Under the pieces are notes generated by a model. That model was given only the letters and a program-made list of their open reading frames with translations. It was not told the DNA's origin and did not search any database. A stretch of 64,000 bases of DNA. Source: Citrus sinensis. Lineage: Eukaryota; Streptophyta; Magnoliopsida; Sapindales; Rutaceae. Below are positions 1-64,000 of the stretch, piece by piece (positions within the stretch are counted from its first letter, which is position 1; each line of letters opens with the position of its first letter). The translations under genes and the position numbers were made by a program. The DNA is taken from NCBI RefSeq assembly GCF_022201045.2, contig NC_068562.1, positions 11,035,001 to 11,099,000 on the forward strand. The letters run 5' to 3'.

Positions 1-918
1 ATGTTATTATTAATAGTATTTTGTTCTAAGAAGTAATTTTAATTGAGATAAAATTACTGCTAAAATGAAGACAATGATAGGGTCTTATAAGTTATTAAGA
101 TAAAATTAAAGGTGATCACGAGGCTGAATAGAAAACTACTACTATCTTGATTTAAATGCAAAGAGCCAAAAAGTACTAATGACTTCTGTGCATGTGTCGA
201 GTTCCCATTGAGGGTGAAGCGCGATGGACTCTACAGCTTAGCTTCTGCCAATCGGACCTTGATGCACTCTCCATTTCTGAGATTGATATTTCACATTTTC
301 ACTGAGTTGGTCACGGACCCACTCAGGGACCAACTTTGACACTTTAAGCCCTTAGTAAAATATTAATTAAGCCCCCACTGATTTGGTTTTTTTCTATATT
401 TGAGTTGAATGATAAAGTTTGTTTGAAATATGTCCCCTGAGAAAGTACCATATAATTTAATAGTTACCCATAATAATTCTAAAATCACAAAAAATAAGTT
501 AAGTGATCAATATATATATTTTAAATTCTTCAAACAACTTTTTTTACTTTTTTTTTTCCTGTTAAGGCTTTTAAATAAAATATAATATATGACTCCCATC
601 ATCTTGTTATAGAAGAATGAAATTACATAAATTTTATCATTCAAAAAATTTATATCTCTACAAACAGTTCAATAATCAATAATGAACTTTAAACAACCTG
701 AGAAGCTCATCAATCGAACAGAACAAGGAAAAATTGAAAGAAATTAATAAAATATCTACCATATACATAGAAAACCACAAGGTTATATATGTCGAGTACT
801 ATATATAGCTAGCTAAGTCAAGTATTGAATTGACTTTCGTATATAGAATTCAATTATATTACTCAATTGATAAAATTGATTTTGCTTGTCTCGACAAATC
901 AAATAATATACACCAATA

Positions 919-1247
919 GGAGACCTTAATTCAAGTCAAGAGATTGAGCAGGATCAGCTAAATTTTTACTTGTCAACGTTAATAAAAACATAATAGAGCT
1001 ATGGAGATAGTCATGCGCATGTGTTTGACAGGTCACATACAAATCAAATTCGGCACCCTTTATTGATATAAATTTTCATCTAAATAGAAGACTTAATTCA
1101 AGTCAAAAGATAGAGCAGGATCAGCTAACTTTCCCTGTCAACATTAACGAAAACATAATGGGGCTATGAGGTAGTCATGATGTATGGCAGGTCACATACA
1201 AATCAAATACGGCAGCACCTTCTATTGATGTAATTTTCATCTAAATA
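919..1247. repeat. Tandem duplication of about 165 bp
   Basis: Two adjacent diverged copies lie at about 919-1086 and 1087-1247. Shared blocks in the same order include TTAATTCAAGTCAA, GAGCAGGATCAGCTAA, GTCACATACAAATCAAAT and ATTTTCATCTAAATA. Several substitutions and small indels separate them, so the duplication is not very recent. No coding content is seen. Confidence 0.85.
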
Positions 1248-3093
1248 TATATGCATTAATTTAGTAACCAATATTTAATTCTTTGACATAATCATATATG
1301 CGACTGATTCCTATGCTTCCTCTCACTTGCATGCACATGCCCTAAATATTTTCTAATTAATGCCGTTGTTGCCGACCAACAAATAAACAGAAGCAAAGAG
1401 AAAATGGTAAAATAATCTTATGATTATATCAACGAAACTTAAGGAAGAATCAATGGCACATGGGTTGCTTAGGATAAGATCTGAATTATCCCTTTAAGTT
1501 TTAACAATGAAATTTTTTTTTTTTATTGATTCTGCACATTAATTAGATCTGATGTTTTTTCTGTTGATCCCCACGAGCTGACAAATCAGAGAATATTGAT
1601 TACTTTAAATGAGAATTCAAATTTTTACATTATATTATTGAAGAGTATTTTGTTGTTAATTTATTTTTATTTTCATTTAACTTTGATCCATGCATGCATG
1701 GACCTTGGACACCAGTCACCTTCTCAGAAGATGCAGGCAGACAGCACATTATCAGAACCATGTGATTTCGTTACTAGTGATGGAGCTATATTTCAGTCAT
1801 TTCACTTCACATTTTCTTCTATATTTTCATTTTAAATCAATTACAAATGAATATTGTTAATTATGCTTTTGGGTCTAGCGATCACACTCGGCTGGATAAT
1901 AAGATTTAATCCAAAACCCTTTGTATGGATATCTCTATAACAGAAAATTAAATTCACAGATCACAAAATAGGCCATCTGTGTTGGATGATCCATATCACG
2001 AAACCAGATAAGTTTTCTAGGTGAGGAAAAAATATTAGACAAATTTAAATACTTTCAAGCTTAAACTTTTATCTTGCGTAACCTAACAAATTCACAGCTA
2101 AAATATTGAAAGGAAAAAAATTGTTTTCGAAAATTGTATAGCGATTGTGAATATATGAAAGTCTTCTAATTGTATAATTGTATCACATATGATTTCCTTA
2201 AAAACAAAAATTCTAATATCTGAATTTGAGGATATATATATATAATAAAAAACCTGCAAATTAGACAATTATTAAGGCAGAAATGGGTTTCAACCTCAAC
2301 CAGCATAATGCATGTAAGTGCAGCAGCCTGCCCCTGCATCCATGTGGCTTTGAATAGCATGTCTTCAACCTTCACCAGAAAAGACCAAATCTCAAGATTA
2401 ATTAATTTAATTTAAATGATCGATGCCGATTATTCATTTTGTTTCTAGCTGTAAATATCTGCTAATTACGCTTCATTATTTTAAAATCACACGCTCTCAC
2501 AAATTTGTAAGCCCAAGATATATATTCCAGTCCCTTAATCGCGGCAGCTGATTGACTAGTGAAGTGATTAACTCATGCTGGTGTAATATTAATAACTTGC
2601 AGTTTCATTTTTAATAGTTATTTACATAATTTATTTAAAATATTGAGTTAAAGTATCCCCTGTGCAATTTTACGTCAAAATTTCCAATTTTTGTTAAAAT
2701 TTTGGAAAAATCACCAATAGTTTCTGTCGTACTCATGTCTTGAACCACCGCGATTCAGTGATTAATGGTACTTAATTAACTTCTTATTCTTTGATTACAG
2801 ATTAAAAAATAAATAAAAGCAAGTTAAAGAAGTGATTTCTATTTTCTTGGTCATCGTATTAAAAGAACATAGAATGAGGGTGCATGTTTTGTGTCAGACT
2901 TGTTAGTCTTGAACATGGTCTTGGCAATAATTTTATAATTATATATATATTCAGCTCTGAAACCTGCATGGATATATTTTCGAGTGGCAACGATGCAATT
3001 TTGATAAAAGCTAGTGGCTTTCTATTATTCTGAATCACATAAAAGCCGTAGCTCTCCCCACTTCTGATCTTCACACTTACATGTTGCACTTGC

Positions 3094-3124
3094 ATCCCTC
3101 TCCCTCTCCCTCTCCCTCTCCCTC
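3094..3124 (+). repeat. CCCTCT hexamer microsatellite in the DUF642 leader
   Basis: About five head-to-tail TCCCTC units are followed by a further CT-rich stretch ending about 40 bases before the start codon at 3189. CT-rich leaders are common in plant 5' UTRs; length variation here is likely. Confidence 0.85.
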
Positions 3125-3188
3125 ACTTTCTTTCTCTCATCTCTCTCTGAATTTGTGAATATCTCTACGGCACAAACATAAATACATA

Positions 3189-6048
3189 ATGTACAGAATC
3201 TCCGTGCTCTTAGTTCTTCTTTGTGCCACCTGTCACGTAGTGTTATCAGTCACCGATGGTAAGCTCTCAAATTTAATATTTGTGTTCATTTTTATAATTT
3301 TGTTCGGTAATTTATGTTGCATATTGTTAGATGGCTAGCTTGATAGCAGATCCCATGCATGTTCCTTGAGAAAAGAGGAAAAAAAAATGCTTAACAAATA
3401 TATATGATCTCCTAGAAAGTTTTTGTTAGCTAGATCTCATTCAAACAAGACTATTTTTGTTCTTGTTATTACCATCGCAGAATGCGACTAAACAGGTTAT
3501 GATTTTAAACTTTGCTCATTATTTTGTATGAAGCAACCTTGTAGAATCAATTCTGAACATTTATGGTAGTGCCTACTTAATACCCGCCGGTATATTGTAA
3601 GTGGTAGAGTGGTCTTGCTGCCATGATTCACTGAGATTCAACCCTAATTCGGTAAAAAAAAAAAAATTTTTTTTTAGGTGGCCAACGTGACAAGTCAGTA
3701 AAATTCAGTAAAATGTAATAAAAAAATAAAAGTTTAAAATTTAGGTAATTATTAGAACTATTCTGATTTGGGGATTCCTAAGTACCAATTTCTTAATTCT
3801 ATTATGGTTTAATTTTTTTTGTGTCTTTATTGTTTTTAAATGGACTTTGTACCCTTTTTTTTTATTTAATAAATTTTTACCTTGACGTTTATTTAAAAAA
3901 AAAATTCTGGAGATATATGGTGAGTGTTAGCTAAAATTTTTGTATACAGTAGATAAATTTAATCAGATATTACAAATAAATTAAAGAGTATTTTTAATTA
4001 AATAACGATTAAAATTTAACTCTATAAGCTATTTCTAATACTGTAATTACTAATCACAACATCATAAAAAAGACCTAGTAGCTCGGCAACGAATAGCTAA
4101 GTCTTTTTCATAAAATAAAGTTAGCATTAGCAACAGACCCTGTACAAGTTGTGTCAGTCGTCAGTCCTCACCCTGATTTCAATTTCTATTTATTGCCTGT
4201 ATTTATTTTCATGTGCTTTGGTCGTTCGACGGCAATTAATAGAAGAGATTTGAAAACTTGGCCAATTTTAGGGGAATCTGGGCCTTACACGTGGTGGGCC
4301 CCATTAACCTTTGATGATAATAATGATATAGATTGGACCACTTCATGAATGATGATGTAAATGAAGCCTTTTTATCAGGACGTAGGTACGATACACTGAT
4401 CAATGTAAATATAGCAATTTAATAGGCAGTGGGGTTCACGTAATTTTTGTATGAGACGATAAGTTATAATTTATTTTAATTAAATGACTAGAATACTCCT
4501 GTGACGGCATTGAATAATAAAACACAGAAAGGTAGCATGTCACTTTTGTCATTTACTAATTTTAGAAAGCATATTAATTATATAACCCTGTCCTCTTTTT
4601 TTTTCGATATTTAATCGTGCACAGAACATGTGATGACACCATGGCAACAGCGATGAATTAGATTTGAAGCAAAAAAACATATCGGATTAATTTGCTTCTT
4701 GTTTAAATACTTATATTTGATTGATTAACTTACATGCGTTAAATTTCAGGATTATTACCAAATGGTAACTTTGAGTACGGTCCAAAGCGGTCACAAATGA
4801 AAGGCACAGTAGTAACACACCCAAATGCCATACCAAACTGGCAAATCTCCGGCTACGTAGAGTACATAAAATCCGGCCACAAGCAAGGCGACATGCTGCT
4901 CATCGTCCCTGAAGGAGTCTTCGCCGTGCGGTTAGGCAACGAGGCATCGATCAAGCAGAACATTAAGGTCACCAAGGGCAGGTTTTACTCTATGACATTC
5001 AGTGCAGCCCGCACTTGTGCTCAAGAAGAGAAGCTCAATGTCTCAGTTTCACCAAACTTGGAAACGAACGACTGGGCAATCTTGCCAATGCAAACAATGT
5101 ATAGTAACAACGGCTGGGATTCTTATGCGTGGGCTTTTGTTGCTGATGCTGAAGAAGTTGAGATTACAATTCACAATCCTGGAGTCGAGGAAGACCCAGC
5201 TTGTGGCCCTCTTATTGATTCTGTTGCTTTGAAGGTTTTGTATCCTCCTAAACGTACTGGAGGTAACTTTTCTATCTCTCATTCTCAAATCTCAATTACA
5301 ACTGATCAAAATAATTCTAGTGGCGGAGCAAAAATCTTTTATCTGGGGTTATCTAATTTGTTGTAAATTAACCAATTCGGATCCAAATATGATAAAAGTT
5401 AATTTAGAGGTTAAATGTACAAAAGATGTAGGGGTCTTTATGTAATGAACTATGACTAACGGGGTCAAACTGTAAATAGTTCTAATTTTGGGTTGCTATT
5501 TTGCAGTCAACATATTGAAGAATGGAAATTTTGAGGAGGGACCGTATGTGTTCCCTAATGCATCATGGGGGGTCCTAATCCCACCCAAGATCGAAGATGA
5601 TCACAGCCCTCTCCCAGGATGGATCATTGAATCCCTTAAAGCCGTCAAGTACATTGACCTCAAACACTTCTTCGTCCCCGAGGGCAGACGTGCCATCGAA
5701 CTCGTGGCCGGAAAAGAGAGTGCGTTGACACAAGTTGTCAAGACCGAGGTCAACAAGACCTACGCCCTCTCATTTGCCGTCGGCGACGCCGGCAACGGCT
5801 GCGCCGGGACGTTGGGCGTAGAAGCTTATGCTGGCAGAGAAAACGTTAAGGTAACGTATGCGTCCAAGGGCAAAGGTGGATTCAAGAAAGCCTTGCTTAG
5901 GTTCAAGGCCGTGTCACCGCGCACACGCATCATGTTCCTCAGTACATTCTACAACATGCAAAGCGACAGTTCGGGGTCGCTGTGTGGCCCCGTGATTGAT
6001 GATGTTAAGTTGCTTGTTGCTCATAAGATACGATCACTACGTGTGTGA
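3189..6048 (+). CDS. DUF642 cell-wall protein
   Basis: This is a plant-specific DUF642 protein of the BIIDXI / At5g11420 type, a secreted cell-wall protein; family members are reported to bind cell-wall polysaccharides or pectin methylesterase. Three exons join in frame: 3189-3258, 4750-5262 and 5507-6048, giving 374 aa, the usual family length. Residues 1-20 form a hydrophobic signal peptide (MYRISVLLVLLCATCHVVLS). Two homologous galactose-binding-like halves follow, each opening with the NGNFE motif (NGNFEYGP in exon 2, NGNFEEGPY at the start of exon 3), so the exon border separates the two domains. Conserved Cys and CGP(L/V)ID motifs are present in both halves (ACGPLIDSVAL and LCGPVIDDVKL). 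Intron 1 is long (1491 bp) and holds no clear gene; a short open frame at 4151-4348 inside it is not coding. The protein ends after a basic tail, RSLRV. The substrate is not visible from sequence. Confidence 0.93.
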
Positions 6049-8327
6049 TTGAAAAAGATTTGATCAGCATCGGCACAAGGGCATTATTGACTTAATATTT
6101 CTTGTTGTTGGACTATTACTTGAATGTTCCAAGCACTTTGTGAACTATACATGATGTTATTGTACTTTAATTAGGATTCTTGTAATAGTGGCAAGAGTGT
6201 TAATGATCAGTTTACATTTCGTAATTTATGTGCCGGGATAAAGAACCAAAGCATCTGTTATTTTAAAACACGTCTAAATTTTCTTGAGTATCAACTTTTT
6301 TATTGATCTTATGATTTTATGTTTGATGGTTGTTTGATTTTGAAAATATGAATATTTTTAATTATTTAATTAATTAAATAATATTTTAATCATAATTAAT
6401 TAAAAAATTATAATTAAAATATAAGAGAGGTTTCGATTAATTTTGTCAAATAAGGAGGTTTTACTTTTTTATTTTTTCCTTTATGCGTCAATAGTTAATT
6501 TTGTGACATTGATTGTGCCGCTTCATTTGTTAGAGAGGCCGTATCTTTATTTATTTTATTATTTGTTGAAAGAGGCCTTATCTTGCAATTAAATACTTTA
6601 GAATTGGAATCTTCTGCCTGTGATTTTCAATTGTAGGACCACTTGTACTCATCACTACATCAAAAGTCATTCTTTCACGGAGAACAACGCCCTTGTGGGC
6701 TGTGCACTGTCTCCTTACGTTACGTGTTTGTCGCGTAATTGGATTGAATTAATTTTTAATATTAAATTCAATTAGATTATATTAAATTAAATCGAATTAT
6801 TTATAATATTGCCTTTTATTTAGTATAATACTGAATAGGATTATATTAAATTAAATTTAATGAAGTAAAAATAACTATCTATAAATATTTTAATTATTTT
6901 AAAATTATATCACTAATTGCTGAATTTAATAAATAATACACAATAATATTATAAATGAATCAATTACTAATTTTTTATGTTTAGTATTATTCCATAGTTT
7001 CTATCTATTATTGAACAAAATTTTATTATTGATATCAAATTTGGCTTAAAATTAGATATGAGAATTAGTCTTATCTAAACTTACGAAAAAAAATAGGGAC
7101 TAATAATCCCAAAATCTTTGGATTACAAAATTGGATTAATTTATTGATCCTTAACAGTCAAACATGACATTAGATAAGAAAAAAATAATTATCGTGAAAT
7201 TTAGTCTAATCTTGTTTAATCACAAAAAAAAAAACGTAGTTTTAATAGTTTATGGTAAAAGCCCCTTTAGTCTTATATTTTGAGACTAATGCTCATTTAG
7301 TTCTTATATTTTAAAAACTACCTCAAAACATCATTGTCATTACATTAGCGACACACTTGTTGTTACTTTCTGTTTGCTTTAGTAATAATATCTTTTTACA
7401 ATAATGTTTCTTTTTTAACATTAATAAAAAAATTAAATTGCCAAATTAACCCAAAAAATAATAAATATGTGTGTGTGTTGTTTTCATTTCATTTTTGGGT
7501 TAATTTGGTAATTTTAAAATAATATCCCAAAAAAGAAATATTATTGGAAAAGAATATTAGTATAAAAGCAAACAAAATCATCAGAGATATTTTAAAATAT
7601 TTTTCATAATAGAAGTATTAAATAAACATTAACCTCAAAATATAGGGATAAAATGAGATTATACTTATTATCTAATTCAAAATTTTCAGATTCCTATTTC
7701 TTTTTTTTTTCTCCATTGAGGATAGAAAACATCTTATCAAATAGAGTGCGATTGTTGGCTGCAAATACTTCTTAAAACATATTTAATAATTTTATAATTT
7801 TAATCTTTATTGAAATTACATATAGGATAATTTCTAATAAAACTCCCAATCGAAAGTCAAATAATTTTTTAAAAAAAATTCTAATATTTTAGAATTTAAA
7901 AATATTTTTTTTCTTCTAATTTCTAAATAAGTGAGGAATTTACCACCATTGGCTTTAATAGAGATATTTAAAACCCATTTTTTTTCTTTTAAACGGAATA
8001 AACTCTGATATTGAAATGGGATTTAATAATAAAAATAAATAAAAATTAGAAAATTAGATTACACTAATAAAATTTAATTAAAAATATTTTTATCTTTGAT
8101 GGAGGAATTAAAAAAATTAATTTTTTAATTTTTAAAAATATTTTAATAAAATTAATTAAAAATATGGGTGTTAAGAGTGCTAATGGTCCCACCTATCATG
8201 TAACACTTTTTGATTCGTTACCTCTCCACAAATCTAATTATAATTTCATAAATTAAAAGTCGGAAATTTCTAAGAAGTTGCTTTAGGGCTCCCTCAACTT
8301 AAAACCTAGTTTCTGAGCAACAACAAA
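6049..8327. other. AT-rich intergenic DNA
   Basis: The 3' flank of the DUF642 gene is followed by about 2 kb of very AT-rich DNA with many short palindromes (for example around 6360-6420). No coding region is supported. It contains a foldback element at about 7255-7665, listed separately. Confidence 0.6.
7255..7665. mobile_element. Foldback (MITE-like) inverted-repeat element
   Basis: A near-palindrome of about 410 bp. The left arm runs inward from about 7255 and the right arm outward to about 7665, with the centre near the GT run at 7470-7480. Matching blocks on opposite strands include AAATTGCCAAATTAACCCAAAA against TTTTGGGTTAATTTGGTAATTT, and TATATTTTGAG near the left end against its complement CTCAAAATATA near the right end. 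No clear target-site duplication was found, so the superfamily is open. Confidence 0.7.
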
Positions 8328-9800
8328 ATGAATCGGCTGCACAAAATTCAGATGGGGCTCACAAGAGTGCAAGCCTTGGAGACTGAAGTTGATGATCTTG
8401 GAGGTTACTACTTCATGAACGACAAGTCAAGCTATGAGTTTGGGAAGAAATTGGCCAAAAAGCTTCAAGTTTTATCTAATTTGAAGGAAGAAGAAAATTA
8501 CGAGGATGTGGCTGATAGATTATCGGAAGATTCTGTTGATGACAGACCTGTTGAAACAACAAAAGTAGGTTTGCAATTGACATTTGACGAAGCTTGGAGA
8601 TGTAAGAAGAAATGGCAATAATTGGCCCTTTTGGCGTGGAAGGAGTTGGCAAAATTACTTCATTATCAAAACCATATCCTGAATTTTTAGGTATGAAAAA
8701 GAATTGTATATCCTCTTTTAAAATTCAGCTATGATAGTTTGACTAACAACAATTTTAGCTCCTAATTAAAAAATTAAGGGGATAATTGATTGTTGGATTG
8801 GTGAGGGAATTTTAGATGGTTTTGATAAAGTGGAGCATAAAACAGAGGATGTTATATTGTTAACAGTTTTCTTCATGCATGTTTATTAGAAGAAGAGGAA
8901 ATTTTTTTAATTAAAATGCATGATGTTGTTCGCGATATGGCATTATGAATAGCATGTAAAATTGATATGAAGTGGGAAAATTTTTTAATTCATGTAGATG
9001 GGTTAATTGAAGCATGAAAGGTTGAGAAGTAGAAAGGGGTGAGAATTTTTAGGAGATCACGGATGATTTTATAGTAGGCCTTTGTTAGAGTTTGAAATCT
9101 TTCATAGTACTGCTGTTTATCTTCCCGTAATTCCACTAGAATTGATGTTCAATTTTTTATTGTTACAATTCTTAAGATTGATCAACTAGGTTCTTCAGAG
9201 GATGAATATGGTATTCTGTATGGTATTCTCTTCAAATTTCAAAGAGGTTTAATTTTTTATGGAGAAACTGAACCTTGAGAAGTTTCCATACTGTACAAGG
9301 ATGTCTGAACTCTTAGAAGAGCTGTAATCGATCCTTATGGCCTTCAATACTTCGTAGAGTTCAACACACTTAATGTTTCATCCTTAGCACATATGAAACA
9401 TCTCTATAAACTCATTTTGAAGTTTGGAAGAGTTGGAGTTTGATTACACAGGGTAAGCACCAAAACCAATAGACTGGTATTTTTGGTACCTTTTACTGAG
9501 TTAAACTGTGAGACGTAACTTGGCTTATTGTCGCTGCAAATCCTAAGAGTATTCGGATATGAGATTGCTATGATGTGGGTAAAATAATCAGTGTACGGGA
9601 AAATTAGTTGAAGTTCAAGTAATTAATTGCTGCAAATGTAAACCCATTTGCAATGTCTTGCATTTTGATATCTCTGAAACCTGGAGAGCGTCTACTGCAA
9701 TCCCTGCTATTCTCACAAACTTTAGGAAAAGGTGATGGATGAATTCCAAGGCTTAAGAAGCTTCCACTTGCTGGAGCAGAGCTTAAACAGATGAGTTGTA
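8328..9800 (+). pseudogene. Broken CC-NB-LRR (RPS5-like) pseudogene
   Basis: Remains of an NLR related to the intact gene at 14308-16953. The open piece at 8328-8621 matches the middle of the coiled-coil region (LTRVQALETEVDDL, SSYEFGKKLAKKL). A degenerate P-loop follows near 8610-8660 (GVEGVGKI in place of GMGGVGKTT). Winged-helix/ARC2 remnants come next near 8780 (IIDCWIGEGIL) and the MHD region near 8920 (KMHDVVRDMAL followed by a stop), so most of the NB-ARC between P-loop and ARC2 is missing. LRR remnants with several stops reach about 9800. The 5' end of the coiled coil is also absent. It cannot encode a full receptor. Confidence 0.88.
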
Positions 9801-10479
9801 ACAGAATTTCAACAATTTTTATTTATTTAAAAGAACTTATTTTCTACTGTCACTTGTATTATCTATCACATGTAATATGTTTGTGTTGCAGCTGAGGAGC
9901 TATTTCTCTTTCAATTGATTATGTATCTCTGTTGGATTCTTGAAATTGGACTTGTTTATTAACTAATCGTTTCCTCTGTTTGAGATTCAATTATTAGCTA
10001 GCTGTCTTTGTTTTACTTGTTTTTCTTTTTCTTTCAAAAATAAAATAAATAAAAATTAGGTCTGGCAAACGACTTCTGGCTTCTAGAAACAATTGCCATT
10101 TAAGATATGTGACAATTTCACACCGTTTGTTTCATTTGATAATTCACCAAGAAGAGTGAACTCTGAAGGAATTTACAATATACCCTTTTCAAAACTATAA
10201 ATTAAGCCAGCATTACTGTTCTAAAACTTGTGATGAATTAAGTGTAAAACTGGAGTATGCAGTATGAGTTTTTGGTTCAAACGAGTGCTCGAACAAGTAT
10301 TAAATACTAAATAGAAACCAGAGGTTGACATTGGAACCATGGAACTTAGTGTTTTCAGCTCAAATTATTGTCTATAAGAGCTCCTAAACTCTGGGATCTC
10401 ACTCTTGGGACCCAAACAGCAAATTCATTTTCTCTCAAGATATCTATTTTTTTAATTAAAAAATTTTAATGGAGGCTTT

Positions 10480-11507
10480 TAAAAATAACAATTTAAAGCT
10501 AAAATCTGCTCCCGATTGTTAGAACTATTGCTCTCGTTCCAAGTTTGTAAGTAAAAGTAAGTTTCTTACCCAATGTTGCTTTTGTTTAATTCTTTTTTTT
10601 TTTTTTTAAATCTTTGAACTAATAAATGTATAATACATAACTTCGAATTGTTGGAATTGTAGCTCAAGAGACGGCTGACCAGAGACTAGAGAGCAGAGCA
10701 ATATCTCAACATTAATTGAGCTCAGATCGCTTTTTTTCTAACCCGTTTAGATCGAGTTGATCCGAGCCAAAATTTGCCCATTTCTAATTTCAAATAGCAA
10801 AACCTTAAAAAAAAAAAAAAAAAAGTAAACAGTCCCTTTCCTTATGTGAAGTGATGAATCCCCTTTTAACTATCTGTACAGTCGGGACATGCGAATGACA
10901 TCAGAATCACACATTATCCACTTCCATTTTTCTAATAAATTCATTTTCAATACTACGGTATGAATATAGAGAAGCTTATTACTGTTTGCAGTTTGATTAG
11001 AATTCTGGAGCTGGCTTCTCACTTTCATTAACTGGAAGAAAGCCAATTTCCATTTACTGGATAATTTCTACTCGCATTTTCTTTCTATCTTTTGGAGTCT
11101 TCCATGTTTGTTCTGCTTAACAGCTGTTCCGACAACAATTCTCTATTTATGGCTAATTTCTACTGTATCGTGCCTATCAGTCCGAGTTACAAAAGAATGT
11201 ATTTGGCTTGGTGTTTCTTTCCTGAGAAATAGAAATACGGTGCTTGAAATGGTGGATGGTGTCTTAACTGGTTTGAGTTTCAAAAGACTACTTACGGGTA
11301 TGAGGGATGATTGTTATCGTGTTCTAAAACCTTGTGATGTTATGTTTGTATACTTTATGCAGCATGCTGGCAAATTTCTACTTGCATTTTCTTTCAATCT
11401 TTTCGAGTCTGCCATATTTGCTTAATAGCTATTTGGAAAAAAATTTCTCTACTAGTTTCTTCTTTCTGTTTTTATTTGGTTATAGTGTTTAAGTTGTCGC
11501 TGCACAG
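10480..11507. other. Spacer between NLR remnants, with a direct repeat
   Basis: No gene is supported here. Direct copies of about 70 bp lie at about 11059-11132 and 11369-11436 (both with TTTCTACT(C/T)GCATTTTCTTTC), 310 bp apart. The open frame at 11108-11425 lies across this repeat and has no recognisable family features. Confidence 0.55.
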
Positions 11508-11779
11508 GAGCTGTGATACTCAATGGGTGGGCTCCCAGGCCTATGGAAAATGGAACGGAGTCCGAGATTACAATCCTTGACATTCAAGGATCTGAGCTTG
11601 GGGATGGGGACACCAACTTGGACTTCACTGGTCCAGTTGTGGCTCTAGATGGGTAAGATCATTATCTTTTAAAAGATACATAAATTTTGATGGCATTCTG
11701 CTTTTTGCATTGATATTTTTAATTAGCATAATTTTTATTATCTTGCAGCGGAAGAAGTCCAGCGCAGCCTAAGATTAAG
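11508..11779 (+). pseudogene. Two-exon coding fragment of unknown origin, fused to NLR remnant
   Basis: Bases 11508-11652 read open for 47 codons (AVILNGWAPRPMENGTESEI, continuing to TGPVVALD). They are flanked by a good acceptor (TGCACAG) and donor (GG/GTAAG). A second exon-like piece starts at 11749 after CTTGCAG and keeps the frame (GGRSPAQPK), then runs directly into NLR-LRR remnant sequence shared with copy A. I do not recognise the source gene. No start codon or longer open frame is present, so it is probably a gene fragment moved next to the NLR remnant. Confidence 0.55.
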
Positions 11780-12560
11780 ATTGATCAATTAAGTTCTTCA
11801 AATCAAAAAGTCGAACATAGTATTCTGTTCAAAGATGGTTATTATTTTATGGATAAACTGCTTGGTTTGAAATAATATTTAGTCTTGAACCTAACCTTGA
11901 GAAGTTTCCCTACCCTACAGAGATGTTTAAACTCTTAAAAGCTAAAGAGTTGTAACCGATCCTTATGCCCTTCAATATTTTGTTTATTTAAACTCGTGTA
12001 ATGTTTCATCTATAGCACATATGAAAAATCTCATTACAGTTGGAGTTTGATTACACTGAGGGAAGTACCAAAACCAATAACTAGTGGTTTTCGTATCTTT
12101 TTTCAGTTCAGATAGAATGTTTCTCAAAATTGCAGGACAGAATAATCTCAAGGGAACTGGGATATCAGATTGCTATGATACGGAAGAAATAATCAGTGTT
12201 TGGAAAGTCAGGTAAAGCTCAAGTAATTGTTGCAAATGTAAACCCATTTGCAATTTCTTGTATTATGATATCTTCGAAACGTGGAGAGCATCTACTGCAA
12301 TTCCTGCTATTCTCACAAATTTAAGGAAACGGTGGCAGATGAATTCAAAGCTTAAGAAACATAAAGTTGTTACTAAGGGAGATCAATGTTGGTGGAAAGT
12401 ACTGCAATGGGAGGATAAAGATACTCAAAATGCTTTCCTCCTCTGTTTCATGTCCTTCTGTAACGAGGCTATCAAAACACAGATTGGAGGTTCTGGAGCA
12501 GAGTTTAGATATATGAATCACTTGTATTATCATAGATGTCTCTATTTCTTTTCCAATTGA
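11780..12560 (+). pseudogene. NLR carboxy-terminal remnant (copy B)
   Basis: LRR and C-terminal remnants of an NLR, interrupted by stops and frameshifts. The last piece is open (12258-12560) and matches the family's typical end: a W-rich block WWKVLQWEDKDTQNAFLLCF, comparable to WWANLKWEDEAAKNAFSHCW at the C-terminus of the intact gene at 14308. No NB-ARC or coiled coil is attached. It is the partner of the end of the 8328-9800 pseudogene. Confidence 0.82.
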
Positions 12561-12897
12561 TATGTATCTCTACTGGATTCTTGATTTGGATTTACTTATT
12601 GACTAATTGTTTCCTCTGATTGATTTCGATTATTAGCTATCTGTTTTGTTTTGATTTGTTTTTGGGTTTCTATTTCAAAAAAAAAAAAAAAGGAAAAATG
12701 TCAAAGTATTGGCAAATGACTTCTGGCTTCCATTAGCAATTACCATTAAAGATATTTCACCAACTCACATCATTAGTTTCATTTGATATTCACTCAAAGA
12801 AGAATGAACTCCGAAGGAATTTACAATTTGTCCACCTCAAAATTACAAATTACGCCAACATTAGTCTTTTAAAATTTTCAATGAATTAAGCCTAAAT

Positions 12898-13093
12898 TTA
12901 GTTGGAAGAAATGGTATGAGAAAAGACGAATAGAAAGGAAAGAGGATAGAAAAAAAATGAGAGAAAAATGGCAGTCAACCTCATTTTTATTGTTTGGTTA
13001 GACATGTAATTCATTTTTCTCCCTTTATTTCTTTCCCCTCTCCTCCTTTTCTCTCTTGTCATTTTTTTTATATTTGTTCAAACCAAACATGCC
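12898..13093. mobile_element. Insertion in copy B, absent from copy A (possible MITE)
   Basis: About 195 bp interrupt copy B exactly where copy A is continuous. TAAAT stands on both sides, a possible 5-bp target duplication. The insert has a purine-rich left half and pyrimidine-rich right half ending near CCAAACATGCC, the layout of a small inverted-repeat element. The terminal repeats are not clean enough to assign a superfamily. Confidence 0.5.
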
Positions 13094-13349
13094 GTAAATG
13101 TTAAACTGGACAATTGTAGTACAAGTTTGTTTTGGACGAGTGCTTGATCAATATTCAATGGAAGACGTACCATGGGTTGAAATTGGAACCTTGAAATCAA
13201 CTTTTCATTTACATTTTAGTTTTTTAGCTCAAATTATTGTTTTCAGGAGCTCTGTACTTTGGGATCTTTAGGAGCCAAAACCATAAATTCATTTTCTGTC
13301 AAGACGTCATAGGTCACTAAATTTTTAAATGGAAGCTCTTAAAATTTTT

Positions 13350-14307
13350 TAAGTAAATCGCATTTATTCTAACTTAAATCGTGACATAAATTATCATTCA
13401 TTGGTCTTGTGTAATCCAGGGTTAAATATTTAAAAAAGAAAGGGCAAGAAGAAGCATTTAATGTTTCTATTTCTAACTACTAAATAGTACCAGAACAATA
13501 ATGAGCGATAAATTTGTAATGTTATCAAATATTATATATAATATACACGGTATAAATAACGTAACCCAACAAAACGAAAACTCTCAGATCATTAAATTTT
13601 TATTACTTTTTGTGAGTTTACGCTGTGTGAAAAAAAGTAGTACTTTTTTACGTTTATTAGATCGTATATTAATTTATCAAATTACAAAATTTTGTACCAA
13701 AAGAGGATATCGTATGCAAATGAGAATTTGTTAAAGGTTTATTACTGCCTTGATCTTCAAACTTTTTCTTGTCTGTTGTAGTCTCTGCAGATAGGCGGTA
13801 GCATTCTATTTGAGGACAGTAAATTTTGACGAGGAATTGCTCTGTTTGAAACATTCTAGTGCATCCTTTGAAGAGTTTCTGGTAAGATTTCCCTTGGCTA
13901 ATACAACTAATCAAGCCTCAGATCGATGATTCTTGATAAAGCATGAATGATTATTGTAATTTTCTCTAACAGAATTTGAATCATTCTTCCACATATCCAT
14001 TGCCAACAAAGATTTTTAAGCTTGCATGAGCTAAGGGGCTGTTCTTGATCTTTATGCCTCTGATACTTTGATGATTCAAACTCACTCAGCTCAGTGTTTC
14101 ATCATCTTTACCATATGTGAATCATCTCAATAGATTATATATGTTACAAGCAAATGTTATGAGCATAAAGATTTGGGAGATGAAATTTGATCATTCAGGA
14201 TAAAATACAAAGAAGCTGATAATACAATAGAATAGGATTGAAGGGGGGGGGGGGGGGACACAGAACAAATAATCAATCTCTCGATCCAAGTTGATCCGTG
14301 TTAATCA
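13350..14307. other. Spacer 3' of the intact NLR gene
   Basis: No intact gene is seen. The stretch carries a short plus-strand LRR-like remnant at about 14020-14210 (listed separately) and a poly-G tract at about 14243-14257 just beyond the NLR stop codon. Short open frames at 13501-13734 and 13669-13914 (opposite strands) are not supported as genes. Confidence 0.5.
14020..14210 (+). pseudogene. Short LRR remnant of an NLR
   Basis: This piece parallels the LRR-derived part of copies A and B: TGATCTTTATGCCTCTGATACTT, then an AGTGTTTCATC block, then an ATATG(T/A)(G/A)AA(T/A)CATCTC block in the same order as 9330-9420. It is broken by stops. It lies on the plus strand, tail-to-tail with the intact minus-strand NLR. 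Confidence 0.5.
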
Positions 14308-16953
14308 TCATGCATGCACCCAACAGTGGCTAAAAGCATTTTTAGCTGCTTCATCCTCCCATTTCAAATTCGCCCACCAGGAATGCTGCTTTGCCCTGAT
14401 AACAATTTTACGATCCTTTGCACTGCTGGAATCAAGTGGAAGTTTCTGAAGAATTGGGCATCCATTTACTCTGATTTCCATCAGCTGTGGGAAGGGCAAG
14501 GGGCTCCAGTAGATGCTCTTCAAATTCATTAGATTTTCTAGTACAAGATACTCAAGTTTTGCAAACGGGTTTAGATTCTGTACTTGGCTTATTTTTCCAG
14601 GACTGATTATTTCTTCCATATTAGCGCAAGTATGTACCTCTATTTTCCTTAAATTTGGAGCAAGAGCAAGCCATGTCAAATCCCTCAGTTTTGAGCAATA
14701 ATATATGCGAACTGTGTGAAGGCTATGGAAAGCATGAGTTCCCACTCTCACACATCCAAACTTCAGGTCATCCAAAAATGGAAATTGCATGTGCAGTGTA
14801 TGAAGATTCTTCAACTCTCCTAAGGATAAAACATCAAGCCAATTGGAATGCTCCCAAACATTAAGGTAAAGAGACCCAGTACAACTTTTTAACTTATGGA
14901 AGCTCAAAAATCTTTCAAGAGCACGGATGCTGTGCAAGGACATGCTCAACTCATTCAAATGATCCAGCTGCACTAATTCGTCTATCAAAACTTCTCTAAC
15001 AACATTAGCCATAGACGAAGATTTACAATTAAACATTCTCAGCACAAGTAACATTGAAAAACTAGATATCAGGGGTGATGGAATTGGATGGAGAAATGTT
15101 GTATGATCCAAGTTCAAATACTTGAGATTTACCAGCGCCTTTAACTCTCTTGGCAACTCATTGATGCCTGTGTATGAAAGATCAAGATGTTCTAATGAGA
15201 CTAATTCTGAAATCCCTGCCGGTAATTCCGTTAAATCGCGATTTTCGGACAGGTCTAAAACATTAAGAGAAGGCATAAATTGAAAGAAGCGAGTAGTAAT
15301 CATGGCTAAGCGGTTACCCTTAAGGAACAAAGTTTGGAGATCAGGACAAATTGGAGTGAATGGTAGATTCCTAATTTGATTTTGCATCAATGAAATCTTC
15401 CTCACCCCTTTCCATCTTTCAATCCCCTGCAGTACCTGCACTTCTGTTAATCCAGCACCTGCTTCAACCAAATAATTCTCTTTCTCCTTTTCAATTTCAG
15501 TTGCAATCCACAAAGCCATGTCACGGATAACATCATGCATTTTCACCCAGTCATTGCCCGCTTCCTCCAATAAACATGAATGAAGCACAACGCCAATAAT
15601 ATAGTATCCTTCATTTATTGCTCTAGATCTATCATTGTTATCCAAAATTTTCTCGCTAATCCAATAATCTATTAAGCTCATTTTATGAATCTTATAGTCT
15701 TCAGGAAATAAACAACAGTACAAGAAACAAGATCTTATTTTTTCCCCAGGCAAACTGTCATAGCTGAACTTTAAACGAGGATATACTTCATCCATACCTG
15801 GAAATTCAGAGGCTGATCTCCTCAAAACTTGAATCGCATATTTCCAATCCTCAGGTTGCTTCTTGCATGCCATGGCTCGACCAATGGTAATGAGGGCTAA
15901 TGGCAGGCCACCACACTCTTTCGTCACGGTTTCAGCCAGCTCCGGAATATCTGGATGACTTTCAAGAGTCTGTCTTTCAACATGCTCCTGAAACAAAATC
16001 CAGGCTTTCTCATGTGCCAAACACTCCACTTTGAAATACTCATGAGCCTTCATCGCCCCGCAAACCTCAACAAAACGAGTTGTAAAGGCCACCTTGGATG
16101 CAGTCGTTGGGCTTGGAAGAGGAACTCCCAATTGAGTCAAGTCAACTCGCTTCCACATATCATCCAACAAGAGCACAAATTTTTTCTTGCTCAAAACCCT
16201 GAAGATGTCCACCGCTTTATCTTCGAGACTCTTACTTCTCCATGAATTGTCGCACAAGCCTATCTTTTTCCAGATATCATCTTGAATCCTTTCAATTTTC
16301 AGATCTTTAGACACCACTACCCATATCACAACATCAAAATCATCTTTCCGCGAATCAAGAAACTTGTTGTTGATTTGTGTTAACAGGGTAGTTTTTCCAA
16401 CTCCCCCCATACCATATAGACCAATAATCCCCACATTCTCCTCTCCAAGGCAGCTCCAAACTTTATCAAGTGTTGATTCCAGGCCTACAGTTGGCTCAAT
16501 AGGCCTTTCCTCCACTGCAGCCTCCGGTTGCCTGTCAGCCACCACATGGAAAGCTCCTTCATCAATTAAAGTGGACACCTCTCGCAGCTTTTTAGCTACT
16601 TTTTTTCCGAATTTGTAGCTTGACTTGCAGTTCTTGGAACAGAAGCCTCCAAGGCATAATCTCTCAACTTCTTGAGATTTAACTTCTTGTAGTTGATCAA
16701 CTTCAATCGCCAGACCTTGCACCCTGGTAAGCCACAACTGCACGCGGTTCAGCCGTGTCATTTGTTGTCGTTCTGCAATGGTAACCCTCCTCATTACATC
16801 ATTTCTTGCCTCGATCAAATCATCCATCTTGGTCCGCAAGGCCACAAGATTATCCTCAATATTACATACATATGTTGTTCTTCCGACGCAGCAATCCAGG
16901 CAACGAGTGAAAAGGGCATCACATGATAATTGAACTGTCAATATGTTACCCAT
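14308..16953 (-). CDS. CC-NB-LRR immune receptor (RPS5-like), intact, single exon
   Basis: An intracellular NLR receptor of 881 aa, intronless and without internal stops. Start chosen at 16953 (MGNILTVQLS): Gly2 gives a possible N-myristoylation site, as in RPS5-type NLRs, whereas the further upstream in-frame Met at 17130 lies in transposon-like repeat DNA. Domains: coiled coil about 30-130; P-loop GMGGVGKTT 181-189; RNBS-A FDVVIWVVVSK 206-216; kinase-2 LLLDDMW 261-267; RNBS-B KVAFTTR 287-293; GLPL 349-352 in CGGLPLAL; RNBS-D CFLYCCLFPEDY 409-420; MHD 472-474 in KMHDVIRDMAL; LRRs from about 510 to 850. All nucleotide-binding motifs look functional, so it should switch between ADP and ATP states. 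The effector or guarded partner cannot be told. Surrounding plus-strand NLR pieces are all broken, which makes this the only likely working receptor in the cluster. Confidence 0.95.
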   Translation of the reverse strand: MGNILTVQLSCDALFTRCLDCCVGRTTYVCNIEDNLVALRTKMDDLIEARNDVMRRVTIAERQQMTRLNRVQLWLTRVQGLAIEVDQLQEVKSQEVERLCLGGFCSKNCKSSYKFGKKVAKKLREVSTLIDEGAFHVVADRQPEAAVEERPIEPTVGLESTLDKVWSCLGEENVGIIGLYGMGGVGKTTLLTQINNKFLDSRKDDFDVVIWVVVSKDLKIERIQDDIWKKIGLCDNSWRSKSLEDKAVDIFRVLSKKKFVLLLDDMWKRVDLTQLGVPLPSPTTASKVAFTTRFVEVCGAMKAHEYFKVECLAHEKAWILFQEHVERQTLESHPDIPELAETVTKECGGLPLALITIGRAMACKKQPEDWKYAIQVLRRSASEFPGMDEVYPRLKFSYDSLPGEKIRSCFLYCCLFPEDYKIHKMSLIDYWISEKILDNNDRSRAINEGYYIIGVVLHSCLLEEAGNDWVKMHDVIRDMALWIATEIEKEKENYLVEAGAGLTEVQVLQGIERWKGVRKISLMQNQIRNLPFTPICPDLQTLFLKGNRLAMITTRFFQFMPSLNVLDLSENRDLTELPAGISELVSLEHLDLSYTGINELPRELKALVNLKYLNLDHTTFLHPIPSPLISSFSMLLVLRMFNCKSSSMANVVREVLIDELVQLDHLNELSMSLHSIRALERFLSFHKLKSCTGSLYLNVWEHSNWLDVLSLGELKNLHTLHMQFPFLDDLKFGCVRVGTHAFHSLHTVRIYYCSKLRDLTWLALAPNLRKIEVHTCANMEEIISPGKISQVQNLNPFAKLEYLVLENLMNLKSIYWSPLPFPQLMEIRVNGCPILQKLPLDSSSAKDRKIVIRAKQHSWWANLKWEDEAAKNAFSHCWVHA

Positions 16954-17082
16954 ATTTGCGTAAGATTCGGTGTAGAGAAGGAGAAATAGATGATGAATAT
17001 ATAAAATGGACCAAAAATAAAATAATAAAAGAAAAAGAGTATAGTTTAAAGAGCTAGCAAGAGGTTTATTGACAGAAACAGA

Positions 17083-17296
17083 TAGGGATGGCAAATATCC
17101 CATTATGGATGGATAATATCCTCCAAACACAAATTCATAATGAATATATTTATATTTATATTTAATATTTAATATTAGACATAGATATAGATTTTATCCA
17201 TATAATTATAGAGATCCATAGATATTCATGAATATTTTATTTTTAAAGTATATCCATATAATTATAGATTTTATCCATATAATTATAGATATCCAT
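17083..17296. mobile_element. hAT-like element remnant upstream of the NLR
   Basis: It begins with TAGGGATGGCA, the same end as the larger element at 35232-36110. Very AT-rich DNA with repeated blocks of ATCCATATAATTATAGAT follows. No matching right end is seen, so it looks truncated. It lies 130 bp upstream of the chosen NLR start codon and separates that gene from the head-to-head NLR fragment at 17300. Confidence 0.5.
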
Positions 17297-17299
17297 AGA

Positions 17300-17800
17300 T
17301 CTTTGACAGCCTTCACACTGTTTACATAGAGTCTTGCTTTGAAGTGAAGGAGTGGACATGGCTTATTCTTGCTTCAAACCTCAAGAATCTTCAAACATCA
17401 TATTGCTATCCAGTGAATGAAATTTTATGTTTTGAAATTTTTGGTAAAGCTGGAAGAAAAGTTGGAAGAAAACCATCTGTGCAACTCGAAATTTTAAGAT
17501 TACAACATCTACCAGATCTGAAGAGCATGTGTAGGAATGCCTTTCCCTTTCCCGTCTGAAGGAAATTTTTGTAGTGGGATGTCCAAATATAAAGAAACTT
17601 TCACTTGATTCCAACCGCGGAAAGCAACATCACATTATTATTATGGGAGAAGAAAACTGGTGGAGAGAGCTGCAATGGGACGATCAAGCCATCACAATGC
17701 TTTTCGTCATTGTTTCAAAGCCATTGCAGCAGAAGTTGAACATCATTCTGATGAAGATAGAGAGAATCATGATTGTGAGGCATAACTTGTATATTTGAAT
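17300..17800 (+). pseudogene. NLR C-terminal remnant (copy C), head-to-head with the intact NLR
   Basis: Plus-strand LRR tail of an NLR. It reads LHTVYIESCFEVKEWTWLIL, later LEILRLQHLPDLKSM, and after one stop/frameshift near 17559 continues as GCPNIKKLSLDSN and WWRELQWDDQA, the typical family ending (compare GCPILQKLPLDSS and WWANLKWEDEA in the intact gene). There is no NB-ARC or coiled coil. Its non-coding downstream flank to about 18330 resembles the flanks of copies A and B. Confidence 0.85.
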
Positions 17801-19326
17801 ATGGCATTGTGGAGATTTAAGTGAAGCAGAGTGGAATGTAGATTGACTTGTTTTATTTCTTTTGTCTTGACCGGCCTTGTCACCTGTATTCTCATATGTT
17901 TTCTTGTTTAATGCATTCCTATTTCCATATTGTTTCCACTTAATAAAGTTGAAGAATTATTGGATATTTTTGCTTCCAGGTTGCTTGCTAATTGCTTTAT
18001 GAACTTTCTCATGGTTTGCCTTGCAGATCCTGCATTTACTTGACAAATTTCACTTAGTATTTAAACTTCGAGTATAAGCCATTTCTTCAATTTATTTGTT
18101 TAGATCTAAATTGATTCTTGATTATTAACCTCCTGTCTTTTGTAACTGTTACCATTTAGGATCTGTTGAGTTCTAGCTACAGCTAAATTTTCCATTCAAA
18201 GCAATTTCATTTGGATAGTTGATATTCTACTACGAAAAGTGAACACTGAGAAAGAATTTAGAATTCTTTCGGAAAACTGTACTCCAATAAAACCGGCCGA
18301 GGTACGCGTACCTTGGCCATGGTTGTACTTTTGAGTTATGATCAATCGCCTATTTACAGAAGAATACAATTCCACTGGAATTGATGTTGAAATTTTCTAG
18401 GTTACATCGTCGAAATTGTTCAATATTTGTTCATATCATGAAGCATTTAGGGGATGATGTATTGATGTGTTCTAAGTGGTATTGCTGACAATTTGAAAAT
18501 GATTTCTAGTGGGTACTCTTCCATGTATTATTTCCTGAGATTAGGATCCTCTCTTTGTTTTTTCTCTCCCAGTCTCTCATTGTCAAATCAGCGGTCAAAA
18601 TTGAGTTTTAAATTTTAATGTTAACAATTAAGTCAGTTTTCTTGACTTTGTAGTTAAAAGGCTGGTTTAATTGTAAATAAAATGAAAGAAACTGATTTAA
18701 TTGTCATCATATAACATTTAACACACAATAAGTATGATGTAAAATGCTCGTGTTGCACTGTCATCTTTTTCTGTTGCTGTTTACTAGTTTCCTTTCCTGT
18801 TAACTTTTGAAAACATTTTCTGCATCTTGCAAGAGTGTTTCCAGGATGCTGATGATTTCAGATCAGCAAATCACCCGGAAGTGTATTTTGGTTGCACGAC
18901 TTCTGGGAGGTGGGTCTGCTGGCACAATTTGTTTGCTTTAGGCTAAAGAACCATAAATTAAGAATAATGCTTCCTCTAGTCATTGTTTCAATTTTGCAAC
19001 TCTGCAAAATCAACAAGTATCTGGGAACACGCTACAGGTTGTAAACAAAGGGATATAAACCAACATGGACGCTAACTTGGGAGAAAATCTCATTCAACTG
19101 TAGCATACGCAAATAACATATCATTTATTTCCTATAATCAAAGATCATTTTTCTCTTCAGAAGAATCAGGTTCTAGTAGAGATTCTTCCCCATCATGTAT
19201 TTATTGTCTATCTAGCTCATCTTATCAAAGATGAAAAAATAATTAACTACATTGTATAATTCAAACCATTATTGCCAACCGAAGTTCTCTCACAGACACA
19301 CACAAACTAAAGAAACAGCTGAGAGA
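17801..19326. other. Intergenic DNA between NLR remnant and cytochrome c1
   Basis: The first 500 bp resemble the 3' flanks of the other NLR remnants (blocks such as TTGACTTG, TTACCATTTA, AAGTGAACACTGAG). The rest to about 19140 shows nothing I can assign. The last 150 bp probably hold the cytochrome c1 3' UTR. Confidence 0.5.
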
Positions 19327-22300
19327 TTAATTGACAACATCAAGGATCAGCTTTCGAGACTTAAGGACTGACCATTTTAAGCGTCGGTAATAACCAGCTT
19401 GAAGAAGCGCGAGTGACAACACAAATATCCATTTAAATCCCATCTGCAGATATTTAAACCAATATGAAGTTAGACAGAGGTAAATGTCTTGCGTTAACTC
19501 TATCTCCCATCTCCAATAATTGTGATTGCGAATTTATCATGAAGAAGGATTAAAGTAGTATGTAATCACTATTGTTACTAAGGTATCTCACATTCAAATG
19601 TTGGGACTGAAAAATAGTTTTGGGAGTGCAGCATTAAGAACACTTGAACAGATTATACTTAAAAAAAAAATGGTAACCAACTATAAATATTAACACAAGA
19701 AATAAGTCATCAGATAATGGACCAGCTGAACCAGATGATGGAAAAATTTAAAAGATCATTATCCAAAATACTAATTCTTTACCTTTTGCACAGGAACGAT
19801 CCCTAAAGCAAATACTCGGAATGCTCCACGACTAAGTATACCCATTCAGACTCGCTTTTGTTCAATTATAAATAAATAACCACTTTAATGGAGATTTATA
19901 GCGTATAACATTCCCAACATACTATTGAGTGTTAGATTATGGAATGCATACAATCAAAAGAAGAAAGCTCCTCTATCCCTCTGAGGCATTATTGAATGTG
20001 TTCACATTTCTTTTAAATTATTAGCAAATAAAAAAAAAAGAAGCAATTACCAGTTTTCTCTCTTCCATTTCTGGCTCGGCAGCCCATGACAAAAATGTTA
20101 CAACATCCTTCCCCATCTGTGCCAACATAGGGAAACAAATATGAGAATCCATACTTTCATTAGTAAGATCTGCAATATCAAATGCAGTTGAAAGGTTAGG
20201 AGATTACCTGAGCCTCTGTTGCCGGGGTACCATCTTCATATTCAACAGCACCATCATTTAGCATTTGTGGCATAGCTATAGCGCCACCAGGAAAGTAAGG
20301 ATTATAGTGCAACCCTTCTCGAATCTACAGCAGTACCAAATAAAAAAGTTCAAAATTCAAAACGCAACCAGATTGTGACACCTTGAAGAAGTGTTCAGCA
20401 ATTTCCATAACAGGTAAATTTTAAACTAATTTTGATATCATCAATAAAGATTTCAGATGATATTTTCTATGTTTGAAAGAAAAATGCCTGTAATGGGAAG
20501 CAGAATATACCGAGACACCAGCTGGAGGATCCCGATAACCAGTTAAAAGAGCAAATACATAGTTCTGACCATTATGACGGGCCTGAAAGACACCCTGTTA
20601 GGCCGTGCAAGAGATTATGGTTGCTCCATTCCTAAGCAAATGTCCAGAACACTGTAAATACCTTTGTGATAAGACTGAGATCAGGAGGATAAGCCCCTCC
20701 ATTAGCAAACCTGGCTGCTTGTTCATTCGCATATGGCTGAGGAAAACGATCACTTAGCTTGCCAGGTCGGGTAAACATCTCGCCCTCATCATTGGGCCCA
20801 TCAACCACCTCAATCTCTGCTGCCATAGCTTTTGTCTCTTCTTCAGTATATGCCACGCCCACAAGATCACGAAAAGAAATCAGTGACATTGAGTGACATG
20901 ATGCACAAACTTGCTGGTACACCTGGTGACCCCTTCGAATCCTGCTCATGTGTCATTGAATATATATAACAAATATCCTAATAAAGAAAATAAAAAAATT
21001 CAGGATGTACTTAATCAGGAGACAACAATCAACTGATAGGGAGTGAACATCCACTTAAGGCCAGAAGCCACATGAAGACATTGATGAACCACTATAAAGT
21101 TTTCCCTTGCCTTCTGGGGCTGACAAAGGCATACAGCATTTCCTTGCAGTGTTTAAACTTTAAAGGTGAATGAGATAGCAAAACCTCTGACTTTAATTCT
21201 ACTGACCGATGCAAGGGAAGGAACCCTTTTCCACAAACGATTATAACAGATCAGCAGAGTCAAACGATAAACTTACGAAGCATGATCATATGAACTGAGG
21301 ATGCCTTTGTGAGGCCATGGATAGTTGGGGCAATGCAAGCCCTCTTCCGCCTCATCTGAATAAGCTACAGTCGCACAACTCAAAGCCCCTGAAGCACCAG
21401 CCCCAAGAAGAGCAAGCATCCCTATGGACTTTGTGCCACTAGATCCAAATTCATCATGATTATTATTTGTAAAAAGGTGGGTCAACGCTGGCATTTTCTG
21501 CAAATGGTATTGTAGATCTGTTAAAAATAAGTTTGCATTGTTTATACAAAGATCTAATAGTCACTGCCCTCAAGTCAATGTCAAGTGATACTCAAACTTG
21601 ACCAAGTCTTCTGGAAGCCTTTTAAATTGAATTTGCAACAAATTAAATGAAAGTTAATACAATTATGCTTAAAACGCACATCCAAATTTTGTACAATATC
21701 ATGGCTAATTCAAATCAATGATTAATGTAGTTCATTTCCATGATGCCAATAGCTGCTAAGTGCATTTTTTTTTAAGTTTTTTTTTTCCCATTCCTAAAAA
21801 TTCCATAGATGCAAATCAAACCCCTCTACAACCGTGGTATCAGTAGCTTTTGAACCGTTGACATACTGTACCACCCCCGTGATGTTTTTAACTGGTTGAA
21901 ACAGCCATAACCCACCCACACTTAGCATCTGCCATATCACTAATGTCTATAAACTCAAGTTTTCCCTTTGAACCTAGTTAGCATAAAAAGAAATGCTTTT
22001 TATTGCTTTCAGGCAACAAATTATGAGCATTAAATTCCACATTATGCAAATTGTAAAACTTAACTTTCGGAATTGGTTTAAATTTTTCGTGCAGCCATCT
22101 AAATTGTTTCCTTTTAAGTATCCAACTCAGAAGCACACATAAAAGTAATCTTATGACATACCAAAACAGGAAAATGATATAGATAGAAAACGCTGAAAAA
22201 AAATGAAGAAATGAAAAAACAGTACCTTAGCGTCGTCTCTATTTTGACGTGAGAGATTGGAAATGAACCGATTGAACCTTCCATACCCTGGTAATATTAT

Positions 22301-22538
22301 TTATTATCACTATTAATATAACTCAATTTACGCAAAGAAACTGAATAAGCAAAATTCTAAAAAATATATATATATATAAATAATAAAAGAAAAAAGCAAG
22401 TGGAACAAACCTTCAGGTCCAATCTTGATCTTCCTGACTATACCTGTGATTAAATATGAAAATTTCAGTTCAAATTGGGAAAAAATACAAACGCTAAAGT
22501 TAGAGAGAGAAAGAGACAGGTAGAGAGAGAGTACTCAT
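19327..22538 (-). CDS. CYC1: Cytochrome c1, heme protein of complex III, mitochondrial
   Basis: Membrane-anchored c-type cytochrome that passes electrons from the Rieske protein to cytochrome c in mitochondrial complex III. Nine coding exons join in frame (minus strand): 22535-22538, 22411-22443, 22226-22287, 21277-21497, 20662-20941, 20582-20511, 20208-20324, 20051-20116, 19327-19443; 323 aa. Exon 1 contributes only ATGA and exon 2 only 33 nt. The presequence [20 protein letters not shown] resembles the start of cytosolic GAPDH. A hydrophobic bipartite sorting stretch ([20 protein letters not shown]) follows. Heme is bound by CASCH at 119-123; Met242 in IAMPQM is the expected axial ligand. 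A C-terminal membrane anchor spans about 288-304 ([16 protein letters not shown]), followed by a basic tail. All key residues are present. Confidence 0.97.
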
Positions 22539-23631
22539 GATGTTTTTATTTCCGCGAAAATGGCAGCACAGAATGAAAGAGTAATGCGGGCGAGGAGTGT
22601 AGAAACGCAGAAAGGGAGAAGGGTAGTGACACGTGTATTGGTGGAGTGGCACGGTGGCCTCGTGCCCCTGTTATACTTTTCTACCTAAAATGTTTTTATT
22701 AATAATTTAATGTTTTGATTAATGTTATTTTAGTCACGTAACATGATTATTACCTCGATTTTCAGGTAATAACATTATATGTTGAGCCCATGAAATATTC
22801 TGCTGAATAATAGAAATTAATTAGGTGTTAAATGAATACTGTGATTGGTAAATTTTATTTTTTAAGTGTTCTTTATTTTTATAATAATTATAATTTTTCT
22901 ATGATGCTGCATCCTTTTTTATAATGTTGATAATGGAATTGCTTTAGATTCTTAGACTTAAATATTATTTTAATTAAATAGATAAATAATTATTCAGTTA
23001 ATAATAAGTTATTTTTAAAATTAAGTTGATGAATTCAAATTAAATAAAAATATTTATGAATTCAAAGGGATCTATTCTAACACTCTTTTTTCTTCTTTTA
23101 ATTTATAAATAATCTTTTCAACCAATTTGTTAACTAGTACAATATTTCTAAATAATTTACATTTTTTATTTATATAAATATTTTGCACCATTGATCAAAA
23201 TATAAAGGCGTACATTTATTACATACCCTAAAACAAATAATAGCATCATAGAGATACCCAATCAATCAACTTTAAAAGAAAAAAAAAATGTCATGTAGCA
23301 TGAACTTTTCAATTAAAAATGTTAGAGAAAATTTATTTGTCAAAATAAAGGTGCAGGTACTCGTTAAATAAGCGTTGATGTAATTTGTCTCTGTTTATTT
23401 TTTTAATTAATAAAATGTTTTGTAGTGCTAAAGAGGTTTAGAGTTAGAATTATGCTCATAAATTATTAAATTATAAATTTAACATTTTTACTCGTAACAA
23501 AGTATGGTACGAGCACGTCATATAAAAGTAAAACCAACCAAGTGTTACTATGTTATTTATCTTTATTATTAATATTATTATTTTAAGATTTGATGGTAAC
23601 AATGATGGTAGTTATTAGTTAATTCCCATTA
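22539..23631. other. Divergent spacer, cytochrome c1 side
   Basis: The cytochrome c1 5' flank is followed by about 900 bp of AT-rich DNA with no supported gene. The Mutator-like element starts at its right edge. Confidence 0.5.
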
Positions 23632-24513
23632 TTATTTTAAGGGAAATTTGTAACCTATCCCCAAATAAATTGACATTTTGCATCGCATCTCCAATAAATT
23701 TGATTTGTTGCACTGCGCACCCAAAAAAATTGACATTTTTGCACCACGCCCCCAATTCCGTTATTTTCTCAGTTAAGTTTAACGGTGGAAGGGTAAAATT
23801 GGAAGTTTATTCCTTAAATTAATTTTAATGGGAATTCTCTTTATTGTAATTAAAATAAAAATCTTTAAAAAATTAAAGGAAAAATAATAGTGGTGACAAT
23901 GTACATGTAACAAGAAATTTTTTTTATTACAATTAAAATAAAAATCTTTAAAAAATTAAAGGAAAATAATAGTGGTGATAAATGTACATGTAACAAGAAT
24001 TTTTTTTATTAAAATTGAAATAAAAATCTTTAAAAAATTAAAGAAAAAATAATAGTGGTGACAATGTACGTGTAACAAGAAATTTTTTTTATTGCAATTG
24101 AAATAAAGATTTTTAAAAAAATTAAAGGAAAATAATAGTGGTGACAAATGTACATGTAACAAGAATTTTTTTTATTAAAATTGAAAAAAAATCTTTAAAA
24201 AATTAAAGAAAAAATAATAGTGGTGACAATGAACATGTAAGAAGAATTTTTTTTTTTATTGCAATTGAAACAAAAAACCTTAAAAAATTAAATGAGCTAA
24301 AAATTTTATTTTTTTACATAGAGGGGCATTTTTGTCATTCAATTAAAAGTTAAACGGAGCCGTTAAATTTAACTGAGAAAATAACGGAATTGGGGACGCG
24401 GTGTAAAAATATTAATTTTTTTAAGTATACAGTATAATAAATTAAATTTATTGGGGACGCGGTGTAAAATGTCAATTTATTTGGGGGTAGGTTATAAATT
24501 TTCCTTATTTTAA
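23632..24513. mobile_element. Non-autonomous Mutator-like transposon
   Basis: The element body is 23641-24504 (864 bp), flanked on both sides by the 9-bp direct repeat TTATTTTAA (23632-23640 and 24505-24513), the target-duplication size of Mutator-like elements. Terminal inverted repeats are long (about 150-180 bp): the left end GGGAAATTTGTAACCTA pairs with the complement of the right end, GGAAAATTTATAACCTA. Further matching blocks include CCCCAATTCCGTTATTTTCT. No transposase is encoded; short open frames inside are repeat translations. The middle is a tandem array of about 83 bp. Confidence 0.88.
23830..24292. repeat. 83-bp tandem array inside the Mutator-like element
   Basis: About five and a half units. 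The anchor AATAGTGGTGA recurs with TGGTGA at 23891, 23973, 24056, 24139 and 24221, a period of 82-83 bp. Each unit also holds ATGTACATGTAACAAGAA and ATCTTTAAAAAATTAAAG. Units alternate slightly (first, third and fifth are alike; second and fourth are alike), suggesting that a two-unit block was duplicated. Confidence 0.88.
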
Positions 24514-24600
24514 AAAAAAGGCTGCCAACGTCTTGCAATTTGAAAGCCGCAACGTGGCGCCACTTTTAACCGCATCAAGAGTACGCTAATCTACACCTAT

Positions 24601-27600
24601 ATGCGCACAACTTTTTCTGTCCCTACCTTTGCATCCCGTCGCGCCACGTCACCTCAATACCCTCCTTGTCCCACACTCGCCGCGCAAATTAGCGTCACCT
24701 CTCGCAATATCCCTCAGCTTAACGCGCCAAATCAGACCACCATTTCGAATAACGCACACATTCTCTCTCTCATGAGAATTTCACACTGCCTTCCCAAAAC
24801 TCCGTTTTCAAGTCCGATTATGTCATCCGGGTCGGCTTCTCTGATGTGGTTCCGAAAGGGGCTCCGAATCCACGACAACCCGGCGCTAGAGTACGCTTCG
24901 AAGGGAGCGAAATTTGTTTATCCTGTGTTCGTCATTGATCCGCATTACATGGAACCGGACCCGACGGCGTTCTCTCCTGGGTCGTCCCGGGCTGGTATGA
25001 ACCGCATACGGTTCCTGCTTGAGAGTCTGGTGGATCTTGATTTGTCTCTCAAGAAACTGGGGTCGAGGTTGCTGGTTTTCAAGGGCGAACCGAGTGAAAT
25101 TTTGATTCGGTGCTTACAAGAAGTCAGTTTCTCTTACCGTTACTTTATAACTGTATTTTAAATGTTTCTAGTTTTAGTACGATTAATAAAGTCGTGTTTT
25201 TATTCCCAAAATAATAATAATAATAATAATAAAATTGTGTTTGGTGCTAGTGGTCTTGAAAGTGTCTCTTTTTTTAATTAAAAGCACTTTCTGTTAAAAG
25301 CTCTAAAGTGCGTTTAGTTTAAGCATGCTTCAAGTCTTTTCTTTTTGTTTGTAAATCACTTAAACTGTTTCTGACTACAAATACAGAGTTTGTGATGTTG
25401 CAAATGACATGCTACAAAATTACAATAATAATCATAAATGGCATTCATTCGCAGGTTTAATCACAACTTGTGAGCATATTATTAACCATATTTCTTGGAA
25501 AATTATTTTATCAAACTATACAATCTCAATTTTCATTTTTGTTTTCTTTTGGGTGCTTGCAGTGGGATGTCAATAAGCTTTGTTTTGAGTACGATACAGA
25601 TCCATATTATCAGGCTTTAGATATGAAGGTTAAGGTGAGAGCTTGTATTTTCCTACTTTAGAAACATCCTCAAATGGCAAAACGACAATTTGTATATTCT
25701 TTTACAGTTTGTATACATTTCAAGAAAAGTTAGTTTGTGCCAAGGTGATGTGGCTATGTTGCTGCTACAGGATTATTTGAGTATTTTGTTTGTTTCGGCA
25801 GGATTATGCTTCTACAGCCGGGATTGAGGTTTTTTCACCTGTCAGTCATACACTGTTTAATCCTGCAGATATCATACAGAAGGTATGCGAGTAACTCATT
25901 AACAATTGGGTCAGACCCCAAAAGTCTGCATACACTAGATTTTTTATAGATTCAATTCTTTTCATTGGTTTGTGTTTACTCTACTGATCATTGGCTATGT
26001 TGTCTAATTGCAATGACTAATGACCAAAAAGAATGGAGGAAAGCCACCGCTGACTTATCAATCATTTTTGAAGCTTGCCGGACAACCCTTATGGGCGTCT
26101 TCTCCACTTCCAGTCTCACTCTCATCTCTACCTCCAGTTGGAGATGTTGGATATTTTGAGATTTCAGAAGTTCCGACTGTTGAAGAACTTGGCTATAAAG
26201 GCTATGGACAGGTTTGAAGCTGCAAATAATTTTTTAAAAGTATCTTCTTATAAATCTTTATAGAAGTGTAATATTTCTGCAGGAAGAGTTGAGTCCATTT
26301 AGAGGTGGTGAATCAGAAGCCTTGAAGAAATTGAGGGAATCAATCAGTGACAAGGTATGATCTTAAGTCTCTGCGATTGTAAATTTTGATTGCTAAATCA
26401 TTAAGTTATACACTAACATGAGTGTTATAGGACTTGATAAAAGTGTTTGGAAGGAAGTTCCTGGTCTCAATTTTAATTGATTGACTTAACTAATACAAAT
26501 TTTAAGCACCATTAGCTTTGGCTTACTGGTGAGAATAGGCATTATATTAACTTACGTATTGGGAATGAGGTCCGTTTCGTGGAAATTCCTACACTTATTT
26601 CATAAATACTGAAAGTTTTGTTTCTTAGATTTCGCTTATGTGCTGGTGGTGCTGCTACTTGTATATTTCATTTACATTTTTTCTTTCTGTTCCACAGGAG
26701 TGGGTTGCAAACTTTGAGAAACCTAAGGGTGACCCATCTGCATATCTGAAGCCAGCAACAACTGTGTTATCACCTTACTTGAAAGTGAGTTGTATTTGGA
26801 ATTGTTTGCATTGGAGATTGTGAGGATGTATTCTGTTACTACTGTCCTTATCAATTTAGACTAAGCTGACCACTGCACCTCTTTTGTTCTTTATTGCTAG
26901 TTCTTTTTCTGCAGTTTTACTCATCTCTTTGGCAGTTTGGCTGTCTTTCTTCCAGGTATTTTTACCAATGCCTAACAGATGTTTATCAGAATGTTAAAAA
27001 ACATACATCACCTCCAGTTTCCCTTGTTGGGCAGGTCAGTGTGCCTATGTATGTTGTTCGATAATGCTGGTTATAGTCTTCCAGATGCGGCTGAAATTTG
27101 GTTCAATATCTGCAGTTGCTATGGCGAGATTTTTTTTACACTGTAGCTTTTGGCACACCTAATTTTGATCGGATGAAGGGTAATAGAATTTGCAAGCAGG
27201 TAAGTCCAACTGATAGCATCAATTGATATCTATCTTCATTGTAGATTCTTTTAGAAGTTGGTTTTGCCATCTCAAATATACTATCAGAATACGAACAATC
27301 AAATATATATGGATAGGGATAGAGAACAAGTCTTATTGAAAATATTGCTGGTTGTTTAACTGATAATTATTTGTATTAAGTGGAATAATTTATTTAGTAT
27401 CGTTTTAATGTTATTACTGATTATCAGTTATATTGTCCTTCCAAATATACTAATTTGTATTTATTAACTAAAGATTCTTAGCTCTTTGTTGGGGTTTCTA
27501 GGGAAAAAGTTGTACTTTCACAATAAGTGATGATATTGTAGAATTTCCTACTTTATTTCCTTGACCGCGACTGAATCTCCCTCGGAAACATCCTTTACAA

Positions 27601-29932
27601 TCAGAATAAGTGGCTGCTGTTGTCTTTTTCATAGCTCCAGTTTTATCATTGATCACTAATATGAGGTGCTCTATCAACTCAAATTCGCCAAGCCATTGAG
27701 TCTTTCCTTCAAGTCATCTTTGTTGCCAATCAAGTTGGAAAACTATCATTCATCCGCTTTAAAAATTCACTTTCTATGATTAGTTCCTGTAGAAATTATT
27801 TCCGTATGATGTGACTACTATTATTTATATGAAACTAAGAGTGGTCTAACATGGGTTTTTATATTCAATTTTATTTTCTTGTTACATAATTTTCAGATTC
27901 CTCATATGATATGTTGTTAAGCTTGATGACATACTAACTGGTGATGTAGATTCCTTGGAGTAATGATGATGAACTGCTGGCTGCATGGAGGGAAGCTAGG
28001 ACTGGGTATCCTTGGATTGATGCTATTATGGTCCAGGTAAGGTCTGTGAGTCCTTCAACACCCCCCCCCCCCCCCCCGGGGTGCTGCTCCAATCTAGGTG
28101 AGCACTTCCTTTTATAGGCTGAGTATTTTGAAGTTTGTATATCTGCTCTGTTGTAGCTTCGCAAGTGGGGTTGGATGCACCATCTAGCACGGCATTGTGT
28201 TGCATGTTTTCTAACTCGTGGAGATATGGTATGACTTTAGTGTCTTACTGCATTGTGAATCCTTCTGTATTTCTTGTTTCCTTGACAAGAATTGTTCCTG
28301 CTGCTAGTTTGTTCATTGGGAAAAAGGACGTGATGTCTTTGAAAGACTTCTGATTGATTCAGATTGGGCAATTAATAATGGAAATTGGTTATGGCTATCA
28401 TGTTCATCATTCTTTTATCAGGTATGAACCATCTAATAAATATTATGCACAAGTTACCTCTTTAATGTTGCTTACTAGTGAATAGCGACTTGTTCTCAAT
28501 CTTTTGCTGATTCTGTAGTCTACATCTGCATCAGTGATAAGAAGATAGTCTGAATGTAGAAAGTCATTGTAACTGCTTAATTTTGATTACCAATTTATGA
28601 ACATTCAATACCATATGATCCCTTCCTTTTATCACATTTTCCTTGGAAGTGCAGGAATGGTTTATTTTTTTTGGTAGAGTCATGTGCTTGTTAAGATCTG
28701 GCCTTCTGTGTGCTTAGATTTTCCCTTTACAAATTCTGTTTTATGATGCCAATGAATAACCTTTAACTGAAGTTCTTCATATTTTGACAAATTTTCCGCC
28801 TACCAGTATAACCGCATCTACTCCCCTGTATCATTTGGAAAGAAATATGACCCCAATGGTAATTATATTAGGCATTTTTTGCCTGTATTGAAAGGTATGT
28901 TGAAGCTTCACCCACTTTACGTTTTTTTTTGGCTTGGTGTAATCTGCTGTTTGATATATGACCAAGTTACAATGATCAGACATGCCAAAGGAATACATTT
29001 ATGAACCATGGACTGCTCCGCTAACCATTCAAACTAGAGCAAAGTGCATCATTGGAAGAGATTATCCAGCACCAGGTCAGTAGTCTCACTGGGTGTAGTT
29101 ATTTTGCTCTCTCTGTCTGTCTAATGGAGTTAATCCGCAATTGGTCAAATGGGACCTCGTGGGAATTTTATATTGGCAGTGGTAATGCTTAAAGACCATC
29201 CTCAACCATTATTGAGTTTTTATTATGTTTCCCAAAAAATGTGCTAGAAATGAAATTCTGTTGTTATTGTGGCTTATGCTGCTCATCCGCAATTGGTCAA
29301 ATGGGACCTGGTGGGAATTTTATATTGGCAGTTGTAATGCTTAAAGACCTTCCTCAACCATTATTGACTTTTTATTTTGTTCCCCAAAAATATATGGGGG
29401 AAATGAAATTCTGTTGTTATTGTGGCTTATGCTGCTGACAACTGGTAGGAAACAACATGCATGTTTCCTATAGTGCATGAACTGATGCAAACTTATCGCA
29501 TACGCAAATTATACTGATACATATGTTAGTGGATATCTATTGCACCCATAAACATGAAAAGCCGCCAAGTAGGAACCTTTTCATATTTGGAGCTACCCAT
29601 TAGGCAAACTTGCAGCATCTGTACTAAATGTATTCTTTCTTATACTTGCTTTTATCTATAGAGCATTTCTTTTTAGTTGATTACAAATTGACCTACATCA
29701 GCTTCTTTGTTCCCCTCTTTCGTAATTTGTTTCAGTGGTTTCTCATGATTCTGCAAGCAAAGAGTGCAAGAGGAAGTTGGGTGAAGCCTATGCGTTGAAC
29801 CAAAAACTGAATGGCCAGGTGAGTGAAGACGATTTGAAAAACTTAAGGAGAAAATTTGAGGGAGAGGAAAACCAGGAATCTGGTAGAAGGCAAAAGCAAA
29901 AAAGGCTGACAGACTGGCTTAAAGATCATTGA
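24601..29932 (+). CDS. UVR3: (6-4) DNA photolyase
   Basis: Light-driven flavoenzyme that reverses UV-induced pyrimidine (6-4) photoproducts. Fourteen exons join in frame: 24601-25122, 25563-25634, 25802-25882, 26032-26211, 26283-26354, 26698-26784, 26936-27034, 27116-27199, 27950-28036, 28157-28228, 28308-28421, 28807-28894, 28980-29075, 29736-29932; 616 aa from the first Met after an in-frame stop, or 543 aa from Met74 (24820). The N-terminal photolyase domain starts with [18 protein letters not shown]. The C-terminal FAD domain includes [20 protein letters not shown], the [10 protein letters not shown] motif whose His pair (437 and 441) is the (6-4)-specific catalytic pair, and [18 protein letters not shown]. 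The protein closest in memory is Arabidopsis UVR3. The first 57-73 residues are rich in Ser, Thr, Pro and Arg. The start choice is the main uncertainty. Confidence 0.95.
25209..25232 (+). repeat. AAT microsatellite in photolyase intron 1
   Basis: About eight ATA/AAT triplets in a row within the intron between exons 1 and 2. Confidence 0.9.
28061..28078 (+). repeat. Poly-C tract in photolyase intron 9
   Basis: A run of about 17 cytosines followed by GGGG, only about 25 bases after the exon 9 donor. The length is likely to be unstable or prone to sequencing error. Confidence 0.85.
29134..29437 (+). repeat. 152-bp tandem duplication in photolyase intron 13
   Basis: Copies at 29134-29285 and 29286-29437 are about 90 percent alike by eye. 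Both begin TCCGCAATTGGTCAAATGGG and end with GTTGTTATTGTGGCTTATGC. The duplication lies wholly in the intron and leaves the flanking splice sites intact. Confidence 0.9.
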
Positions 29933-31148
29933 TCTTTATCATGATGCCTGATGTTAAAATGAGATCAGTTTCTTGCCCTCTACACTTGCCCAAATTGATT
30001 TATTTCTCGCTAGATGAGAAGCATAAAATTCGGGTAATTTGTATTGGATGAGATGTTTTCTAACTTGTGCATAATCACCGCTTCCCGTTCGATGTAACAG
30101 TTTTCTTTAGGGCTGTATGTGGTCATTGTTCTTTGGTATGCTTTTGGTATTGGGTGTTTTTGGTTCTCTATTAGCACAACAATTTGTTATTTCTATTCTC
30201 TAGATTCAATCAAGACAGCCACAGGATTGGGCAATTTTTGGCCATTTTTATCCGTGATCTTTCATGTCGTATGAATTGGTTCTTACAGTCTTCTGGTTTC
30301 TATCATCCGAGTTCTTTGGTTACAGTCTAATCAAGAAATGATGAGTGTGAAACTAATGTTCACATATATAGATTCTAAGTTTTTCAAGGGAGTGATTAAT
30401 AAAATAAAGTCAAACTTTCTTATTGTTTCTTTAACTTGTGGCGACTGGCGACCAATATGATTTTAAAGTGCAAAAGCTAGTGGTGGTGATTTCTTCACTT
30501 CACCGATTCATCTTTTAAGCTGGGGGTTTGAATCTTTGGAAATGTGTTACTAGAATATAATTTCTCTAGCTGGGAGAGTAATCGCTCCATTTTTTAAGTA
30601 AATTTCTAAATAAAGCTTCATATGAATTATATCAAGACAAATCACTATAAATATTAATAGACTCATTATATATAATCATAAAAAAGAATAAAGGTTTTTG
30701 GACGTACAACTATATTTGCTCCTGAGGTATGTTTATTCATGGTATGGCATTTAACTTTTATAGCAACTTGCCAAAAATGCATTTGGACTGATACTATTAA
30801 ATGCGAATGAATGAATGTATTTGGATATACAAAAGTGGCCGGTGAGTAGGAAAATAATTTTAGCCACAAGCCCGCACACACGCTTATTCACACGTGTGAA
30901 GTCAATCCTCACACAATCAGCAAACAGCACATCATCAGCGCAGCCTTCGCTCTCTTCGTATTTTCTCGTTCCCCTTTTCCAACTCGGACTGATTAAAAAG
31001 GTGAAGTAATAGAGAGGGAGAGTCTGCGTGAGAGTAGTAAACGCTAACGGCGTCGTTTTCTTCTCTTCTGGCAAAAAGGGGCGACCTGAGAATCAGAACA
31101 CAACACTATACAAACAACCAAAACCCTAAGCTAGCTTCCCAAACGACG
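29933..31148. other. Intergenic DNA, photolyase 3' side to COX5B promoter
   Basis: The first few hundred bases are probably photolyase 3' UTR. The rest leads into the COX5B promoter. No further gene is seen; the open frames at 30666-31074 overlap on both strands and have no family features. Confidence 0.55.
31121..31129 (+). promoter_or_regulatory. Telo-box in the COX5B leader
   Basis: AAACCCTAA lies 20 bp upstream of the COX5B ATG. Such telo-boxes are frequent near the 5' ends of plant housekeeping and mitochondrial-protein genes. Confidence 0.55.
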
Positions 31149-34100
31149 ATGTGGAGAAGAATCTGCTCTTCACAGCTCAAAGCCCAAGCCCTTGCTTTAG
31201 CTCAATCTTCATGCCGATCGGCGCCAGTCAACCCCTCAATCGCCAGTCGATCTCTCATTTCTCGTCCTCTTTTCGCGTCTCGCCACTTCAGCGCTGATTC
31301 AGGTCCCCACTCTCTTTCTCTGTCACATCAAACCCTATTTTTTTTTTTTTTTACCCTTAGATCTTCACCTTTGTAATCATTCATGTGATGTATTTTGTAG
31401 TGTTTTTAGTTGATATTTAAATACATGGTTTTTTTTAATATTGATTTAGGCGTTGTTGCGGATAATGCTGTACCAAATTGAACTGGATTGTTTATTACAT
31501 CTGTAAATTTTGATAGAACAAGAGAAGTGTTGAAATGTCTGAAAATAGGAATGTATATGGGGGAAGAAAAGACAATAGTTATAGGGATGCAAAACTAGTG
31601 TACTAACTGATGTGTCAATTCTTTATTGATTTGATGATTTCCATATATGACCACTGTGTTAATCACATTAAATTTTTTATTTGTATCCAACCAGTAGTGT
31701 ATTGACACAAGAGTTTGTGTCTCTATCTCTACTTAAGAAATGAAGGTGTATGGTTGATGTGGGTAAGTTTGTTTTGTTTGTAGCAGGCACTTCTGTGAAG
31801 AAAAGAGTCGAGGATGTTAATCCTGTTGCAACTGGACACGAGCGGGAGGAGCTTGAAGCTGAACTTGAGGTGATTTTTCTTTTTATAATTCTTTTTTGGG
31901 TCAGAAAATTTTGTTTTCAAAAATTTGGTTTGGTTGCACAGAAAATGAGTATATTGGGGAGGAAGTGTTAAATTTATGTTGCTTGTACTTAATATTTTTG
32001 TTTGTACTAAATAAAATGTTATAGAGGTAGTGGAGGCTTCTGTTGTATTTGGCAGCAACTAATGATTTCTACTGAATTTTAATCATGTTCTCTTTCTTCT
32101 TTTTTTTCCTTTTTAAGCCTTTTTACATTGTGATGTCTGGCAAGCATCTTGTATTTTGGGTTAGATGCTTTTGGCAGTTAAGAGATTCTTCTGAATTGTT
32201 CAGTTGTTGCTTTTGTGCAGGGAAAGAACATTCTTGAAATAGATTACCCCACCGGGCCTTTTGGCACAAAAGTAAGTGTGTTTTGCTGAGTACATTGTAT
32301 AAGATGATGTTCATCTTTTTAATTTTTACCATTTTAAAACCATTAGTATGCAAATAACTAAAGTCTGGACATCAAAATATAAATTTGATATCATTTTGAA
32401 TATTTGTTATGGTTTGGCCATGCAAACCTTATTTTTCAAAGGTCAAGAGAAAACATTTAAAGCTGGTGGATTAGGTTGCTAGCACAGTGGTAAGATGAGA
32501 AGCTAAATGAGATTTGAAATTAAAATATTAAACTACTGAACCTGCCATCTTTCACACTCGCCAGCCATACCTTGGCAGCTTAGTAGGGTTGTAAGGTTTT
32601 AGTGACAACGAATTTTTTGAGTTATGTCTTCTGATTTATATATCTTTACTTGGAAAAAGTTCATAAAGCTTCTTGTGCTAAATATTTATATCAACTACAA
32701 TATTCTGAGGTATAAATCTTTGCATGGAACAAATACTTCTGTGTGCTTGGTGTTGTCCACTATTTGGGTCAAACTATCATGTGTTTTAAGCTAAATAGTT
32801 TCTCAAATGAATTAAACCTTCATGTTTAAGTTTTGTTACTACTTTAATTAATATTCAAATCTGTATTCGTTTTCCAATGTGTCGTTTGTTGACAGGCAAA
32901 TTTTTTCCCTTTGTCGTATGGCTTTGTGATAGTTTTTCTATTACAGAGGATATATCTTATTTGCTGGTGGCATTATCTGTTATCTGTAGCAATGTTTTGG
33001 AAGATAGATCCATATCTTGGTATCCAATACAAATTAAATGAATCTGGTGAATGGATGACTTAACAGGCCTTTACAATTTAATAAATTTAGTACTTGAATT
33101 CATTCTTGATCTGTTGCACATTAACTCTCTACTGTGTTATTATTTTCTGGTTGAAGTGATGTCAGTCTTTGATTAACACCTAGTCTTACAGTTGGTCATC
33201 TTTATGTTCATTTTTCTTGATTTCCTTGTAGGACGCACCTGCTGTTGTTAAGTCATACTATGACAAGAGAATAGTTGGATGCCCTGGTGGTGAAGGCGGT
33301 GGGTTTTCTTATCTTTTTCTTTCTTTCTGTTTGGGTTACAGAAAATTAAAAGTATTTCATGTACACCATGTATATATCATAATTTCCTTTCTTTTTTAAT
33401 TCACAGAGGATGAGCATGATGTTGTCTGGTTTTGGCTGGAGAAAGGCAAGCCACATGAATGCCCAGTGTGCTCTCAATACTTTGTGGTAAGTGGAGGTTC
33501 AAACTTGATTTGCTGTTGTTAACTAAATAGGGCACTCAGCAAACTATATTCAAACATGGAAAGACACACAACCTATTGTAGATTATGTGGCCTGCTTGTG
33601 CATAGGCCCCAAAACTTCATGATTGGCCTACCATTCTGTGTCATATTTATCTTCTTCAAGCATATTTTAATGGTAAAGTAATCAATCAACTCAAATTAAA
33701 TTTGCTTGTATCAACCTTCTAACAGTAAAATTAATAAAATACTTGGTGTTGCCTCATAACCAAATAACACATGTATGGTTGATTGGATTGAAATGAAGTA
33801 AAGTATGATATTTCAGATCTGTTTTAAGTCAGTAGTGGGGAGTATGGTTCTCTAGATAATTACGTAGGTGTCCTTCAATATGACGTTATACTCCAGTAAG
33901 ATCCTTTTTTGAGGGTTCGGATATGATTTGTTGAGACTGGATGGGATTGAGTTTAGGGGTGGGCAAATTCGTGTTTGCATCAACCCGATTGGGTTTAAGG
34001 TTGATCGGATTGGGGAAAAAAAAAATAATCCGAACCAATCCGAATTGTTTGGATCGGATCTGGTTACGATTATATGCTGATCGGGTTGGTTCAGGTTAAA

Positions 34101-34551
34101 ATCGTATTCAGGTCAACTAGGATGATTCGGTTAATGTTTGGATTAGGGTGATTTTGAGCTTTTTTTGTGTTTATTTTGAGTTTTTGCAAGTTATTTTAGT
34201 TATTAGAAGATTACTTTAATGTAATTATCTCATTGTTTAACCCAAAAAAAAACTTCGACTATAAAATCAAATAAATTAAAATAAACTATTATTATCGGGT
34301 CAGGTCATATCAGATTATTTGACCACTCCTAAACGAGTTTAGTACCCTTTTGTAACATGAGTCACTACCTTTTTCTATTATGACGGTGTACAAACGAAGA
34401 TGTCTTTTGCTTTATAATATCGTAATAGAAAATTTATCCAATTGTTTGCAACATCATATAAATGTTTACTAATTTACAAATGGTGTGACAGCTGGAAGTG
34501 GTCGGCCCAGGAGGACCTCCAGATGGACATGGTGATGATGATCATCACTAA
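31149..34551 (+). CDS. COX5B: Cytochrome c oxidase subunit 5b, mitochondrial
   Basis: Nuclear-encoded, zinc-binding structural subunit of mitochondrial complex IV, on the matrix side. Six exons join in frame: 31149-31302, 31787-31869, 32221-32271, 33232-33298, 33407-33486, 34492-34551; 164 aa. The first about 50 residues (MWRRICSSQLKAQALALAQS, continuing Ser/Arg-rich to RHFSADSG) form a mitochondrial presequence. The mature part holds the conserved ATGHEREELEAELEGKNILE block, YYDKRIVGCPG with Cys113, and the zinc-knuckle pair Cys137/Cys140 in HECPVCSQYF. The tail is Gly/Asp/His-rich (GHGDDDHH), common in plant COX5b-1. An unrelated hAT-like element occupies part of the last intron (about 33949-34342). 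Confidence 0.96.
33949..34342. mobile_element. hAT-like non-autonomous element in the last COX5B intron
   Basis: The left end reads TTTAGGGGTGGGCAAA and the complement of the right end reads TTTAGGAGTGGTCAAA, so the ends are inverted repeats. The 8-bp direct repeat GAGTTTAG stands at 33949-33956 and 34335-34342, the target-duplication size of hAT elements, although it partly overlaps the inverted repeat. The interior is rich in CCGATT/AATCCG-type blocks and has no open frame. Confidence 0.65.
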
Positions 34552-34840
34552 TAGCAACTGTTAATTTCCTTGATGGAATAAAATTTGAGAAGAAGATGAG
34601 ACAATTTCCATTATACTCTACTGCAGCTTCAGAAGTTCAAAAGCTTTTTCTTGTTTGCTTTGATTTGGTCCCTAGTTCTTATGGCTGTTGCTTTCCCAAT
34701 GTTGGGACGGTATCTTTTTTGTGGTAAATTAGACACGGGTCGATCATCAGATGGAACTATGGATCTTTTTAGGTTTGCTTTAATGCATTGCCAAATAATT
34801 GATGGCTAAGCTTCAATTCTTTCATGAAACTTCTTCTTGC

Positions 34841-34987
34841 CAGTTTGAAGGAATCTTAGAACCTTTATTTTGGGTATGATCACATTTGATTCTTGAATTC
34901 TATTTTTCCACAAGCCAGTTTTGAAGGAATCTTAGAACCTTTATTTTGGGTCACATTTCATTCTTGAATTCCATTTTTCCACAAGCC
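34841..34987 (+). repeat. 73-bp tandem duplication downstream of COX5B
   Basis: Two copies, about 34841-34914 and 34915-34987, share GAAGGAATCTTAGAACCTTT and CTTGAATTC(T/C)ATTTTTCCAC. They are probably in or just beyond the 3' UTR. Confidence 0.88.
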
Positions 34988-35231
34988 ATGTGTAATGTTT
35001 TTCTTTTGCATCATAAGTACATCATCAAGAACGGCCATAATAAAATCACTTTGGTGAGATTCCAGGATTTATCTCACTTTTGCTCTATGGAGATATCAGT
35101 TTCTGTTGATTATTTTTGGCCAAATAAAAGATGATGTTATATTGTCATGCTTCATTTCAAAATTCCATTTCTATTTCTTTACCGTGAGTGTAAGAATTCC
35201 ATATTTTTATTTGATTGTCTTCACCGCAGAT

Positions 35232-36110
35232 TTAGGGATGGCAGAAATCTGCTCGGAGACGGGGTCCTTGGGATTTTTCTTATTTGGGGAGGGTATGTGA
35301 CGATTTTATATCTAATTTCTTATTCGGGAAAAGTATGAAGGGGGTTTTTTACCCAACTACTTACTCAAGGAAGGGAAGGGAATCTCCATTTCCTCTCCAT
35401 TTTTTTATTTTCTTATTTTAATTTTTAATTTTTATTTCATTTTATTTTTTAGAATTATTAGTGAATAAATAATAAATTTTAACTTATAAAATATTAAATA
35501 TTGGTGTAAATAAAAAAAATCAAAATATTAAATCAAACTCTAAATCACTCTCTTAGAGTTTTTACTCATCTTTTTCAAATTATTTGTGCAATAGCAAGCA
35601 CTTAATTTGTCTTCATCTTATCATACCCCAATAGCACGTCATATTATCAGTGGCCGAGTAGTCTAGTTCATCGCAACATCAACTAGCAGTCACGCATGCG
35701 GTTTTGTTGTTCCATAGTCGATAATTAGCAGGTATCATTACTCATGGTAACAATCACGTCAATATTATATTAAAATTACATTATTTGAATTTTATTTTGA
35801 AAATTATTATTTGAATATTATATATATTAAAAGTTTGAAAGAATAGCATGAAACAAGGTCTATTCATGATCATTCTCATTTTATTTTTTATATTTGTAGG
35901 TTAATATGATTAAATTAAATTCGAAAGCTAAAAAGATATTAGTTATTCAAGGATCGAAGACCTTCGAGATCTCTTATTATTATTTGGGGAGGGGACCGAG
36001 ATCTCCTCAAATAATTCTGACTGGTATGAGGAGAGAATAGGGACATATGTAAAACATCGGAGATAGGTATGGATATGTTGGTCCCCTCTCTTCCCCATTG
36101 CCATCCCTAA
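35232..36110. mobile_element. hAT-like non-autonomous element
   Basis: Both ends carry the 12-bp inverted repeat TTAGGGATGGCA (35232-35243; complement TGCCATCCCTAA at 36099-36110). GGGGAGG blocks appear near both ends. The 880-bp interior is AT-rich and encodes no transposase. No perfect target duplication is visible. The same TAGGGATGGCA end occurs at 17083. Confidence 0.7.
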
Positions 36111-38126
36111 GTAGAACTTGAAGCACCAGGACAAAGCTAACCTCTCGGGATCATATCAATTCATTTTCATTCAATGGTATTTGCTGTTTCCATTATTAAG
36201 CTTTGGTCATTTATATGGCTTTTAAGCACCTTCAAGAGTTTCCATAAGCATTTCTGTCTCACTTATTTGAATGATTACTTGCTACGAAGGCTGTGAAATC
36301 AAAGAAACAGGAGTAGGATATATTCCTTGCAAGGTGTGCTCATATATTTAATGATTTTTGCTTTCAAGTAAGATCAGAAACCAAGCAACCCAACTCTGTC
36401 AATTTCTTGGGGGGAAAATCTGATGAGAATCAAAAGAGAACTGATTCAAAGATTCTACCTTTCGCAATCTTACCAATAACGAGAAAGGAACAACACAGCT
36501 TCCACTCTAACCCCAGGAAATAAAACTGGGAGAGGCAAAATTACATGGAGAAATATCGTGCCACTTCGACATTTCGCCACCATTATTATTCTTTCTTGAT
36601 GAGCCATCTTTTTCTTGCAAATTCACGAGAAAGGGTGATCAAATTTTCACAGAATTTAGAAGACTTTCCAATTGCTTCTTTGGAATCAAACAATTATTAG
36701 CAGCCTAATTGTGACAGAAACAGAACCATGTCAGGGAGTTCTCGAGGTTTAAAATCAATGTTATATTCTCTTTATATTATGCATATTTTCCAAGAAAAGG
36801 AGAAGGATAAGATATTATTTTGATTCCATTCAGGATCAGTAGACAGTAGATATGGAATAAGAGACAGATTAAAAGAGACAACTAGAGACAAATAATTCAA
36901 ATTTTAACGGAAGAATGATATATTCCACCATTAAGCCAAGAAATCAATACTAGCCACTGGAAACAATTCACAACAAAAAGGTGGAAATTATTTTCAATTG
37001 CCAAGAATTCGCTATTTTTTTTTTAATTTACATTAGAGATCCAAAGTCATGCCCTTGCGTCGATGGTTGCACTTTTTTAAAATGCATATGTCTGTACTTG
37101 GGCACTAACAATTAAGTAATTTTACGACTATTTGGGTTTTTCTGGTTCAAATATAGCTATCATTGCCAACTTTTTTATGTAAAACAAGACAGAGAAAAGG
37201 AAAGGGAGATCACCATATCTACTTGCAAGCTTTGTTATCATTACTCTTGTCTTTGGTTAATGAATTTTATCTTTATTCCAAAATAAAAAAAAAAATTACT
37301 TTCATTAGGAATGTTGATTATGTGACCACTGAATATGGAGTATCACATTCACATCAACTATCATATCAATTGACATGAAAAGTTTGGTAATTAATTATCA
37401 TGATATGGTTAGAACTTAGAACTTTTTCATTCATATACTAACCTACCCATCAAATCCCTAAACCTAATTATATTTGTTTTTACTCCTTTAATCCATGTTC
37501 ACTACTTAATTTATACAGAATGACATGAAATGAAAGACGTAAAAGGAACCCTAGGTAGCTCTCTATAGTTGATCTTGTTGCACCTACTTTGCTGTGGTTC
37601 ACAAATGTCTAGTCACTAGGTATGTATGTAGGACTGATACTGGGGACTCCACTCTGGCTTCTTACCTTAAGTCAATATTATGCTTGCCCCTTTATTCACA
37701 ATGATGTTTATTTTATTTTTGCTATTATGATCCTTTGATTTTGATGTTTCTTGCAGGGTAAACGTGGACCTTTTTCATGCACCAGCCAGCTTTGCAAATA
37801 TGCATGCATGGTTGGGAAGCACTGCTATTTAACTATAGTGATTCGAAAGTTACAATTTCTTTACATTAAGTAATAAAAGTTGTTTTAGTGAGAAGAGAAA
37901 AGGTCTTAGAGAAGGTACAATAGTAAAAGATGAATATGAGACCATCTTTTAAGTCCGATTCATATGATTACACCAAATATAAAATCATGGATACGCTTGT
38001 AGTTTGCTCCTATAAGCTTTAGGAATTTTTTTTTTTTTTCATTTTGTTATACATAGATTGTTACTGATATTACATTAGACATTACAATTAATATTTATAA
38101 TTATACTATACAACTGGAACCATCAC

Positions 38127-38428
38127 CATATATTAACACACTGAAGCACTTGCCCAGATACTTTAAACCTTCTATAATATTCGAGGGGTGCCTACTTCAC
38201 TTATATTTTGTAAGAAAGAAACTGTCTCCACTCAATTAGTTGATAATTAAAGGAATATTGAAACTAACCTCCATAAAAATACATTAACACATTGAAGCAC
38301 ATGTCCAGATACTTTAAACATTGTTTAATATTCGAGAGGTGCCTACTCCACTTACATTTTATAAGGAATAAACTGTCTCCACTCAATTAGTTGATAATTG
38401 AGGGAATATTGTAACTAACCTCTATTAA
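38127..38428. repeat. 151-bp tandem duplication
   Basis: Adjacent copies at about 38127-38277 and 38278-38428. Shared blocks include CCAGATACTTTAAAC, ATATTCGAG(G/A)GGTGCCTACT and CTCCACTCAATTAGTTGATA. It is non-coding and its origin is unknown. Confidence 0.9.
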
Positions 38429-41400
38429 ATTTTTATGGAGGCTCAAACCCTTACACTCACTATTGTAAGTGCAATACGTCTCTCTCGATGGACCAAAAAC
38501 TCATTAGTCTTTACGATTTGACTCTTCATGCGCACCTTTACTGTAAGTTCTGGGCATTGGCAGAGCCAAAATTTTGAAGGCCAAAATATATAAAACGAAA
38601 AAAAAAAGTATATGAAGGGGTAAAATGTTAAAATGTTAAAGCAATTAGGGCTAGTTCATAAAATAAAATTTCAAAAATAGTAGGATGTGGATATTTCCCC
38701 CCACAATTTTTGTAAATTCACCCCACTTCTATAAAATAATTACGATGAGTTCACAATATTCTTAAAAAATATAAATTAATAAATATTTGTACAGTTAATT
38801 AATTAAATCCTTCTATTAATTTTTTTCTTAGGTTCTTTGACCATCTTTGATAATAATAATTTTTCACTAATTTATTATTATGATATAAAAAGAAAAAATT
38901 ACCCTCATAAAACATGAGTTATTGTATCTAATAATTTTGGTATTTAATTGTGTGACTTATAATCTAATATTTTTAAATGAAACTTAATTATTATTTCACT
39001 TACGTGTAAATGACATAAATTTGACAATGTAATAATTTATATGAGAATTGTATCATAAAGACACTATGTTAATTTAATTAAAAAATAATAATCATACTAA
39101 TAAAGTAGTATTAGAAATAATGAGTTTGGTACAAATTAGAAAAATATTGAAGTTAAAGTAAATTCTCGATAATTTAACTTTATAAGGGTGAAATAGTCAA
39201 TTTAAACTTATGTCAAAACAATCTTTGTAATCAAATTTACTAAAAAAACTAAGTCACAAAAAAGTGAATTAAGATATATTTAATTAATTAATTTTTCAAA
39301 TTTTTCTTGATTTGAAAATTTTGAAAATAATGTACAACTTTTATAATTATTTTTTTGAAAATAGGTTGGCTTTACAAAAAAATGTGGTGTGGAGATATCA
39401 TCACTCAAAATAGTAAGTTATAAATATCTAAAGCAAATTTGGGTTTATGCATGATCTAAAATGAATTTATATAGGTCAAAATGTGCAAAAATACATTCTG
39501 TCTAACAATAGGATTAGTTCAATAAATTCCCAGAAGTAAATAAACTAAATGATAGATATTTAAAAAAAATTCTAAAATTTTTATTATAATGGTTTGTCTT
39601 CAATTTTAATTGGATAATTTTCAAACAATTTTTTTTTTCACCTGGCCACCTGAATTCAAATACTAGGGCATATATATTCTAATGGTTTCAAGTATAAAAT
39701 TGTAAGTTCTTTAATAAGACAAAAGGAGAAATCAAAATTCTATACAAGTTGTTAACTTGATCATCTATAAAAGCATATGAAGCCACATTGAAGTATTTTA
39801 ATCTGCAATAACAGATGAGTGCCAAACAGCATATTGCTGTCTAATCACATAAAACCTGTTTTATAATCTACAGATTAAAGATTGATTCTTGTCTTAATAA
39901 GTATGGTTTGTGCGCAGCGGAGGAGTAGACAACAAAAAGGGGGCTCTAAAAGTTTCCCACAAAGGTTGGTATAATAATGAGCTCGTTGACCTGGAAATGA
40001 AATCTAATGCTGCCATTTATTGTTTTAACCAATCTTCACCAGCCATGTGGGCAGATTTTTCATAGTCAACGAGTTAAATATAGAGTTTAGCATCTTGTTT
40101 AGTATTAGATTATGAGATAAACCTGAAAAGGTTATTGGCAATTAGACACAGAAGGCCAAAGCTTTTGTAAATTGGACAGTGCGTCTGTCTAAAAGGAATG
40201 TTGAGGTAAAGGTTAAATTATTTTCACAGAACAAGATAAAATTGCATTCTACTAAAACACACGAGAGGCTCGAATCCTTTTCTCAGAATTGATTTACCAT
40301 CCAACTATTAAATTTGAATGTTATATGCATAAGAGTCCAAAAATTTTCTTGCTAAAAATTCCTGGTGCACCAACGCATTAAGGCTGAATCTTATAGGTGA
40401 AATCATACGTAGTGGTGCATTATGGCCTAGAGCCATTGGCATTATCTAAATTTATCTTCTTGTTTTTGGGGACTGGGATTTGTGCCACTACCACTTTCTA
40501 CTGGGTACTTTGTACTATAAACATAGTGAAAGTTGAATTTGATTCTGGTGCTTGCAATTGGGGTTTGGAGTTGAAATTGGGTGTGGAAAATAAATTTTAA
40601 TTCAAGCATAATATATTACAAAATTCTTTATTATGCAAAAGGATTCCCCATTTAGCAATAGTTATGTAAGTTCAGGAAATATTCATGAATTATTAACAGT
40701 CGAGTGGTAAATCACCGGTGAGAGATTTGATATCCATGTTCATTGATAGAAGTTTATTTATTTATTTATATTTTAGATATTTTAAAAATAGATTCAACTT
40801 GTTATAACTTAAATTGAATTTCTGACTCAATAAATTCAAGAAATTTTTTATTCTTTTTTATAAAATTTTAAAAATATTCTAATTTAAGATCTCAGATTTG
40901 TTGAAGTCCGAAAAAACTTTTAAATCATATAATTTAATAATGTAATAACTGTTAAAACTATTAAACTATGTAGTTTAATAATTTTTTTTAAAAAAATTTA
41001 ATGAAGTTTTAAGATGTTATACCAGACCAACAATAGTTAGTGTATGTGTGTGAATTGCACCACCAAAACATTTCAAATCTTTTTGAGGAGGATGGATGTT
41101 GCAATGTTGGATTTCCAAGGACTATAAAACAAAGAAACTTTTATTGGTGGGACTTCAGCGGCTAAAGAAGTAATAATAGCAAGCAAGAAAGAAAACGGAA
41201 AGGAAGGAAAAAAGTTGGCAAGCTTTCTCTTGCTTCTCTTGCACATAAGTTATCATTTTCCAGGTTGGTACCCAATAAACACATAATAAAGAATAAAATT
41301 GAAAATAAACGAAAATAAAATTAATTCTTGGCTTGGTTATCTTTCAGTTCTTGATGGTTTTTATTTTCACATGTTGTTTTCTTGCTCGGAAAGACAAATG

Positions 41401-41982
41401 AGGAACTTGGAAGTTCGTAGCTTTATGGTTAATGGGTGTCAATCAATCATAAAAAATTCATAAACTAATGATTGAGAGAAAGATATCTTCTTTTTCAAAT
41501 TTGGTTTATTCTTCGTTATTTCAAGTAATATTCTTGAGGTTGCTGTTTTTATTTTATTTTGTTTATTTTTTCGGTTATTGTTGGGTTTTGCTTTAGTTTT
41601 TGGCCGCTAGCCACAGGCATTGATTCTCTTATTAAGTTGCAATTGCAAATCAAGAAAAATGGATGAATGTGCTCATTAATGTGCTCTGCTGCTCTGGTTG
41701 GATTCTCTTCTGCTAATAAAAAGATATCTTGCTTTTTGTCATTGTCTTTTTAGCCTCTTACTTTCCATGGATGCTTTCTTTTCTTTTCAGTTTCTAGGTG
41801 GTTTTTGCGTATATGTGTAGCTGGTGTACACTCTGGACATACTTAGCGATGCATATTCACCTGTTTTATTCCTTTTTGGCACTATAAATACCTGTTTCTT
41901 TCTGGGTTTTTGTCATTGCAGTAGCTCCTCTTCTGTCTTTTCCATAAGTGGAGTTTTTAGTGCAGTTTGTAGCAAAGAGAAA

Positions 41983-44900
41983 ATGAGCTATTCCCACCAA
42001 ACCGTGGGCTCTGGTTTGTTTCTTTACCTTCTTCTAAAGTTTCAATTTTTTCATTTTCTGTTCTTTGGTTCCTTTTCAGTTAACTTGCATGAAGTTTTTG
42101 AGTGTGTGCGCTGTGTTTTGATACTGGTTTTGTATATCATCCGAATTTTACACATCAGTGGTCAGGGGTTCTGGTTCTCTGGTAGACTAGTTCAATTTTA
42201 AGTGAGGTTGCATGTTACAGTGTTGCTCTTTGAACTTCAATGTTTTTTGAGAAGTGACTTTCTTGCTCCGAATTTTAGGTAGCAGAGCCGCTAGAAGGAC
42301 ATTTGAGTTTGGAAGGACTCATGTGGTGAGGCCCAAAGGGAAACATCAGGCTACCATAGTTTGGTTGCATGGCCTGGGAGATAATGGCTCGAGGTATTAT
42401 TTCTATTTTTTTCATTTTATTTTATCCCTTTTTAAAATTTTTACAGTTCTTTTTTTGTGTATTCTTGTGATTTATACCCATTATAGACCCTGGAACTTTT
42501 TTTTTTCAGAAGGGAAATTTATGTTCTATGTATAGAGGGACTGAGTTGCTAAGTAGATATATTCTGAAATTTTTATGTGATGTTCTTCATATTTAGTTTA
42601 GGCTTAGGTTACTAAAGTATTCAGCTTAAATATTTATGATTCAACTAAACTTTCTGCTCACTGTTTCACGTGATTAAACTAGTAGCAGACACAAGATATT
42701 GTTCGTATCTGATGCTTACCTTTTCTTTCCTATTTTAACGATGGCTTATGGTTCCAAAAGAAAGAAAAAGGAAGGAGTTAGAGAAAGTTAGCATCTTGGC
42801 ATGTTCTAAATTGAGGGGCTGTGTGATTTTAAAACTTTAATGTTGAGTTTGTTTTTTTTTCCCCCATTGTTTTCTCAATTGCATAAGTTTTGATGGGAGA
42901 GAGGGGTGCTGCCTTGAAATGATATAGATATGATTGTTGGTCTTTTTTATTTCCCCCTTTTTTCTTGTCTCATTTGTCGCCAATCTTAGCTAAAGAAGCC
43001 TAGATTAGGAAAAGAGCATATGCCATAGTCATGTATAGGGGACCACTAATTCACTTGGTTCTCCTGCCAAACAAACACCCTGTCATGACCTTTTAACAAA
43101 AAGATATTCATGCTAATACTAGTTAATAGATGTCTTTTAGAATTTTTCTATGATTCCAAGGTGTAGCGTGGTGAATACACATCGCCAATCCAAGGTGAAA
43201 CAGGTGCTATTCCTTTCATCGTTGAGCAACGTGCAGATAAATGTGCACATAATTTTGTGATTTCTGTCATTGAAAGCTGCTTGAGCTCAATAATTGTGGT
43301 CCCATTATCCTAGATGAATATATTAATTAGATTTCTCACAGGCCTTGCTATTGAGGTTGTCAACTTCTGAGTGATTTAAAGAATCTCCATCTGCCATTGG
43401 ATTCTCTTGAATTTGCAGATTAAAAAATAGCATGTTGCTTATTATCTTTTTCCTGTGGGGGTGGGGGAAGGGGGAGCTTTGCTTCACTGATGATAATATA
43501 GATAATAGGCACAGTTAAGAGTTAATTTTCTTATTCAGTGTTCTGTTTATTTGCAGCTGGTCCCAGTTATTGGAAAGCCTTCCTCTGCCAAATGTAAGGA
43601 TGCATACACGTTAAATTTGTCTCTCTTGTTCATGCAGAATGCACTTTTTCCTTAATCTACACCAGTTAAAATTTATATTTTCAATTATTCTGACCTGTAT
43701 GATGACATCTATATTTTATCGTATGAATCTGTTGACATTGCAGATAAAATGGATTTGTCCAACTGCTCCTACTCGTCCAGTGGCAATACTTGGGGGATTT
43801 CCATGCACTGCATGTAAGATTGATTGATCTTTTCTGGTTAATGCAATACTTGAATATTTTATCAGTATGGTCTTTTTTTTAATGTTTTGGTACTGATTGA
43901 AATCACGTACACTGCTTCTTCAATCTTCATTAGGGTTTGATGTGGGAGAGCTTTCAGATGATGGTCCGGAAGATTGGGAGGGTTTAGATGCTTCAGCAGC
44001 ACATATTGCAAACTTGTTGTCAACAGAACCAGTTGATGGTACTTCCCAAGGCCAAATTGTTTCCAAAACAAATAACTCACGATTTCAAATACACCAGCAT
44101 AAATTTATGGTTCAAAGATGAAGTCCAGTGCCTAGTCCAGTGCCTTCCATATCTATAAAAAGGATGTGGCTTTTAATCATATAAATATTACCATGTCTCA
44201 ATTGGCAACTGGAAATCTTTTTAACCATTATTTCCAGGAGCTATTCCCATATCATTTTCCAGGTTCTTACTCATAATTTCATGTCTTAATTAGGAACTGG
44301 AATTCATCATACATTTTTATTTGTTCTTGACAGTTAAAGTTGGTATCGGAGGCTTCAGCATGGGTGCTGCAGTGGCACTTTACTCAGCAACATGTTGTGC
44401 TCTGGGTAGGTATGGAAATGGGATTCCATACTATGTCAACTTAAGGGCGGTTGTAGGATTAAGTGGCTGGCTTCCAGGTTCAAGGTATGAAGTGATTTCC
44501 TTCTACAATAAATGCTTTCTATCTAGAAGTTCTCATCCATGCAGAAATTTACAAGCCTTCACCCTTTATCCCAAAACTAGCATGCTTGAATAAATTTAAG
44601 ATATATCATATGCTGCAGAAACTTAAGGAACAAAATAGAAGGATCACATGAGGCGGCAAGGCGTGCTGCATCCTTGCCCATTTTGCTCACTCATGGACTT
44701 TGTACGTAGTCACATCTCTTCCAATGATAGCGTCTTTTTTGTTCTTGTTTTTCTTTTATTTTTTAGTTCAAACACAAAAGACCATGAGGCTAGCAAACTT
44801 TTTGATATGTCCGTGACTAAATGCAACTCCTTATCTAATCTTCATATTCATTTTCACATAGGTGATGATGTAGTCCCCTATAAATACGGAGAGAAATCTG

Positions 44901-45138
44901 CCAACTGCTTGAGTATATCCGGATTTCGTCATCTCACATTCAAATCCTTTGAAGGGTACCTCTTCAATTTCTTTTATTTGCAAGAATATACTCACGAGTA
45001 ACATACAAAAATAGAATCAAATACCTGACTGTTTGGTTTTGGCTGTGCAGGCTTGGTCATTACACAGTCCCTAAAGAGATGGACGAGGTCTGCAATTGGC
45101 TTACGGCAAGGCTGGGACTCGAGGGTTCCCGTGCATAA
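41983..45138 (+). CDS. Acyl-protein thioesterase-like alpha/beta hydrolase
   Basis: Serine hydrolase of the APT1/APT2 (LYPLA, carboxylesterase) family, expected to remove palmitoyl or other acyl groups from proteins or lysophospholipids. Nine exons join in frame: 41983-42013, 42279-42393, 43557-43593, 43744-43813, 43934-44038, 44334-44484, 44619-44701, 44862-44955, 45051-45138; 257 aa, typical for the family. The fold starts with ATIVWLHGLGDNGSSW. The nucleophile elbow is GFSMG with Ser128. The acid is Asp199 in HGLCDDVVP and the base is His232 in LGHYTV, so the triad is complete. IKWICPTAPTRPVAILGG is the family's oxyanion-loop region. The short first exon (10 codons) suggests a 5'-UTR intron upstream. 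The exact acyl substrate is not visible. It converges tail-to-tail with the TSO1-like gene. Confidence 0.94.
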
Positions 45139-46070
45139 CTGTAGCACAGCATCAGTTTCTTGTTGAATCTAGCGAGGAGGAGGAAGCACTTTGAAACAAT
45201 AACACTGGGGGAGAAACAAGCATATGTTCTAATAGGTAGTGGATAGAAATGGTTGTGGGGGTATATGGTATACATGGATCAAGATCAAGAATCTTAACCG
45301 TTTTCCTTGCCAGTTCTAACAATAAAATTTCGGGTGCAGTTTTCTTACATTTCAGTTTTAGAGTGTAGATGATAATGGATGTAGTGGATTCTACTTATCC
45401 GAGCATTTTGTTATTCATTAATGCAATATTAGGTCCTATGGACTTTGTCGATTAACTTCTCTTCTTTATTTTTCTACCTCGTAAAGATGAGGTTGTTTTG
45501 TTTGTATGTCCTGAGATCAACTTAAGAATCTGATCCTGTCCATAACATTACAACAGCACAGAGCCACAGGTTAGGTTAAGGAATCAAATTCATTTGAAAA
45601 TTACCCAAAAAGTTAAAAAAAGAAAGAAAGAAAGCTGTAAAGGAAATGCGTTCTGCCTCTTAAATGATAGCATGGAAACAGAATTGCAAGGAAAAAGCAG
45701 ACAAACTGGAACCTGCAATATTATTTGGAAACTATAAATCTTTATACTAATGGTAATTACATGGTGTTCTCTTACCATTGGCTGCCGGCGACAATACTAA
45801 ACTCTCTACAAGATTGAGAAAAAGGCCAAATATTAACCTCTTCTCTAACAGGAGTGCTTTCTACACATCTAGGGAATACAGATGCAAGCTTGCAAGCAGT
45901 TTTCTTGTATTCTTATTATTTTATTTTTTTATGGGAAAACAGGGAGCAACTTACAGGTTTAGGGTTAAATGAGCTTTTGAGTGAAAAACCCTACGGCTTG
46001 ATTATCCATTATCCATTTGCACTGTTAATCGAAATAAATCTGAAGTGACCAAACCTTTCCCTGACTCTGC
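45139..46070. other. Convergent intergenic spacer (3' flanks)
   Basis: Probably contains the thioesterase 3' UTR (AATAAA-type signal near 45325) and the TSO1-like gene's 3' UTR. No coding region is supported. Confidence 0.55.
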
Positions 46071-49000
46071 CTATCGGTTATCATTGGGATGACCTTTAAA
46101 ATCACTTCCAGTTTGGCCAATATCATCTTTTGACTTACTGTATGGAGTAAGAGGAGGAAATGAAGGCACATTTTTCCAACTGAATTTGCGGTCGCTTTCC
46201 AAACCTCCTTGAGTAGAGCTTGACCTCAACTCCTGTGATTGGAACTGTGGTGGAGATATTTGTTTCCTGTTTGGTACGTCAGCTTTGCTTGCATTGGACG
46301 GCGTAGAAGTATCCTTCTGAATCTCAGGCATATTGTCTTCTTTTGTTGTGTCATGGACTTTACTGTAAGAACTGCGCCTGTTATGTTCAGCAAAGTCCTC
46401 ATGAAACTGCGGCATAGAACTCATGGGTGATTGCCAGTGAGGGTTAACTGACTGGAAGCTGCTTTCGTGATGCAAATGGGTTCTACGAACATTTTGAAAG
46501 TCTCTCATACTGGGGGAAACAGAAGAAGCTTCAGCTTCTGGGTAAGAATAAGAAAGTGGGGTGAGATGGCTCATATCAGGAAGATCTTCCCATCTTGCCG
46601 AGAACGGTTTTATTGTCCTAGTTTTGGTGGAGTCAGTCACGTTCGCTGCTGCATCCAGTTTTACATGAGACTGATTCTCCCATCTTTGAACTTTCTGGTA
46701 TTTTGATTCTGCAATTTCACATTATGGAGTAAGTGCACTGGTAACTATGAGAAGAAATAAAAGACTGTCCTGTCACGATGTTAGTCCGGGAAAAAATCTG
46801 GCAACATTTTTAAATCAAAATTATTTTTAGTGAAGTGAGAGAGCTGAAATTCAATAGCTTCACGACCAGTTATAAAGTTTCAAGTGACTAGACCATACGG
46901 TTTAGAAACGATGCCGGCTGCGGGAGTTCATAGGGAGAATATATTACAGCTGATAATTAGATATAAATGATTGACCTAGTCCACGAGTTTTGGAAGAAAA
47001 TTCTGATTGAAAAACTTTTGGAATCTGGTTCACTTTCAAGTACTCTAAATAGTTTAACTACTTTACCATATGACAATATAGAACTATGTATTTTTCTGAA
47101 TTACTAAGGAGCTAAGGTTGCATAATGGTTCTAACCTGTCTTTCTGCCAAATGAATTGCTGCAACCCTCACATCGGCATCCATCGGAGCATCCAACATTG
47201 GCCTTAAACATAGAAGAAAATATATACATGAATATGTTTTGCATGATTGAAAGGCCAATGTATACCAAGTTCCCATCCCATCTCCAATCTCAAGTGACAA
47301 GGATTATGGCCTTCCTTTTAAGACCAAAGGATAATTTCACAATCATTTTCACATTATATATGCAGGTAGAATGCCTCATCCACTGGGACAGGTGATGGAA
47401 CAATGCAGTGAGATGAGAAATTTTCCAAGTTTATGAGCTGAAAAATAAATTCTGCAGTCTGGCAGTTATCAAAGTATTTCTATACCTGAAAGCATTCACA
47501 ATATTTTTTAAGACACTTGGACTTCTTGCAATTGCATCCTCTTTTGTGCCTGGCTGAGGCTGGAGTTGTCAAGTTCCCATCTTCCTGTAAAGTGTTCTCA
47601 CGTTAGAATACTTCCAATTCCCTAATGACCTAGATGGATCTAGTACAAAGGAATTACCACAACATTTGCTGCTGAGTCAGCATGGCCTACAATCTTTGGA
47701 GCAAATGCAAGTGGATTACGGGATTGAATTTGTTGCCGCGTATCAGTAACTGTTTCTTCATATTCGGGCTTGTTAAAACAGCTTTCACATGCGCAAGAAT
47801 CGATGCAATAGATTCCAGCTGCAAAGCAATCGCAGTAACTGCCAATGACCAAAAATACAGATGAAACATACAAAAATGTACAGGGAAATCTGACTGTGAC
47901 TCTATTTACTAAAGAAAAGCCTGAGGCAATTCATAAGTTCACATCAAAGACTTGTGTACACAAAGTTGGTTTCCTCATTAAGTATAAATTTATGTCCAAC
48001 ATACCCTTTGAACTCTCTGCCCTAACCCAAAGCGAGTTTTTGCAGATAGATGTCAATAACAAATTAAATTGCCATGATTTGTGAATTTTCAAATTCCTAT
48101 TGGTCTACCACAAAAGCTTCTACTTAATAAACTACAGTATGAAACATAATATATCTTATGACAGGTGCTTGATACATTATGAACTTTTTAGTTTCATTCC
48201 TATTTCATTAGCATCTACAGCATAAATCCACTTTCTTCAGTGGTGCTTATAGAGGAAGGCATAGTCATCACCATTACTGACTGGGTCAACATTGAAAGAG
48301 CTAAAAAAGGCCTCAATAAGATCATGCTGCACTCTGAAAATTTCACCATCTGAAATGATGGATTTGTTCACTATAGGACAAAGAAACAAGTATAAAGGAA
48401 TTAAGAAGAGGCTCTATACATGCTTCCAGCATACTTACAGTTTCAAGCATTTAGACTTCTTACAATTGCAACGTTTGCAGTCTTCACTCTCGCTGCTATT
48501 TGATGCCTTCTTCCTGGATTCATAATAGATTCTCAAGTTAGACAACCAGCATAAACAAAAAATTATCAAAATGGCCGGAATGAAAAACTTTAAAAACATG
48601 GACTTGCCTTTTCTTCTTGGGGCTACCTTGGTTTAACTCCTCAATTTCTGAGGTAAGCATCATGCCCTCACATGGGGCTGCCTGCTGCTCAGAAAGTGTC
48701 ATTTGCAGAGAGTCACTGATTTGTTTCATACTGTCAGTATATTGAGAAATGACCAAGCTGGCTCCCACAACAGCCTGATCATCTAGCTGGTCATTCTTCA
48801 TATAGTCATGAATTCTCCCAGCTGCAGAAGAAATTAAGCAACTATTTGAGTCCTTTTCTAAGCGATTGCTCCCCCCCAGGAATAAGCATATCCTGTTGTG
48901 AACTCACGTAAGTGGACAAAAACTTACTTGGCATAAGATCTGAGCTTATGGGCATTAATTCTGCCATGCTGCTTAGATGCAAGCTAAAACCAGGCGGAAG

Positions 49001-52000
49001 TGGACCAATCAAGGGAAGGCTTTCTTCATTTTGACTGGATCTAACAAAATCAGATTGGCAGAAAGAGAGCCTGGAAGCTACATTCTGGGAACTGCTGGTT
49101 GCTTCCCTACCACTGGAGACCTCTCTTGGTTCAATATCAGATGGAATCAGACTCTCCCAGTCTCTAAAGCTAGCAGGTAATGTTGAATTATCACTTTCTT
49201 GGGTTACATTATGGGAACTATGGCTCTTAGAAGTAGTAATACACTTGCCAGCCAATGCAGCCTCAAATTGGAGATGTCTACGTATACCACGTTGATGTGA
49301 AGTGGATTCCTACATTTGATTAGAAAAGTTACCAAACGCAAAGTGAATAACAAAACTAAACCGGCAGCACTTTCATTGTTCGAAAGCAATACGTGAAAAA
49401 TGATAATCTTCACTGATAAAATAAAATAAATCAGCTTCTCACGATTTTACTGTCATATTCAATAATCCTTCTATGGATGATACGAGACCGAGACTAAAAA
49501 ACAGTAAGAACGTAAAACTTAAAGAAGACAGCAGTTTGCACCATGCCACATTGTAAGTTTCTGACATAGAAATTGGGCTAAGAGATGATACGAGCGAAAG
49601 ATTAAGGTCAACATAGAATGAATAATATCTGAACCTCCAATGAATTCACCCTTGATAAAAATCTGAGGAAACGTAGGCCAATGGCTGTGTAGAAAGTGAC
49701 AGCATTAAGAAAAACAAGCGTCTCAAGAGCAAAGGAACAAGAATGTCGTGCACATTTGGTATTGGTATGGAAAATATAGATGGCATTTTGTTGTTTGTGG
49801 CAGATGAAGATAATGGACTGGGAAAAGATTATACAACTATGGAGATTCAGGAGATCTATATTTTGCTTTAGTTAAGGTTGAAAAAGACCTGTGCAAAGAT
49901 TAATGGATCATGAGAAAGTATGTCTCTTATCATGAAGACTATTAATACCACAGATATATACCTTTAATAATCCTGTTGAGACTGGTCCTACATTCTCCGA
50001 ACTGTTTTTATCTGCTTCAACATTCTGCAGATTTTTAGGGGACTGACTTCTTCCATCCTGCCCATTATGTTGAGTACCTGTATTCTGCAACATTACATTC
50101 TGTGAAACCGACATTTCAAAAGAACTCATTGTATAAAGGCTTTTCTCATCAAAGTGTGCTGTGAATCTTAATCAATCAAAAATGATAATCAAACCTAGAT
50201 CAACTAATATTGGATACTAAAACAAGCGATTAACCAAGATTGATCACAACTAATCTCAAGAATTGACCAAAGATTGAAGAAACAAGTAACTCAGAAACCC
50301 AACACAGAGAACAAAAAAAGGACACACAACTCACTTTCTTGGCTGAAGAACAGGCCTCGTTTTTTCTCATTAATGACAAGAAATGTGAAGGGATTCAGGA
50401 TGAGATTATCAAGAATTCTATTGACACCTTAATCACTCTCAACCAATAGTACACAGAAAGTTATGCATTCATTGGATATGGTCTTTTCACATCAAAGCAT
50501 GCTGTAAATTTTGATCGATCAAACCCAGATGAACTAATCTTGGACACAAAAGCAAAAGACTAACCATGATTGGTCACAAATAATCTCAAGAATCAAAGAT
50601 TGAAGAAACAAGCAACTCAGAAACTGAACACAGAGAACAAAAGAAGCACACACAACTCACTTTCTTGGCACAAGAATAGGCCTCACTCTCTCATTAATGA
50701 CAAGAATAAACCAAGAATTCAAGATGAGATTATGGGAACTCTGTTGACACCTTAATCACTCTATAATATCTGCCAAGAAGGTTATGAACTCTATAACATG
50801 CCTCACTAACCAGCTCCAGCAAAGGCAGAGCAAATAAAAGTTAGTTATTCTAACTAACTTCTCTTACCAACCCAGCTTTGATGACCCCACCACTTTGACT
50901 GCTACGCAGTCAGACCTTAACAGCATTTGGAGCCTCTAATTGGACTTTGCATCACCCTTTTGACAAATCAGTATTTTATGATTATTCATTCCAAAATAAA
51001 GTAAATTTTTAAATTTGCATACTCGCCCGTGACACATACTGTTCATAATGTTGTGCACTAGAAAGAAGAAACGTATTTGACTCAACCTGATCAGCCTTTT
51101 CTGTGGGGGTTAACTTGTGCGAACCGTCAAAGCTTTCAGCATCCCTTTGCTCAATGGCAGTTTCAAATAAAGCAAGTGATCTTAAAGGGTCTTGTTCGGC
51201 TTGATCTGGCAACATATGCATGAAATCCTCTGAATTCCTATCATTAGCACCATTTACTTTTGGGCTGGTTATTGTGGGGGAATTAAAACCACTGCTTGAC
51301 AACTTTGACACATTCTTAGCTGGCTGCACACATAACTCATTAGAATTTGAACATCCCTCTACCTCCACAGGATCAGTCAGATAATCATCAACACACCCTG
51401 ATGGACTGCAAGACTGCAACTCCTTTTGCATGCAAGGAACAAGTACAGTACTCATTCGATTACCACAATCTCCATAATCTCTGCTAGCTGCATCTGCATC
51501 ATTGCTGAAGAAAATGCGAATAGAAAGAGTTCAAATATGACAGAATATATCAAAATAATCATTCAACTTTCCAAAGCACTAAAATCCCAGATTAAGATAA
51601 CTCAAACCTTTTCAGGAAGCTAGTTTCCCGCTGCAGATCCAATCGGGGCGTTCTAAAGACCGGCGGCGGGGTTGGAAATTGAGTTTCGAAAAACCTTTGA
51701 GTATACCTTGCTGCTTTAACTGAATTTATAGGAGAAAGGTTGCTAATGAAATTGAAAACAGGAGACTCCTGCAGTTACAAGAAGCATAAAATTGCAACTT
51801 AGAATTTCAGAATTAAAACGCCAGTCAGAACTTAAGCATAGAGTAACCAAAACCAAAACTGTCCTCTGTAATACATGTACTTCTTGAAAATAAACATCAA
51901 GATAAACAAACAAATAAGGCTCCGTTTCAATTCCAGTACATGTATTTGCGAAAGCATTTTCAAATAAAACGACTTATTGCAAGCATCCATTTAAAAAAAT

Positions 52001-52465
52001 AAAAAAGCTAATATAAAAAATTTATCTTAAAAGCACTTTGAAGTCCCGTTTAACCCGCAAATGTTTTCATCTATTTCAATAAAACATTTCAAAATAAACA
52101 CGAAAGCAATTTTAATTATTTGAAAACTCTCTAAATGAAAAAGGGAGAAAAAAAGAAAAAAAATTGAAAAAATCAAAATAAAAAAAAAGTGTTCCTTGAT
52201 TTTGAAAATCGAACTGACGAGCAATTCCACTATTTCCACCCGCCGAAAAAAAAAACACGATTTTGTTTGGTTACCATGCAAGTGTAATACTAGGTAGATC
52301 CAAAACAGCAAAGTCGATCAGATCACATAATGCAGAAAAAATAAAACGACATCATGTTAATCTAAAACGAAAAAGAGTGGAAACCAGACTAACTTGAACG
52401 GCCGGAGACGAGCCAGGGGTTGACAATGACGTGGCTTTAATCCGATCGCCCTCAGGAGACTCCAT
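46071..52465 (-). CDS. TSO1-like CXC-domain (CPP family) DNA-binding protein
   Basis: A nuclear cysteine-rich polycomb-like protein of the TSO1/TCX (tesmin, LIN54-related) family. These bind CHR-type promoter sites and act with plant DREAM/MYB complexes in cell-cycle and floral development. Eleven exons join in frame (minus strand): 52394-52465, 51608-51768, 51023-51504, 49962-50158, 48928-49309, 48608-48821, 48439-48513, 47658-47838, 47486-47584, 47136-47202, 46071-46708; 855 aa. The N-terminal [14 protein letters not shown] motif is diagnostic. A basic PKKKRKK stretch precedes two CXC repeats: [19 protein letters not shown] (515 on) and [16 protein letters not shown] (605 on), joined by the conserved [10 protein letters not shown] linker. 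The intron after exon 6 has a GC donor (AG/GCAAGT). Intron 4 carries a copied piece of the GRXS15 gene, intron 3 a tandem duplication. Which paralogue it is (TSO1, TCX2 or TCX3) is open. Confidence 0.92.
49620..49758 (-). pseudogene. Copied GRXS15 exon-intron fragment
   Basis: These 139 bp match 59969-60107 in the GRXS15 gene without indels and with three substitutions, all in the intron part. The copy holds the end of GRXS15 intron 4, its acceptor (CTACACAG) and the first about 65 nt of exon 5, coding for [20 protein letters not shown]. It stops before the exon's own donor. It sits inside intron 4 of the TSO1-like gene in the sense direction. Confidence 0.95.
50135..50763 (-). repeat. Tandem duplication around the TSO1-like exon 4 acceptor
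   Basis: Copies at about 50135-50440 and 50475-50763. Shared blocks include AAAGATTGAAGAAACAAG, AACACAGAGAACAAAA, CACACAACTCACTTTCTTGG and TTGACACCTTAATCACTCT. The first copy contains the real exon 4 acceptor (ATTCACAG at 50159-50166, read on the minus strand); the second holds a related but weaker version. Confidence 0.85.
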
Positions 52466-53327
52466 GTCGATCCGAAACCGTCAAAACCCTAACAGCTTCT
52501 CTCCGCATTGTATAATTTCCTCTCTACAAAAGAGAATTCTTTTCCTTTAAATTTTTTCATTTCTTTATTACCGATAACGAAGATAGAGTTTCGTTTTTGC
52601 ATTTTTGAACTCGTCACTGAGCGGGAATGTAGTTTCGTATCTCTCGCTTCTTCCTTTTTGGGCTGTTTTCTGGGCCTAGTCCATTCAGACCCTACATTTT
52701 GTCTTATTACACCTCAAGTCTCTGAGTAGGACTAAATTGAAATAATCCATAACTTTGTGGAGTAAAGTACTATATTTATAAAATATGAGGACAGTTTGAA
52801 TATTTGAAAAGTCACTCATGGATGTTTTCATTTGTTAATTATGTTTAAAAATTTAATAATATAAATATTTTAATATTTTTTTATTTTTAACGATACTTAT
52901 AATTTTATAATTTATTTATTAATAATTTTAAAAATTAAAAATTAAAATAAAAAAATGAATAGAGCATAGAGATTTCACTTCATCCCTGTTTTCTCTCTAA
53001 ATAAGAAAATAGGTAAAAAAAATTTTCCATCTCTTTCCTAAATAAAAAATTAAATATAAAATTATTCTCATATTCTCTCCAAATAGAAAAAATCTCTGAG
53101 AATACTATCCCCGTAAAGATTTTTGCGATCCCTACACAACACTTTCGGCATATTACGGGCCGGTTCATTTTTTATGCTCGGGTCACCCGACCCAAATCAT
53201 CGTCTTCTAAACCAATAAACCCCAAAACATAAACCCTAATACAATGAAACTAACTTCAAGTTAAAACACTTGTATTCTTCTTCCTTTTGATTAGTTTTCC
53301 CGCATTTTCCTTTACTTTCCCACGCTC
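52466..53327. promoter_or_regulatory. Divergent promoter region shared by TSO1-like gene and PWP2
   Basis: The 862 bp between the two start codons hold telo-boxes (AAACCCTAA) at 52484-52492 near the TSO1-like start and 53231-53239 near the PWP2 start. Site II-type motifs TGGGCT (52659-52664) and TGGGCC (52671-52676) lie between. Telo-box plus site II is the known signature of plant ribosome-biogenesis and proliferation genes, fitting both neighbours. The middle (52740-53120) is AT-rich and may be transposon-derived. Confidence 0.6.
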
Positions 53328-56300
53328 ATGAACTACCGCTTTCAGAATCTCTTGGGCGCGCCCTACAGAGGTGGCAACGCTGTCTTATCACAGAACACAA
53401 AGCTCATTTCACCGGTTGGTAACCGAGTGTCTGTCACAGACCTAATAAAGTCCAAAACTGTGACGCTTCCCGTCGAATCATCGTCGAACATCTGTCGCAT
53501 CGCCGTCTCACCGGACGGGACTTTTCTGTTGACCGTCGATGAGAACCAGCGATGCCATTTTATCAATCTTCACTGCCACGTTGTTCTTCATCGTGTTAGA
53601 TTCAAATATCCCGTAAATGCCATCCTGTTTAGTCCTAATGGCAAGTACATCGCCGTCGGTACAGGTAATTTGATGGATAATTAATAATTTAGGTGTTGAA
53701 TTCGGGTTCAATACTTTCTAGGGGGTTTATTTTAATTTGCACCAAATATGCCCAGACTTTGCCTCAAAATCACTTTCTTGGCGAAAGAACCTAAAAGTGC
53801 TTTTGAAATAGCAGCTATGAAGTATTTTTCTTAAAACAAATTCACATACTTTTTTGACACATCTGTTATAGGAAAAAAGCTCTGATTGAGTACTTGACTC
53901 TAAAAGCACTTCCTAATAAAGTGTCTATAAAGTACTATCGAGTTTCTTTTGGTTGTGTCAGAGAAAGAGAGAGTTTTGCTTTTGAATTTTTACTTTAGTT
54001 TGATTGGTAAGTGTATTTTACAAGAGATTTTCTATTTTTATGAGTTTAATTCTTTTTGTTTCTCCTTTGGAATTGAATTGATTTGAAAATTTAAATTAGC
54101 CTTAAAAGCAATATGTTTGTGGAATTTGCAGGTAAACTGGTGCAAATATGGAGATCACCTGGGTTTAAGAAGGAAGTGTTTGCTTTCGAGTTAATAAGGA
54201 CTTTGGCTGATTGCAATGACAAAGTTACTGCATTGAACTGGAGTCCTGATTCTAATTATTTGCTTGTTGGTTCAAAAGATTTGGCTGTGAGGTTGTTCTA
54301 TGTAAAAGAAAAATTAAAGGGCATTCATACCAATAAGCCGTTTTTACTTTTAGGCCATAGAGATTCAGTTGTGGGTTGCTTTTTCAGTGTTGATAAAAAG
54401 ACTGATAAGGTAAATAGGATTTACACAATTGCTCGTGATTGTTACATGTTTAGTTGGGGTTTTAGTGGCAATGATGGAAAAATTGATGAAACTATGGAAG
54501 ATTCAGAGCCACCCTCTCCAGGTACTCCAGAGATGGAGCGTGAAGGTAAGAAGAGAAAGGATTTTGATGGTAAAGATGAAGAATTAGGTGAACAACAGGA
54601 GTATTTGCATAAGCAGAAGTGGGGGTTATTGAGGAAGGATGATTTTTCGCAGGCACCATCAAAAGTAACAGCATGTGATTATCATAGGGGGCTTGATATG
54701 GTAGTTGTGGGGTTCTCAAATGGGGTCTTTGGTTTATACCAGATGCCTGATTTTGTGTGCATTCATTTGTTGTCGATTTCTAGAGAGAAGATTACTACAG
54801 CAGTTTTTAATGAGCTAGGGAATTGGCTGGTGTTTGGTTGTGCAAAGCTTGGGCAGTTGCTAGTCTGGGAGTGGCGTTCAGAGAGTTATATATTGAAGCA
54901 GCAGGGGCATTATTTTGATGTAAATTGTCTTGCTTATTCACCTGATTCGCAGCTATTGGCCACTGGTGCAGATGATAACAAAGTCAAGGTATTGTATTTT
55001 AGTTTCATTCCTAAGATCATGTAGTTTAGGATTATATATTTGTTTACACTTGTGAAGTTATCTGTTAGCATCCCTCCAAGTAACAAATTTAATATCATTC
55101 TTTGTAATGTTGCTTGCTTTTTCTGTAGTTGAAGGGCACATATTATATTGCTTTACTTGTCCTGAATCACCTTGCACTATATTCACTTTTTGCAGTAAAT
55201 GATTTGGTAGATTCCTTCATATGCACTATATATATATATATATATATATGATCAGTTTGTTGGATGAATGGCTTAATATATGATGTGAGTTGCTCCGTGT
55301 TAAACTTTAAATAGCTTGAATATGTTTCTTCCAGTTGACAAAGAACTAGTTCTAATTTTGCATTCACATGGTGTTCTTGGCTTCAGTTCAGCATTTTTGT
55401 GTAACCATTGGTTATATTTTTAATCTATGATTGGGACAATCTTAAGGTGACTCTTTATTTTTTCTTGTTGTCTCATACTAAACACAGTCTAATTTCAATT
55501 AAGTAAATCGAAAGGGTTCAAATCAATAAAGTATTTTCTTCTGAATATTCGTCAATAATAACCTTCCTTCGTTAAAATTTGTGCTGAAAGACTTGAACTC
55601 ATGGTGAGCTAATGATCTTCTTTGCTGCAGGTATGGACTGTTTCATCGGGCTTTTGTTTTGTGACATTTACCGAGCATACTAATGCTGTCACAGCTCTCC
55701 ATTTTATGGCTAATAACCATAGCCTTTTAAGTGCATCTCTAGACGGGACAGTTCGTGCATGGGATTTGTTTCGATATAGAAATTTTAGGACTTTTACTAC
55801 CCCTTCTTCTAGGCAGTTTGTTTCTTTGGCATCAGATCAAAGCGGTGAAGTTATTTGTGCTGGAACTCTAGATTCTTTTGAGGTATACATGGTTATCATC
55901 ATTAACTTATGATTGTGCTCTGCTATGATAATTTATTGATCCTGATAGTTCTTTTCTAATGTCTGTACAATAGATATTTGTTTGGTCAATGAAAACGGGT
56001 CGTTTGTTGGATATTCTTAGCGGTCATGAAGGCCCCGTTCATGGCTTGGTGTTTTCTCCTACAAATGTGAGTTATCTTTTGACCATGTTTGAACTTTTTT
56101 TCCTTGAAGTGGTTTCATTTTACTATTTCCCTAATCCGAGTCTTTGAAGCTTGCACCCACTCCCTTCTTTATGCTGTCATCCCATATTCTTGTTTTTCTA
56201 TCTAATTGCTATCAGAAGAAGAAGATATTATAAATTTATCAGACATTTCATCTTACCTCTTGACTCTGAATGGCTTAATGTGGTTGTTCTTTTTTCACAT

Positions 56301-58790
56301 GTAGGCTACCTTAGCTTCATCATCATGGGATAAAACTGTTCGGTTGTGGAATGTTTTTGAAGGAAAAGGTTCTGGGGAATCCTTCCCTCACACACATGAT
56401 GTTTTAACAGTGGTTTATCGGCCAGATGGGAGACAGTTGGCTTGCAGCACATTAGATGGACAGATTCATTTCTGGGACCCACTTAATGGTGAGCTAATGT
56501 ACACTATTGAGGGACGCAGGGATATTTCTGGAGGGCGTCTCATGACTGATCGCAGATCAGCAGCCAATTCTAGTTCAGGAAAGTGCTTCACAACATTGTG
56601 TTATTCTGCTGATGGAAGCTACATATTAGCCGGTGGAAGTAGCAAATACATTTGTATGTATGATGTTGCTGATCAGGTAAGTTTGTCTGCAAAAGCATGT
56701 AAATACATTGGTGTTGAATCCTAGGTTATTTTATAATTTTTCTGTGGCGAACCTAAAGCTGTTCTTTATTTTTGCATTGAAGTTTGCATGTACATTTCTA
56801 GAGTGTTTGCAAAATTTTAACGTCCTTAAGGGTGGCGGATAGTTAAAAGTGCAATGCAGTAATGAAGATTTTTAGGGAAATGGTACAGTAACTATGTTCG
56901 ATCTTATCTATTGGGATCGAGACCCTTACTTAGAATATATCTGCAGTAACTAATGACCGTTGATGGTGTACTGGAAATTCTATTTGGTGGATGTCTAAAG
57001 TATTGGAATGTTAGCATTTCTTTATTGTGCTTGTAGTTGGTGAAACTTTTGGTTCTTTTGACACAGAGCGAGAGTTACCCTCATCACCCTTAAGGAAATC
57101 CAAAATAATTCTGCTGAATGTTATACTTCCGTAGGTCTTCCAGGGGATTATAATTGGTAACTTGTTTGAAACTTTAAAATTTTAAAAGGGATGGAATTAA
57201 GGTTTCTTTCCCTTTCTGAGTCTAAATTAGGAGGAGGTCAGTTTGTCACAAATACTAGTTTTATGTTTATTTCAAACTAAAGTGGTCCAGCAGATTCACA
57301 GATTTTATTTGTAAATGACCACACAGCCTTCCTTATATGTCTACTGTAGGTTTTGAACTTCGGTTGGAGGTGTATATTTTGGCCAATGAAGAAGTGACTT
57401 ATTTCATCCTGGTTAAATTGCAGGTTACAAGTTGGGCTTGATGAAGCTTTTTAATTAATGATATCATATTCAGAGACCATTTAATGAGTGTGTGCTACCT
57501 TTTAATGTCATTTCATTATAGTTGGGATTATCAGTTTGTCTGTGTCTTATGCCTAGCTTCATTTTTTAGGTCTTCAATATGTATCCTGCTCTTCAAATGT
57601 TTGAAGTTGTCATTTTCAATTATAATGCCTGAAATCTTCAATGCATGGCAAGTCAGATCTGTAATTCATTCTATCTATACTGCACAGGTTCTGCTGCGTC
57701 GATTTCAGATAACCCACAATCTCTCTCTAGATGGTGTTATTGACTTCTTAAACTCTAAGAATATGACAGAAGCTGGCCCGATGGACTTGATTGATGATGA
57801 CAACAGTGACACTGAAGAAGGTGTTGAAAAACAAACACGAGGGAAGTTAGATTATGATTTACCAGGAGCCTTGCCTAACCATGGAAGGCCTACCATTCGA
57901 ACTAAATGCCTCAAAATTGCCCCCACCGGCCGGAACTTTGTAGCTGCAACAACGGAGGGGGTTCTAGTCTATTCAATTGATGAATCCTTTATCTTTGATC
58001 CCACTGATCTTGACATAGATGTTACACCAGAGGTACTAATCAAAACCCCTGAAAGTCTATATATTTGCGCATTCTTAGTTATTCTAATAAGAAAATTGTA
58101 CACTTGGGGAAAAGTTCTTGATTTTATCTTTTTATGTCCTTGTTCATACATTTCTCATTGTAAGATGATACAAATAATGTTGAGGCAGTAAAAAATAAGC
58201 ACTCACTTTGTTTGGAATTAGCATCTCTTTCCTTCTGAGATTTGTAACATTGTTGTCTATTTAAATTTGCCACTCGTTATGTTTTGTTTACCTTATTGTG
58301 CAGGCAGTTGATGCAGCACTGAATGAAGATCAGCCAAACCGAGCTTTAATCCTTAGCCTTCGATTAAATGAGGATAATCTAATCAAAAAATGCATTTTTG
58401 CCATACGTCCAGTTGATATACCTGCTGTTGCCTCATCAATCCCTTACAGATATATGCAAAGGTTAATTGAGGCACTTTCAGATCTTCTGGAGAGCTGCCC
58501 ACATTTGGAGTTCATGCTACGCTGGTGTCAGGTATTGTTTCAATAACTTAAAATGCCCTTCTCATTTTTTCGTGCGTACACATTAGCTGGTTTACGGGAC
58601 TGATTGGTTTATATGGTAGGAGCTCTGCAAAACACATGGTAACACCATTCAACAAAATTCCAGAAACCTGCTTCCATCTTTAAAATCCTTGCAGAAGTCG
58701 ATAACCAGAATACATCAGGATTTGGCAGATACATGTTCCTCCAATGAATATATGCTTCAATATTTATGCTCGGTGGGTGCCAAGAAGTAA
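53328..58790 (+). CDS. PWP2: Periodic tryptophan protein 2 (UTP1), WD40 ribosome-biogenesis factor
   Basis: Nucleolar WD40 protein of the UTP-B subcomplex of the small-subunit processome, needed for early 18S pre-rRNA processing. Eight exons join in frame: 53328-53664, 54132-54988, 55631-55882, 55974-56066, 56305-56676, 57688-58032, 58304-58531, 58620-58790; 884 aa, the usual PWP2 size. It begins MNYRFQNLLGAPYRGG, a hallmark of the family. WD repeats fill about residues 50-640 (for example VTALNWSPDSNYLLVGSKD, VNCLAYSPDSQLLATGADD, VHGLVFSPTNATLASSSWD). An acidic/basic insert with EDSEPPSPGTPEMEREGKKR lies between repeats. A DDDNSDTEEG acidic patch precedes the last repeats. The C-terminal part (ALILSLRLNEDNLIKKCI to the end) is the helical Utp12/PWP2 C-terminal domain. 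No damage is seen. Confidence 0.97.
55226..55249 (+). repeat. TA microsatellite in PWP2 intron 2
   Basis: About twelve TA dinucleotides in the intron between exons 2 and 3. Confidence 0.9.
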
Positions 58791-59817
58791 CGTGTTCTCT
58801 ATTTATTGGTTAACATTAATAATTTTTGTTTAAGAAGCTGCTGCGCTGTTGTAAATTCCAACCCACCCCCCATCTATGTTGCTCGAGACAAATGATCCTG
58901 CTAGGCATATGCTGCAGCCTGTCTGTTGTAAAAACTTCAACACACTACCGCCAAGAAACCTAGTGTGACAATGCGATCAGCTAAAGTATCGAACATAGCT
59001 GTTCATAACGAAGTCTAAGTAGCATGAATTATGGTTATTTCTCTTATGATTTTATTTTGAGAGGGTGATGAATAGTTGGGTCTGTATCACAATTTTGAGT
59101 TATTTAACACCTTGAAAGCAAATTTGCTACAGAAACATCGGCTCCATTGCTAGGGGTTGCTCATGTTGTAGTTTTTGACGTCTGATTGTGAAAGAGCATA
59201 GAGAATGAAAGTTTCTTTTTAGCATTTAAATTGTTCAATTCTTCCATGCTCATCTGTAACATACTTCTTACTTCTCTTTTTGAAAAAAACAATTATTCCA
59301 TAATACATATGCATGCGTACATATATATATATACACATTTTTTTTTTTGGAAGTCTAAAATTTAATTAGAACAAATATTTTAGAACTCAGAAATACAATA
59401 TCCTTACCAATAGGTACGTAATATAAATATTACAATTTGGGAGTCATCCAACAGAAATAAAAGAAACATTCTGTGGGTAATACTGCTATTTTATTAATCA
59501 GCGAACCTAAAAAAAATTAACCACTCACTTTCAAAATTCAGGGAGAAAAAGAGGAAATAATCAGGAAAGTTGCAGAATACAAATGTCCAGCACTTCCCAC
59601 AAAATAATTTTTTTCTTACTGCAGTTGAAATTATTTAATTTATTTCTGCTCAGCTGTATAAACTAATTAAAAACAAGTAAACGGGTATGTAAAGGAACAG
59701 ATCCAGTCTTGTCGGACGAAAAAAGGACTTATCCCATCGCTTTATAGCAACAAGAAACTCAGAAAATGGTAAAAGACCTGATAGACTATTCCTCGCTTTA
59801 CATTCCACAGCAGGAAA
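58791..59817. other. Convergent intergenic spacer, PWP2 / GRXS15
   Basis: Contains the 3' flanks of both genes. Apart from a short TA-rich run near 59320 and a poly-T near 59340 nothing stands out; no gene is supported. Confidence 0.55.
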
Positions 59818-62800
59818 TCAATCTGACTTCTGGTTGGATGCAATACCTTTGAGCTTCTCCTTTAGTTCACCAGACTGTAAAGGACAACACAATATTCAGG
59901 CAATGGCATTTCAAAGAAAGTCAATTCACACTCAGTACCTAAATAATGTGATACCTGGTGCATATTTAGAATAATATCTGAACCTCCAATGAATTCACCC
60001 TTGATAAAAATCTGAGGAAACGTAGGCCAATGGCTGTGTAGAAAGTGACAGCATTAAGAAAAACAACCGTCTCAACAGTAAAGGAACAAGAATGTCGTGC
60101 ACATTTGTTATGTCTAGCAAATAATGAACCATTTATACATTTAAATACTTATGGATTTATCAACGGAGAATAAACGTATTCAACGTTGAAGGAAAAGCCA
60201 CTATCAAGCTGAACAAAGCCAAGAGAATTAAACACAAATACAGAAACTTGCAGATTTAGATAAAAGATAAACTAAGTCACCATAGAGGTACATACCCGTC
60301 ATTAACAAACAATTCAACAATGTATCAATAACGAACAGGAGGATAAAGCCTCAAGCAGAGGAATTAACGATGCTTAGCACAAAATATCAACTGGGACAAG
60401 GTCATATCTTTTATTTTTATTTATTCTCCACATATAAACACTAGAAAGTGCAGAAAGCATATTGATTCATACAATTCAAAATAGAAGAGGCTCAAAAAGG
60501 CATTATAGAAGAAATTTATCAGAAATTAGTTTAATATGTAGAAAGAAAATTTATTGAACAACATTTCCGGAGCATCTGACTCTCACTGCGTGAGTTTCAG
60601 CGTTCAACTAATCCAAAAGGGCTAAAAGGACACATCTACATATCAAATATACAGGTAGACGATGATAATCCACCAGATTACAAATGAGCGAGCTCAACAT
60701 CACTCTTGCATTTTATTTGATTGAGAACTATCTCCAACTACTTCACAACAGTTTTTATTTTTACTATGTATCAAGTATCAAGCAGACCATATTGAATAAC
60801 AGAAAACAAGTCATCAACGTTTTCAACCGTCATAATTTATCAGAAGACCTGCCTCATCACCCCTAAACCGAAAATAAAAAAATAACATAAATGAAAAACC
60901 AGACAAAGAAACCACCAAAGATGCTGCTGATGATGATAAATTCCAACATTTTACAACCCAAAGATAATAGGGAAGGAACACTAATGTTATTTGGCAGCTG
61001 AAAGCTACCCAGTAGCAGGATAAAACATTACTGAAGTAGGTTAAGAAAATTTTGAGAAGCTGTATTTGCAAGTTATTATGACATGAGACGCACTAGAAGA
61101 GTAAAGTTTCAAGTCACATGAGAATGGATTCTCTGGTGATTATGCCGAAATCAAAGAATGATATTTGAGATTCTAACCCATCACATTGATGGCCTTTAAC
61201 CTAAGTAAAAGTTCTGGGTATTTTGGTTATATATTAACAATGCATTTTGATCACAAGTTGTCACATTAATTGCAAGTTGTATCTTAGAAAATTTTAGTCT
61301 CATTCAAGTTCAAGACCATAATTAGAAATCGAGATCAATCCTGCCAAGATCAACTGACCTGAAAGCTTTTACTGCACTTTTAAGCTCTGGATCTTCCAGA
61401 ATATTTCTAGCACTTATTGGAACATCTGCACAGGCCCACAACCATGAATTAAACTACTCTAACCAGTAATATAATTGGAGAGAAATTAACAAATAAAGCT
61501 TAGACGAAGCAAATATGAAGAGGCAACTAGGCCAATGATGAACATAATCTAGCCAGAAATCTTTTAATAATTAGCCGTTTATATAGATTTTTTGATGCTG
61601 ACAATATATTCAATCAGAAATTAATTTGATTTTTTCCATCTCAACCAGAAGAAAATATATCCAATGTACACTGACAATAACTTAAATATAAACAAACTGC
61701 ATGATATATTGTGACCACTTTCAGCGAGTCAATATGTTGTTTTATGGAAAATATATCTCATATAACATTATAATACTGATTTACATACTGTGACCAGGGA
61801 AAAACTTAATCAGGAAATGGGGGAGGCAAGATGAGGTTCATAGGCTAAGCATAAGATTGCCTATCACATTGCTCATGTGATGTCCATTACCTCTGTTGAT
61901 ATCAATGAGAACTGATACAACAATAAGCTTAACAAGCATGTAAAATAATTGAAAAAGTTCAGAGTCCAAAGAACAGAAATAAGAAAACTTACTATATGCG
62001 CCCAGTACACGCACTGCCAGCGAACTGAAACCACATTGAGGAAATTCAGGAACCCCCTTCATGTAAAGCATCACAGGGTTTTCTTTGACATCCTACAGCA
62101 GAATTTGATCACCACTTAATGGACATAGAGCTCCAAAAAAAAAAAAATTAAAAGAAAAAAAATTAATGAAAACAAAGCGAAACATGAAGTTCAAAATTTC
62201 CATCATAAAATAGTGTTGATGATTGACAAGACATCTGTACCTGCTCAACAACTTCCTTTAAAGAAAGGCCAGAGGCGTCGACCTTGCTAGTAGGTCTAAA
62301 ATCCTCATGTGTGTCAGGATCATTGGGCACATCAGTAGAGTATTTCATCCCATTGCGGTACAAGGATCCGGATACCTACTAACAATAAAACGCAAAAGCA
62401 TGAGCTATTGTTCCTATTATGATAATAACAAACATACTAAGCAAAATACTTCATATTTTGGCAGTGATGGATATGATAATACGACGACTTTGTAAACATG
62501 TCTATCACTTAGCTCATTTGACGCCCATGCAATTTGTAGCCCAGACTGAAGTGAATAAAAGTTTTTGAACACACTAACCCTCACAAATAAAATGTAATTA
62601 ACTCAGTGTTGGAACAAGAAAAAATTTTTTTTTAAAAAAAAATCTGATTTTGTGCTCATTGAGAATCCTTTTTGTAAAAATCATTTCTCAGAAAGTACCA
62701 ATCAAATTCTTCATTGAACCAGAAAACACTAACTAAAAATGGCACCAATCAAATTCTTTCCAACAGAAATCCATGTTTTCTCGTTTAAGCAAAATCTACT

Positions 62801-63296
62801 CTATTGAATTACTCCAACATAGAAGCAAAATCATCAAAAATTATTTGAAAGCACTTTTGGCAGTCCCAGAGTCACAGTTCAACGACAGCGACATACATAT
62901 AATTACTGATTTCAACTAATAAAACGCACATGTAGTCCGGAAACATAAAAGGAGAAAAACCCTTTCGAAGTACATCATTTTCATTCAGATATCACTCAGT
63001 CCCACTTTTATATTTCACCTCCAACACCATCAAACAATTCAAAAGTATCAAAAGCTCCGACAAAGCATCATCAAAATAATCAAATGGAAGTTTCAACTAG
63101 TAGACAACAACAATTTCTTTCATTAGGTGAACTAAGTCCTCTCTATAACATTTCGTACATTTTCCAAAAAAGAAAAAGAAAAACCTAATCCTAAATGAGC
63201 TAAAGCGTCAATCAAGATTCTTACAATTCTAGAGGAACGCGCAGATGGATAACTAGCGATTCCCTTGAAGATTAAGTTGGACAATGATCTCGCCAT
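59818..63296 (-). CDS. GRXS15: Monothiol glutaredoxin S15, mitochondrial
   Basis: CGFS-type monothiol glutaredoxin that carries [2Fe-2S] clusters in mitochondria and supports iron-sulfur protein maturation. Six coding exons join in frame (minus strand): 63225-63296, 62241-62375, 61993-62092, 61359-61425, 59955-60033, 59818-59874; 169 aa. The first about 35 residues ([20 protein letters not shown] and on) are a mitochondrial presequence. The active site CGFS is at 89-92 in [10 protein letters not shown]. Glutathione-binding elements are Lys81 in YMKG, WPTFPQ 127-132 and GGSD 141-144. A 5'-UTR intron is likely at about 63313-63409 (donor CAG/GTCTCT, acceptor TTGTTCAG, minus strand). Part of intron 4 and exon 5 has been copied into the TSO1-like gene. 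Confidence 0.97.
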
Positions 63297-63410
63297 CTTG
63301 TTGGATAAGTACCTGAACAAACCAAAGAAGCCAAGGTGTATTAACAACCAGTAAGAATCTCATAAAAGCAATCCTCGTTCAAGCAAAACTGAGAAAAGCT
63401 TCAAGAGACC

Positions 63411-64000
63411 TGTTACGCACTTCGGTTTTCGACCGAGTTCAGATTTTTTCACCTGTATCGAAGAGTTCGAGTGAGTTGGCTTTGGCTTATGTCGGCAATA
63501 TTTATACTTTCAGAACTTGTAAGAAGTGTATGTACACAAAAAAAAAAAAAAAGGGATCGGCTACTATTAGAAATCGAACGGCTGTAAAAATTAAGTGAAA
63601 CGTCGAAGCGAGTATTTTTTTCCATTAAACTTACGGGCTTAATTGTAACCAAATTACGGAGTAAAAAAAAAAATTTTGAGATGAAATTTAGATTGACATT
63701 AGCTTCCAATCGGCCAAAATTAGAAGAAATAAATTTTCAGTTAAATTCAATCAAACTTTTCAGTAGAAAGGGTTAGGGGAAGTAGGATAGCAGTTATTCA
63801 GAGGTTTTAATTTTAGGGAATTAAGTTAATATTTTTAATTCAGTGGTATATTGGGCAATATGCTGGGTTTATAGAGTAAGAATTAGAATTTCAAAATTTA
63901 GTTGTGAGTTCTTTGAGTACATGAATTTAGCGAGTTTTTTTTTTATCGGGTGGAGATTATTTACATTTTAAAAATTATTTTAAATATTTTAATTTTAATA
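63411..64000. other. Upstream flank of GRXS15
   Basis: Probable 5' UTR and promoter of GRXS15, then AT-rich DNA to the window edge. A poly-A run lies near 63539-63553. No further gene is supported. Confidence 0.5.

Follow-up and report, generated by a model that had tools for sequence, protein, structure and literature searches.

We have identified a 139-bp piece of a GRXS15-like glutaredoxin gene, spanning an intron/exon boundary, within intron 4 of a neighbouring TSO1-like gene in Citrus sinensis. The copy is 10.2 kb away from its source, on the same chromosome and in direct orientation, both inside a stretch of 64,000 nucleotides from contig NC_068562.1 (positions 11,035,001 to 11,099,000; here the window, to which all coordinates refer unless a contig is named). 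The abrupt ends, the gapless identity, the nearness of the source and the lack of mobile-element marks favour an origin in double-strand break repair, with nearby DNA serving as the template for a patch; we give this origin a probability of roughly 0.8.

The copied fragment (49620–49758, minus strand) is identical to its source (59969–60107, minus strand) at 136 of 139 bases and without gaps when the two are compared base by base, the mismatches falling at window positions 49718, 49727 and 49730. Likeness ends sharply at both borders, where the flanking bases differ, and an independent repeat search returned the same pair, stretched to 143 nt with one further mismatch. By the hand-traced exons, the segment starts 74 nt before the end of glutaredoxin intron 4 and runs 65 nt into exon 5, which is 79 nt long. 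These comparisons confirm what a first-pass annotation had claimed of the segment, namely that it departs from its source by three bases without indels and lies in sense orientation to its host gene, both copy and TSO1-like gene being on the minus strand. When the whole assembly (299,734,781 bases in 11 contigs) was searched with the insert, two candidates were scored and both matched: the insert itself (100%) and the glutaredoxin place (98%). The E-value of the match is 9.4e-62 in this 299.7-Mb genome; this is no chance likeness. Genome searches with the whole glutaredoxin gene and with the TSO1-like gene each listed the pair again and gave no third copy of the segment. Likewise, four adjoining pieces of the window, together covering 40000–63296, listed no other match at 95% identity or above, queries aside (for two of the pieces, the best 40 of 229 and the best 40 of 74 candidates were scored). 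The evidence comes from one assembly, which leaves some room for an artefact of assembly or of haplotype merging. Duplications made by assembly errors, however, are more often long or exact, whereas this copy is short, is three bases off its source and lies between intron flanks that are single copy; we consider such an artefact very improbable.

The source gene (59818–63296, minus strand) has six exons and encodes 169 amino acids in a frame open to the stop codon, with a Pfam Glutaredoxin domain (PF00462, E 8.1e-19). Among proteins of solved structure, mitochondrial glutaredoxin-related protein 5 comes closest (E 2.9e-30); the solved chains that lie nearest, 13 sequences with E up to 1e-15, are this protein and further glutaredoxins of the monothiol type. 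The exact name GRXS15 follows the first-pass annotation and is putative. A partial second copy of the gene is found at C2:11944403–11948584 (contigs of the assembly being denoted by C and a number, with the window on C7). It holds exons 1–3 with introns at 83–88% identity and is interrupted by two extra stretches of about 0.36 and 2.5 kb; exons 4–6 were not found in the 5.4 kb beyond it. It is either an older fragment copy or a decayed duplicate.

The recipient gene (47136–52465, minus strand) was traced by hand through ten exons, giving 616 open amino acids, with its 3´ end below 47136 and outside the trace. It carries the Pfam TCR domain (Tesmin/TSO1-like CXC; PF03638, E 3.1e-22), and one of its introns is of the GC-AG type. 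Intron 4, which holds the insert, is 652 nt long (49310–49961, minus strand), in phase 0 and placed between two coding exons. Intron 3 contains a diverged tandem duplication (50126–50439 and 50469–50762, about 79% identity), and a dispersed repeat some 310 bp long has one of its copies just upstream of the start of the gene (52826–53134), with at least 41 other matches of 72–80% identity on C1–C9 among the matches listed. Short exon-like matches to the TSO1-like gene and to the adjoining window region 40000–46070 are grouped at C1:2075782–2082360, as in an old duplicated block.

The direction of copying is inferred to be from the glutaredoxin gene to the TSO1-like gene: at the source the exon piece belongs to an open frame, whereas in the recipient it is left as a stump. 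The parts of intron 4 that flank the insert (49759–49961, 203 bp, and 49310–49619, 310 bp) match only themselves in the genome search, where a missing match is no proof of rarity. Because the insert has two genomic matches only and each flank matches itself only, the insert belongs to no repeat family visible to the search. The borders of the insert show no target-site duplication reaching 5 bp. With shifts of up to ±6 bp allowed, the longest direct repeat measures 3 bp, and 1814 of 2000 random places did equally well or better (186 were without a repeat of at least 3 bp, 770 had one of 3 bp and 1044 one of 4 bp or more). Neither a terminal inverted repeat of at least 3 bp nor a poly(A) tract is present at the insert borders, and no run of five or more A or T occurs within 30 bp of either. 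The earlier statement that the segment is flanked by neither transposon ends nor a clear target duplication holds on each of these counts.

Pack-MULEs are recognized by terminal inverted repeats and target-site duplications of about 9 bp, neither of which occurs at the insert borders. Helitrons start with TC, end with CTRR and a hairpin, and form repeat families; the insert begins with CAAATG and ends with ATTATTC on the sense strand, and its flanks match nothing but themselves. It could still be argued that a transposon of one of these types captured the gene piece and that its own ends were lost or lie farther out, and plants offer well-documented cases in which transposons took up genes or pieces of them, as stated in a wheat study (PMC3445842). 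Such capture is hard to reconcile with flanks for which the search shows no second copy, with borders devoid of both kinds of repeat, and with an identity that stops exactly at the insert in an intron that measures, as a whole, only 652 nt between coding exons. We therefore see little prospect for a captured fragment as the origin.

The fragment is no copy of a spliced mRNA, because intron sequence (74 nt) was carried along; target-site duplication and poly(A) are absent as well. An unspliced glutaredoxin RNA could instead have been reverse-transcribed to serve as the patch. Human class 2 templated insertions are without target-site duplication and poly(A), and the paper that describes them gives the authors' conclusion that these patches are reverse-transcribed RNA, with intronic sequence among the templates (PMC5110952). 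The citrus segment lies wholly inside the transcribed unit of the glutaredoxin gene, in keeping with such a route. On the other hand, the retained intron would require a precursor RNA, and a DNA template would be expected to lie near, whereas RNA has no need to; poly(A) is lacking, but could be absent from an internal RNA patch in any case. Taken together, we find an RNA patch unlikely.

Templated break repair, the origin that we prefer, had been put forward as plausible in the first-pass annotation. The copying from glutaredoxin to TSO1-like gene and the borders free of transposon marks, both stated there, are supported. By elimination and from the abrupt ends, break repair is the best remaining account. 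We infer a double-strand break in intron 4 of the TSO1-like gene, one end of which would have been extended by about 139 nt on the glutaredoxin gene 10.2 kb away, whether on the same chromosome, the sister or the homologue. Joining of the extended end to the other end would then have left a non-mobile copy of the intron/exon boundary. Synthesis-dependent strand annealing (SDSA) or polymerase-theta-mediated end joining may have been the pathway. The junctions speak against repair to some degree in being without clear microhomology assignable to the host: read in transcript sense, there are matches of ATA one base past the left end and of TATG four bases past the right end, and both may be due to chance. 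At induced breaks in Arabidopsis, insertions mostly match sequence near the break and some derive from other nearby molecules (PMC10923293). The background given in the wheat paper includes SDSA break repair in which a fragment carrying a gene served as filler DNA, there linked to a transposon insertion (PMC3445842). One case is no proof of a mechanism.

The insertion is probably young, to judge by its divergence from the source. Three differences in 139 positions (K 0.022) have a 95% Poisson interval of 0.6–8.8 differences, and rates assumed at 15e-9 to 4e-9 per site per year translate them into an age of 0.7–2.7 My, with Poisson limits of 0.15–7.9 My. The earlier description of the event as recent is in this way loosely supported, within an interval that is wide; as also suggested there, the insertion may be polymorphic. 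All three differences fall within 13 bp (P ~0.02, a post hoc value), a clustering that error-prone synthesis might explain, as might another allele of the source. The changes cannot be polarised, because the glutaredoxin copy on C2, which might have served as an outgroup, is without exons 4–6 in the 5.4 kb beyond it. For the recipient, no paralogue with the pre-insertion intron emerged from the protein search, in which none covers the residues bordering intron 4. That search gave 31 matches, of which 10 are the gene's own exons and the other 21 (on C1, C5 and elsewhere on C7) are 38–75% identical; the DNA search added 10 further short matches of 69–92% on C1, C2, C5 and C7.

The insert brings with it a splice acceptor and about 65 nt of exon, as had been noted earlier. 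The AG of the copied acceptor (CTACACAG/CCATTGG) occupies 49685–49686 on the minus strand, so that the exon starts at 49684, and host exon 4 ends at 49962. A proper donor is missing, again in line with the earlier reading, and a weak GT (AGG/GTGAAT, intron start 49649) is present inside the copied exon. The copied acceptor keeps all 22 scored letters of the source and scores 2.6, equal to it; the 14 true acceptors of both genes range from -1.5 to 11.3 when scored leave-one-out, on a rough scale trained on the 14 introns of these two genes only. Within the TSO1-like intron, seven other AG sites outscore it, and the true acceptor, itself part of the training set, comes top. If host exon 4 were joined to the copied acceptor, the frame would differ from that of the glutaredoxin and would meet an in-frame TGA (49646–49648, minus strand) after 12 codons. 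All six cassette forms made with the best-scoring downstream GT sites have a premature stop, five of them at this TGA and the sixth, whose cassette exon has 35 nt, 46 codons downstream of exon 4; retention of intron 4 leads to a stop after 17 codons.

Since the tested joins all meet premature stops, the piece offers no useful exon. The suggestion that it might act as a cryptic acceptor is thus sustained only in part: the acceptor is intact and its use possible in sequence, yet such use would be destructive, being of no value for protein making and yielding premature-stop transcripts. The fragment is probably removed with the intron and without a function of its own. At long odds, the copied acceptor could work as a poison splice site; TSO1-like output would then be reduced or made conditional by the insertion allele, which would segregate as a natural hypomorph.

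A 200-kb block around the window, picked for holding the finding and giving no unbiased rate, contains 89 repeat pairs, pairs of at least 60 bp being looked at. Apart from the finding itself, pairs that reach 95% identity and are separated by more than 1 kb come either from a dispersed repeat (best 40 of 126 candidates scored) or from one cluster at 175.9–200 kb of the block. The matches listed for this repeat and for two of the window pieces all lie on C1–C9, which would fit an assembly of nine chromosomes and two small contigs. The cluster (C7:11175875–11200000) is made up of long direct and inverted repeats, many of them 95–100% identical, and includes a 10.5-kb inverted pair at 94.8%.

Transfer of exon pieces into introns is a proposed first step of exon shuffling. 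The TSO1-like insertion illustrates how such a step can fail, the exon being without a donor and in the wrong frame. A single case changes little by itself; insertions that are clean, probably young and traceable to a source close by help to gauge how often break repair moves exon pieces into introns.

In conclusion, the citrus insertion is of a type that is already known, and what is new is this instance. It resembles plant filler DNA and the templated insertions at breaks attributed to polymerase theta or SDSA in being a short copy from the neighbourhood, free of transposon marks and left by a single event. Vaughn and Bennetzen reportedly described, in 2014, patch-mediated insertions in rice, by title mostly tandem duplications; these too are natural plant insertions ascribed to break repair, whereas the citrus copy is dispersed by 10 kb. 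Compared with the small segments, from the flanks of the break or from T-DNA, that the Arabidopsis paper chiefly treats (PMC10923293), the citrus patch is longer, at 139 nt, and its template, about 10 kb away, more distant, which tells somewhat against the break-repair account. With the human class 2 insertions it shares a template from elsewhere (136/139 bases, 10.2 kb off), the lack of a target-site duplication (none of 5 bp or more) and of poly(A), and the placement of a gene piece in an unrelated site; it differs in that the host is a plant and the template close by, where the human study prefers an RNA-derived patch (PMC5110952).
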